From NCBI GenBank assembly GCA_950295325.1, contig OX485804.1, forward strand, positions 66,378,033-66,442,032: a stretch of DNA of 64,000 bases, given 5' to 3'. The DNA is from Polytrichum commune (taxonomy: Eukaryota > Streptophyta > Polytrichopsida > Polytrichales > Polytrichaceae). Positions 1-64,000 of this stretch are shown in pieces. Positions within the stretch are counted from its first letter, which is position 1; the number at the start of each line of letters is the position of its first letter. The notes under the pieces are model-generated. The model searched no databases. It was not told where the DNA came from and saw nothing but the letters and a program-made list of their open reading frames with translations. A program made the translations under genes and the position numbers.

Positions 1-3000
1 CTTGACTTCTATGTGGAAGTTGTCCTGAGAAAGTGTCGAAAGTTTTGAGCCATCCTCCTTATTGAGGACAATTTCCGCAAGCTCCATGTCAAGAACTAAC
101 ATCAAAACCACACGGTCTTTCCCTTTACCCAACAATCCTTTGACCACGGAGTCCTTATGATTCATTGCAATCTTTGGGTTCCCATGTTCATCAATATCAC
201 CAACCACTTGCGGATTGATGGTGGTCACAATTCCATCTGCATTTGCAGACGTAGCTTGAGAATCATCATCTGCATCATCATCCTTCTTTGTACTCTTGTC
301 TTTATCATCGTCCTCTGCACCAAGATAACTGTTGTGTTGCCCAACTTTTTCTACCGGACCTCTTGGAGTAGAGTCTTCATTCTTGTCATTTTCCTTTGAA
401 ACATTGTGTGCATCCTCTTCTTTGTCTTCACCCTCATCGGGAGGCGAATTGTCGTTTGTTTTGGGTTGCACATCAGCAGTGATGGCGGTCACTAGATCCA
501 AAAGAGCAATCACAGTCGGTCGGTTGCAGTAGAATGACAGTGTTGAGAGTGACACCCGAACCTGTTGGCACATAACCCATTGCAGTGAGGATTGATGCAC
601 ACAAACTCAACTACTTGAACAGCCAGAAAAGCGAATGTATCTTGAACAATCTCAAGTCTTCAGAAAGATTCCCATTTTCCATATATTTCATCAAAAAAAC
701 AATCTATATATTAGAATTATGCTCTATCTCAACATGACTTTTGGTAGCAAGTTGGTTCTTTCACATACAACACCTTCCATCTTTGGTAAGTTTCTGGTGG
801 ATGCTTGGAAGTACTGTGGAGGTTTGAACAAAGAACATTCTACACTGGTTCATTGAGGGCTAAACTCATTTTGGCATGCCAAGAGGTGCTATATGACTTT
901 GGTCCTCCATGAACCGAAATAGGTTGCTCTTCATTCAAACCCAAACAGTTACTTTGAGCATGCACCACAAGAGTGGAAAGAAATTATTTAACATTGCACA
1001 CAAAACAGCCTATGGAAAGTTATAGGTGACCAACCAATTCCCAACAAAAGTCTCATCGAGTTCAGAGTAACTGTATTATTGCACACACACTTCTTTTATA
1101 TTACCTCCTTGTCAATATCCGTATACATCGGAGACTCTTGTGACGACATAATAACTTGGGCCTTCACGAAACTCCGCAGCCCTTCCTTGTCCATTATGTC
1201 TTGGTTGTCTCCATTCGGATTCGGTGATGCCGAACCTGGCAAAAGCCCAACCTCTCGTTTGAAGCTCGGAGGCTCACTTTCATCAGGCTCACCCCTATCT
1301 TCCGCATCATAAAATTTTGAAGCTGCATCAGACATACTGTCTTGCCGGTGCGAGCTGAATGATGATGAGCCACTCTCATTACCACTCTCATCATTTGCAT
1401 CAAAAAACCGTTCGTCTCCTGAACTCCCTGATTGATTCAATTTGGCTTTCTTTAGTTTCCTACCATGATTAAGTGACAGTTGTTTAATTCCACCTTTTCT
1501 CCCATTTTTCTCAGGACTATTATGCTCATCCTGCTTGTTGTCGCCGTTATGTTTCTCTTTAATGTAAGATCGTGCAAGGTATCGACACGAGATTCCCACA
1601 TGGCCATGGAACTTGTCCTCTATTTCTAGAGATTGTAAGACAGCTCCCACCAGCATGTCGTATTTCCTCATTACAAATTCCACCTGCAGAACCAGCCTTC
1701 ATTCAGTTGGCATAACTTGACACAAAAATTATTTGATCTCTATCTGACACACATCAAACAACCACTTGTAGTTTGGTGGGATAAAATATAATGCAGAATC
1801 TAATTCCAATAAAGAATAACCTTTCTAGGTCAAGAATCTATGATCTATTCAAGATATATATTTACCTCTCAGGGCCTGAATAACTGGAGAGTTTGAGTGA
1901 ATAGTTACCCTTCATAATGGCTCACATGCATATTGAAAGATCAATTGATATAGATATGAGTTATACTTTTAACTCGGTGAAACTTATGTTGGGAGGTGGT
2001 TGATTTGAGCAATCGACGAAAGAATAAGGAATGCATTGTGTGCAAAACAACCAACTCCCAACCAAAAGTCCCATTAAATTAGATTTGTTATGGTTACCAC
2101 TTTAAAAGGAGAACCATTACAAAGGTGCTGCACCAACAAAAAACTACAGTATAAAAGGGATATCACACAGAATAAGATAGTCGTGCAGCAACCATTGTTC
2201 ATGAAATATAAGAAGGGACACAGGTAACTTAAGAAGTTTGTTATTCACCTTAGTCCCAATTGCACGTAGTTCCAAAAGTGGCTTTTCAGGTTCTAACAAC
2301 AGCTTTGGTGTTGCATGGTCGATCTGTACAGATGAACCCAACCAATCAGCATCAGTAGGTAAAAGATCACATTTCCCGTACCATCACACATTACCTCCCT
2401 TCAAAAGATAAAATCGCAAAAGCCTCATTTACATAAAAGCCTCACCATCAATTCATTACTACAATAATCCAACCGTTACATGAATTTAGCTAGACTACTA
2501 AGATCCTGCCAAATTACTGTACTGGAAGGTAAATACCCACACTACTTTTTTAATCTACGCCAAGGTTATCAACTTACATCAAGGCTGTTGCTAACAACAA
2601 TCTTCAGTTCATCAAGGACGCCAGTCAAGAATATAGTTTCTTGCTCTGCTAGCTTTTGATCACTGCTCTCACTTGCACTTGAACCATCTTCTTTCGTATC
2701 ATCTTTCCCAGAATTTCCTCCCAAGATCCCTGTGACTGCAGCAGAGGACTGATTTTCCAAAACAATGTGCATTAGTGGACACATGTAGTCATCACCATAG
2801 GTCATCCTTCGTCATCAGGAAAAACCATACAGTAAGATGATCAAAAGCAACCATATTGGCCATGGCCTTGAATATATTTCTTATGGAAACCAATGTTGGC
2901 CTGATATCACCTTTTTTCTAATACCGGTAGGGTACAGGTAATTGAAAATTATTATTTTTTGACACCATTCAGGTCTATATACCATGCAAAAACCTTCCTA

Positions 3001-6000
3001 CCTAAACAAAGATTACCCTAGTATGGTATTTGGATGGTATCGACCCAAATAATAACTTGGATATGCAAAGATTATCTCATCTTGTGGTACCCACAAATAT
3101 CAATATTTGACTTGTATTACAATTGTGATGTGTGTCAGGTAGGTTCATTGATACCATCATTAATGTTGTGTATTAATACCAATCATTCATCTATATACCA
3201 CTCCAACATTGGTGGAAAACATTGAAAAGACGATTTTTTTTTTAAATGGATGTTATAAACTTGGAATGAAATTGCAAATCTTTACCGATGCTCGGTAAAT
3301 TGCCCCTGCAAAGCGCCCTTGCCAATCATTTCTTGAGTCTTCATCCTCAAACCGTAACAAGAGCGCATTAGCAGACTCTGCTACCTGTAGCCACAGGTAA
3401 AACCAGTTCATATATGAGTTGATTGATGCCTGAGCTTCAAAACCAAACAATATGATCCCTAATTTGGAGTTCCACAATAAGAACAAAGAACTAAATCTCT
3501 TTATGTATCCTCATGAAAATTGCAAGGGGCTTCTCAAATCGAACAGATTAAACTCAATATACCAAAAAAATTGTCTTTACAAAGAAGAACTCCTGCAAAT
3601 GTGTTCCAGTGAAACTTACCTTGTTATCAAGTTGCCCAGCATCGCAAATTGCCAAGACATTCTCAACTCCACCAACAGATTCTTTGGGGACATTAAATAC
3701 CTTTTTGCCTATCAGGCTACCCATAACAGAAACAAGGTATCACATTAGGAGACATACCATAGAATAACACGATTTGACATTATAGATCCAATTTACAAGA
3801 AGCGACTGACGCTATTCATGGCACTGCACACCATAAGTGAAGAACAACATCTTTAAAGTAAGCTTGATTTAATTCTGATGATTAGATGACATCTCAAAAA
3901 GCAGAAAAAAAATCATTCCAGACGGATTTGACATACGAATGATATGTTTTGTAAGTCCGAGAAGTCTTTGACTCCAATAAATAAAGAAAAGGCCCTGCCA
4001 ATGCACCAAAACGGCTTTCCCACTTCGCTTCCCTATGTCCAACTCCCTGCACAATGCAGTAGTTTAAGGAAATGTGCCCAAAACTAGGTAGACACTCTTA
4101 CCAGTCAAGTAAAATCTTAGGCAGGAGTTTCAAGTGACAAAATACCAAAAATAGACTTGAGTTTTGCAATTCCTCAAAGACTAGAATATCTTACGACTGC
4201 TCATCTTAGCTGCACAGATTGTGTGTCTATGACACAATTGCAATAACTCTTTAAAAATGATCCAGTGTTGTATTAAGCTGCTTTTATTACTGACCTTGCA
4301 ATAACAAAAAGTTAGAAAATTATGCATGTTCTAAAAATAAACTTTGTGTTTGTTCACTTAAGTTAGATTTCTTACCTTCCAGGAAAGGACTGACATTTCA
4401 CCATCAAAGTCTGGAGACTCATAGGGTCGGAAAGCTGAGTCATTTGCATCATCACCTGAGCCACCTGAAAATACCTCAACAACTTGCATAATCCGATGAT
4501 ACCGTGCGGGAGAAATCTGAAAACCAAGTGATTCCAACCTCACAGCCACACGAGTTGTTGGATACTTTGGATGTGGCACACAAATCTGCTCCACCAATCA
4601 AATCAATCGAGTTTAAACATTAGACGGTTCAACAAAAACTAAAGGAAATTTCTCAGATAGTAGTCACTTGCTCCTGTTTCCCAGCAAGCAAATATTTGGG
4701 ACAACAGAGTTATCCTTTAACTCAGTAGGACTTTTCATTATGAGTTGGTACCCTATAATTTCCTATTGGGTGTTTTGCATACAGAATCAATAATTTCTTT
4801 TCACTTGTGGTGCATGCTTGGAGGTAGAGTTTGAATTTGAATGAAGAGTCACCTATTTTCGCTCAGTGAGGGCCCAATTCATTTTAGCAACTCTTGGGAT
4901 GCCAAATGATTTTGACCCTCAATGAACCAATATAGAATGTTCTTTCATTCAAACCTCCACACTAGCACTATCCCCAAACATGCACTAAAAACTTACCAAA
5001 CATGGAAGGTGATGTGTGCAAAACACCCAACTCCCAGCCAAGAGTCCTGTTGAGTCGGCAGATAACTAAAACATAAATCTTGGGCTAAATTTTACACATA
5101 TGAAGATCTCCGTCCTTACTTGTTCAGATCAGTATGAAAACTCAACATTGCTGTCACTGGCAAGATTGGAAAATCTTACCACATGTCATCATGTTTCTCA
5201 GCAGAAGTATGACTGCATACCTGTTCGAGTGCAATCGTCATTCCAGTTTTCTCCAGCATAGGCAAAAAAAAGAGATCTCCAGAATCCAAGTCATCTGAAC
5301 TCTTCCCCTTCCCCTTTTTATCTTTGAACCTGTCATCCTTCTGAATATCCGAAAAATCATCCACCTGTTGAACATTATCACTTGCACCCTCCTCTTTTCC
5401 TTCAACATCGTCATTGTCAGCATTTTCAGATTCCTTCCCATCTTTGAGTTGGGGCCGTGAATGTTCAACTTGAAGCCTTCCAGTTTTAGAGCTCACTATA
5501 TACTGCTTACGCCAGTCAAAATCCCCGTCTACTAAGAAGGCCGAAATGTCTGTAAGACCCATGCGGAATCGCATGTAAAGCTGATTCTCTTCAGATGAGT
5601 TGTCGATGGATCCATCCTCCTAACAAACCCAGAAATAACCAGGTTATATTCCCACACAGTGTTGAAAATCTATTCATCAGCACTAAACCCATCTTTGGAA
5701 TTACACCCAATGATAATCATTGTCACATTGAGCCTAGACTTGTACCCAAGCTCGATATAAATTCAAGATATTTCTTAACATACACCCCAAAAAACAGCAA
5801 TCAGAATTGCAGAAGATGCATTGTGAAGAGTGAACAACAGACTAAATAGAAGATCAGGATGTTAAACATACCGGTAACGTCTTGATAGTGAAGTATCCCA
5901 AATCAAGGAACATCTTACACTGATGCTGACCATCGGGATAGAAATTGGTCGGAATAGTAACCTTTGGTGCAGCGATGTCAAGGTCTAAAGAAAACCTGTA

Positions 6001-9000
6001 CAAGAATACATTAGCAGAAGTAACCTCAGCAATTTTTGACACTAACCATTTGAGACTAGGTCCAAGTTTTGCCTCAAATTAGTAGGACTAATCATAACTT
6101 GTACATCTACAACTACTTCGATCTTTTGTCTGTCATTGTAAATGTTGATTGTTCACGTGATTTCAACCATCATAAAGTGATGTAACCTACTGCATAATCT
6201 TACAGATTTCAGGATATTTGAATCGAGTTTGTATCTAAAAGATACCATAGCAAAGAGATGATCTGTCTCAAACAAACTCATCTTACTTGGGTTTATTCTT
6301 CAGAGCGTCATTCAGTTGCTGCTGAGCATTTTTAGAGACTTCATTCACAGTTGACTGCACATGAAGACAAACCACACATTAACCTCAATGAGAACTTAAG
6401 TTCCAAGGTCTGATGCAATAACCAGGCAGTTTTGGAAACCAGATGTCTTGATAAAAGATATGTTGCAATTTCAAGAGTTGGAATCTATTTGTTTTGTTAA
6501 TAATCAGGTAATTTCAAGAATCCTTTTTATAAGAACAGTATTATAAACCTGCAAGGCTGCAGCTGTCTGGAGGGCAACATCTCGACTGACGGCCTCTTTG
6601 CTTGAAAAGAACTGAGTAATCCTATTGATGCTCTGCATTAACACCTGAAATTTGACCATCAAGTGAAAAATAATTAGAATTCAAAACGACAAATCAGCAA
6701 CTTTTGCACTTCTTTGAAAAATAGAATACAATTCTCAAAAACAATAAAAAATCAACAAATTAAAGGCACACGTATTGGATAATACAGTGAAGGCAGCTCT
6801 GATCACCGTGGTCATCGAAATTAAACCTTCCTTGCCTGAACATGCTCAACCACAAAACCACAATTCTATAGATTGGACATTATTCAGCCCACAGATTATG
6901 CAAAGGTATGCATGCTAGATTATACTTACAGTCACATAGCAAGGAGCAGCCTTTGCTTCCAATGACCAATCCAACTCCTTGTCCCATGGGCTTAAGGTAA
7001 AAGTTCCAAAAAGAGATTTCTCGTCCGTTGCACTCTGCAATTCATGAATATGTTGTCAGAGATGTGTAAAACAAACCCCAGGTGTCAAAAACCCACAATG
7101 GCCCACCGTCTGAGGAATTGTCATTGTTCTGTGTCCTCCTGACTATCCTTAACCCTGAATGGTTCAAGCCCAATTTGGACCTCAGGTGTCATACAGAGGG
7201 GTTTAAGATTACTTCTCCATAGTTTTATCTTACAATGTCAAAGTGAATCTATCCAAAATTAGCCCATTCATCATATGCATGGCTCCATTCGGAGCATTAA
7301 AATATATGAATTTTGGAATATAGAGATTTGAGCTCATATAAATGAGCTAGACTCAGATACATACCACGTATATCTAATCTTTGTTTAGTAATGTCTACAT
7401 GAGTGATGTACCTATTTGATTAAATGCAGAAAAACCTCCTTAGTGTAACAACAGCCAGGACAAGGCCACTATAACAATTTTAGGGCTCCAAACACAACAC
7501 ATACCTCACCAAGCAGTCCTTCGGGGGTGGAGATCTTATACGAGTTTAGTCCAACGTTAAAAACCTTTGTTTCAGGATATAACTGAATCCCACACCCAAG
7601 GCCTTCAGATGTTAGCTCTAAGATGCACTCCCCTGCTGCTGAGAGTAATCTTGTTCCATTGTGCTTCATTTGCACTTCAACCAAAGTGTGTAGCATGTTG
7701 GGTTGATCCTGTCCAGGAACAAGAGGTGACGGTTTGCCTTCTTCGTAACCTATGATTTGGTTCACTTTGCTCCAGTCATCATCTGTAAATTCTTTTGCAT
7801 CAGGGTCATTATTACCACCTCCACCCCTGCCCAGATCATTCAAAACTCAAATTTAGTAGCCCTCAACAACAATTATAGCCAAACTCTAGGATTACAGCTC
7901 TACAAAAACTCTACATTTCATAAGAAAAAATGCCCCATTCACAATAATGATAAAAATGAAGGAAATTTATGGTGAGAAGGTGAATTTCAAAGAGTCAACA
8001 AAGCTTGGCCACCCATGAACACATAAGATTTGTTCATTGTTTTTTTTTTCCCAGATGATGACATCCTTTTGCGAAGTTACTAAATCTTTGACGATGTGAT
8101 CAATCGAAGTGAAGTACATCTTCGTGACATCTGAAAGGAATTGTGAAAAGAATCTCTTAAATACATAGAATCGAGGAGGTGCAAGTAACACTAGAAAATA
8201 AGTTAAGAAGACTCACCATCCAAATGGCCACCAGGTACTCTTTGCTTGTCGCTCCTGTTCATCCTTCTTTCGTTCCTGATCCACAAATGCATGGGCCAAC
8301 ATCCTACCAAACAAGAAAACATGATGATTTTCAAGACTAAGTTTACAGAAGTTGAAAATTCCGTATGAAAATCAAAAATAGAATATAAATAGTTCAAGTA
8401 CTAGTCTCCACACCCAAGCACACTTGTTGTGATGGTTGTACCAAAATCCATTAAGTGCAGGGTACAACTTTTCACTCTTGGTGCAGTGACAAGATTGAAG
8501 AATAGAACACCATCATTTACCTCCATTGGATGATAATCTCGGAATCAAGTTGTCGGTCCATATCCCTAATATCTTTATTGTCATTGACAGATGTGGCCTT
8601 CGGATTTGCCTGGAGAACCTCAATGTACTTTTGGACATATTGTTTACGCATACGGGAATATGTCAGAATCTGTTGCCATGACAGGTGTCCACTGAAACAA
8701 CAGAAATATGAAACTTGTCAAGGCCTGCATGCCAATCATGTAGGCGGCAAATCTGGTACATGATTCGCCTATCAATCCATGGTGCATCAAAACTGCCCAC
8801 TGATTGATTATCAATAAATTAGCAAAAATTGATCTTCTTACTCTTGCATAATCATAATATTTCAAAGGATGACATTGTTTCACAACAAAAGTGTGACTCA
8901 GCCCAAAGCATTGTGCTTATTCTCCTGTTACATCTTACGAGTATGCGGTACTATAAGTTGACTGGAAGATATATTTTCCACAATTCTCCAGTTCCTCAAC

Positions 9001-12000
9001 AACTATCAAAAATTCAGGAGGCCTCACCGAGCTTTCTTTTGGTCTTCAGAGATGGCAGTGTAAGCATAAAGCCACCATGCTTTCTTGTCCTCCAAAATAG
9101 AGACATTAGGACGATAGCGTGCATACTGCACACGCTTAGTAAATGTCGAGATGTTTTCAGCTAATTTCAACACATCTCGATATTGTTTCTGCAGGACAAG
9201 AACGAACAGTTAAACAACTCACTCCTTCCATTTTTAGAATCTCACATGTTCGGGAATGAAAGGTTCAGCTCAGGCACAAGGCATACTAATATGAACAACT
9301 TTGCACTTTAGCCATTGTCAGCCAAAGAAAGTAAACTACAACCATCGCAACTACTCCCAATTACACTGTATATCATAGTTGGGCAAGTGTAGTTGTGATT
9401 ATAGTTGTCATCAATGCAATTTATCCCTCCTTATCCTCAAACTTAGAGTCACAGAAAGCAAACTGCAACCACCAACCACCAAAACGGTGTTTATATGTAA
9501 ATGCACCTTCAGAATCAGTAAACTCAAATTGTAAAACCGCCTATCCATTATTTCTCATATTCGAAGAAACACAAAATTCAATTAAATACCTCAGACAAGC
9601 TGATTGTAACATCGTCCAGTATGGCAACAGCTTTTTGGGCAGGCGCTTCAGGTTCTCGTGTGTCCTTCTGACCAAGTTTGAAGTACCTTGCAATGCCACC
9701 AACAGGTTCTAGGACATAATTGTGGTCTTCTATCCACCCAGGTTTCTCCCCTTCAAAGGCGGATGGTTCTTCCTTCATTCCTGGTAAGAACACCTGTATG
9801 CAAATAACAAACCCCTGTTCAGTTCAGACATCTCAACTCAAGGCTAATAATCTCAGCATACGGACTCCAACTTGTATGCAAGCAGGAAGACCCAGCATTA
9901 CTATCCTACATTGTGTCCACCAGAAAACAATAGTAGAATGCTTAAGCACTTAGTAAATACACTAAATCTGGTGAGTATGGCACCTTATTCCAATCTTTAG
10001 GCACAAGCTCCTCCCATGATTTTTCCATAGGCCAGGGTTTGGTATCTGTGTCAAAATAGAATGATAACCGATTCAACTCCCCAGACTGCACATTTGAAAT
10101 CCACATATCAGTATCGACATAAAACACACAAACTCCAAGGCACAATGACATGCGTGATTGTCAAGATAAATGAAACCATGGACTCGCCTTTTGAATTCGA
10201 TCCAAAGCACCGCCAGTGACAAATGTCTCCTTGCCACTCTCATCAACAGTAACTGCAGCTAGCTTAGCGAGTGTTAAACCCGCAGCAAAAGGGTGCCCAT
10301 CATTGCTGATCACAAATGACCAAATTGTCAGGCTTTTGAAAATCTGGTCTACCACTAAGAACAGAAGATAACACATACAGAAATAAATTCGAATTCAGAA
10401 AGCAGGTAAATCTCAATGCTCTAGAGAACCCAAACACACAGATCGTAGTAGCAAAGGAGAACCCAAGAAATTAGTTGTTTGACTTTGCACTGAAATCATC
10501 ATAAATCATATAACAATTCTCAATCATTGCAACTGGAAGTCAATGTTAGCAGTAATATGGAAAACAAATACAGGAGAATGTCGTAATTCACCTCTCTGTG
10601 TCCTCATAACGGATGTGGATATTGGTAATTGAGAGCTTTAAATTCCCAATGACAGTACTGATGAGGGAACCTAGCCATGATGAATTGCTCTGTAAATCAT
10701 CAACACCCTTCCAGCCTCAGTCTCTATACATTTAGTAACAAATCCACATATTAGTTGTACAGAATTACAACTAGAACAATCACACCCATCTTAGAGGATC
10801 ATGAGACAGCTACACTAAACATATTAGTTACTGTGTGTGCCATATTAATTGGAGTGGTCTTCATGACTTGTCATGTAGCACCAAGTCTCATATGACACTC
10901 TCTCTTCTTGCCACCCTGTGCTTGCAAGCCAATTAATGTGGGTCGATGATGAGCCACACGAAATCAGATCTTTACTGTAGTCCATTACTCAGTGCAAATG
11001 TACCCGGGATGATCATACTGATCAAGTTCACACTGGCTCCAAGTAATAGCTTGGTAAAATTGTCAAATTGTACAGTGAAATGACAAGTCAAAACTGGGAA
11101 GCTATTCGCTTACAGCTTCTTCTTTTTTCTTGGCATCTTGGTTTGTAACCACAAGCTTCTCTTCCTCATCCTGCACATAAGGTAAGTAACTTGTCATAGA
11201 GAACTTTGCGATGATCTGGTACCCAGCTTTTTTTGTGCTCTGTCCTTCCCCCTAGAGAGATATTGAAACACTTCAAGCAGTGTATTATCTGGGAATGAAA
11301 GGATAACTCCATAGCACAAGCTTATGAGATATTCCACTACCCAAGACAAGACCGCTCATGAGTGAATACATGGCAGTGAGTCACATCAAAAAAAATTCAT
11401 TAACCAGGTGTAATCATAGCCAATAGAAATTGAGTACATCAGCATAACAAATTCCAAAAATTTGCTACCCTCAACTTCCAACTGCTCTTAGTAGGTTATG
11501 TGGAATTTTATTCGTTATGTCATCAAACTTGTTCATCTATATAGAATTGACACTGTACTGCACACATTTGCATGTTTTTTTATCAGAGCATCTCACCAAC
11601 TTCACATTGCTCACCAATTTTGTTCACTTTGGTGTGATACGTATATTGCATTCAAAAACACGTACCCGCACATGCGAATTTTTTGCTTCTTGCACAGAGT
11701 CAGCATCACCTCCTTCCACATTTGTAGCTGGCTCAGCTAGAATAAAAATGCGGTCGAGTTCCACTACCACAGGTTCCTGACCTAGCCGGCTCCAGGGAAC
11801 CTAAAAATCAACAAATAACACAAATGTAACTCAGCAGACAAAAGCAGAGGCAAACGATTGCAGGTATATGTCTCCAGAGGTTGAAGTGCGAAGCCCAAGT
11901 GCTTTTCTAACACCAATGTAGATGCTTTCTCAGATCTTGTGCGTTAATATAATGTTTCGACTTAGGATCCTCACATATCCTGGGTATTTGCCCTCGAAAA

Positions 12001-13884
12001 GCAACAAATCTCATGGATAACAGACCTTTAATTTCACCGACCCGAGAAAACCGGCCTTGACTTTTATGGGCAACTTCAGAGCATTGAGAGCCTCCGGCTT
12101 GAGCTGCATGTTGGTAAGCTCCACATTTCCTGCAATCAACATCATCGGCTTTAGTTGTTGTATTCCACGTTAAACACTTTCGAATTTCTGCGCCCCGGAA
12201 ATTTCAGCATTTTTCAGACACTCACAAGCACTCTGGTCAAGTGTCAAATGGTGTCCAGCTACCGAATTCCTTTCAATGAAACTCAGGCAAGACTATGTTG
12301 GAGGAGTCGTAGGTACAGATATGAAGCATGACAAAAATACGATATCTACGACCATTCCACATTATAGAAGACGCCGGGAATGGGTGTAGATTGTAGCCAG
12401 ACGAATATGCCTCTTTCAGAAATGACTATTCTTCAAGTTACTCAGGTTCAGGGTTTAGCGAAACTCAGATCACTTGTCCACCCACTTCCAACCACTACAA
12501 TTTTTTGCTCGACTGCATTTTCCTAAATTGACTTTCCATCCAAATATTATGATTCACCAACGATAGGTAGATGAGAGATCCTGAAAATGGACAATGAAGT
12601 ACATGATATGAATCTCTCCAGAAGGGACAGAGGTCGAATCAACAACTAGAACTTATGGGAATAAAAAGACTGCCAGGTTCACTGACAGAAAGAACATCCT
12701 ACAGCACTACAAACACAGCATTCTTAAGCATGTGCACGAACGTTCTCATTCCATTCTAGCTTCAAAAATAGATTTCCAAGGATTAAGGTCCTTGAGTACA
12801 TACATGACTGCCGAGGATAGTCAAGTGGCACTATGCTTCATTCGTCGACACCAATCTCATTCACAAAATATTGTAATGAAAAGTTTCCTCCCAAATGGAA
12901 ACATTCTTAGGTTATCCGGATTACTTAGGAATTGTTTACCGGAACCACAATAGTCTACTTAAGAATGTTATGAAGGTAAGGTTTCAATTGTAAGTCGAGG
13001 ATCTTAGCTTCTTTGGACGAAAAAAACTGTCTCACAAAACAAGTCATGATAGTAAACTTCGTAAGCTGCACATTATGTCCCAATGCTACATTAGCTGTAA
13101 AGAAATGTCGATCCAGGGATTGGCACCAAAACACTATGCCTCGTAAGGGTTGTCAAGTGGCTCCGAAGAAAGTTGCGTAGTCTCCTTCAAGGATGACTGA
13201 AGGTAGAGAGGCACATTAATAACATGAAGATGTTATATGGAGGTGCCATACTCCAATTCTTAAAACAAGGCCATATCGCTGCACCTATTTTCGCTGAAGA
13301 AGAGATTAGATCGGCAGGATTCTCAAGCAATTCAAACAACAGCATGGACACGACTACACGAGCATCGATAAAAACCCTTCGTACCGATTCTTCAAAGCAA
13401 TTTCAAATGTGCGTCTCTATGAACATGAAAGATTCTGTTCACTGAAATACATGCTCATGTGTTCATATAAAATTCTCCTCTCACTGAAACCCTTTGAATC
13501 TTCTTTTGGCTATGGTAATGCCACGATAGTATTAATCAACCCATGAGCCGATCGCCATGAATTTTAGAGGATGCAGCTAATAGTAGTGTTTCCTTGCTCA
13601 TGGGTTCATGCTCATCCATACTCATATGTTCACATGTAATCTCCCAAACACCGACCAATCCCATCAGTAGAATTGGAACCCTTTGAATCTTTTCTGATTG
13701 TGGTAATGCCACGAAGTATAAATTAAGCCATGAGCCGATCGCCATGAATTTGAGAGGATGCAGCTAATAAGAGTAGGTAGTGTTTACCTTGCCATACGGA
13801 GACTTTGAGAGCTTCTTTGGAGAGTCCCTTGACATAGTTGCCAAGGTACTTCTCCAAGTAGAACGCCAACTGCTCTTCCAACAT
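1..13884 (-). CDS. VPS13M1-like: VPS13-type bridge-like lipid transfer protein, N-terminal part (25 exons, runs off left edge)
   Basis: VPS13 proteins are rod-like lipid channels at membrane contact sites. The start at 13884 gives MLEEQLAFYLEKYLG, then KPEALNALKLP and VPWSRLGQEPV, the classic chorein N-terminus. Exons (plus coordinates, read right to left), all in phase: 13788-13884, 12026-12129, 11666-11800, 11114-11170, 10592-10689, 10188-10305, 9984-10085, 9590-9793, 9028-9188, 8521-8691, 8217-8303, 7505-7826, 6930-7034, 6549-6644, 6287-6354, 5872-5995, 5221-5619, 4376-4585, 3937-4046, 3620-3716, 3286-3384, 2578-2748, 2249-2323, 1105-1683, 1-561. Total 1,450 codons with no stop. Residues about 870-988 form a PH domain ending in WQGRFAGAIYRAS, which marks the plant VPS13M1/M2 type (Arabidopsis At4g17140/At1g48090) rather than SHRUBBY. 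Exon 25 carries VKGLLGKGKDRVV, typical of the family. Acidic low-complexity linkers lie in exons 17, 24 and 25. The intron after exon 6 has a GC donor. The Arabidopsis proteins are about 4,200 residues, so roughly a third is here. The family call is firm; the M1 versus M2 assignment is inference. Confidence 0.95.
728..1065. mobile_element. MITE in VPS13 intron 24 (family with GGACTTTTGG termini)
   Basis: The left end (CTCAACATGACTTTTGGTAG) and the reverse complement of the right end (CTGAACTCGATGAGACTTTT) match, followed on both sides by a GTTGG and GTTTTGTGTGC-like stretch. The arms extend inward and make the element largely a fold-back. Related copies lie at 1971-2080 and 4719-5055 in other introns of the same gene. 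No open reading frame; no clear target duplication seen. Confidence 0.6.
1971..2080. mobile_element. Short MITE copy in VPS13 intron 23
   Basis: Begins AACTCGGTGAAACTTATGTT and ends, on the opposite strand, AATTTAATGGGACTTTTGG, followed by TTGGGAGTTGGTTGTTTTGC. These are the terminal motifs of the copies at 728-1065 and 4719-5055. At about 110 bp it is an internally deleted copy, mostly the two ends. Confidence 0.5.
4719..5055. mobile_element. Fold-back MITE in VPS13 intron 17
   Basis: Left end AACTCAGTAGGACTTTTC and reverse-complemented right end GACTCAACAGGACTCTTGG match, and the similarity runs inward through GGGTGTTTTGCA and CTCAGTGAGGGCCCAATTCA, giving arms well over 100 bp. It is the longest of three copies of one family in introns of this gene. 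Non-coding. Confidence 0.6.
10815..10980. repeat. Dispersed repeat in VPS13 intron 4
   Basis: The stretch around TGGTCTTCATGACTTGTCATG, then TAGCACCAAGTCTCATATGAC, recurs in reverse complement at about 51,990-52,080, 41 kb away. Both copies are flanked by AATTAATGTGGG/GTGGGCCACAC-like sequence. It is probably a non-autonomous DNA transposon; clear ends were not found. Confidence 0.45.
13451..13795. repeat. Tandem duplication of the VPS13 exon 1 / intron 1 boundary
   Basis: Two imperfect copies (about 13,451-13,600 and 13,625-13,795) share CCCTTTGAATCTT, GGTAATGCCACGA, ATGAGCCGATCGCCATGAAT and GAGGATGCAGCTAATA. The right copy runs into exon 1 and holds the working donor (minus strand GCAAG/GTAAACAC). 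The left copy has GCAAGGAAACAC at the matching place, so its donor is lost. The duplication lies inside the 1.66-kb first intron. Confidence 0.65.
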
Positions 13885-14800
13885 CGTGTTCTACTGTCGT
13901 CTCCTTTTCACCTCTCCCGCAACAGCACCCATACAGCTCCCCCTCACTCAATCAATTCGCAGTCCGCAGCCGACCTAAGAATCTACCACCCACCTATCCT
14001 ATCCTGTCCTATTCTATCATACTTACCCCACAGCTTTACTTGCAATGTGGACAACAAGGGGAAACTCGCGGACAGTACCAAAAAATTCCTCCAATCCAAT
14101 AAACGGAGAGAGAACTGTGAGCTGAAGCTTGAAAGGAAGCGAACGACGATTGAATTTCTGCCCCGCGACGATCCCCACACCCGACCGAAAACTCCGAGCC
14201 CTGGATGTACAAGAAGGAAAATCCAAAAAGCACGAAAAAATCGCCTAAACCAGCAAATGTACAGAAAATTGGTAGATGCTTCGCAGGGAGAAATGGGTTT
14301 GAGAGTCCGTGAGAAGCTTAGGATCAGGATGTACAAAAAATGGGTCGGTTCTTTTGACAAGAGAGATCGATTGGGGGGAAGGAAAGATATGATGATGGTA
14401 ATGTATTCTACACTGCAAAAAGGAAAATTCCTCGGCCAACAAAGGAAAAGGAGACGAAGGAGGAGGATGCAATTCGTCCCAACTCAGAAACTGTTCAGGT
14501 AAATCGAACTGGAAAGATGATGATGATGATGATGAGGCTGTATTGGATCTCCTCCAGGAGGAGTATTGGACCTGGGGGAAAGCAAATGGCAAATTGGTGT
14601 TGCGACGAGACAGAGGCTTGTAATCCCGGGCGTCGAACGCTCGCAGCTCGGGCGGGACCGGGGAGGGGCGGGGTGTGCCACTAAGCGGTCGCTCATTGGA
14701 CCACGTCCCGGACGAGCTATAAGAGAACGCCGCGTGGCAGGGGCCCAGGGAGTTCGGGTATGAAGGCAAGCTAGCTGGCCACGGCCACGACATCTCTCTG
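13885..14800 (-). promoter_or_regulatory. 5' leader and probable promoter of the VPS13 gene
   Basis: The stretch upstream of the VPS13 ATG is much richer in G+C than its surroundings, most of all at 14,630-14,760. On the minus strand it holds a CCAAT motif (GGTCCAATGAG, near 14,692-14,702), CCCGCCCC GC boxes and an ACGT core. Long open frames on both strands here show no family resemblance and are read as chance products of composition. The transcription start was not located. Confidence 0.4.
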
Positions 14801-14999
14801 GAGCCCCTGCCCTTTTGGCCTTTTTATTCGTATGCTATTCAAAAGACACTTGAGCTTTTAGGGCATATTTAATTCTCCGAAAGCCCCCTTGGTCCGACTT
14901 GGCTTGGTTGGGCCAATACCCACCCCGGATCCAAGTCCACTGGTCCCAGCTCCTACCTACCCAAACCCACCTTCAATCCGCATCAGCTCAGGCTCTTGG
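14801..14999. other. Unassigned intergenic stretch
   Basis: Transition from the G+C-rich VPS13 promoter side to AT-rich intergenic DNA. Nothing recognised. Confidence 0.5.
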
Positions 15000-15740
15000 G
15001 TTTTAATCGGACCCTTACATTTGATTGGCATGTGGTTCGGTGAGGATCAAAGAGCAAACATCAAAAAGACACGTGTTTAAAAGAGATTGGACTGCGTCTT
15101 CAAATAACAACTACACTAAATATGATATTCAGTGCCACCAATTCTAATCGTCTTGCTTAAGACTTATTGAAAATCGCAGTGTATTATAGTGTCACCAACA
15201 TTAAATGTTAACCTAACAATATTTGTCATTCCTTTGTACCAGGATTTGGGCATTAGGGATTTATAGTGTTGCAAGTATTGTCGCTTACTAAGAGGGTTTT
15301 TCATCCAAATTTCAATCATCCATGACAATATTTCATTATAGGTTTGTTAGGATGGAAAATCATTCCAAACTTTGTTTCAATAATCGGCACTTGGAGGAAT
15401 TGAAGGTAAGTTGGGATGGTAGTGTTTGTAAACTTTATTCATAGAAAGTGTCACCAAGAATGTTACCGCAGTGACATAAAATGTCATATGACACTAGATA
15501 TCATATTTAGTGTACTTCACACTCAATAGTGAACATAATTGCAAGGACCTATGTATTCAATTAAGAAATCAACAAACATGCACTTTCGATAATCGTAACT
15601 ATAACAAGGGAAGTCTGATTTTCAATCAAGTTTTGCTTAGGTTTCATCGTAGATTTGTTAATGCAACACGAGATTTGTTGTATAATCTAATCGGTAGAAG
15701 TTGGAGAACATGAAAATTAATCCAAATAATACCCGCATGC
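15000..15740. mobile_element. MITE family A copy 1, interrupted by a second MITE
   Basis: Shares GTGGTTCGGTGAGGATCAAA near the left and TTTCATCGTAGATTTGTTA, then GTAGAAGTTGGAGAACATGA, near the right with the copies at 17355-17743, 27019-27583 and 51063-51466. The right terminus is worn (AATAATACCCGCATGC for AATAACACCCACATAC) and the left one is lost. The middle is split by the 399-bp element at 15114-15512. Confidence 0.65.
15114..15512. mobile_element. MITE nested in MITE family A, TA target duplication
   Basis: Ends are CACTAAATATGATATTCAGTG and, on the opposite strand, CACTAAATATGATATCTAGTG: about 19 of 21 match. It is bounded by TA at 15112-15113 and TA at 15513-15514. Joining the flanks (CAACTA then CTTCACACTCAATAG) gives the uninterrupted sequence seen in the copy at 27.4 kb (CAACTACTCCACGCTCAATAG). 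A TA duplication suits Tc1/mariner-type non-autonomous elements. AGTGTCACC-like motifs repeat inside. Confidence 0.8.
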
Positions 15741-15999
15741 ATTACTTACATTAGGGTCCACAAGAACCCGAAAGACCGAGGCAGACATTTTTATCTATGC
15801 ACTCACCACGGCCCAACCACAAAGATGTCATCCCTATGATCAAATCTACCATAAGAGGTTTTGATTTTCTTCAATGAGTTGTTGAATTGGATTGAATGGA
15901 ATTCTTTTAGGTGGTTTTGGACAGCTTTTGTTTTGGTCTTTAGGCATTAAAGTCTTTTTGACTTTACTCTCAGACTATATATTGGATACAAGCTTGAAG

Positions 16000-16230
16000 A
16001 TTGGTTGGGTGAACTAGGAGGAGTATTCTCTTGAGTGGGGACCACCAAGATTTGTCAAGACAGTGATGTCACATTAATGCCACTTTATTCTCTTACACCT
16101 TGGACCTGGACCCTAGTGTAATCTCCTTGGTCCATACTTTCGGTCTTACCCAATAGGATCACTCAATTTTCGAGTTTCTTTGGTCTTGGACCCTAGTGCA
16201 AGCCCACCCTCACCCTATGTCCAAGGGTAA
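16000..16230. repeat. Dispersed repeat, pair with 53,030-53,240
   Basis: GAGTTTCTTTGGTCTTGGAC, CCAATAGGAT and the spacing between them are shared with 53,030-53,240. In both places a CCCACCC stretch follows. No coding potential; type of element unknown. Confidence 0.5.
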
Positions 16231-16253
16231 AGCACATTTCATTCATGCTAGTC

Positions 16254-16255
<2 letters not shown>

Positions 16256-16288
<33 letters not shown>
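16256..16288. repeat. (CT)n microsatellite
   Basis: Pure CT dinucleotide run of about 33 bp. Read on the minus strand it gives the meaningless Arg-Glu run of an open frame here. Confidence 0.95.
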
Positions 16289-16291
<3 letters not shown>

Positions 16292-17350
16292 GATGGGCTC
16301 CATGTCAAGGATGGCCTCTCTGTCAAGGACAAAACTCCAAATTATGAGAGCTAAGTTATTACGTGTGTGAGGTGGGCATGGTGATAGTTGTGGGGTTTTA
16401 AAGGATTCAGTCGGTGAGGAAGGGGCACCTTGGGGCAAAGAAAGTTGGTTGGTTGGTTTATCGATAGGGAGGTCCATGTTTGAAATCTCAAGTGGCCCCC
16501 AACAAGTTAGTGAAGCAAAAAATATGCTAGCCCTTGAATGCTATGAGTAGTACCTACCAACTACTATCATAGGTTGCAACTTCCAAGTTTTATTGGGGTT
16601 GAGAGCATAAAATAAAATAAAAGTAACGTTGGGGTTTGGTTTATACACCGACGTGAATGGGAGCCCATTCCTCTGTACCAATTCATGTTTGACCAAGCGT
16701 CACCATAAGGGTACTTCCTCCCTCTCGGAAGGTGGGCTTCTTTAGTTTTCAAGAGGTAGAGAGCACCTTTGTGTGTTTGTTAGTGGGAAGAGGGCATGAG
16801 GTGATCCTTTGATTTTGTCGTTTGTTTTGTTGAGAAACAAACATGGGAAGGAGCATGTCCTCATACAAAGAAAACAATATGTAGGAGGGGATACATGTGC
16901 CAATACAATGTTTTGTAAATATGTGGCAAACAATTGCTACTGCAAATTCTCTAGCATGCATGTAAACGCGTCCACTGTGGAGAAACATACTCTAGTAAAA
17001 AAAATCAAAAATCAAAAATCAAAAATCAAATAGGCTTGTGGTCAATTGAGGCTCAAGAATATTGATGTTATTTTTGTGTCAAATCAAATAAAGTGAATAA
17101 GATTCAAGCTATACAACAGGTCACTACATACTTTTTGCTCACTCAAGGTGTTCACTTTCAAAAGCAAGCATTGGAGGCCCTCTGGTTCTTGTAATGCCCG
17201 TTTCGGGATTACATATAAACTTCGACCAACTCAAAATTGAAGCAGCACCAATCATGCCAGTGGCAACATCAAAGCAGTCTTCTTCTTCTTTTTGGTCTTT
17301 TAAAGTGTTCATCACAACCACTTCTACCATAGGTGTCCGAGCAAGAAGAG
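16289..17350. other. Intergenic, no gene recognised
   Basis: AT-rich sequence with short open frames that show no codon structure or domain. A short AATCAAAA reiteration lies near 17,004-17,030. Confidence 0.5.
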
Positions 17351-17354
17351 TTAA

Positions 17355-17743
17355 AGTATGTGGGTGTTATTTTGATACTTTTTCTTAGTCAAACACCTAT
17401 ATATTGCTTGAAGTATAGTTAGGTGAGGATCGAAGAACAAACATCGTAAAGACACATGTTTCAAAGAATTCAGACCATGTCTTCAAATTTTATCAACTAC
17501 TCCACACTCAACAACAAACATATCCAAGAAGACATATACATTCAATAAAGAAAGAATAATAATAATAATAAAATAACATGTGCTTTCGTTAACCGAAAAT
17601 GAAGTAAAAGAGGTCCAGTTTCCAATATGATTTTTGTCGATGTTTCATGATAGATTTACTTATGCAACATAACTTTCATTGTGTAAATTTACACGGTAGA
17701 AGTTGGACAACATGAGGAACGTACCGAATAACACCCACATACC
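17355..17743. mobile_element. MITE family A copy 2, complete, TTAA target duplication
   Basis: Left end AGTATGTGGGTGTTATT and reverse-complemented right end GGTATGTGGGTGTTATT match over about 16 bp. TTAA flanks both sides (17351-17354 and 17744-17747), the target of piggyBac-type transposases; the superfamily call rests on that duplication alone. At 389 bp with no open frame it is the best-preserved copy in the window. Confidence 0.75.
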
Positions 17744-17747
17744 TTAA

Positions 17748-18670
17748 GCGCATAAGGGCCACACAAGCTTGGAGACAAGCTTAGGTGGCATACGGTCGGA
17801 TCACTCAAGTGTAGCTTCATGCAGACTGTAGGCACATGTAGTGGGAGGGTAAAGCTAGAGGCTCTACCTTGCCTACTCTATGACCCTATACTATGCAAGC
17901 GGCATGCAGGGGCGCCTGCCAAGTGCACCGATTTGATTTCCTTTGTACTTTGGTTACATAGTAAGGGGAGAATGAGAGACGCTTTCTAAGCAACTTCAAG
18001 GTCGGTGCTAACTCCAAGGTCATTGTCATGAAATTCAAGGTATATAAACAAGCAAGTGGTGTGGCTTCGGGAGTTGTTCAAGGCAGGAGGGAAGATGTGG
18101 AGGTGGGGCCGATGTGAAGGGTATGTAATGGTGGGCCGTTTTTGACACTTGGGTCATTTTTGAATACACTTCTAAGCTCCGTAGTATCACACTCGTGGTA
18201 ACTGAAGTGCACGTGATATTACGGAGTTTTGTAGTGTTCACATGGATGTGTGATACTATAGAATTAGTGTAGTATGTGACGTTGTGGAATAACGCAAAGG
18301 AGAAGTGAGGACAATTTGAATCCGTTCTCCCATCAGCTATGCTAGTGTGGTCCATTCCACTTGGCCGTCCTGAGAGATGTGGTGGACACATGCACCAACA
18401 TTCAACAAGTGGCATGAGAGGAGGAGGAAGGAGAATAAGAATGTGACACGCCACATGTTGACACATGGCACAATGCGAGGGTTGTGGGTTGACTTCTTGG
18501 GTGGTTTGCATTAATGACAAATTTTGTGGTATAAGGGGAGAGAAATGTGACAATAAGGAGTGAGATTTGAACTATGAACATCCGTTCCCTAACGTTTCGG
18601 GATATTAGAGAGTGTGTGACATTATGGAGGTTGATATTACGGAGTTTAGGGTGTATTGGCACCCATGACT
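17748..18670. other. Intergenic, no gene recognised
   Basis: Contains short direct repeats around the words 'gtgatattacggagttt' and 'gacattatggag' (18,210-18,650). A minus-strand open frame of 172 codons here has no recognisable motif and is Cys/His/Pro-rich in a way that suggests a chance frame. Confidence 0.5.
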
Positions 18671-18674
18671 CCAA

Positions 18675-18750
18675 GGGGTGATGGCCTAGCGCTCTAGTCT
18701 CGAGGATGGTGCCACAAGGTCATGATTCAAGCTCTTTTTGAACTAGTGAA
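18675..18750 (+). repeat. Possible tRNA-derived SINE head
   Basis: GATGGCCTAGCGCTCTAG resembles an RNA polymerase III A box. About 30 bases on, GGTCATGATTCAAGCTC resembles a B box. The boxes are degenerate and the element's end was not found. A weaker case than the SINE at 55.7 kb. Confidence 0.25.
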
Positions 18751-19060
18751 AGTACGACGTTACTTTTTTCTTTAAGACATGGTTTGTATGTCATTTTGTC
18801 AACACCAAAGTCTTGTTATCAAACTTAATTAAATAAAAAAATATTTTGAGATTCATTTTCTTTTTTAGGATAGTGTTGTGTTTTAAAAAAAAGATGTGAT
18901 TTACTTAAGAGGGTGCATGTAATGTCTCTCAAAAAAAAAGTAAAAAAGATCAGAAATAAAGAGGCGTGATTCATCCAACCTCGAGCCTTATATACTCGTA
19001 GGAACTTAGAGTTGAAGCTTCCCTCAACTAGTCCTCGAGCATATAGAGTAGAGGCTCGCA
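18740..19060. repeat. Dispersed repeat R2 (empty-site copy)
   Basis: Contains GTAATGTCTCTC, CATCCAACCTCGAGCCTTAT, then GTAGGAACTTAGAGTTGAAG. The same order occurs at 19,865-19,946 and resumes at 20,521, where a transposon splits it. The left part (CACCAAAGTCTTG) recurs near 20,860, and a worn copy of the right part lies at 28,980-29,090. This copy is the uninterrupted form, so it serves as the empty site for the element at 19947-20520. Confidence 0.6.
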
Positions 19061-19864
19061 TAACTAATCATTATGAGATTATGGGCCAAAGATGGAGAAG
19101 TATTAGGCAAAAATAAATATGAGTCTATCGGGACTTGGACTCTGACTTTGCATTGGGTTCACATACGATCATTTTATGACAACCCTTACAAAACACACAA
19201 CATTCAAATTGAAAATCCAAGCGTGCCTTGTGTTGTACTAGCCAATCATTGCCCAATGTCAGGTCAATATCATCGCTTAACATAGAGACTAGGCAATTAA
19301 TTTGACTTTGCTATTGTTCAATCTTATCATTAATATGCCCATCCGTAGGAACTTGATCACCATTGCCTAATACCAAAGTGTTACTGCCCTTCTTTACTTT
19401 TAACCCAATTGTATTAGCAGAGCTCACAAAGCAATGTGATGTAGCACTATCCATTAGAACAAAATGCATTATGGTGCACTATTTGCCTTGAGAAATTCAT
19501 CATCAATTGAGATGACAAAGTGAGCTTATTCAAAATGTGTGGCATGGCCTCATCCATATATACTTGTCATAGTTTTGAATTAGATTCAAATTGATGCAAG
19601 TGAATTTTGATGTCTTGTTGGTCTGATCACCAAAAATTTGCAGCAAAATTTCTACCAAGCCCACCTTCAGCGCTCCTCTCACATCTCTTAAAACAAAACA
19701 AAACAAAACTCTACTCCTTATACTCTAGAAAACAACCAACTCATTCCTTTCCTTTGAAAAATAACTCTCATTTGTCTCCCCAACTTGAAAGATAAATGTT
19801 ACGCAACAGAAAAGTATCAACATCCAAAATACCAAGGTACGAGATCTTGGAACTCTTATACGAA
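19061..19864. other. Intergenic, no gene recognised
   Basis: AT-rich, only short unsupported open frames. Confidence 0.5.
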
Positions 19865-19946
19865 TGTAATGTCTCTCAAAAAAAAAAAGGAAAAATAAGT
19901 GGCATGATCCATCCAACCTTGAGCCTTAAATACTTGTAGGAACTAA

Positions 19947-20520
19947 GGGCCAATTCACATGAAGTCCCCAAGTCCTAAGTCCCAAGTCACTTGAGGTCAA
20001 TCCGTGCAATCTCAACAGTTCAGAGTATGGAAGTTGGGACTTACCACTTCACATGGGGTCCCAAGTCCTAAGTCCCAAGTCACTTAAGGTCAATCCGTGC
20101 AATCAACAATTGAGAGTATGGAAGTTGGGACTTACCACTTCAAATGGGGTCCCAAGTCCTAAGTCCCAAGTCACTTAAGGTCAAACCGTGCAATCTCAAC
20201 AATTTAGAGTATGGAAGTTGGGACTTACCACTTCACATGGGGTCCCAAGTCTTAAGTCCCAAGTATGACATGAATGCCTACATGACAACACTTTTTGGAG
20301 GTAAGGCTCATGACTTGTGTTGAGAGTTGGGTGGAGCAAATAGCTAGATCCAACTCTCAACACAAGTCCCGTGAATATCTTTGCATAAAATAACGAAGAT
20401 CTGACTTTAATGATTATCAACCATATTTTAATGGTTTCTTGAGGCTCAGAAGTTGGGACTTTGCCTCTAGGTTGGGACTTGCTAACATGAGTGGGACTTG
20501 GGACCCATGTGAACGGGCCC
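19947..20520. mobile_element. PIF/Harbinger-type MITE with internal tandem repeats, TAA target duplication
   Basis: Left end GGGCCAATTCACATGAAGTC and reverse-complemented right end GGGCCCGTTCACATGGGTCC match. TAA flanks both sides (19944-19946 and 20521-20523), the TWA target typical of PIF/Harbinger elements. The flanks join into repeat R2, whose uninterrupted copy at 18,740-19,060 reads GGAACTTAGAGTTG at the matching place. Inside, from about 19,955 to 20,265, a unit of about 92 bp (GTCCCAAGTCCTAAGTCCCA to GGGACTTACCACTTCA) occurs three times plus a partial fourth, so the subterminal sequence has been amplified. Non-coding. Confidence 0.85.
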
Positions 20521-20523
20521 TAA

Positions 20524-22416
20524 GAGTTGAAACTCCCCTCAATTGATACTCAAGCACATAGTTAACCGGCTCTCCCTCCATAGCTTTAGGGTGAGTTAAG
20601 TGCTTTTAACTAATAGTTGTTACTCATGAGGTGAAAACATCTTGTAACACAATAGTCCCAACTAATGGGTAACTCCCCTTTATCTTTTAGAACTATTAGA
20701 TCTCCCAAGATGGAGTCCTCTAGTCTTATAGATGATAAAGTCTAGTTGGAATTAGAGAGATAGCAAAGGTAACTAATAAATAGGTACACATTACAATGCC
20801 CTCTTGATCTACGTAGTGAAAGTTTGATGTGCCTTCTTCCTTTGAAATAGGTTTGCATATCGCCTTGCCAACTCCAAAGTCTTGCTGAGTCAAGATGTTG
20901 TTTGCCTAATATAATATATAATAAAGCAAATATTGACACCCATCTTCTCTTTTAAGGCATTATTGTGTTCACAAATTGCACACAGGGTTGATTTTTTGTG
21001 GTAATTTTTCATAGGTAAGTTACTCAAGAGAGAGCTAATGATGCTATCAGTTTCTTTGTTCAGAGTAATATTTATATCAATTGGTGGGAGAACCATATAC
21101 TTTGGAGTGATGTTTGGGGTTCAACACTGAGTGCCAAAGGCTGATTTCCATGTTGGATTAAGCATGGTCTCAATCAATGTGAATACAACATGTGGCAAAA
21201 TTCTTCCAGAAAAGAATTAGTTTTTTGTTGAACCGGACAACCACATAAACAACCTTGTCTACTTTATAACACCTCTGTCAGACTGTAAGATCTGAGGCTC
21301 TTATTATTTGTACATATGTTAATCTTTAATTGTTTGTACAGGTAGTACGATGACCATCATACATCATACATGATTTTGATTTCAGCCGAATCCTTCCTTG
21401 CAATTACAATAGCAGTCCAGTCTTTCATCAAACAGTATATACTACATAGCATTCTGGTGTTGAAATCATTGTGTGTGTTTGCAGCAGCCGTTAGATTATC
21501 TGCTGTCTTACGGTCTAGGAAAGCACAATTTGAGTTGAAGCATGCAATTGGACCTATATGAAACATTGATGGCAATTCAGTGTGGACCCTAAACCCTAAA
21601 CCAGAGTACTCCAAATAAACTACACCCATTTGGTGGGTTCAAAGTACCAATGTCAACATTGAGCAACACATCATTTGTATTCTGTTACCAGACATCACTA
21701 CATAGCTCAATGTTTCCTGAATAGCACATCACATCTAAAAACATCAACAATATTCTAAAACTTACATATGTACTGCGCTCATGTAGATCAGTTAAGTAGA
21801 AAGAGTTGCATGACACAGACTGAACACAGCCTTCACTCCACAAGTGTTTCATTCTGAAGCTATGTAAAGAACAATCGCACAGCCCCTTGTTGAGTACTCA
21901 GAAAATAATCAAATTCAACTATTGTGGTATAATACAGACGCATGTACGTCAGTCAGGAATTCTGGTGATGGTGATCACCAACCTCTAGGCAGACTAAATG
22001 TCTTCTAAGGTCCAAAAAATAATTTAGGTCTATAATACTGTGGCTTCCAGAGTTAAATGAAATTATGGTACTTTCCTTCAAAATTGGCACTCGTGGCTGC
22101 ATTAACTTGATCACCCCTGAACTAGCCAAAAAAATCTGCAGCAGTCTCAATTTTACCAGCTCCCCTTGCCAGCTAATATGCCACCAATCAACTCCTATCA
22201 TTTTCCTGTCAAGGAAACCATCAATGTTTTACAAGATTTGGGCATTGTACTAAATTCGCAGGTGGAATATTACTAAAGCACAGATTCTTCAGGCCAAGGC
22301 TAAATAGGAAGAACCTGATATTTGAATTGTGCTCAGTTGCAACTCCTTGCCTCTCTTCCTTTTTCCAAGTGGACTAAACAAAATTAAGGAGCACTGCTCA
22401 TTTTTATCTACTTTAC
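20524..22416. other. Intergenic, 3' flank of the phosphatase gene
   Basis: Holds a second copy of the left part of repeat R2 (20,790-21,060) and a telomere-like CCCTAAACCCTAAACC near 21,588. No gene seen. Confidence 0.5.
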
Positions 22417-25400
22417 TTAATTCCTGGAACTTGTATGTAGGGTACCGTTCACAGAAGGATAACGGACAATATCAGATGGGATTTCATCCAAATCTAGGCC
22501 TTTCGCTGCAGCATCAAAATGATGGAAGAAAGCTGGCTCTGTATTGAACCAGTTGTCTTTTAGCTCCCCAGGCTTTGCAGTCTTAATCCTGAACAAAAAA
22601 TTAAGTATGTCAGATGATCCAGGCTCATGGAAACCACGTGAGTTTATCAACATTAGAGATAATTATCATCCCCTTCATCATGACATAGTAAGTGGAAATT
22701 TCGACCACACCTGCAACATTTGGAGGTTCGCCCCCCTAACTAGCTCAGAAACATAGTAGTGTCCAAAAGACTTTCTTAGATAACCATGTCCTACATACCA
22801 TTCTTGGTCCTCAATCATGTCATCAGTCATGCCAAAAGCTCGCAGCTCATCTGCTGAATGGTGCATCGTCAGACTGTACCTGCATCCACACATATCTTCA
22901 CATGTAAGAGACCCTTCTGCAAAGAACGCCCTGGCCACATCAGACAGGTGACATGACCAGCGACTGTCAAAGCTCTGGTGTAATGCTTGATAATCTACGT
23001 TGGCATAGAGTCAAATTAAGTAAATAAAGAACACAAAAAAGGGTAGCAGTCTGCAAATCACAGAACTGCATGCCACTGAAGATGCAGCCTGCTCTGTGAA
23101 TAACAAAATCACAGTCCAACACAATGCATCAAACTTCTATGTGAACAATTTGGATAAGATTCATCACATAATAGACACACTCAATACATATATTTAAAAA
23201 TAAAAAATTGAGCACTAGCTGACCTGCCACCAGGACCAAGCTCCATGACCAGCATTTCCGTGTTGCCAAAATTGTAAAGCCCTTCAAATTGCTGCACTGT
23301 CCACTTGTACCAACGCATCAAGAACACTCGAAGTGAAAGGCCATGGGATACAATGACCAGATTCATGTTCTTGGAACGAGCCTCTGGCCGTTGGAAGCGA
23401 CCAACATCGATATCTGCCCTTAATGTTTCCCTGAATCCTGTATTGATTGCAACAAGCATCCACAATCACATTAGGACAGGTTTGACCTGATTTTTGAATT
23501 CTCTGAAGATTTCAGATCAGCTTCTGTTTTAGAAATACTAAAAACATTGGTCCTATTCCCCAATCAAAAAACAACAAATTTACTCATTGTCCAAGTATGA
23601 TACAAACAGCTGCAGCATCAATCACTACTGTGAGAGTGAACAGTTTCAGCTGTGCATTACCATGTAGATGCTATTTTTTGATCCCAGAATAAGTTGTCCG
23701 AACAAGATTCAACATTGCATTCATGTTGAAGGTCATCTTGCAAAGAAAGCATAGATTGCCTACAGATCAACAATCTGCAAGAGAGTGACTTGCCTGTAAT
23801 GCGATCATAAACATCTGCAGCCGATTCACCATTTGGAAAGCGATAGAAAAAACGGCCATAGCGAATTCGAATAGCTTTCTCAACCCTCATACGTTCCCTA
23901 TCCTGGAAGTTACCTGCACAAACCAGGGTACTGGTTGCTTAAGTACTTCAGCTACATGAGAGACTCATCAACAGCTCACACAAAATAGTACACTGCAACC
24001 TTATGTGCACATCACAGCTGCCTACAAACTGACCCTTTTCTCACCAACTGGCAGGACATTTGCCACGCGAACTATACCAATCCACAACTGTGGCCAGAAG
24101 TCAAGGCCAGTTCTGTGTTTCTTAATAGAAATCAGGGTCCCTGACCTCAAATCAATTCAAACCAGCAGAGACTCGACTACACAAATCTATTGTATCCTAC
24201 TTCACTCTCATAACCTGCTTTATTAGTCTATCCAGCCAACCACTCCAACATCAAGTGTGCCCCTTAGCAACAAACTACTTCAAAATACGAAGAAACACAA
24301 ATTCAGGACAGAAAATCGACATTGTTCCCCAGAAACAAGAAACACAATATCTTGTCTTGGGAACTGAATGGTGCGACTTCTCAGGCAATCTAGCCTCCAG
24401 AAAACTCTGAAGTATATTGACTCGCCTTGGTAATTTTGGCCTCACCAATTCAGGACAAGTAATGGAGATATAAAGTGGAAAGACTTCATGTTGTCAATAT
24501 AAGCACATATGGACTTGAAATGAACACAGAATAAGATCCCAATTGAAAACGAGCTGCCACTACCAAAGATAACAGTATTGAATAGACAGCACAACGCTTT
24601 TTGAGAAACTCACCAAAGTCCTGTTCACGCAAACGAGGCTCTTCCCTAACACCAGCTATTCGGTCCCGTTCAAATGCCGTTCCAATGCCACGTAATGTTT
24701 GAAGCGTACGCTTGTAAGGGGAGACATAAAAATATACTTTCCAGTCATCATTTTGATCACTCTCAATCAGCTGCCGTATATTTTTTCCACATTTCACTGC
24801 TTGTTTCCAGCCTTTCTCAGTAAGGCAGATTTTAGAGTCTGGAATTCGGGTGTAAGCACTTTCATCAACATTCCCCTCGCTTTCACCATGTCTTATTAGG
24901 ATAATCCTTCGTGGCCGGGGTGGCATCCCTGTACAAGAGCCAACATCAGGAAATCCTCAATGTGAGCTTCACTGTCAGCGAGACTTGAGTCTGATGGTGA
25001 CCTAGGATTGAAGAATCCAAATTCGCGCAATATGTCAACTCTACAGTACGCAGATTCAATATGAGTAACTCGTTTATTACAATGAACATGACCAGTCACA
25101 TATGTCCTGCAAAGACCTTAGCTACCCTATGTTTCCTGCTGAAAATGTCAACCTGTGCAACTTCGAAAACATTGGCCACAATACCAAATCGTTATCCCCA
25201 GTTTTATTCTGCTTCAGTTCCCGGCTGCTGAGGCGAGGACCAGTAATTTAATGAATAATCTGGCAATCTCTGTGGAAGGATTGATCGCAGCATTTCCAGA
25301 AAAGTGCAAAAAAACCAATTCTCTCGTGGCGACAAGGATGTGTGAGGTCAAAGTAGAGATAATGAAGCATGTCATGATGGCAGAAGGGCAGGAAGTTGTT

Positions 25401-25807
25401 CACATACCACTAATTTCCTCACTCATGAGTGAAGAATTTGTCGATTCCGAGAAGGCCCTCTGAGAAGCCTCCATCTTCTTGTAGGCCTCATATCTCTTGA
25501 TAGTCTTTGAGCGCCAGTTATATGAGGGGACCGAATAAGAGTGATATGGAAGGGGAGTGAATGCGGGCTGCTCCGATGCCCTAGGCCTCAGGGTGTGTGA
25601 ACTGAGAGAGACCTCCTGTATACTCGTATAATTTGTTTGCCGCAGGCAACATCCATTGATCGAATGCCGTATCGCTACATTTCTAATTTCACTTGCCCCG
25701 GTCCTTCGAACACACGGGTCCAAAATAGTTGAGCACCTGGCAGACGCCTGGTTGGACCTACTGGTCCCAGCAGTGGTCACTTGCAGCTGCGCCTGACCAA
25801 TTGCCAT
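22417..25807 (-). CDS. Histidine phosphatase (phosphoglycerate-mutase-like) protein, six exons, complete
   Basis: Exons in plus coordinates, read right to left: 25408-25807, 24614-24928, 23794-23913, 23224-23437, 22799-22879, 22417-22588. They join in phase to 433 codons plus stop. The catalytic motif RHGESEGN puts the phosphorylated His at about residue 147; SPYKR (Arg207) and VSHGLSLR (His310) complete the active site. Strings such as GRFFYRFPNGESAADVYDR and LMRWYKWTVQQFEGL place it in the plant clade of At3g05170, related to yeast broad-range acid phosphatase DET1, not in glycolytic mutase. The first 133 residues lie outside the domain and are rich in Ser, Arg and Thr with few acids early on, like a plastid transit peptide. 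ATG 25807 is the first in frame and opens the only long leader. Intron 3 uses a GC donor (CAG/GCAAGT). Substrate unknown. Confidence 0.92.
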
Positions 25808-26900
25808 GTTTCTACTTTGCCCTTGATCCCTCTGAATGTTTACTCAAACAGTCTGTGGGTTGCTTTACACTCTCTAGCTCCAAAAAACACCATTCTCCCT
25901 TCCTTCGACCTCTATTTCAGTTAACTCGACAAATCTCAAGCAGAGAACAACGGGGATGCGCGCCAAAGTCCTTCACAATGTCCAAAGCAGCGCTCTCCTA
26001 ATCATTAATTTTCCCGAATTGTGCCTCAATCTCAATCCTTTCTCCCCGACACTCCTTCTCTTGGCATCCGGAATGCAACCCCTACTCTCAAAAGTCCGCA
26101 AATTACCCCCCTCCCTTACAACTTCCACACAAGCCTGCCCACACCGAGTCTCCTAAACCTCCTCCGCTCAGAAATTTTCTCCAGCAATGTCTGCTGCACC
26201 CGCAACGGCCTGGCGGCCCACAAGGAGGTTATACTCTGTTTTCCGTTTTCAGTCAACTTCTCTGACTCCCTTTATTACACTTCCACTCTATCCTCCTGGA
26301 GCAAACCAAACCCTCGCCTCTCCGAACCCAATTAGCTTCCAGTTAATCCTCCTCCTCCACATATCACGGCTGGCCGTCGCCGCAATACATTCCCTCTCCC
26401 CACAATCTTTCAGGACTTTCAGGAGATTATACTCTGGCTCTCAAAGTTTCCGCTCACAATTTCCCTCTCGTCTACAGATCCGCACTCTCCACAGGCTTCC
26501 CACGCCCGCCGACGTTCGCAGAATCGCATTCGCTTCCGCGTTGGCTCTCGTGCTTTCCGCCCGTCTGTCTCACATGGTCGATGAGCCGCCCCCCAAGGGC
26601 CGACTGCGAGCATGTAAAAGAACTTGTGGCCACAGCCTTGAGGTAGGCAGAGTAAAAGCAAAAGCGCAGGGCGATTGAACGGCGCCAAGGAACGGTGGCC
26701 CCACGCTCTCGCTTCGTCCGTCCAATGGGCACTGTCGTGGTCGCAAATTCCGCTTCTCCCCGACGGCGCTGGCTCGTCCGTCCGTCCGAGGCGATGGCTT
26801 GGCTTCCGCGCTACGCACACACCATCACTTGCCCTCTCCTCACGTGGAAGGAAGAATATGGCCACTATCACGGTCTTTGCCAGAGTGCTTCCTGGTATTT
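25808..26900 (-). promoter_or_regulatory. 5' flank and probable promoter of the phosphatase gene
   Basis: G+C rises sharply at 26,480-26,830, as it does upstream of the VPS13 gene. A CCAAT-type motif (CCCATTGGAC on the minus strand) lies near 26,720. A 163-codon plus-strand open frame (26,187-26,678) and overlapping minus-strand frames show no domain. The motif AGGAGGTTATACTCTG near 26,225 recurs as AGGAGATTATACTCTG near 26,419. Confidence 0.4.
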
Positions 26901-27018
26901 ATAGGCGGTTTGGAGGTAAAAGTTAAGGTAAAAGTTAAAGCAAAAGTTAAGGTATACAAAGAATTTATACTCAAGGTGTTGTTGGATTGTGAAACAAGAA
27001 AAAGAAACATTTGGTGTA

Positions 27019-27583
27019 CATATGTGGGTGTTATTCAGTTTTAGCATGCCCACATTAGGACCAGCGACCAGCCCACAACCATGGGAGAGTTTTCATCTTT
27101 GTATGCAGTGAAGTGAACATACGGAATTGTAATACATTACATCGAGTGAGATATTGATAGTCGTGTGAATTTCGGCAAGAGATGAACTTCCCCTATCAAG
27201 AGGGATTCCTCCATGTGCCAAGGAGCAACGATTGTCCCTAGTATGGGTATGGAATTCTTTTTTTAATCAAACGCCTAATATTTGATTGGTGTGTGGTTTA
27301 GTGCAGATCAATGAACAAAGACCATAAAGACACATGTTGAAAAGAAATTGGGCTATGTTTTCAACTACTCCACGCTCAATAGTGACACAATTGGAAGGCC
27401 ATGTGTACTTAGTTAAAGAATCAACAACCGCGCACTTCCAACAACATGAGTAAATCAAGGGAAATCCATTTTTTTGTTGATGCTTCATTGTAGATTTGCT
27501 AATGCAACACGAGTTTCGTTACATAAATATGATTCATAAAAGTTAGAGAACATGAAAATTAGACCGAGTAACACCCACATACC
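27019..27583. mobile_element. MITE family A copy 3, with an internal insertion
   Basis: Ends TATGTGGGTGTTATTCAG and, reversed, GGTATGTGGGTGTTACTCGG are the family A termini. The interior (GTGTGGTTTAGTGCAGATCA; TGCTTCATTGTAGATTTGC) aligns with the other copies. About 215 bp between 27,035 and 27,250 is absent from them, so something was inserted just inside the left end. No TTAA pair is visible. Confidence 0.6.
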
Positions 27584-28079
27584 TTACATCAATGTGAATG
27601 TGAGCCCGTTTGCCTTATATCATATGCCCTCTAAATGCTCGTTTGCCATAAGATCGTTCCATAGAACTGGACTCAGGTGTCCACATTAGCCTCATCTACC
27701 TTAAACATTCATGAATTGAATCATGTTTTGAAATAGATACCTAGAATCCACCCAATATTAAGGATATGCCGAGGATATCCCTTGTAGCCTTGAACTCAAA
27801 ACATTGAAGAGATTACCTTTCACTAGAAGTAGAGTTGTCCTTTACAACCATATGTTACAACTAGTTCACTACAACTTATGGTAAAAAAACACATAAGTAA
27901 ATCATTTTGGTTATGAACCATGCATTTTAAATTGCCAATTCTCCAAATCTCTTCAAAAACCGTAACTAGAAACTTGACAATTTTGATATGACATTCTTTG
28001 AGCTATGGAACACATGCCACAAAGTCGTGCCCTATAAATAGATGTATCTACTCAACATGGAACAAACTTGCTCCAACAT
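27584..28079. other. Intergenic, no gene recognised
   Basis: AT-rich, no supported feature. Confidence 0.5.
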
Positions 28080-28657
28080 ACCTTTATTGGCTATGTCTGT
28101 AGGACAAAGACTATGCATCGACTTCTCTGTTTCACGAGCAAATTTCTTAACCACTTTTGCGTTCACACTTGGACGTTACTTGTTCTTGCTATATTTGATC
28201 CAGTTTATTTATTGTGGATGTTAACTATAGTTATATATATCTAGTTAATTATAGTTGCTTCCTAAAATGTATAGGTATAGTAAACAAGAAAACGGTAGAA
28301 CCGTGAGGCTCTGTTCTTTGCTATGAAAGACTACAATTATAGAAGAATGTTGTATTTCGTTGAAGATTATATTGTTTTAGTACATAATCTAACTTCAACA
28401 TTATGTTAAAATATATTAAAATATATTAATTTACAAAATATACTATAAGAAAATAATGAATATAGAATTAGCTTACAAAGCGTATGATATAATGCAATTG
28501 AATATAGTATATTAATATATTAGAATATATTAGAATAAAATATAAATATAAATATAAAGTTTATAATAAAACAAAATGAATTTATATATTATAATATATA
28601 TTATAATACAATAAAATACAATAAGGTACAATAAGATATAATAAGATACAAAAAATT

Positions 28658-28870
28658 TCAATAAGATACAAAAAAATCAACCAAATCACAGTGCATGTAT
28701 GAAAATGAACTTGATCCTGATGCTCTCTTTAAACCTCCTGAACGAACAAAATCAAAAGTACCATATTGATTTAAAACCCTCCCCTCAAACCACACATCCT
28801 TGGAATTCTCGTTGATATCAGTGACAGAGATAACAGGCTTACAAACCCTACTGCTGCTAATTGTTGCCAT
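28658..28870 (-). CDS. Short unrecognised open frame inside the inverted repeat
   Basis: A 70-codon frame from an internal ATG (MATISSSRVCKPVISVTD...) has better codon balance than its AT-rich surroundings, and the stretch DVWFEGRVLNQYG resembles an OB-fold strand pattern. No splice partner found. It could be a fragment captured by a mobile element. Confidence 0.2.
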   Translation of the reverse strand: MATISSSRVCKPVISVTDINENSKDVWFEGRVLNQYGTFDFVRSGGLKRASGSSSFSYMHCDLVDFFVSY

Positions 28871-29146
28871 GATAGTACTTAAATTATAGATAGGAGAGAG
28901 AGACTTACAACAGGGAACAAAATCAAGAAAGAAAAATGTTGTAAACACAATGATAGAATATGTGAAAATGGTTTTTACAATAATGAAATTTGATAGGCAT
29001 ATTCCACCAAACCTTAGAGCTTATATACTATAAACTACTATGAGTTGAGGCTCTCTTTCAACTGGTAGTTCAAATATCTTAACTATAGTGGTTTTAAATT
29101 TGGTCCTCTAAAATATACAATTAACAATAATTATATATAATTATTT

Positions 29147-29293
29147 AAAAGTTGAATGTATACTTATAAAAGTTGAATATATACTTATAAAAGTTGAATG
29201 CATAATTATAAAAGTTGAATGCATAATCATAAAAGTTGAATGCATAATCATAAAAGTTGAATGCATAATCATAAAAGTTGAATGTACAATTAT
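29147..29293. repeat. 21-bp tandem repeat, seven copies
   Basis: Unit AAAAGTTGAATGCATAATCA + T, start to start exactly 21 bp, seven copies. The central three are identical and the outer ones drift, the usual picture of array turnover. The apparent Asn-Phe-Tyr heptapeptide frame on the minus strand is only the array read in frame. Confidence 0.95.
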
Positions 29294-29429
29294 TTAAAAG
29301 TAGATTACAAAAATCATTTAAAATAATATAGACATTCATCCAATACATTTTTATGAATTAGGAATGGTTTTCCTAATTTCATCTTTGGAGGCTTTAATTA
29401 ACCTAAATATTTTCTATAACTAACATTCT

Positions 29430-29600
29430 TTAATTAATTTTCCATGAATTTAGGCACTTTTAAAATATTTTGACATTACTTGAATATTATTGTTTGTAGA
29501 CACCCAACAAAATTAATTTTCCATGAATTTTTTGAATGTTATTGTTTTTGGACACCCAACAAAATTAATTTTCCATGAATTTAGGCACTTTTAAAATTAG
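29430..29600. repeat. Short direct repeats
   Basis: AATTAATTTTCCATGAATTT occurs three times, and the preceding ACACCCAACAAA block twice. An imperfect tandem array with a period of about 55-75 bp. Confidence 0.7.
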
Positions 29601-29990
29601 TTACTTTATGTCCAAGCTAGTAGAGAGCTACTATATGATATATTTTATTTGTTTTATATGTAGTTTGTTTTAAGAAACAAATATACTTAACTAGATACAT
29701 ATAATAATATAATCAACTATATATGTATAACTATAGTAACTATAGTTAACATCCACATTAAAATAGAATGGACCAAATAGAGCAAGAACAAGTAACGTTC
29801 AAGTGTGAACGCAAAGTAGTTAGGAATTTGCTCAAATTGAAACATAAAACTTGACGCATAGTCTCTGTCCTATAGACAGAGCCAATAATAAATAGCCATG
29901 GATTGGCATGAGCAAAGTGGACAGCTACAGTTGTAGTCTTTCATAGTAAAAGACAACCTCACAGTTCTACCGTTTTCTTGTTTATTCCCT

Positions 29991-32900
29991 TAGCATCGTG
30001 ATGGAGTTGAATTTGTGACTTCCTTTCATATGCACAAATCTCTCCCATTTGGTCAATGGTCGTATCACTTTTCTTGGGGAGACCAACGAAGCCTTACTCC
30101 TCTTGATACTTGACATTGGGCATGTACTTTTTGCTTTGCTCTTTACAACTATAGTATGTATAGTGTTCCGCCTTTTTGTAGAGAATAGTCTTTGTAAGTT
30201 CCCAAGGCGTTGCCAAGGTGAACCAACCAATGGATTCATATTTCAACTTTTTGAATGTGGCCTCACACCAAATATGTTCAATTTGTTGTTTATCGAACTT
30301 ATGATTGAAGGTATGCAATTAATGTATATCGAGATGTGATACTCTCATGCAATGAGTTTGAGGTTCCGATGAACACTTGTGTTCATACAAACACAAAGCT
30401 TGACTGGTAAAATATCACCAAATTACTAAATGTGATATGAAAGAGTTGTATGGTTGTTGACAGTGGGACATTAAGTGGGATTCGCTTGTGCCCATTGCTA
30501 ATTAAAACTTTTTTCATGCAACATGTTACAAGGCAAAATCATGTTACAGTTTATTATGTAGCATTATAATAATAAACACGCACACACACATGTATAATCC
30601 ACTACAAAACAAACTCTTATCAGTACGGTCAATATTTTGAACCATTTTAGATTCCCCCCACATGTTTTTCCAATTTGAAATTTAAACATCTTATTGCTCT
30701 AAAATGCAGACATTTAGTAATCTAAAAGAGGCAATTTCAAATACTTCTTTTTAATTTTCGACACCAAGTGCACATGATTTTCATCATCCATAATTTAACG
30801 TCCTAAAAACTATTGAATTTCCTAAAAAACATGTTTTGTGAGGGTACACTTGCATGGCATTATTCAGTTGGTCTAGGCACTTCCATGCCCAAACATGGTT
30901 GCTATAAATTGATGGTTGCTTGATGTAATATTGTGTGTGGGGATCATTGTCATGGGGTACAGGGAGCGGGGTCAACATGGCGCAATGTTTGGCTTGATTA
31001 TGTTAATATTTTCCTCATTGTTGAGTGAGTTTGTGTTTAGATGTTAATTCTTCAAGCCCAAGGGCCAATGAGCTTTATCCACATGTGCAATACCTTGTCC
31101 CATCAAGGGCCCACCTCTTATGAATTGTGGGCTGCAATAATAGATATATGGTGATGAGTAGGGCGGGTTGAGGAGATGGGGACAACAAATTAGGAACATG
31201 TGTGCTAATTATATTACTCCTTTAGTAAGATGACTTCACATAAGTGGAAACTCAATTTCATGAACTACACAGTTTTGTCTAATTAGTGTGGGCCACACTA
31301 ATTCCCAATTAATTCATGAACCTTCCATCCAATGTTAATTACTAGATGGTTCTACCAATTTCTTGAACCTTCTAAATAAGTTCACCAATCTTCTAACTGA
31401 CTCGATATGTGGCACACCTCAATTTCATGATAATGGACCTTTACATCTAGCAACTTCATGAATCTTCCAAACCAATTTCATAAACCATTTTGCACTTTGT
31501 GGTTTTCGTATTCTCAACTTCTCACCTCCTTGTTTCACATTCTTTGCCTTTCTCGTTCTTCATTGGTTCCTCTTTATTTATTATATGTTTTCCTAGAAGC
31601 CTCTAGCCTTGATGTTGATTTTATTTTGATCTTTCATTATAATACCCTAAAGCTGGAAGCAAGTAATGCCGGTTCTTCTTTGGTCTTTGATTAATGTACA
31701 TCGAAGCAAGCAACACAAACCGCTACAAACATGGTCCAAAATTGGAAAAGAGAGGTTAATCAAAATTTTGGTAGAGCAAGTCGTAGGGAGTGATTAGAAG
31801 AATCATATACACCGTTCCTTGTGAAATATACTTAAGACAATTCATGAAGGTGATTTTGTGAAGTTGTGAATACATGTGCCAAATCATGAAATCATTCACA
31901 ACATGTAGTGAAATTGGTTGAAAATTCAAGTTAAATTGTTGTCTATATAGTGAACTTGGGTCATGATTCCAATAAAATTGGTAGAACCTATTGCTAAATT
32001 AGTTTGTAAAATCATGAAATTGTGTTAGTACTTTTGTGTATTCATCTTACCAAAGGAGTATGTTGCTTGGTCACGACATTGAGAAATATGTTTGTCACAT
32101 GTATTAGTTTGTGGATCCGACCGTGGACCAACCATCAATTGGTCACATAGAACCCATGCAAAATAATTTCAGATTGAGTATCAACTTCCAAGAACCTAGA
32201 AGGGAATATTATGTGTAAACCCTAAACTTATTCTTGGGCCCAACGAACTGGGGACTGGGGAGCTGAAGTTGGATGATGTTACAGTTATCCGTAAAGTGAG
32301 CTGAAGAGAGGGTTTTGGGCCTAGATTTGAGAAAATTGTGTGACAGGCCCTAAAAGTGGAGCAGGTGTCTGTAGCTATAAAAAAACACAGGCACAAATCT
32401 TTTGAGGGACCGGAAATGGTGAAAAAAAAAATTTGCTCCTGTGTTGCGAGCGCGCCCCGGGAATTTAGCGTCGCTTTGTCAAAGGGCCCTCTCCTGTTTC
32501 ACTAATTTTGTGATGGTAGCTTGCCATTGTCAGCTACAAGGGGGGAAGGCGGCGATGCAAAGCAAAGCAAAGGAAAAACAAGTGGCTCTCTCTCATCTTT
32601 GTGGGGGATCAAGGATGAAGGTGTCTGTAGCACGCCCAAAATCAACAAGCACGCATGACGGCCTCAACCACGAATAGGCGGACCCCGATTCTCTCATCCA
32701 AAAACAAGCAGACCAACTCTGACCCTAAACCCTGGCCTTGTGTATTATGCCCTGGAATTCAAGAGCCTTACTTTGCGTTTCCATGGGTTTGTGTGAATAG
32801 TGCACTCAAAATCTGTCAAAACACCAGCTTACTTTACGGATAACTCCGTTATGTGAGAAATAATCCTGCTAAATATGGACTATGAGTTATTGAATTTCGT

Positions 32901-33314
32901 TTTGTATTTTGCTGTCTATTTTAGGAGGGGGGTTCCAAGTGCACGAACGAACGAACAAGGGCACGATGAACGGAGTATAACGGAAAACGACGAAGAAACG
33001 ACGGAGATGGACGAACGAACGACGAAGGAATGGCAAGGAGCCTTGCGAGAAGGAAGCAGCTCGGGGACAAAGAAGATAGCAGAACGGAACGATGCGGAAG
33101 GGGTTGCAGGCGGACGCCGATCTACTTACATGTTGTATACTGCGAGCTTCGGCAGAGGGAATGGATGAAGGAGCTTAAGGGAACGAATTTACACTGGAGG
33201 TTCAGATAAGTGCGAGAAAGGGAGGTTTAAGAAGTGCAAAGGTTGTATGAACTTGGCAGGTGGACGCAAATGCTTGAGAATTGGAGGGGAAAAGAAAGAA
33301 GACTCAGGAGGAAG
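29991..33314. other. Intergenic, ending in the 5' leader of the BTB gene
   Basis: From 29,991 to about 32,430 nothing was recognised; near 31,260-31,310 the words GTGGGCCACACTAATT and CCAATTAATT recall repeat ends seen elsewhere. From 32,430 G+C rises (GCGAGCGCGCCCCGGGAA). A purine-rich stretch at 32,930-33,160, full of GAACGA and GACGA, probably forms part of the BTB gene's leader. Confidence 0.4.
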
Positions 33315-35977
33315 ATGGACGGGAACAGAGCAGTAGGAGCACCAGTAGGAACTGGCGTGGTACCGGCTTCGGCGGACCTTAGCATGTGCTACCAGTGCGG
33401 GAATTTCTGTGAGAATGGTGTGACCTATTGCCATAGCTGCTACGACGTGCGATCAGAAAGCGATTTTCGGAATGAGCAGCGGTGGCGCAATCTGGAGAGC
33501 GACTTGCAGGTTGTAGAGGCCAATCTGCACAAGGAGAGGGCCACCACTTTGCGGCAGGAAGACACTCTCAAGTCCTTCAGGCAGATGTTGATGCAAGGCA
33601 TTCATGCCGACGTCACGATCGTAACCGGCGAAAATGACAAAACACCTGCGCATCGTGCTGTCCTCGTGAGCATTACCAAAATCTCTTTCTCTGTTTGCAT
33701 TTGACATATAATCTCTACTGTTATTTTCCAACATAATTTTTCATTATTGTGTGCTTAGTTGACCGAATTATCCTGTAACAAACTCTGTAGAAGCAAGCTG
33801 TGCGAGATTGTATGCACAAAGCTTATTATTCGTGGCATTATCATTCATCCTTTACTCTTGTGTGTAACTGAGCCAGTCAAGCTCGTAATTGGCGAAAGTA
33901 AAAAAACACCTGCGCATCGTGTTGTGCTTGTAAGCATTAAAAAAAAAGAAAATCCTCTTTCTCTGTTTGCTTTTGACACATAACCTCCACTTCACTCCAT
34001 ATTTTTCGAACCTAATTTATCATTATTGTGTGCTAGTTCAAGTGACCGAATTGTTCCTGTAATAAACTGTGTAGAAGTGAGCCTTGCAAGATTGTTTGTA
34101 GGTAGCTTGTTCTTGGCTTTATCATTAATCCTCCTATCTCTGTGTGTAACTGAGCCAATGAAGATCGTAAGTGGCAAATATCACGAACACCTGCGCATTA
34201 TGCTGTCCTCTAAGCATTGATAAAATCTCCTTCTCTGCTTGCATTTGACACATAGCTTCCACTCCATTTTTTCGAACATAAATTTTCATTTTTGTGTGCT
34301 AGTTCAAGTGACCGAATCGTTCATGTAATAAACTGTGTAGTAGCAAGCCTTTTAAGATTGTACGCAGAAAGCTTGTTCTCTGCGGTGTTATAATCTACCT
34401 ACCTACAGTTGTGTGTAATGGAGCCTCTTGCATTGGAAGCGTACTTAATTGATGAACTTTAAACGTTAAAATCATATACAAACCATGTGTGCATCACTAT
34501 GTTGTGTATCATACTTAGTACATTTATGCCCAAGAGTTGTAGGAATTGCTGTTTTGACATTCTTCATGTAGTACAGCTGCAACAATCAAGCTCAATTTGT
34601 GTTGGTTTTTGCAATGTGGTTCTTCCTGTCGTGACATACTTCTGCGAAAGTTAGGGTATGATTTTTGTATTCTCTTTTTCAGGTGTTTATGGATCATTAC
34701 ATGTGAACCGACTGTGTGGATGTTCGTGATATATTCATGTGTGTCAGAGAGCTGCAACTCTCCTGTCCTATTACTGTTTAACTATCATGAATTGTGTTCC
34801 AAATATCTACTTCTTATATATCTTCTGTTGCTGAAAAGATGATTATACTCTCCATCTACACCTCTGCAATGAGCGTTAACCTCAGCATGTAGTCTGTCTT
34901 CTGTGCACTTCCAGACAGAGAATGCTGTGCTTGACATGTGCATGACTGAGAAAGGCTGTATTGTAATCAGGCTAGCAGGTCCCCTGTGTTCAAGGCGATG
35001 TTTGAGCATGAACTCAAAGAGAAGACGTGTGCCCTCATACATGTTGCCGATGTGCCAACATCTGCCATGCGTGCCCTGCTGCTCTACCTCTACACTGGTA
35101 AGCCACTTGGTGCAATATGGAGTTGCTCTCAACTTATCAATAACACAAAAGAGAACCACAGCTCCTCCCAACCAAATTTATTGCCATCCCGTGAGCACAA
35201 TTTTCTTTTAGAACTTGTACCTTCAGGTGTAGATCAATGTTTGAGGTATCTACAACTGTTAGTAGCAAACTGGATTGTAGCTGCTTGTCATCTAGCAATG
35301 TCTTCCATAGTCTGGGTTCCATGTGGGGAGCTTCAGATTACATATTTCATTGTAAATGTGGCGGTTTATTGTGTCTCTGTTCACAATTTGCTGGTCAGGT
35401 CTTACCTTGTGAACATGCGGTCCGGTAGTTCTCTGGTACATAAGAGGAGAGATTCTAAAGATCAGGCATTCTTGGCATGACCTAGAATATAGATCCTATA
35501 GGTTGCAGGGAGTGTTGTCTGTTAGGCACTGCTGTCAAAATGGAATAAACTCTGGTGATGTATGCCTCCAGATTTAAGTTGTCTTCAGGTAGTGGATGTA
35601 TTGTCTGAATCTCTAGACAGATCCTTTACCAGTAATTCTGAGATATATGTTGCAAACTGTTTTGTGCAGGGGATCATGACACAAATGCAATGAAGGAGCA
35701 TGGGATGGCTCTTTTAACAGCAGCACATAAATATGACATTCCTGATTTGAAAAAGGTTTGTGAAGCTGCAGTTGCAAGTGCGGTGCAACCTTCCAATGTG
35801 CTTGAAATTCTGCACCAAGCACGACTGTATGATGCACCATGGGTGCGGAAGGCTTGCGTTGATTGCATTGCCAGAAATTTGAAGCATGTAGCATACACTG
35901 ATGAATTTCGGAGTCTTATACATGACGACCCTGAAGCTGTATTAGATACTTTCCAAAGTATTGCCGCTCTTCAATAA
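33315..35977 (+). CDS. BTB/POZ domain protein with N-terminal Zn-ribbon-like motif, three exons, complete
   Basis: Exons 33315-33665, 34971-35097 and 35670-35977 join in phase to 261 residues ending at TAA 35975-35977. The N-terminus has CYQCGNFCENGVTYCHSC (Cys 25, 28, 32, 39, 42), then a charged, probably coiled-coil stretch (about 50-95). A BTB fold follows: HADVTIV, TPAHRAVL/ASRSPVFKAMFEHELKE, ALLLYLYTG, and a BACK-like helical tail. The same Cys motif and BTB order occur in Arabidopsis At4g08455. BTB proteins of this kind usually serve as substrate adaptors for cullin-3 ubiquitin ligases; the target here is unknown. I chose ATG 33315 because its context (GAAGATGG) is strong and it sits just before the conserved part; ATG 33270 is in frame upstream in a weaker context. 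Intron 1 (1,305 bp) carries repeats of the exon 1 boundary. Confidence 0.9.
33610..34440 (+). repeat. Tandem copies of the BTB exon 1 / intron 1 boundary
   Basis: Three imperfect units with a period of about 255-285 bp begin near 33,610, 33,870 and 34,150. Each carries the exon 1 end (CACCTGCGCATCGTGCTGTC and variants), then TCTTTCTCTGTTTGCATTTG, GTGTGCTAGTTCAAGTGACC and CTGTGTGTAACTGAGCC. Only the first is used in my gene model. The second still reads in frame (TPAHRVVL) up to a GTAAGC donor; the third has lost its donor. Either decayed duplication or a cassette with alternative exon ends. Confidence 0.8.
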
Positions 35978-36849
35978 CTGACATTGCCTTCTTTATTGGA
36001 AGGAACTGCAAGTGCTTCACCATGCCTAACTACGCAAAGGTGAGAAACCTGTGGATGACTTTTCAATGTCTAATATTGTGCAGACACGTTTGATTCAGAA
36101 ATCCTTAGCATGCAAGGATCAAACTTGCACGTCCCCACACTAGCACCATTTATGTCTTTGATGTGAAGTATAGATTTCTGTGGTGAGGTAGAATTGTTTC
36201 AAGAACATTACAGTACAAGAGTAAGGCACTATAACAACAATAGTACTTACTTCTGTAGGAGATGGTCCAGGCACAAAAACTGCTCAGCAAGAGAAAATCT
36301 TTGTTTGTGAAGCAATATATTTCCTCTACCAAAAAACGTTAGAGACCTATGGAAGTTGTAATTGTGGCATCAGTAACCTTCTTGTGAATGTACATGACAA
36401 CTACAATTTGTACTTGAGTTGATTGTAGAGTACATACGACATCCAGTCTGTTCTATGCAAACTCTGAAGATCCTAACAAGAATCTTTTTTCTTGGAAACA
36501 GGGGCCCCCAGAGTGGCAGGGAAATAACCTGGCAGAGTGGCTGGTATGCCTTTTGGGATAGGACGGACACTGTTGCTTGTCCTGGAGTTCTCAAACATGT
36601 GCCTTCATAAAGATTTGCAACCTCTATGTATTTGGACAAAGATGGTAGTCCTCACTATAATCACCTTTGTAAAAGGATGAGGTATCATGAAATATGGCAT
36701 TGTCATGTGCCTAGCTGTATTATGGAGGGATTTTTGAACTGAAGGCTTTGTTCCTCAAAATTGTCACACGATTGAAAATACCTCAATTTATGTAATTACA
36801 TTGATATTTGATTGAGTGTTGGGATCTTGTAAGATGCCGGTTTTTGGAG
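35978..36849. other. 3' flank of the BTB gene
   Basis: Probably 3' UTR followed by spacer, with AT-rich stretches. No further exon recognised. Confidence 0.4.
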
Positions 36850-37134
36850 TCATGAAGACAGTGAGTGAGACTTCTGGTTAGAACTTTGAGGAGCAGACGC
36901 ATACATTTCACGTTCAAAAGGCTTAGGCAATGCCATCAGGTATTTCTTTGTGTGTAGATACAATTCCTTTGAAGATGTATTAGTGTAATGTACTTTGAGA
37001 AATGATGATTTTACCTGTACAGCAGCATTGCGAATGTCCAGAGCGGATAGGCCAGCCATCATGGCATGCAGTAAAGATTGCTCGTTGGTTGCAAGTGACA
37101 AGTTGTGGGAATACTCTCTCCTACAGCCTCTGAT
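36850..37134 (-). CDS. Possible terminal exon of an unrecognised gene
   Basis: On the minus strand a frame opens after a fair acceptor (GTGCATTAG at 37,135) and runs 94 codons to a stop, with strings such as NEQSLLHAMMAGLSALDIRN and KKYLMALPKPFEREMYASAP. An internal CTGTACAG/GTAAAATC could be a donor, with CTTCAAAG the acceptor, giving a shorter form. A further candidate minus-strand exon lies near 37,898-37,970, behind the pyrimidine-rich acceptor TTCTTCTTCTCCTCTTCGCAG. I recognise no family. The gene would end tail-to-tail with the BTB gene. Confidence 0.3.
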   Translation of the reverse strand: MRGCRREYSHNLSLATNEQSLLHAMMAGLSALDIRNAAVQVKSSFLKVHYTNTSSKELYLHTKKYLMALPKPFEREMYASAPQSSNQKSHSLSS

Positions 37135-38275
37135 CTAATGCACGAGCCCAGAAAAAATCGAGAGAGGAAAATTTGTAAGTATCCTTGAATAACAATGAAC
37201 CTTCATACAAACAACTACGCCTAAAAAGTCTTTGCCTTGTACATAAATACTCATGGAACTGTTGTATCGGGCGTGTACTAGTCTGCAAATTCACGAAACC
37301 TTAGAGAAAGTGACATTGAAGTTTCACCATGATGTTCATGTTCAGGAAAATATCTTCGGTTTCCTCCTGTCCTGCAGGAGAACATCTCATTCTGCATGAT
37401 AAGACTCTTTGTAGCCAGCCAAAGTCTATCTCTACACATGTCTAATCCAGTGGAGGCATTCCTTTGTTTGATGTATCTACAGTTGATACGTGCTCTTATT
37501 GGGATTGAATTCTGTATTTGTTGTTACTTTCCTCTATTGCGTATACGTTAGACAATTGCAGCATGAGGACAGGTGGCGTATCGGGAAGTATTAGTGTCTC
37601 TGATAAGGAGGGGTCAGTTGAAACAACCTCGCTAATTTATCAGCCTAGACGATGTCGGCGAAGTCTCCAGCTCATCACAAGGCAACCTGGTTTCTTCGTG
37701 ACCGAATAAAATGCATGACCCCTCCTAGGCGGTGGACCGACAAGGCCATCGAGTAAAAGTCACGACGCTTCAGGAGAAACGAACACACACTGGGTTTTGC
37801 CTATCCGTCGCTGGCCGGTTCATATCGAAGAGTCAATTCTGCGAGAAACTGGTGCGCTCATGTAGATTCTGTTTAATTTCCTCATTTTACCGGCCTCCTG
37901 GCATCAGGATCATCATCATCGTCGATGCCTTGTCCTGACCCGCCCATCAGATACAGGCCTCTCAACTGCGAAGAGGAGAAGAAGAAGTTCCCGGTTAGCA
38001 CTTGACGTTCCTTTGTTCTATCTACTTTCAATTTTCGATGCATCAGCACTTCTTGCTCCAGACAGCGAAGGCTGATCAATTCTCATGACAGTGAAATGTT
38101 GCTTTTTCTGACTTAATTGAGGTGATGTGCCAGAGCTGTGATGTAATACGGTGAACTAGCCCTGGCATCGTCTTTTAACAGCACGCAGAACAGAGATCCC
38201 TTAACTCTAAATTGTGAGATATAGATTTGCAGCTTTCTGGTAATACGTATTGCCCTCGCCGTCGTTGTTGAATAG
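37135..38275. other. Unresolved stretch with candidate exons on both strands
   Basis: Plus-strand candidates are 37,562-37,708 (after GACAATTGCAG) and 37,925-37,993 (RYRPLNCEEEKKKFP), either of which could be a 5' exon of the peroxiredoxin gene. The second overlaps a minus-strand candidate exon. The sequence alone does not decide. Confidence 0.25.
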
Positions 38276-40573
38276 AATGGAAACTGAAGAATGGAGAAGC
38301 TGTGCAGTATGTGGAGGTGTGGGGCCCAGATGGAAGGTCAAGAAGGTTTGCTCCTGGAACGAGAGCCAGCTTCGCAGTGGAGCGGTTCAACAAGAAGCTT
38401 GTGGATGCTGTGAAACCTGTGGTATGTGTAGAGGCGTTCAAGGAAGGAGAAGACGCTGTAGAGTTTGGGCCCGATGCTGAGCTCGTCTCCATGTGCACGT
38501 GGGATTTGCGGGTTGTGCAAGAAGGTGTGATGTGCTCATCAGTTCCTGACAAGTCAGTGATCTATCTGGCTAGCCTCACTCGATCTGTCAGGGTGTGCAA
38601 TATTTCACTTTTTTAGTTTCCTTCCCTGAGGTAGCTGACGTCCTGACTTTCCTGCAACACTGTCCTCAACTAAGTTACTTCTGTGTGATCTGCTTTGATT
38701 TCTCTGTTGTTCTCCACGTTTTGCATCTGACCGACACCTTTCCTTGAGTGTAAAACAGCTCCGTTTGCCCCCATTGCCGCGGGTGATAAGCTGCCTGATG
38801 GGGAGCTGACATACTTGGATGATGATGGGAAGCTGCAGAAGCACATGATGTATGACCTTGCACGCGATAAGAAGGTGGTAATTTTCGGTGTGCCTGGAGC
38901 GTTTACCCCTACCTGCAGGTACCTAACCCTCCCTTTGTTTTCTCGTTCACATTCCTCAAGCTGTGCTGAAGTGGAACCTGATTGTGGGAAGCAAGCATGA
39001 AGCCAGCCACTTGACAAATAAGAACCCCACATGAAGAACTTCACGACTTAAACTATGCAAATTGCTACATACATGCAGATGGAGCCTTGCTGAGATTAGG
39101 TCTAACAACAGAGTCCGTAACAAACTGATAATATTGACCTCATCAAATCAAAGCAAAAAAAATTATACCACCTAATGTAATTATCGCATATATGTGCACC
39201 TCAAGACTTGTTAACATGTCCATTGGCTTCCTGGACTTTAGTCGTAAATTGGGAGAATCTTTTTGTGGACTGGTGGTTGCAGTTTGAAGCACGTTCCGGG
39301 CTTTATTGAGAGATCTGAGGAGCTCGTCGTTGATAAAGGAATCGCCGAGATTATTTGCATCACAGGTCAACTTCTGATGCCCTTTTGGAACAGTGGGAGT
39401 TGGAAACCCGTACTCATGCAGAAAGGTGTCAGGAATATAATAACAGTACAGAGCTCATTTATAATTCCAAAATGCAGATGCTTAGAAAACATGATAGGCA
39501 TTGTGATACTTATGTCAGTGGCTTCTTCTGTGACATTGGGTCAAGTTCCATGGGAGGTGGCAAGCATTTTTGTATGCCAACAAATGCTCCCTTCCATCAT
39601 GAAGCCCCCTCCACTCCATGCCCTCATAAGCTCTCGGAGTGTTTCCATGAATGGGGGTGAGAATGTGTGCAATGTGCACTTTCTCGTCATTTTCCTCATT
39701 CACACGGTGGGGTCCATTGTTTTTTTATTTAACCCCTCAGCTATCCTTCAATCAAAACTCTTCATTTCATGGGTAAACATTGACCGGACCTCACATTTTG
39801 GGACCTTTGTACTCGCCCGCCCCCGGGCGGTGGGGGTGGTTTAGGAATTTTAAGGCTTGAAGCCTACAATGAATTTTGATGACTACCACCTCACCCATCA
39901 AGACAAAGAGTATTTTGGGCCATGGTTTCTAGTTTGCTCCATAGTCCTCTCTGATTAATTCGCTAGTGATCGTAGAGGTCAGATAACGTGATTTTGTGTA
40001 AGTGTCTCTAGCGCGATTAGATACAAGGAGGCACATTATCACCATAATAGATGGCTCTGTCATGGCCATGGCCTTACCGCTACATCTAGTAATTGACACG
40101 TTTTGCCCTACCATCAGTTGTAGTACGCACCCAATACTTACCTTGCTACTACCGCGACTCAGTCAATTGGGCGCCTAATACAACTTGTGCCAAACGTCCT
40201 TCATCCATTACCTAGTTCATATTGATGGCCTTGCCTACTGCACTGTGATGCAGTCAATGACCCCTTTGTTACAAAGGAGTGGGAAAAAACCTACCCGGAC
40301 AACAAACATATCAAATTCTTATGTGACGGGTCGGCCACATACACAAAATCTATTGGATTGGAGCTGGACTTGATTGACCGTGGAATGGGAGTTCGATCAC
40401 GCAGATATTGTCTGCTTGTTGATAAGCTGATATGCAAGATAGCCAATATTGAAGAAGGTGGAGCTTTGGAATTGTCCACAGCTGAGAGGATATTGAAAGA
40501 CCTTGAAGCCATGGCCGCTGCAGCCGCAGCTGCAGCAGCAGCAGCTGCCAAGGCTAGTGCAGGATGTAAGTAA
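38276..40573 (+). CDS. Type II peroxiredoxin (cytosolic PRXIIB-like) with an extra N-terminal domain; 5' end not found
   Basis: Exons about 38276-38524, 38759-38918, 39283-39365 and 40254-40573 join in phase to TAA at 40571-40573. The last three give IAAGDKLPDGELTYLDDDGK, GVPGAFTPTC with the peroxidatic Cys, SLKHVPGF, EIIC with the usual resolving Cys, TVNDPFVTKEWEKTYP, ELDLIDRGMGVRSRRY and NIEEGG: a whole thiol peroxidase that reduces H2O2 and alkyl hydroperoxides. The tail ends in 12 alanines, which PRXIIB lacks. The peroxiredoxin part has no ATG before its conserved start, so an upstream exon is needed. The exon at 38276-38524 ends in the right phase (GAAG/GTGTGA) and encodes VQYVEVWGPDG, RFAPGTRASFAVERFNKKL and VVCVEAFKEGEDAVEFGPDA, a compact domain I do not recognise. 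That exon has no ATG either, so at least one more 5' exon exists. The peroxiredoxin is firm; the fusion is inferred. Confidence 0.8.
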
Positions 40574-41194
40574 GGTGGCTAAATCAAACAGTGCTAAAAA
40601 CAAAACTCAAAATGACATTGATCGCAATCACGCTTCTCTCACAACCCCCTTCTTGCAACAGCATCTATAACACATAGGAACAGTACCAGAAAAGTTATAA
40701 TAATAAAAATTCCATGTAAAAGTACTCCCTTCAAAGAGGATCGATGGGATTTCTCCACGTCTCATTTTTCAATCCAGTAGAAGTACTGTAGTCCACAACA
40801 TGGGCCTTTGATGTAGCGTGCACTCACAGTTTTATGCCCATTGTTTGAAGTAAGGACATAGGCTCGATTGTGCTGTCCACAGTATCTACCATAATTATTG
40901 CAACAAGTGGGCTTGATTACATCTCGATCCCCTATAAATCCATCAGTTGCAAATTTATGAAGTCAATTGTGCAAATTCAGATATGATAGATTGCAAGCGT
41001 GATTCTTTCTCTACATGAAATAAACTCATCTCTCGTGCATTGTGGAAATAGAATTCGCCACCACACAAAACCCTAGAATACCACAGGCGATTGTCGTGCA
41101 TGAACAGGTTGCTAGTCCCCTGTGGCAACAATCTGTAGCACTTGTAGGAGTCACCATCTTCAGAACTTGGTTTGAAGCTGCTAAACCATTCCTA
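40574..41194. other. Spacer between the peroxiredoxin gene and the duplicated block
   Basis: No gene recognised; the peroxiredoxin 3' UTR presumably ends here. Confidence 0.4.
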
Positions 41195-41840
41195 TGAAGC
41201 GTTTTTTTGGAGCTACTTTTGCGTTGTAAGCATTTTTTAAGACTACAGATTCTCAGAAACGTACGTAATTTAACAAATTTAATAAAGTTTCTTACAAGTC
41301 AAATTCAACACCTGGGGATTCTGGACGGTGACCTCTGTTCAGGAATAATTGCTTCGAATCAGCTCTAAACCTGACATTTGAAAATGGAAACATTTTTATT
41401 TGATCCAGACTAATCATATCAATGGATTCTTCTCGCCTTTTTCCAAACATGCCTCTCCTCTTTGTGAAAGAACAAATCGTTGATCTATTAGAAGTATTAG
41501 AAGTGATTTAGAAGCCACTGTTCTAAAAGGGAGCGTTGCCACCCTGGGTTGCTAGTACAGGAGTAGCTTCGTCTCAATGCGCAACCATACCGCAAATCTT
41601 TCACAAACAAATGTACACCATTGCGACGAGAAGGTCAATTAAATGATTGACACAATTCAATTCCTGGAGTGAAGTATAAACACAATACTATAACAATGTG
41701 TGTCAATCCTTCTGTACGTCTGCGTGCTTTTAGCCCCTCCTCTAGATTGAGATCTCATACTACAGTTTGCACAGCAACCTCCTCATTCTTGAATCTTGCC
41801 CTGTAATGGTTTGAGCTCATCACGGTGACGAAGTTCTCCT

Positions 41841-44806
41841 TTAATCCTTTGCCAGAAGATAACCTTTAGCCTGACTGGCCTTAGAGAGGATTGCTAACAA
41901 CCAAATCAGAGTGACCAAGTGTATTGTGATCCCCAGGGCACCAACAAATATGGCTAGTGCATTCCATTGCAGTCCAGAATAATCTGTGTCACTGAGAACT
42001 GGTTCGTCATCTGGAAATCGATCTGGACAATCGATGAGCCAAGCCTGCACTCGACCTGAATTCTCTTGTGTATCTACACGTGCAAGAGGAAATCTATTTT
42101 CATCAATCTCTACTGATGGTTCAGAAGTTGATTCAGCTCTGTCAATCTCATGTAATGGTTCTACACGTCCAAGAGTGAATTCATTTTCATCAATTTCTGA
42201 TGATGGTTCTACACTTCTAGGAGCTGAATAGAAGTTCTCGATCTCTCCACGCTCGTCCCTCTCTACTAAATGGCGTGTGTCATCAGCTTCATAGCCTGCA
42301 AGTTACAATCTGGGCCATGGCAAATATGTCAATGCAGATTCGGTTACCATAGATTTCAAACTAATAACTCATGAAGACATTTGATCAGACAAGTTTGAAG
42401 CATCTTACAAGTCTAAATCAGCGTCTTTCTCGCAATCTGCTAAATTTCTCAATCTTGTCAAAACCTGCCAGCCCACCTCTCGTTAGTGTTCCTGTCGTAG
42501 AATGCACCAAATTGAAATAAAGTGTTCACTTACAGTTCCTGATTAAGCGATTTAATTTCTACGACACACAATTGGAGTCCGGGATATGCTTGTAACGTGA
42601 AAGGGAATCTAAAATCCAAAAAACTGTTTACCACAGCAATGTGTGCAGTTCCTACATGGAATGGACTGCAGAGTTCTGAATCAATCTGCGAGGGTTCAAC
42701 TACAGAATCTGATGCATTCCTGTCAAAAAGACAATTGTATGCGTGGACTTTGAACCGGATGTTGATAGATAAGTCAATGTTCTTAATGTTCTAATTCTGA
42801 CCTTTGACAATCTTCCCAACACCCGGCCCCTCAATTCTCTGGGTGCAGGTCGTGGAGCAATCTGTCGAAGCTCTCCAATGATGTGCTGAACGTAGTGTCG
42901 TCGCTAACCCGGCCTTTTTACACGATTTGTGTCGAGATTACCAACGGATCATCATCAGAAATTCTGGCAACATTCGTAGTGTCTGTAAACAAACGGAAGA
43001 AACAGAATTCATTGTCACAAAATAGAGTTCAAATATCTGGAAGAGAGTGAGTGCACAGAATGTCGCAGTTACCAAGGCACTTATGGAGTCAAATCACGCT
43101 TCTCCAACCACGGATATCCTTGACAGCATAAACGACGTCATTCCTGAAGAATACAACCTTGGACGTTGTCGACCATGCAATTGGCAGTAACATTTCTTTA
43201 AACAATGCAGCCGAAAATCATGCTCCTCAAGGTGGTCGTAATTGACGTCGTAATACGTCGTAGTTGAAGACTCCTGCTTAATTTTGGACCTCAATGGACC
43301 CATGGCAACGAATTAGACCTGGATTACATCGAGTGAATTGGTACCTTAAGAATCGAAGACGACGTCCAAACTATTTGCAGGAACCACGATCACCGCCGAA
43401 GCCACACACCACACCCTCGCTCCAAACCCTAAACCCTGCTTCCGAGGCCCGAATGCTGCTCACCGAATACTCCAAAACTTATATAAACTTGTAGACATAA
43501 AACTAAAAAATCTCACTGTGAGCTTACAAAACCTAACTAACTTAGTGTCCATAGGATCGTCAGGAACTCGCAACATCACGCTCCTCGGTGGAGTTGATTA
43601 TGCCCGATTGACCTCTGCATGCGGCAAGAAGCTGGCTGGTAAGTGCAAATTCAGCTCATGCCGATCCGATTATCTCATTTAAATCGTTCAGTAATGTATT
43701 GGATTCCTTTGTCTCTCACTCTGCATTGACGCATGCAGATCACCTCGGAACCTTACAGGTCTAAGTCAGTCATGCCTCTCTCTCTCTCATGAAATTGCTC
43801 TCAATCTTCTCAAGTCATCCAAACACACGATTCCCATTGGCTCGTGCATGGTAAGTGCCAATTTCAATTCAATTCGATGTTCATGCCAATCATATCATCA
43901 AAAGAGTTCCATATCCATTGCAGATCATTCCTTTGCTCTCATCCTGCCTTCACATGTTACGCAGGCCACGTTGGTCCCTCCGATGTGAATGGTGCCCACC
44001 TTACGAAATTGAGCTAGCTGCTAGGTACATTCCAATGTTGGACCGATATATAGGTGACAACGATTAACGATTAACATCTATAATATTGGTATCAAAGAAC
44101 CTACCTACCCATGGGTAACAAAGTCATAATACCAGTTGAATGTTGATATTTGCTGGATATCCCAAGGTGAGAGAATCTTTGGGTCAATGCCTTTCTAATT
44201 CATAACGATAATAATGCGATGTTACCTAGGTATGAAGGTTGTTGCATGATATATAGATCCTAATGGTATCGAAAACAAAAATACCGTCAAATATCCCTAC
44301 CCTCTCTGGTATGAAAGAAATGTGAAATCCTCAATATAGATACGCAGATGGTAGAAACGAAACCGAAACCAGTCCAACACTGGTATGTAATTCGTAATCA
44401 TACAGGTCTAGATCAGTCATGATGCCTTGCTTTCGTCCCCAAGAAATATTCAATTTGTTTTCAATCTTCTTACATCACACTACACATGTTCCCTCCCCCC
44501 CCCCCCGCAGGAAAATCTACTCCTCATCAGTCTCCTCGACGATGCCAATGCATGCACCGAGTCTTGACCCTCTACGGAATTGCAACACGAGAAACTAAAC
44601 CCCGGTGGCCAATTAACACCCAGATTTCAGTTGGGAAAGGGGGCAAAGAAAAAGAGAGGAAACAAGCGAGGGGAGATTGACGTACCGGATCCCATTTCAA
44701 CGGAGCTTCCAAATATCCAGCAGCGTTTCCTTGTAGGTTAATCGAGAATCACACCTGATCCCTCGTCCTCCTCGTCCTCCTCGCGATGAGATGCGTCTCC
44801 CTCCAT
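41841..44806 (-). CDS. Unknown small acidic protein with C-terminal membrane segment, duplicate copy 1 (partial model)
   Basis: First exon 44755-44806 begins MEGDASHREEDEEDEGS and ends in a GTGTGA donor. A good internal exon is 42534-42719 (SFLDFRFPFTLQAYPGLQ). The last exon 41841-42295 opens GYEADDTRHLVERDERGE and has an imperfect peptide repeat (VEPSSEIDENEFTLGR then EPSVEIDENRFPLARV). It ends with one hydrophobic helix, LAIFVGALGITIHLVTLIWL, and a short lysine-containing tail, like a tail-anchored or type II membrane protein. The exons between could not all be placed in one phase. No family recognised. The duplicate at 47,631-50,714 keeps the layout but little of the sequence. Confidence 0.55.
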
Positions 44807-44999
44807 CGAGAATTGCAGCTGTCAGATCTCTTGAAACTTCTCGAGGTATTACCAGTGCAGAAAAAAAATCATGCAATGAACCTTGGAATCCTTAGAGCTC
44901 TACAGACTGCAATTCCTCGAGCCTTTCGTCTCCTCCGCTGGAAGAGAAATCACTGAAATTCGTCCTTGGGAGGCCGAAGTCCCATACAGCGTTGCCTCG

Positions 45000-47300
45000 T
45001 AGATGGAGTGGGCGCTTCTTCTAAACCGCCGGTTAATGCACGATGCAATGAGGATGAAGCCCATCATTCGTTAGTCCCTAGTATTTCATTCCGTTTGGCC
45101 GTTTTCCATCCATGACTTCAATTCATTTTCCCGGCGTTGGTCATTATTTAATACTACTAGATGGGTCTTAAAAGGTTACTCTATCCCACTCGCCCACTCC
45201 TCCTAGGATATAAAATAAATGATTAGGACGAGACAGTTAACAATTACCCATCAAGTTTGTAACCACTTTCCTCATAATTTCCGAACCTCGTAGAAAAATC
45301 TTACCTCATTGAAGATTCCCTAGTCTTGAGTTGTCTGTCGTGTAAATAGCGATCGTGTGTCATTGCAGCTCGAGTACCAATCACCACTAACAAATAACAC
45401 TAAAACATAGCAAAGTCACATATAAACAACACACCTTGACAGAGAAGGAAGAGAGTCAAACACTCATAAGAGCTCTAATCTCTCTTCAAATGCACACAAT
45501 GAGTCAAGCTATCTCTCATTTCACCACGGGAGAATCCAAGAGTGTAAGAAAGGGGAGAAGAACTCAAGATTTATTACATGCAATCTTCACCTCACACAAG
45601 CTCTCTCCACACACTCACTCACAAGACTTGACTTGGCAAGAATGCCAAGCCAAGGAGGAGGCTCCTTACTTAAAAGCCTTCCTCTCCACAAATAAGATTC
45701 ATCCATCCAAATCTAAATGAATGAAACCCAACGAATAAGGTGTGGCCGCCGACGCCGTATACCATGACATGTCGTATAGGCCCCCCACGTATATTAACTA
45801 TTGACCCTAAAGCGGTTCTCATATTTTGAGCACGTAGTCCAATCTCTTTTAAACACATGTCGTTTTGGTATTTTTTCTTGGAACCACACCTAATAACATA
45901 TCACTCAAATATATGTGTCCGAATAAGATAAGTAACCAAATCATGTATGTCTACATCAAAGGTAATTATGTGTGGATACTTTCTGGATTCAACATATGCA
46001 CGGAGGTTTGATAACAAAATAAAACCTAAAGTGGATGGGTTATAAAATCCAAGTGAGGAACATGAGAATTGAACTTGGTATTTATGGAGTCAAGCTGAAA
46101 ATGCTACTCAATTTCTGAAATGAAAAATATAATTGATTTAACTTTGTTTCAATCAAGTGTGTTTATTTAAGAACTAAATATGTATTAATACATTCACAGT
46201 TCATAACAGATGCATTCACATTTAGTTGTTTGGTCCTATTGTGGGTACTTCCAAGTTGCAACTCCACATACAATTTCTATTGTTGGAACAAATTGTCAAT
46301 CGCTTGATATGGTTAACAACGTCGATGAATCATGAACTCTATTGCAAATTCAAGTTTCAAACTTGAAGTTGAGATGCAAAACTTATAAAAGTTGAAAGTG
46401 AATGTCTTATTATCCTTTAAATAATCCAATTATGTTAACTATGGAATATAAATGTTGTCTAATATATATTGAGCACATAGGCCTTTTGGTGTTAAATTTG
46501 GTATTCGTTTTCTCTCAAATTAAAGCCCTATCGGGATACTTCCATGGTTTAGTTGGGAAATCCTCCAATGTGCATGGATAATTAGTTCTAAGGTAAGTGG
46601 GTCTTAAACATACATTTTTCTATTTGCACCCAGTACTTGCAGGATATGAAACCCACAATTAGTGCGGTATGATTAGCAACTCCAACTCATGCCCATAGCC
46701 GCTTTCCTCACAATTTTCAGAGTTCATATGAATTGTCAAAGTGAAGATTCTCCGACTTTTAAGCAATCATATAAATCACCCCAATTATGTTGCATGTTGC
46801 ATCTAGAATGGTTGATAGATTTTGAGCATGTAATCTCTTTTTCAACACATGCCTTTTTGGTGTCCGTTCTTAGATCTACATCCAACCATTCTCCACTTAA
46901 ATACAATAAAGGTGTCCTTCTAAGATGAGGCACCTAATCACACATATCTACCTTGAATCTATTGTTCGGGTGTTATTCTATGTCAATTATGATCAAATGT
47001 TTATTAGTCTACACTTACAATATGATCTACATTGAGATGTGCAATTAGGTTGCCCAACATTATTTTATCCACAATCCATACTACACTAAATAGTCCTATT
47101 ATTGTGAGCTACAATAATTTTCTAGATCCCACACCAATTCGCATACTAAGAATTAATGTAGGCCACATTCATTAATGACCTGAGTTTGACCCAAGGTAAT
47201 ATGCATGGGTAAAGAGGCAACCAATTCACCAAGGCAACGTAATTGCGCATATATCAGTGTACTTTGGCTGACAATATGCATCATTCATCGTTAAACCCCA
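45000..47300. other. Spacer between the duplicate genes, with dispersed repeats
   Basis: 46,000-46,250 resembles 51,530-51,760 (ATTTATGGAGTCAAG versus ATTTTTGGAGTCAAG; CAGTTCATAA versus TAGTTCATAA). 47,030-47,260 resembles 62,140-62,370 (GATGTGCAATTAG; TTTGACCCAAGGTAAT; GCATGGGTAAAGAGG). No gene seen. Confidence 0.5.
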
Positions 47301-47630
47301 CATGGATTATCTTCAGGCACATGAAGCCGCACAGCACACAAACGAATGTCCACCATTATAACAAGAAAGGTTAATGTGATGGACTACACATGCCAGTAAT
47401 GTAATGTAATTTAATCAAGTATATGTACAATTCACTGTAAAATGTGTTTCATATATTCCTCCTCCAAGTCTGGGTGCTTTGGCCCCTCCCTTAGATTGAG
47501 GTCTACCACAATTTGCACAGGAACCTTCTCATTCTTGAATGTTGAATCTTGTCCCAGGTGTAATGGTTTGAGCTAACCAGGCTGACGAGTTTCCTCTAAC
47601 TCTTCCTTCTGTGACCACATGGGGATTTTG

Positions 47631-50600
47631 CTAGAATGGATATAATCTACGATGCCTCGCAGAGAAAAGTGCATGAAATACCATCACTAAGCACAACCTG
47701 ATCAATATGTATGCTAGTATGAACATCAATGCGGTCTCTGGGTTCAATTCCAGTGTGGGTTGAAGAATTCCGTTGCTAGGACTTCCGTGACGCCCAGAAA
47801 CTAAAACTAGAGAATTGATGGGATACCCCACTACTTGTCCGGGAAATAAATCTGGAGAATAGATGGGATACCCCACTACTCGTCCAGGAAATAAATCTGG
47901 AGAATAGATGGGCACACCCAGTACTGGAGCAACCTCTTGGGATGGTTCAATCTCATCACTCTCTTCCGTGCTCGACGAGTCTCCACTCGAAGGAAATGAG
48001 TCCTCAGAATCCTCATTGCGAAAGGCACGCCTGTCCAATTCGAACCGGCGGCATCTGAATTCATCCCTTTCCCTGTTGTAGCCTGCAATGTACAATCTGA
48101 CCCATGGCTAATATGTTAATGCAAATTCAGCCTGAGGTGGTAACTGTAAACCGTTTTTAAGAAGCATTACTTGGGAGCTACTTTCCTGTTATACGCATTT
48201 TACAACGAAAAATCCTAAGTGATTTTATAAAACCTCTCCATCGATGGATTCCTCCCCATGCTCTCTTTCCAAGCACGGTTCTACTCTTTGTGAAAGGTCA
48301 AATCTCCAATGCATAGAAGTATTAAAAGTGAATTTAGAAACACTGTCCTGAAAGGGAGAATTGCCACACCGGTTACCATAAAATCCAAACCACTTAATCA
48401 AGAAGACTTTTGATCTGAGAGGTTTGAAGTCTTACGAGTTTAAATTAGTGTCATTATCCCATTCTCCTAAATTTCTCAATCTTGTCAAATGTGCTGGCGC
48501 ATGTAACCTGCAAGCCCACTTCGTGTTAGTGTTTTTGTTGTAGTGATGCACCAAATCGTAATAATCTCTGTTCAATCACAGAACCTATTGACCGATTTCA
48601 TGTCTAAGACACAAATGTGGAGTCCAGGATAAGATTAGAAGGTCAAAGGTATAGCCAAGATCCAAGAAACTGTTTGCCATAGCTATGTATGCAGTTCCTA
48701 CATGGAACAGAACTCAAAACCCTGACAACTTGACCTGCAAGTTTAGGCCATCCTGCTTTGCAAGGGAAATTGATTGCATTCCTGTCAAAAAGAAATATGT
48801 TACAGGGACCTTGAACTTGATACTGATGGATAAGTCAATGGTCTTTGTGTTGTGATTTCAGACCTAATTGGATAATGTACCCAACTCCCGCCCCCCTGAA
48901 ATCTCTGGCTCCAAGTCAGGTCGGGGAGCAATCTGGCGAAGCTCTGCAACCATGTGACGCTACCGCGGCCGTTTGAGACGATTTGTTTTCGAGATTACCA
49001 TCGAAGCTTCAGAAAATCCGGCAAAACTCGTAGAGTCTATACACAAATGGGATAGCCAGAGTTTATCATCACAAATGGAGTTCAAATTTCTGGAAGAGAG
49101 GTGCACGGGGTGTCGCAGTTACCAAGGCAAACATGGAGTCGGATAACACTTCTCCAACCACGAAACCACGGAAATGATTGACAGCATAACGACGCGATTG
49201 CTCAAGAGTACAACCGTCGACTTTGTTATCCATGGAATTGGCAGTAACAATTGAACCGAACATTATACTCATCAAGGTGGTTGTTGACACATAATAGTTG
49301 AAGCCTCCTGTTTATTTTTGGACCTCAATGGACTCATAGCAAAGAAAACAAAACTAGAGTAGATGACATTAAATTGGTACCTTGAGAGTCGAAGACGTCC
49401 GCCAATTCGCATGAACCACGTCACCCGCCAAAGGCACACACCACACCCTCGCTCCAAACCCTAAACCCGCTTCCAAGGCTCGAATGCTGCTCACCGAAAA
49501 CTCCAAAACTAAAACTAACTCGTAGACATTAACCTACAATTTCTCACGGTAAGCTTGTGTGCAGCTCGAAAAAAAATCTGAGGGGTCAGGAACCCGCAAC
49601 TTCACGCTCTTTGGAGGAGTTCATTATGCCCGATTGACCTCTGCATGCGCCAATAGCTGGCTGATGAGTGCAAAATCCAATTCAAGTTCAATTCGATCCG
49701 ATCCAATCATTTCAGATTGAAATTATATATTAGATTGCTTTGCACTCTCACTCCGCATGGACACATGCAGAGTTGATTGCAAGCTCTCGTGGTTGGCAAT
49801 CTTTTGAACGATATATAGCCAAGGCCGGCATAGTAAACATGAAGACCCTTGAGGGTGGTAAACCTTTGGAAATATTTTCCATGCATGTCTTTGGGACCGA
49901 CTAATCATGTGAGCCTTATTTGAAACATGTAGCTGAGAAGATTGTGAATGCTTGCGGTGGGCTTCCATTCCATTGAGTTTGAAGGTAATGGGCAAATGCA
50001 TGCATGAGGAGAGGCGATTACGAATACGGGAGAGAACGCTGGACATGATGGACTGTCCAGATGAACAAATATGGAGACATTGAGGATCAGCTTTGATGAG
50101 CTAGGTGATAGACAAGAAAAACATGTTTATGGACATCTCTTGTTTTGTCAACCTTGGTCCCTCCGATGCGCATGGTGCCCACCTTACAAAATCGAGGTAG
50201 GTATGTTCAGATTCACTTAGAAGTCTAAGTCGGTCATGCCTCTCTCTGTCGTCCTTATGAAATTCCTGTCAATCTTCTTAAGCCATCCAAACTCATGACA
50301 CACTTCCCATTGAAATCCACTACTCATCAGTCTCCTTGGTAATGTCGATGGATCCACCAGATTTTCATCACCCCCCACGACCTTGCAACACTCTATTCTC
50401 CAGAAGAAACCCCGACCATCAATTCTGTCACTGAGAAACCCTAGCCCTTATTGACGCTGAGGTTATTGCCGAAGACGCATTCAATGTGGAAAGAAAGCAA
50501 CAAATAACAAATTTAGAGAGTCGGTTAAAAAAACGTGAGTGGAGGTTGACGTACCCGAACCATGTCGATTGAGAATTCCAAAATTCTAGCAGCGTTGTGT

Positions 50601-50714
50601 ATGTGAATCAAGAATCGCACCTGGCCCCTTGTCCTCCTCCGCCATCTCCTCCTCCTCCTCCTCCTCCTCCTCCTCCTCCGCCTCCTCCTTCCGATGAGAA
50701 TTGTCTCCCTCCAT
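47631..50714 (-). CDS. Unknown small acidic protein with C-terminal membrane segment, duplicate copy 2 (partial model, may be decaying)
   Basis: First exon 50621-50714 begins MEGDNSHRKEEAEEE and continues as a Glu run made by a GAG repeat, ending at the same phase as copy 1. The last exon 47631-48082 opens GYNRERDEFRCRRFELDRR and holds a tandem peptide repeat (PIYSPDLFPGRVVGY, PIYSPDLFPGQVVGY). It ends in a hydrophobic helix, ALMFILAYILIRLCLVMVF, and a basic tail. The stretch matching copy 1's internal exon 42534-42719 (near 48,600-48,780) does not stay open in the same frame, so this copy is either spliced differently or losing function. Function unknown. Confidence 0.45.
50640..50690. repeat. 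(CTC)n / (GAG)n microsatellite in the first exon of duplicate copy 2
   Basis: A run of CTC triplets on the plus strand, coding for glutamates on the minus strand. The matching place in copy 1 (44,760-44,785) has only a few GAG/GAC codons. Confidence 0.9.
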
Positions 50715-51062
50715 CGATATCGGCCTCGCTTTTATTGATCTCTGGGAACTCCACGGGAACTTATTGCCAGTGCAGAAAATCCTCGTGTGATGATTGATGA
50801 ACCTTGGAATCCGAGTATTCAACCAAATGCAATTCTTCCAGCGCAATTCTTCGACGGAGTCGTGCAATTTGCCGGAAGAAATTCGCCAAATGGGGTGCGA
50901 ATTCCCATCCAGCTTTGGGGCCGTGCATGGAGTAATGCACACTGGACGTTCTAGGATGCAATGTGGATGAAACACATCACTTGTAAGTATACATCCCGTT
51001 TTCTCATTCCCATCCATCCACTTCAGTTCGTTCTTCCTGCGTTGTTTATTATTTCCTATTAA

Positions 51063-51466
51063 GGTATGCGGGTGCTATTTGGGTCCTTTTATTTTCAAAC
51101 TCCTATTATTTGATTAGTGCGTTGTTCGGTGAGGATCAAAGAACAAGCACCATAGGTACACATTTGTGAAAAGAGATTGGAATACATCTTCACGAATTCC
51201 AATGCTACGAAATTATCACCAAATGTTGTTACCTACTCCACATGTGAAGATGCATTCTAATCCTTCATTCTTTCATACAATTGACAGGACTTATGTCATC
51301 TACAAACTTCCACTTCCAACAATCATAACTAGATCAAGAGAGCTTTGATTATAAAATCTATATGTTTCATCATAGATTTGTTAAGGAAGTGACACAAGTT
51401 TTGTTGTGTAAACTTAATCAGTAGAAATTGGAGGACATGAAAAACAAACCGAATAACATCCACATA
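51063..51466. mobile_element. MITE family A copy 4
   Basis: Left end GGTATGCGGGTGCTATTTGG after TTAA (51059-51062); right end ACCGAATAACATCCACAT. The interior has GTTCGGTGAGGATCAAAGAA and TTTCATCATAGATTTGTTA. The right boundary is worn, with no second TTAA. Confidence 0.65.
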
Positions 51467-52184
51467 AGGTAAGGTGATTACAACAAATTGTTAGAATACC
51501 AATACATGTGCAAGTTTTATATATATTCTTTGAGCATATCATCTAATCCTAATGAGGAGCACACAACTTAAGCTTGCTATTTTTGGAGTCAAGGTGACTA
51601 TCCTCTAAAATTTGGAAGAAAGGCATAAATGACCTATAATGAATTTTACCAAAATATGTACATTTAATACTTAGATATGCACCCATACATTCGAATCCTA
51701 TACATGTCATAGTTCATAATATGTGCATCTGTGACATCTCATAATAGACACTCCTAATTATGTTATTTGTAATTGGACCTAGCATGATGGTATCTAAATT
51801 TCTAAGTGCATTGGTTTTTAAGTTTTGAATTTGGTACTTATTCCCCTACAGCTTGGAGCCCTACTACGGGGATGTCCATGGGTCCATAGGATCGTCAAGC
51901 ACTTGTTCCAATCCCATTATGACCCAAAGTTGAAAACATGAAATTTGATATAGTGTGGCCCACACTATTCATTATCACCCTTCATTAATTGTCTTATTAT
52001 CACTTGGTGACATATAAGAGTGTGTCATGTGACACTTGGTGCTACATGACAAGACATGAAGACCATTCTAATTGAAACGGTACACGAGTTTTAATACCAC
52101 ACTAAATCAAACCTTTGTGTACTTGATTACCAACAATTCTAGCCATGTGTAGGAATCATGGCCATGGAGATAATGACCTCCAAT
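51467..52184. other. Intergenic with dispersed repeat pieces
   Basis: 51,530-51,760 matches 46,000-46,250. 51,990-52,080 matches, in reverse, the repeat in VPS13 intron 4. No gene. Confidence 0.5.
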
Positions 52185-52192
52185 GTCTCAAG

Positions 52193-52540
52193 CTCGGGGG
52201 GGGGGGGTAGTCATTGGTTGGAGTAGCAATATATGTGCGAACAAATGATAGGGTATTTTAAAAACATGGGGGCAAAAAATTATAAATGGACTTAAGAGTA
52301 ATATAGGGTATCAAAAATGGCACTAGACATCTTTAAAGTACTATAGGGTATGGAATAATAGGTAATTTGGAATTATAAGTAATGCAAGCCATTTTTCTAT
52401 TAACCCAAAGTAGAAATTTACATAATGATAGCATGTGAAAAAAAGAAGAGAATTGAAAGTAATACCCCCCTATAAAATAGTGGTTGTTCGCACCTATATC
52501 CTTAACTTTTTAACACACTGCCCCCCCCCCCCCCCCCGAG
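52193..52540. mobile_element. hAT-type MITE with G-run termini and 8-bp target duplication
   Basis: Left end CTCGGGGGGGGGGGTAGT and reverse-complemented right end CTC, a longer G run, then CAGTGTG. GTCTCAAG stands directly outside both ends (52185-52192 and 52541-52548). An 8-bp duplication is the mark of hAT-superfamily insertion. The 348 bp are AT-rich, with GGGTAT motifs repeated inside, and do not code. The two G runs differ in length, as expected of unstable homopolymers. Confidence 0.8.
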
Positions 52541-53029
52541 GTCTCAAGTGAAGTCATTGATTCCTTCTCTAGCATCTCTAGGGCATCTCTACACATAATT
52601 AACTTAAGAGCATCTCCAACAACGCCACCACATTTCCCTTGAATTCCTAATCCAAACTGATAGTAGAAAAGCCTATGGAGTGTTATATGGAGAGACCTTA
52701 AGACTATAGTGAAGGAGGAACCACCACTACAACACGAATTGCTACTCTATATGTAGCACAACCCAAATTGATCCAGACAATGGGCATGTGTTTATATCAA
52801 TAAAGTAATCATGTGAATCTTAATGTAAAGCGTGAACTTAGTGTAATGAACAAAGATCAATCTAGCATTAAAAGAGATTTGATTGGCTTAGAGGATCCAC
52901 TATATTGTTAGAACAACAACAAAAAGTCCTCTCTTATTTTAGAAGCCTCAAAATCCACATTGACCAATGTAGATAGAGACGTGGTGCAAATGTATTGAAA
53001 ATTGTTACGCCTCCAGGAGGGCTATGTTC

Positions 53030-53240
53030 TTAACTTTGGACTGCTGAGATTTGGCAAGAAAATATTACCACATTAGCAACACTTCATTTTCTTATACCTT
53101 AGCCCCAAACCCTAGAATAAACTCTTTGGGTGCAAAATTTTGCTCATGGCCAATAGGATTGCTTCGGTTTTGGAGTTTCTTTGGTCTTGGACCCTATTCT
53201 AAACCCACCCTTACTATACACGGTGACATACCATCTACAT
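53030..53240. repeat. Dispersed repeat, partner of 16,000-16,230
   Basis: Shares GAGTTTCTTTGGTCTTGGAC, CCAATAGGAT and a following CCCACCC stretch with the left copy. Confidence 0.5.
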
Positions 53241-54269
53241 GTTTACCATTGCCACCAAAGTGACCACAAAAGCCTAACTTAGCTAAGTTGTTTGTGTTTT
53301 TATGATTGTGACCATGTTCCCCTACCTTCCACCCCTCAATAGTAGTGTTGGAGGGATACGGTGGTGAACATAATGCATGCTAGCTAGGGATTTGTGATGT
53401 CTATGGAAACTCATCCATTACGAAGGTGAAAACGTAGTGAATTTTATTAGAACCTGTAAATGAATATTTTAAAAATATTTGACTCTGGAAATAGAATCAA
53501 GGTCCCCAAATTAGTTTGGTAACATTAAATTGGATTGAATCGACCCTCAGTCTTGTAGGAGTTTTATATTGGAGCCCCTTAATTCATGATGGATGAGTTT
53601 ATGTAAGGTAGACGAGGTTTATTCAGTTACCTTTCTTAATTGGACATATATTTTTGGCCCCTAATTGGCGGCACAATAGCTATAACTTGTTGGGTGAGTA
53701 ATACATGGTGATTTAGCCACCACCTTCATGATATTTGGGTTAGTCACCTTCACAAAAGTCAAACTACACCCACCATCCTTCATAATTAGGAGTGTTATTC
53801 ATCGAGCTTTGACATGCTTGATTTTTGCACATGAGGTGGGCAAATTAGGAGGCAACATATGCTTGTGAGGTGCCGACGTGCCGACCAACTTGTATTGTGG
53901 GTATTCTTGAATGAAAAATCAATTTCACAACATCTTATCTTACATGTGACCACTATAGAGACATGACACAACAAATATTGGTATTGAACTTGGTTTTCAT
54001 TGGCAAATGACCCATGTAGAATATGTTAATGATGCCATCCACTTACATTAAAGCAACAATAGAAGAGTCCCCCCCCCCCTCATATAACACTAGATTGGGA
54101 AGCAATGATTTTTTAATTTTAGAGTCTAGATAATACCTTCATCAACTCCAATTTCAGCAATTTCAATTTCTTTGGTCTTGATTCATAATTGCTAATATGC
54201 TCAAGCTTCTAATGCTCAAATTCACTGGTTGGATGATCCACAAAGTTGGAGGTATTCACATTAGCCTCG
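53241..54269. other. Intergenic, no gene recognised
   Basis: The word TAGTAGTGTTGGAGGGATAC near 53,340 recurs with changes near 54,310 and 54,370, so this stretch may be related to the retroelement-like region that follows. A C run lies at 54,070-54,080. Confidence 0.4.
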
Positions 54270-55010
54270 TCTACCTTTGACACCACAAATCCCAAACCAT
54301 GTCCTTGCTCCCTCTGCAATAGTGTTGGAAAAAAATGTGATGGAATACGGCGGTGATCATTATGCCTTCACTCCCTCCATAGTAGTGTTGGGGGAGATGT
54401 GGTGGGATACAATGATGAAATATGATGGTGATCACTATGTTTTCGCTCTTGTAACATGCCTCCATGCTACGTCCCATCTCCGACTTGCGGCATCTAGCTC
54501 TTAACCTGCACTTGCCCACAACAAAGACTAGTATGCCCAAACTTCCCTTGGACATCAAGGTCGGTCCATTCTCTTGGAGTCTCACACAACTCACCCTCAG
54601 GCCCCTAACTTGTAGTTAATCCACTAAGTGGCAACGGCTTTCCCACGCATTCTTGCATGTTCCGCATGTCATGAGCTAGATTCTCACCGTGCATTGCAGT
54701 GGAGCCGCACCGTGCCCTTCGCACCCTCATGTGGGCACATGTTACCCTACCACTTACACTAATTTGCCCACCTAGTGCAAGATTGCCAACCGGATTTTGC
54801 CCCTTGCACTTGAGGATGCAATCACTTATGCATGCCCAACTGCTTCAATGCCCTTCCACACTCAAATAGTCTTACATGCTCCCCCACTTAAGGAACTTGA
54901 TGTCCTCATCAAGGTTACGTATGTTGCTCCCATTTTTTTCTTGAAATGGACCCAAGTTGACACACCTTCCAATTTGGACCAAGTCCGTTTCTAGCTCAAT
55001 TTCAAGTGAA
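54270..55010 (-). mobile_element. Decayed LTR-retrotransposon-like fragment (possibly Ty3/Gypsy)
   Basis: Minus-strand reading gives short coding-like stretches, including NLDEDIKFLKWGSM near 54,875-54,925, which recalls the tail of retroelement polyproteins. It is followed by a G+C-richer region like a 3' end. The element is broken, with several disruptions; no LTR pair was found, so its ends and age cannot be set. Family uncertain. Confidence 0.3.
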
Positions 55011-55654
55011 GGTTTATCCGCACTCCTTCCACACAATTATTTGCACTTAGTCTTTGGGCTACTCTAAGTTCACCCCTCCTTAGATTCGCCTTAGCATTGG
55101 CCTTCGTGATCCTACTTTGCCAAGGTAGGTAGCGGGTATTGTGCTTATAGTGGTAGGTCTATAATGCGTTTCCACCTTGCGACTCCTGTATTTTGGTTCA
55201 CCCATTCAGGACAATAATGGCCGTTCATGCGTTCTCTCTCCAGGACACTCTTTACGAGAGAATCATCCCACAGCTCGACACGCGCGCCTTGGGCTCACTA
55301 CAACCAAGTCCATCTTACTTTGTTTCAATAAAGCCCCTTGGCAAGAGCCATTCTTCCAGTTATACTCTGTTCACCCTCGTGCACTTGGGCATACACCTCG
55401 AGCATGTTGGGATTTTGCGCTTTCTTGCTCCACTTCTTTTCGTGGGTACTCAAGTTTTGGCTTCGTCGTCTAGCATCCTGCCTCACGTAGAAGTGTTGGT
55501 GTCCACACCAACATTCAACCTAGATAGATAGATAGAAACTCCAACCCCTTTCAAGCAAGGGGCCGGCGTGAATAAAGTGTCTGTTCGTAATGCCAATGAC
55601 CCGATGGCCACTGGACAAGGGGACATTGGGACAAATATTACTCTCCCCTTTCGA

Positions 55655-55892
55655 GGATGGACACTATAGTGACACACTATACAAGTTCCTAGCTAGCCAC
55701 TAGTGCCTTGAAGATACCAGACATGGTATCCCCCCAAAGGGCTTTGAGGTACCCATACAACAAGGTCCAAGGACCCCCACCATAGTTGGGTGGACTAAGG
55801 TGGTGAGCACCCCGCTGGCATGGGGAATAGAACCCACAACCTCCTCATTGGGGGCCATGAGCCCTAACCACCAAGCCAAGGCCCGTGGTGCC
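55655..55892 (-). mobile_element. tRNA-derived SINE
   Basis: On the minus strand the head reads GCCTTGGCTTGGTGGTTAGG, a good A box (55,861-55,882), then GGTTGTGGGTTCTATTCCC, a good B box (55,824-55,842). The spacing is that of a tRNA. About 150 bases of unrelated tail follow. The 3' limit is approximate and no flanking duplication was found. Confidence 0.65.
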
Positions 55893-55895
55893 TTT

Positions 55896-55923
55896 GACCT
55901 TCAACCTTCAACCTTCAACCTTC
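55896..55923. repeat. (CCTTCAA)n short tandem repeat
   Basis: About four units of ACCTTCA directly beside the SINE head. Confidence 0.8.
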
Positions 55924-57387
55924 TTTGATATGACGTTACTTTTGATGCTTGTTACGTTTGGGTTTCAAGGTTCGCGGGTCCTTAACACCAAGGTCTACAA
56001 CCTCGTGCAATGCCTCGGTCTCGAGCTTGTTTTCAAGGTCCCAACGAGTGATATCAACATCATCCCCCACAATAACGTTGTTCTCAATCGACGATGGCAA
56101 CTTCTATTTTGCACTCCTTCGCGTAGTCTTGATGGTTGCCTTAGCCGCCTCACAACTTTAGTTTAGGATGTTTGAGAGCCAAAAATTTAGGTTAATAATT
56201 TCCTTATAGACATTTTAGTGATATGTAAATGGAATTGGACGTCAATGGATGAAAATAGGGAACTATGAACTAAATTAGGCGGTTAGAACTATTATCATGA
56301 GCTTAGGATCCCCTAGTCAGTTTGAATTGTCATCTTCCCCCTCTTGCCATGAGGTGGCAAAAGAGAGAGATAGACATGCACTTCTTCATCTTGAGCCCAT
56401 TGCTGAACCTAGCAAGACCTATCTTTTGTCGACACAGTGATTGTGCAAGGACCATAGTTAAATTATTTTCTTTGAACAAGTTAGCAAATGCTACAAGGAT
56501 TGTAGAATTGTAGAACCAACTTTGAGATGAAGTTTATTCTTTCTTTTTTGAGTATGAGTTGTACAAGAGTTGTTGAGGTTCAATGAAACTATTGTTTTCT
56601 TATGATTGAGTTATGTAGAATTGAGGGATATTTTTGTTTGTTGTAATACATTGGAGTGAGTTTAAAACTGTAGAAACGTTTGATTAAGTTGAAACTATGA
56701 GCGAGTTTGAACGTAGTGAACGTAGGATAGTTGGATTTGATGGATTTGGATTAAGTTGTGGAATTGTAAGTCTATTTGCCTAAGACATGAGTAACAACAA
56801 ATTTGGATTAAGAAAGGTTGATTGAAATCACAAGAGTGTAAGACTGCTTGTATACTTGTTTGAGATGGGCAAAAGAAAATTGAAATTGAGAGAGAGAAAT
56901 GTGAGAAAGAATCTAAAATGAGAGCAAGAGTGAATGATGCCCATTGTGAAAGAGAGAGAAGGTGTCAAAATTGAATTGAATTGAGAGTAAATGAAACTAT
57001 TAGCAAGTGCCAAATGCACATTTGAAACTTGAGAGTTTCCGTAAAACTATTGGCCAAAGGTGGCAATTGAGTGATTACTTATAAGTAAATAACATAGTTA
57101 AACCATTGGCCGAGGAAAGTGTTGATACAAAAGTAAACCATAGTCTACTAGTGCTCGTAGACAAAGAGGCTTGAGTGACTAGGACAGAGAGCGTGGAAAA
57201 GTTAATTGAATTGATGTGGAAAGAAAATACCATTGTGAAGTGAGTTTGAGAGGAAATAAGACTTTGTGATAGAGAGAATCGGGGTTACCAAGAGTTGCCA
57301 AGAGTTACTTGGGAAATGAGCTGCTTGAGTAGCAGTAAATCTTTGTGAACGGCAAAGGAAGTCTTTCATAGATAGACGGTCAAGGGT
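55924..57387. other. Intergenic, no gene recognised
   Basis: Short open frames at 55,900-56,166 have some codon balance but no recognisable domain; the rest is AT-rich. Confidence 0.4.
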
Positions 57388-57430
57388 TAGCCTGGGACTT
57401 AGGACTTGGGACCCGTGTGAACCAACCCTA
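57388..57430. mobile_element. Fragment of the PIF/Harbinger-type MITE
   Basis: GGACTTAGGACTTGGGACCC, then GTGTGAAC, matches the right end of the element at 19947-20520. The other end is absent. Confidence 0.5.
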
Positions 57431-57874
57431 CTTATGGATACCATCACTACCAAAGGTGTACAAAAAACCCTAACTTAAGTTAGTTAGCAAGCACAACCAC
57501 AAGGTAGACTTGTCTTAAGTAACACTTTTATGAGATTGAAGCCTTCTTATGGGCAGTCTTCAATACTCAAGTTGTGGAGGTACTTGGGTTTACGGTGGAG
57601 GGGATAGTAAAAATTCACTATGCATTCAAAGTATGTGGGAATTTGATATGAATCTCTAAACACAAGATTCTTTTCCCATAAATTAGGTATGTAGGCCTCC
57701 CTATGGAAAATGCTTTTGTTGCTTAAAATACATTCACTTCATGTAGATCACACTGCAACCCTATTTTGGGTGTTCATTCGCCCCAAATAGATCATATGGG
57801 CACCTCGTGCGATTAGTGGGTGCATCCAATTTCAAATCTTGTTACATGCCTTCATAAAATTGTCATACAGTAAA

Positions 57875-58560
57875 ACAAATTCGGTCACATTCTAAGTTGA
57901 ATACAATTTCGGAAGGTTGTTGGATTCAGACACGCCTGCCTCTGCTACTGTGATGACGACCGAGTTTCTCCAGTTTTTTGATTCCCAGTAATTGCAATTT
58001 GCGAGTTCCTGACATTCTCTGGTTTGGATCCCCTTAAACTTAGCTATTGGAGGAGTTGGACTCTTTTGGACTGTGCAACTTTCAATAATTACAACGTGGT
58101 GAGTCTAGGATCATGAATGTAGGACACCATTGTGATGGAGATGGAGGATCGTTGCTACCGGAGCAGGCTCCGAGATAGTAGCTAATTCGGTCATATTTTA
58201 GTTTTGCATACGATTTTGGAAGGTGAGCGACCACTTAATAGTGTTGGCCTGCGCATTCAACCCTGAAGTAGGTGTTCCATTATCGGAGGTGTTGGATTCA
58301 GGCACGCCTACCTCTGGTACTGTGATTGTGGCCGTGTTTCTCCAGTTGTTTTGATTCCCAGTGATTGCAATTTGCGAGTTCTGTGACATTCTCTGGTTCG
58401 ACCTGCTTAATCTTATCAAAGGATTTGGACTCTTTGGTGGCCTGCATCTTTGAATAATTAAAATGTGGTAATTAATGCTGGGATGATGAATTGTAGGACA
58501 TTACCATGAGGGGCGATGGAGGAGGATCGTTGTTCATGGAACAGGCTCCCCGATGCGCTC
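57875..58560 (+). repeat. Tandem duplication of the F-box gene's promoter and start
   Basis: Unit 1 (about 57,875-58,178) and unit 2 (58,179-58,560) share AATTCGGTCA, TTTCTCCAGTT, CAGTAATTGCAATTTGCGAG, GACATTCTCTGGTT and the start of the coding region. Unit 1 carries a stub reading MEDRCYRSRLRDSS; unit 2 leads into the longer gene. Unit 2 has about 75 bp more near its left end. Confidence 0.8.
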
Positions 58561-59814
58561 GGCGAGCTCGTGCTCTCATTCTTGCCCGTACCTGCTTTGT
58601 GCAGGATTCGATGTGTGTGCAAAGCATGGAACGCAAATTGTTGCAAGCCGAAGTTTTTGGACCTCAGTGACCTAAACAGACGAAGCATGGAAGGATACCC
58701 GTTTCTCACGCGCTATGTAAACAGTTGATTGACGATTCGTTCAGGCGAACTTTGTGCTCTCTCGACCTAGCTGAGGGCCGGTGGTACAAGATTCCTGCTT
58801 ATAATGATGACCATGATGCTGCTGCTCCTCTGGCTCCTCTAGTTCACACAATTCCTCGTCATTTGGCTGTGAATGACGGCCTTGTTTGCGAATTCTGTAA
58901 GTTGGACGACGACAAGAAGAAGCGTGGAGAGCATCAAGTGATCTTATTGAACCCCATCGCGAAGTCGAGGTGGGAGCTTCCAGCCTTGCCTTTTTTCCAT
59001 GGCCGCACAAACTTTTCTTGCCGTCGTGAAGTTCTTCCTGCTCTAGTCACGGTTGTTGACACTGCCAGCAGTAGCTTCAAAGTGTTTCTTCTCCACAGCA
59101 TTGATAATACTCCGCTGTTGACGTCAGATACCAGATTCTTTGTGTGTGAGTCATCCAGAGCCGCTTGGGGATGATAGGTATCTAGGTGGGAGTAATGATC
59201 TCGAAGACTCCGCAGTCTTCTTCCATGGGAAATTCTACACAATTTCCTTTCATTCTGCAAGGAGGACCATCCTTGTTCTCAGCTACAGCCTTGAAGAGAA
59301 TGGATGGAGTGAAGTGCTTACATTTGGACATAAGACTAAATCCGGATATCCCCAGCTTCATGTCTTCAACAACAGATTGTTCATGGGTATGTGGTACACA
59401 AATCCATATGTACCAAGCATGTCCCGTCAGTATCATCATCTCATGTATAAGGTCAAAGAAATTCTGGTGAATGAGAACTCTACCAGGTTGTGGGTGCAAA
59501 TCCCCTCTGCTGGTCTGTTGCCTGGAGGCTTTTACTGAACAGGCTTACTGCAATTCGCGCTTACATTCGATTCTGTTGTGATGGTTGACGGTGACTCCGG
59601 AGAAGCAATCACATTCAATGTGAAGAGCCAAACCTTTCATGAGTTACCTAGACGTCCATTGCAAATCTCCAGTGACACAGAGGGACCGTTTCAATTTACC
59701 AATGAGCCTGGGCCACACTGTACGTACCGTGCCAAGCTCATGACTCCCAGCATGAGGAACATTTTGTTCAGAAGTGATCAAAATGCATCACAAGTCCAGA
59801 CCGAAATACTGTAA
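58516..59814 (+). pseudogene. F-box protein gene, broken
   Basis: From ATG 58516 the reading MEEDRCSWNRLPDALGELVL continues as a typical F-box (SFLPVPALCRIRCVCKAWN), which in intact proteins binds SKP1 in SCF ubiquitin ligases. The C-terminal part resembles plant F-box/Kelch-type beta-propeller domains (SLDLAEGRWYKIP; VILLNPIAKSRWELP; VFFHGKFYTISF; VLSYSLEENGWSEV). The reading changes frame near 58,715-58,730 and back near 59,150-59,165, and meets an in-frame TGA at 59,536-59,538 before a further 90 conserved-looking codons to 59,814. The gaps are too short for introns, so this is a recently lost gene or one with sequence errors. Confidence 0.8.
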
Positions 59815-59872
59815 TTAATCTTTTGGAGCTGTGAATACTGTAGTAGATAAAATGCCTTCACGTAAGCAGCTC

Positions 59873-60345
59873 GATCGATCGGATGTTGCAGGTGTTGATG
59901 TTTCGGTTGTGAGTGTAGGTTACATGCAAGCAAGTTGGCACTGATCTTTTGATGTTCGTTTCAAATGTGCGGTTTTGTAGAGGTGGTGATGCCATGCAAA
60001 ATGCTAAGAGATCATTTCCTGGTTGTGTGCTAGAAAGGCATTGAAGGAGTGGCAAAAACATTTAGGAGATGATGACTGGAAATGCTTTGCTTATGTAATT
60101 TTGTCGATCAGATGTTGCAGCTGTTGATGTTTCAGTTGTGGTGAGTGTAGGTTACAAGCAAGTTGGCACTGATCTTTTGATGTTTGTTTCGAATGTGAAG
60201 CTTCATAGAATTGGTGATGCCATGCACAATGCTAAGAAAGAGATCATTTTCAGGTTGGATGTGTGCTAGAAAGGCATTGAGAGAGTGGCTGAAATTTTCT
60301 GGAGATGATGACTGGAAATTCTTTGCTTAAGTAATTTTTTGTTTT
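59873..60345 (+). repeat. Tandem duplication downstream of the F-box gene
   Basis: Two units (about 59,873-60,103 and 60,104-60,345) share TGATGTTTC, AGCAAGTTGGCACTGATCTT, GTGATGCCATGCA and GTGTGCTAGAAAGGCATTGA, then GGAGATGATGACTGG. Both stay open across the second half (CARKALREWLKFSGDDDWKF in unit 2), which suggests the repeat derives from coding sequence of an unknown gene. Confidence 0.75.
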
Positions 60346-63300
60346 TGAATGAGGAAACAAATGATTGTTTGATAATTGGTTCATTGAAAACCCACACACT
60401 CCAAAATACGGCATTTTCGCACAGCCACATGCGATGGTTACTTCATGACAGTAAAGCACATGAAAGAGTGAGTTCTGCGGAACTTCGCTGCAGTATGTAC
60501 CTAGTACGTCAGTCTTAGTTTTGATTGATTATATTGAGCAGTGATTTTTATTGTGTTGCTTCCTTGAGTGAACATACATACAAAGGGGAAGGGTGTTGTT
60601 TAAGAAACCGGCAGCACTTGAAAATGAGGTTTTTCATTCCGGTTGGTTATGTATAACCGAAGGGTGAAAAAAAATCAATCATGGTCGCCAACCACTATGT
60701 AGTTTCTGGCCACTTTCTATCATAACAAAATCATTACAAAACCAATGTAGTTGGGTGTGACATGTTGCTCCCAAATTACATTAAATTCTTTTACGTGCAT
60801 GGCCGGGCAATTCTTGCAGTGTGAGTGCATGCTTAAAGGCACAGGTTGTAGATAAATTCACATAAGTCCTAAAGTTTGATCTTTATGAACTCACTTCACC
60901 TTCTCTACTAACAAAAAGTTTGACCCTCCTATGATTTTAGTTGAATTTAAATTGAAGCACGCACTTCTTTTGCTTAATTCCTGAGTTGGTGAATTCCTCT
61001 GGAATATTTCTGAACTCAAGGACTGGCATGGAATGAAGACTACTTTCTCTGAGTTTCTCCTAACTACTTTAAAGTCTACAATACTATTCTTTATTCTCTT
61101 TTTATACCGTCTGGTAGGAACCTGAATACATGGCCTTAACTTTGAAGGTGCAAGTCAAAACCATCATTTCAGAGTCAAAAAAGTTGAAGGTGCAAGTTGC
61201 AGCATGCACCTTCAATCGACGGCACAACTGAAATCAAGTTGTTGGTCGAAATACCTTGATCCAACCAAAATACCTTGCCCGAAAATCTATGTATCAACAA
61301 ACCTGGCCAAAAGTGGTTGAATCAACCTCCCATCAACCTCTCTGGACTCACAACCTTGATTCAAACCTATTCCCTCGCACTTATTTGAATCAACCAACGT
61401 GCTGGTAAAAGCTTGCTCAAAATTTCTCGAATCATACACCAATGCTTGGTCAAAAAAGACACACAGCGGCCCAATTCAGGTGCCTAGTTCAGTTTCTTTT
61501 CCTTGATCCAACCGCAATTTTCTCATAACCTTGAAGCAAACCCAATAATTTGACTGCACCAAACTATGAGAACATATTGACACTAGGATTGTGAAGTCTG
61601 CGTGGGATCACTCACACATTTGGAGCTCCTGGTTTGAAGGCTACTTAATTTCAACAAAACCTAGAAATTGGCATTGATCAGGCTATGCCATATAGTCAAA
61701 TTTTGAGGTTTTTTACCAACTTCTACCTTGCAATCTCGAGAGACGTCATCAAGGACTAGATTGCATTACTAGCCGTCATGATTGATCTCGTATATTGAGG
61801 CAATTCTATATTCATATGTGGTGTTAGATCCTCTGTCACACTGGACGGGTCTCTTGATCATGAGGATGCCGAGACAAAGAATTTGGAATGTTGCGTGAGA
61901 GTTGCATTTTTGCCACACTCATGGGACCATCACAAGCAACAGTGCTACACAGACTCCTACTATTATCGTTCGAGTTGCTCTGAAAATTAAATTAACATTC
62001 ATTTATTTCAATTTTCATCGAGATGGGAGAAAAGTTAAGAATTCAAATGTGCATTTATTTCTATCATTACTTGTAATGAGTTTGTGCCATGTTAGGAGCC
62101 CTCAGGACCATAGCTTTCAAACAATTCTTTAAGAGGTTCTCTACATTGATATGTGCAATTAGATTCCTCCACACTCATGTATCGCCATTCCACACTATGT
62201 TGAATACATACTACCATAACATTCAATAAATAAAAGTTATAGTGGATGCTATACGGATGAATAAAGAAAGTTATAAGATTTTGTAATATGGTTTTGACCC
62301 AAGGTAATTTGCATGGGTAAAGAGGTAGCCTACTTGCAAAGATAATCTAATTGCACATATTAGTCTCTACCAAAAACATCTATTGGTATTTCAATGAGGC
62401 ATTGAGGCAAAAACATGTACCTTTTCGAACGTGACCGTTCAAGAAAAAATATACTTGTTTGATCTCATTTATATCACTCTTTTGTGAACATTATGGCAAA
62501 CAAGAAGTACTTCCACATGTCTTATAATCAAGTGAATGTGACATCATAATGATGACAAATTTATTTTGATTTTCTGGTTCTAAACAGAAGAAAGACATAT
62601 CTTGTTATTGGCATGTTACCACAATGTCAACTATGGTGTGCTTTACCTTGTGAGCTTCTGAGTACGCAAAATCCCCCAAGTGCAAGCAGCTCATCTCCAT
62701 AGCATAGTATACATAAAGGAGAGGTATTATTCTTCTTTAGTGCAAGTAATTTATCTCCATAGCATAATATACATAAAGGAGAGGTATTGTTCTTCTTTAG
62801 TGTGTACATTTAAAAGGCTATATACTTTTTTTCAAGTAAACGTAGATGCACAAAAGGGGGTTCTTAAGATTTAGAGAAAATTTTGACAATAGATATGTTA
62901 GTTTTATCCATTTTATGCTTTCATCCTATTGTTATAATATGATAATAGTCCTAAATAACTACCCTGTTCATTCTTGTCAGGGTCTACATTTGAGTTCTAA
63001 GTTTTTACAAACTGAAGGCTCTTGGAACGCATGTTGCCTCACTCGAGTTATGGTCTTTAGGTTGTGGCTCACTTATTGTGCTCTTGTTTGTGTTTGTTAC
63101 CTTACATCCTATGGATGAAGCAAAATTAATGTTCAATAACTTTCTCATTGGAAAGTGAAAGTGGATTGTATATGTTATAACGCCCTATTTATTTCATGAT
63201 TTATGTTTTTGTATATGTAGTGTGGCATTTATCACATTAAATGAAAATCTTAGTATAAATACATGCATTCATATTCTAGCCTACATATGCATTTATATTT

Positions 63301-64000
63301 CTCTATAATTTTCTCAGAGGATTTAATTTCACAGAGACCCACGCACGTCATTTAGGTGGGAGCTTTAAATAGAATTTAGAAAAACTTAGCCTAGTACGAG
63401 TAGAAAATCATGACCAATCTCACTATATGTAAGTAGGTCCACAACACTTCATGCACTCAACAATGCAAATCACGGTAGTAAAAAAATGCTCAAATACCTT
63501 GAGGGAAATGGTATTTTCACTTGTTGAAGTTTGTTTTCATTGGCATGGTTGTTTGGCGACAAGATGTTTGGTTACAACATAGCACACAAAACAATGACAC
63601 CGACATTGGTCCACATTGTGCCCAAAAAGCACCTTTCAACTTTGCATCAAACATATTTTAGGCATATCCAAGAATATCCTTCGCGGTTCAAGGCATATAT
63701 AGTGAAAGACGACAAATTTGGCTATATGGCGTGACGTTGAAACCCATGCTCACGTCCATTTGTGCAACAAACATCGTTTGGAGCATCCATGAAGACAAGA
63801 GCAAAACGAGTAGGATAAGGCCGACCCAACTCTACCATGGAAATTTGAAGGTGTAGTAAAGCCTCTTGACGATGCAATTATTCTATTTAGGTGTATTGGT
63901 CATGAGGCCAAAAGTGTATGACAACCGTACATGATAGTTGGTTTTAGGTTCAATGTTGATTTCAGGTATACAGACCTCGTATCAATGAATTCCGTGAACT
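60346..64000. other. Intergenic, no gene recognised
   Basis: AT-rich. 62,140-62,370 matches the repeat at 47,030-47,260. The remaining open frames are short, with no domain or splice pattern. Confidence 0.5.
62680..62799. repeat. 60-bp tandem repeat, two copies
   Basis: Two 60-bp units sharing TCTCCATAGCATARTATACA, then TAAAGGAGAGGTATT and TTCTTCTTTAG. They are about 90 percent alike. Confidence 0.9.

Follow-up and report, generated by a model that had tools for sequence, protein, structure and literature searches.

The window, by which we mean the whole 64,000-nucleotide stretch of DNA analysed here (G000:C2:66378033-66442032), belongs to a genome of 407.8 Mb in 64 contigs, approximately 406 Mb of which is held by the seven largest (C1-C7), a pattern suggestive of seven chromosomes. 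The genes in the window are plant-like and, judging from the types of peroxiredoxin (PRX) present and the gene structure, the source would be a plant, perhaps a moss. The part examined contains a type II PRX gene preceded by an exon encoding a small domain, and the preliminary description proposed that the two are fused. The features are listed below by window position; the donor matrix was typed from general knowledge and all donor scores, here and in the text, are rough.

37925-37993, plus strand: possible start exon MPCPDPPIRYRPLNCEEEKKKFP, leaving in phase 0, donor score 1.5 (a weak suggestion)
38276-38524, plus strand: domain exon, with an open frame, paralogues and constraint
38277-38316, plus strand: competing short first exon METEEWRSCAVCG, not in the frame of the domain but leading in frame into the PRX, donor score 4.0
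38308-38524, plus strand: part of the domain exon homologous to exons in C3 and C4, 72 aa
38491-38524, plus strand: competing start inside the domain exon, MCTWDLRVVQE, in the frame of the domain, giving an 11-residue leader for the PRX
38525-38758, plus strand: proposed fusion intron, phase 1, 234 bases, donor GAAG/GTGTGA, acceptor AACAG
38759-38918, plus strand: PRX exon 1, with the peroxidatic PGAFTPTC and TTT (Phe) replacing the ancestral Met1, aligned to the C1 paralogue and to poplar 1tp9
39283-39365, plus strand: PRX exon 2, containing the second cysteine (IIC)
40254-40573, plus strand: PRX exon 3, with the stop codon TAA at 40571-40573
40514-40549, plus strand: 12 alanine codons, past the end point of the C1 paralogue

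Splicing of the three PRX exons produced an uninterrupted type II PRX reading frame with a Redoxin domain (Pfam, E 1.6e-25, 90.1 bits against a cut-off of 26.6). In the predicted fusion protein, Redoxin was found at residues 103-246 and the only other Pfam model to match was AhpC-TSA. The PxxxTxxC motif, which marks the peroxidatic cysteine of type II peroxiredoxins, is present in the first exon, and the second cysteine, which in these enzymes has a resolving role within the same subunit, lies where IICIT in the window aligns with ILCIS in the poplar enzyme (1tp9). The poplar protein is the best solved relative, residues 2-162 aligning from PRX residue 4 (E 6.1e-67) with both cysteines alike. 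The gene is thus, by its sequence, a sound type II enzyme with predicted peroxidase activity. The run of 12 alanines given in the preliminary description is exact. A donor-like GTAAGT was also seen at 40566, five bases ahead of the stop codon; a further splice from this site may affect the tail that follows the alanines, and the last residues given for the PRX are tentative.

A search of the genome with the PRX protein gave 18 matches, including three that are pieces of the gene in the window. Two of the 18 are long frames in a single exon (288 and 290 residues), each with a leader; these look plastid-type, and loci L017 and L018 agree with the description of chloroplast PrxII as single-exon genes in streptophytes in PMC3095285. 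A paralogue at C1:49213206 (L015, C1:49208500-49218400) is 55.5% identical to the PRX in the window over 164 codons and has introns at identical positions. It differs in having its own ATG, in ending at ALEA, in having no such upstream domain and in lacking the second cysteine (IIVIS versus IIC), with only one cysteine in all. Because this intact paralogue lacks the second cysteine, the gene in the window may be the main cytosol-type two-cysteine enzyme of the genome. A decayed PRX copy with in-frame stops (L014, C1:49179319-49180243, minus strand) is located about 33 kb from the intact paralogue.

The C1 paralogue starts ATG GCC CCC ATT and the codon in the window homologous to that for Met is TTT (Phe). 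Since residue 2 of 1tp9 aligns with residue 4 of the query, the Phe before that residue occupies the Met1 position. The first PRX exon extends 5' of the TTT through CTCCG to an AG splice acceptor, and the PRX frame 5' of 38759 is closed by a stop at 38728-38730 before any ATG is encountered. A plant cytosolic enzyme of the IIB kind would have its own Met followed by API and a single domain; here the Met1 codon is TTT and the frame has no ATG. The poplar enzyme is likewise a single domain, 162 residues long and starting from its own Met1, whereas the PRX in the window needs an upstream exon and carries an alanine tail. With no start in its own frame, the PRX requires an exon 5' of it with a phase-1 end. 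No ATG exon with a phase-1 donor was found inside 38525-38758, so that the earlier statements that the PRX has no start codon of its own, and that the preceding intron contains no tiny start exon, were both borne out. For a tiny start exon of the form ATGG/GT, the sole ATGGGT in 34001-38758 is at 35839, inside the exon at 35642-35974 of a BTB gene, and this candidate was rejected.

The domain frame is open over 38272-38616 and its first in-frame ATG is at 38491. A genome search with the domain reading found three places among the best first-look candidates, all three of which were scored (distant copies may escape such a search). Paralogues of the domain are located at C3:31802072-31802299 (59% identical, E 3.3e-23) and C4:35243366-35243593 (53% identical, E 7.1e-19). 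In all three copies the exon starts at the same position (phase 0) and ends in GAAG/GT (phase 1), making this donor ancestral, and 35 of 73 columns are identical; the copy in the window retains 35 of the 42 residues common to C3 and C4. Differences at codon positions 1, 2 and 3 number 24, 18 and 42 between the window and C3 copies, and 24, 26 and 45 between the window and C4 copies. Using an NG86 script, pN was 0.272, 0.328 and 0.258 for window versus C3, window versus C4 and C3 versus C4, and 0.286 for the PRX versus its C1 paralogue; the corresponding pS values (0.781, 0.823, 0.753 and 0.859) are saturated, hence constraint can be claimed but not a ratio, and constraint dating from after the supposed fusion is not separable from earlier constraint.

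From these comparisons the upstream exon is real coding sequence, having two constrained relatives with the same phase-1 donor. The initial impression that it is well coded is supported beyond chance, since the frame is conserved in both of these relatives and the differences concentrate at the third position of codons. The proposed extent, 38276-38524, stood in part. The exon is open, coding and ends in a phase-matched donor, but the paralogue exons begin at the equivalent of 38308, although an acceptor for 38276 is the better one here: the acceptor conserved in the paralogues, at 38307, is poor in pyrimidines (4 of 18) and closely preceded by three AGs, whereas that at 38275 has 12 of 18 pyrimidines and no AG just 5'.

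No match to any of the three copies of the domain was found in Pfam or NCBIfam up to E 10, and no relatives were found in GTDB genomes or IMG/VR. A prokaryotic or viral origin was considered and rejected; a peptide pattern matched 241 genome-contig and 58 viral-contig stretches, and tblastn found no encoded relative. Against the PDB the best E value was 0.00042 with the single sequence, with no stretch passing on its own, and 0.086 with a profile; the sequences matched (antibody heavy chains, one ascorbate peroxidase and designed repeat proteins) were dismissed as chance. Two single-sequence AlphaFold models had mean pLDDT values of 55.3 and 51.7 and disagreed with each other, and fold searches with the first of these gave no match worth naming. 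That model, together with a PDG...GT pattern in the domain that we take to be TGS/beta-grasp-like, suggested a TGS/beta-grasp domain. The sequences did not support this candidate: none of the three copies matched such a family in Pfam up to E 10, and when the domain was compared by hhalign with a TGS exon from this genome the probability was 4.7% and E 0.0086 over 17 columns. The domain is therefore unrecognised, as originally described, in the sense that the searches of Pfam, NCBIfam, GTDB genomes, IMG/VR and the PDB gave no credible match. One cysteine, in the motif PVxC, is invariant in the three copies.

The C3 and C4 copies have the same exon phases as the domain in the window but, unlike it, have no PRX close by, the nearest matches being about 1.7 Mb (C3) and about 9 Mb (C4) away. 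They are probably stand-alone small genes. For C3, EKPRRKSKVAEKPAEK followed by a stop is a plausible short last exon, and the scan found no start exon. For C4 there are two candidate last exons, EKEPGAKGGGPN and the alternative EPKGGYFKRRKRHSA, each followed by a stop, the former overlapping the likely first exon of the neighbouring gene in another frame; a plausible phase-0 start exon, MSEKEKPPQQSSLC, was read by eye and falls under the donor threshold of the scan. Both copies adjoin a gene with an exon beginning WEDLYPGGKLPEGG (L012 and L013, minus strand) that has no Pfam match and is found in only these two places. C3 and C4 consequently look like a duplicated segment, from which the copy in the window stands apart. 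A shared neighbourhood as the origin of the window copy was rejected because the neighbour gene has no third copy (two of two candidates). Upstream of the domain exon in the window is the last exon of a BTB-type gene (35642-35977, plus strand; Pfam BTB, 22.2 bits over its cut-off, with the BACK models below theirs), whose next best match in the genome is in C4 at 6.17 Mb (42% identical).

Joining the donor at 38524 (score 3.9) to the acceptor at 38758 keeps the frame, so the domain exon does end in the phase that the PRX needs, as the preliminary description had it. Because the upstream exon lacks a start codon of its own, a further 5' exon is required, a point absent from the preliminary description. 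The best phase-0 ATG exon in 37000-38290, at 37925-37993, may be offered as a weak suggestion; a phase-0 site as good was present in 22% of 500 resampled 408-base sequences.

The alternative that survives best, though we regard it as unlikely, is that the PRX is made without the domain and takes only a leader from upstream. If the exon starts at 38276, the better acceptor, the first ATG is that at 38277, out of the domain frame, and from it the donors at 38316 (4.0) and 38421 (2.9) feed the PRX in frame. The leader could be METEEWRSCAVCG (ATG 38277, donor 38316), MCTWDLRVVQE (ATG 38491) or come from a tiny exon such as MRT at 37563-37572, and all three routes are in frame, with donor scores of 4.0, 3.9 and 1.5, respectively. 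However, such donor sites are common, the stretch scanned having nine phase-1 donors that score above 0 compared with 5.1 on average in 200 resampled sequences, and constraint on the 72-residue domain frame would be left unexplained.

We consider it improbable that the locus makes two products by alternative splicing, namely the domain alone, ending either at the intronic stop at 38614-38616 or in a last exon not seen here, together with the PRX or the fusion. The domain frame is open to 38616 and the relatives of the domain look like stand-alone genes, but the PRX would still need another start, and a weak scan of 38530-40250 for phase-1 tails found no basic last exon like the one proposed for C3. 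The failure to see a last exon in the window is itself weak evidence, as the C3 and C4 last exons are guesses. A dead chimera, in which a PRX copy without its start and former stop no longer yields a functional protein, fits the replaced Met1, the alanine run past the ancestral end and the degenerate C1 copy with stops, which indicates that PRX copies do decay in this genome, but is very improbable given that every PRX exon has an open frame, neither cysteine has been lost and pN is low.

These sequences are best read as a lineage-specific fusion between the small domain and a type II peroxiredoxin of cytosol type, which we hold to be moderately probable. It is favoured by the replacement of Met1, the ancestral phase-matched donor and the constraint on both parts. 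Counting against it, the best candidate start exon is weak, the ancestral acceptor at 38307 is poor and the donor at 38316 used from ATG 38277 scores 4.0 versus 3.9 for that at 38524. The fusion proposed originally is in part supported, by the change from Met1 to Phe, the constrained upstream exon with its phase-matched ancestral donor and the lack of a PRX near the paralogues; its first exon is a weak candidate, and short alternative first exons have donors that score as well.

Under the fusion reading, the ancestral small gene would have comprised a start exon, a domain exon of 72-73 aa (phase 0 in, phase 1 out) and probably a short last exon, and a copy of it would lie immediately 5' of a cytosolic-type type II peroxiredoxin gene. 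The ancestral phase-1 donor of the domain exon would then have been spliced to the acceptor just before the PRX coding region, after which the PRX would no longer have needed its own start, and Phe took the place of Met1. The resulting protein, predicted at 282 residues and about 30 kDa against about 20 kDa without the domain, would be a thiol peroxidase that retains the two catalytic cysteines and carries an accessory domain at its N-terminus and a tail of alanines. From this arrangement we infer the splice, the start exon and a single protein product; that the domain targets or regulates the PRX is speculation, and that it docks or localises the peroxidase is a guess.

The PRX part of HI0572 from Haemophilus (PDB 1nm3) is related to the PRX in the window (E 3.7e-20), and we take HI0572 to be a peroxiredoxin-glutaredoxin hybrid in one chain with the glutaredoxin C-terminal. 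The partner in the window is, in contrast, N-terminal and no family was found for it. Searches of titles and the opening lines of abstracts for moss type II PRX fusions returned nothing relevant, and the word 'fusion' does not appear in the text of PMC3095285, on PrxII.

It is conceivable, though we think it quite doubtful, that the domain represents an undescribed plant protein family that partners type II peroxiredoxins and that, via the PVxC cysteine, docks the peroxidase, relays oxidation from it or localises it, with the free C3 and C4 forms acting on PRX in trans. If transcripts confirm the fusion, this locus would illustrate clearly how, in nature, the exon of a neighbour can take over from a start codon. 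A cytosol-type peroxidase would then be obligatorily joined to another protein, and the locus would point to a small domain family, unnamed in the libraries searched, as a suggested peroxiredoxin partner.
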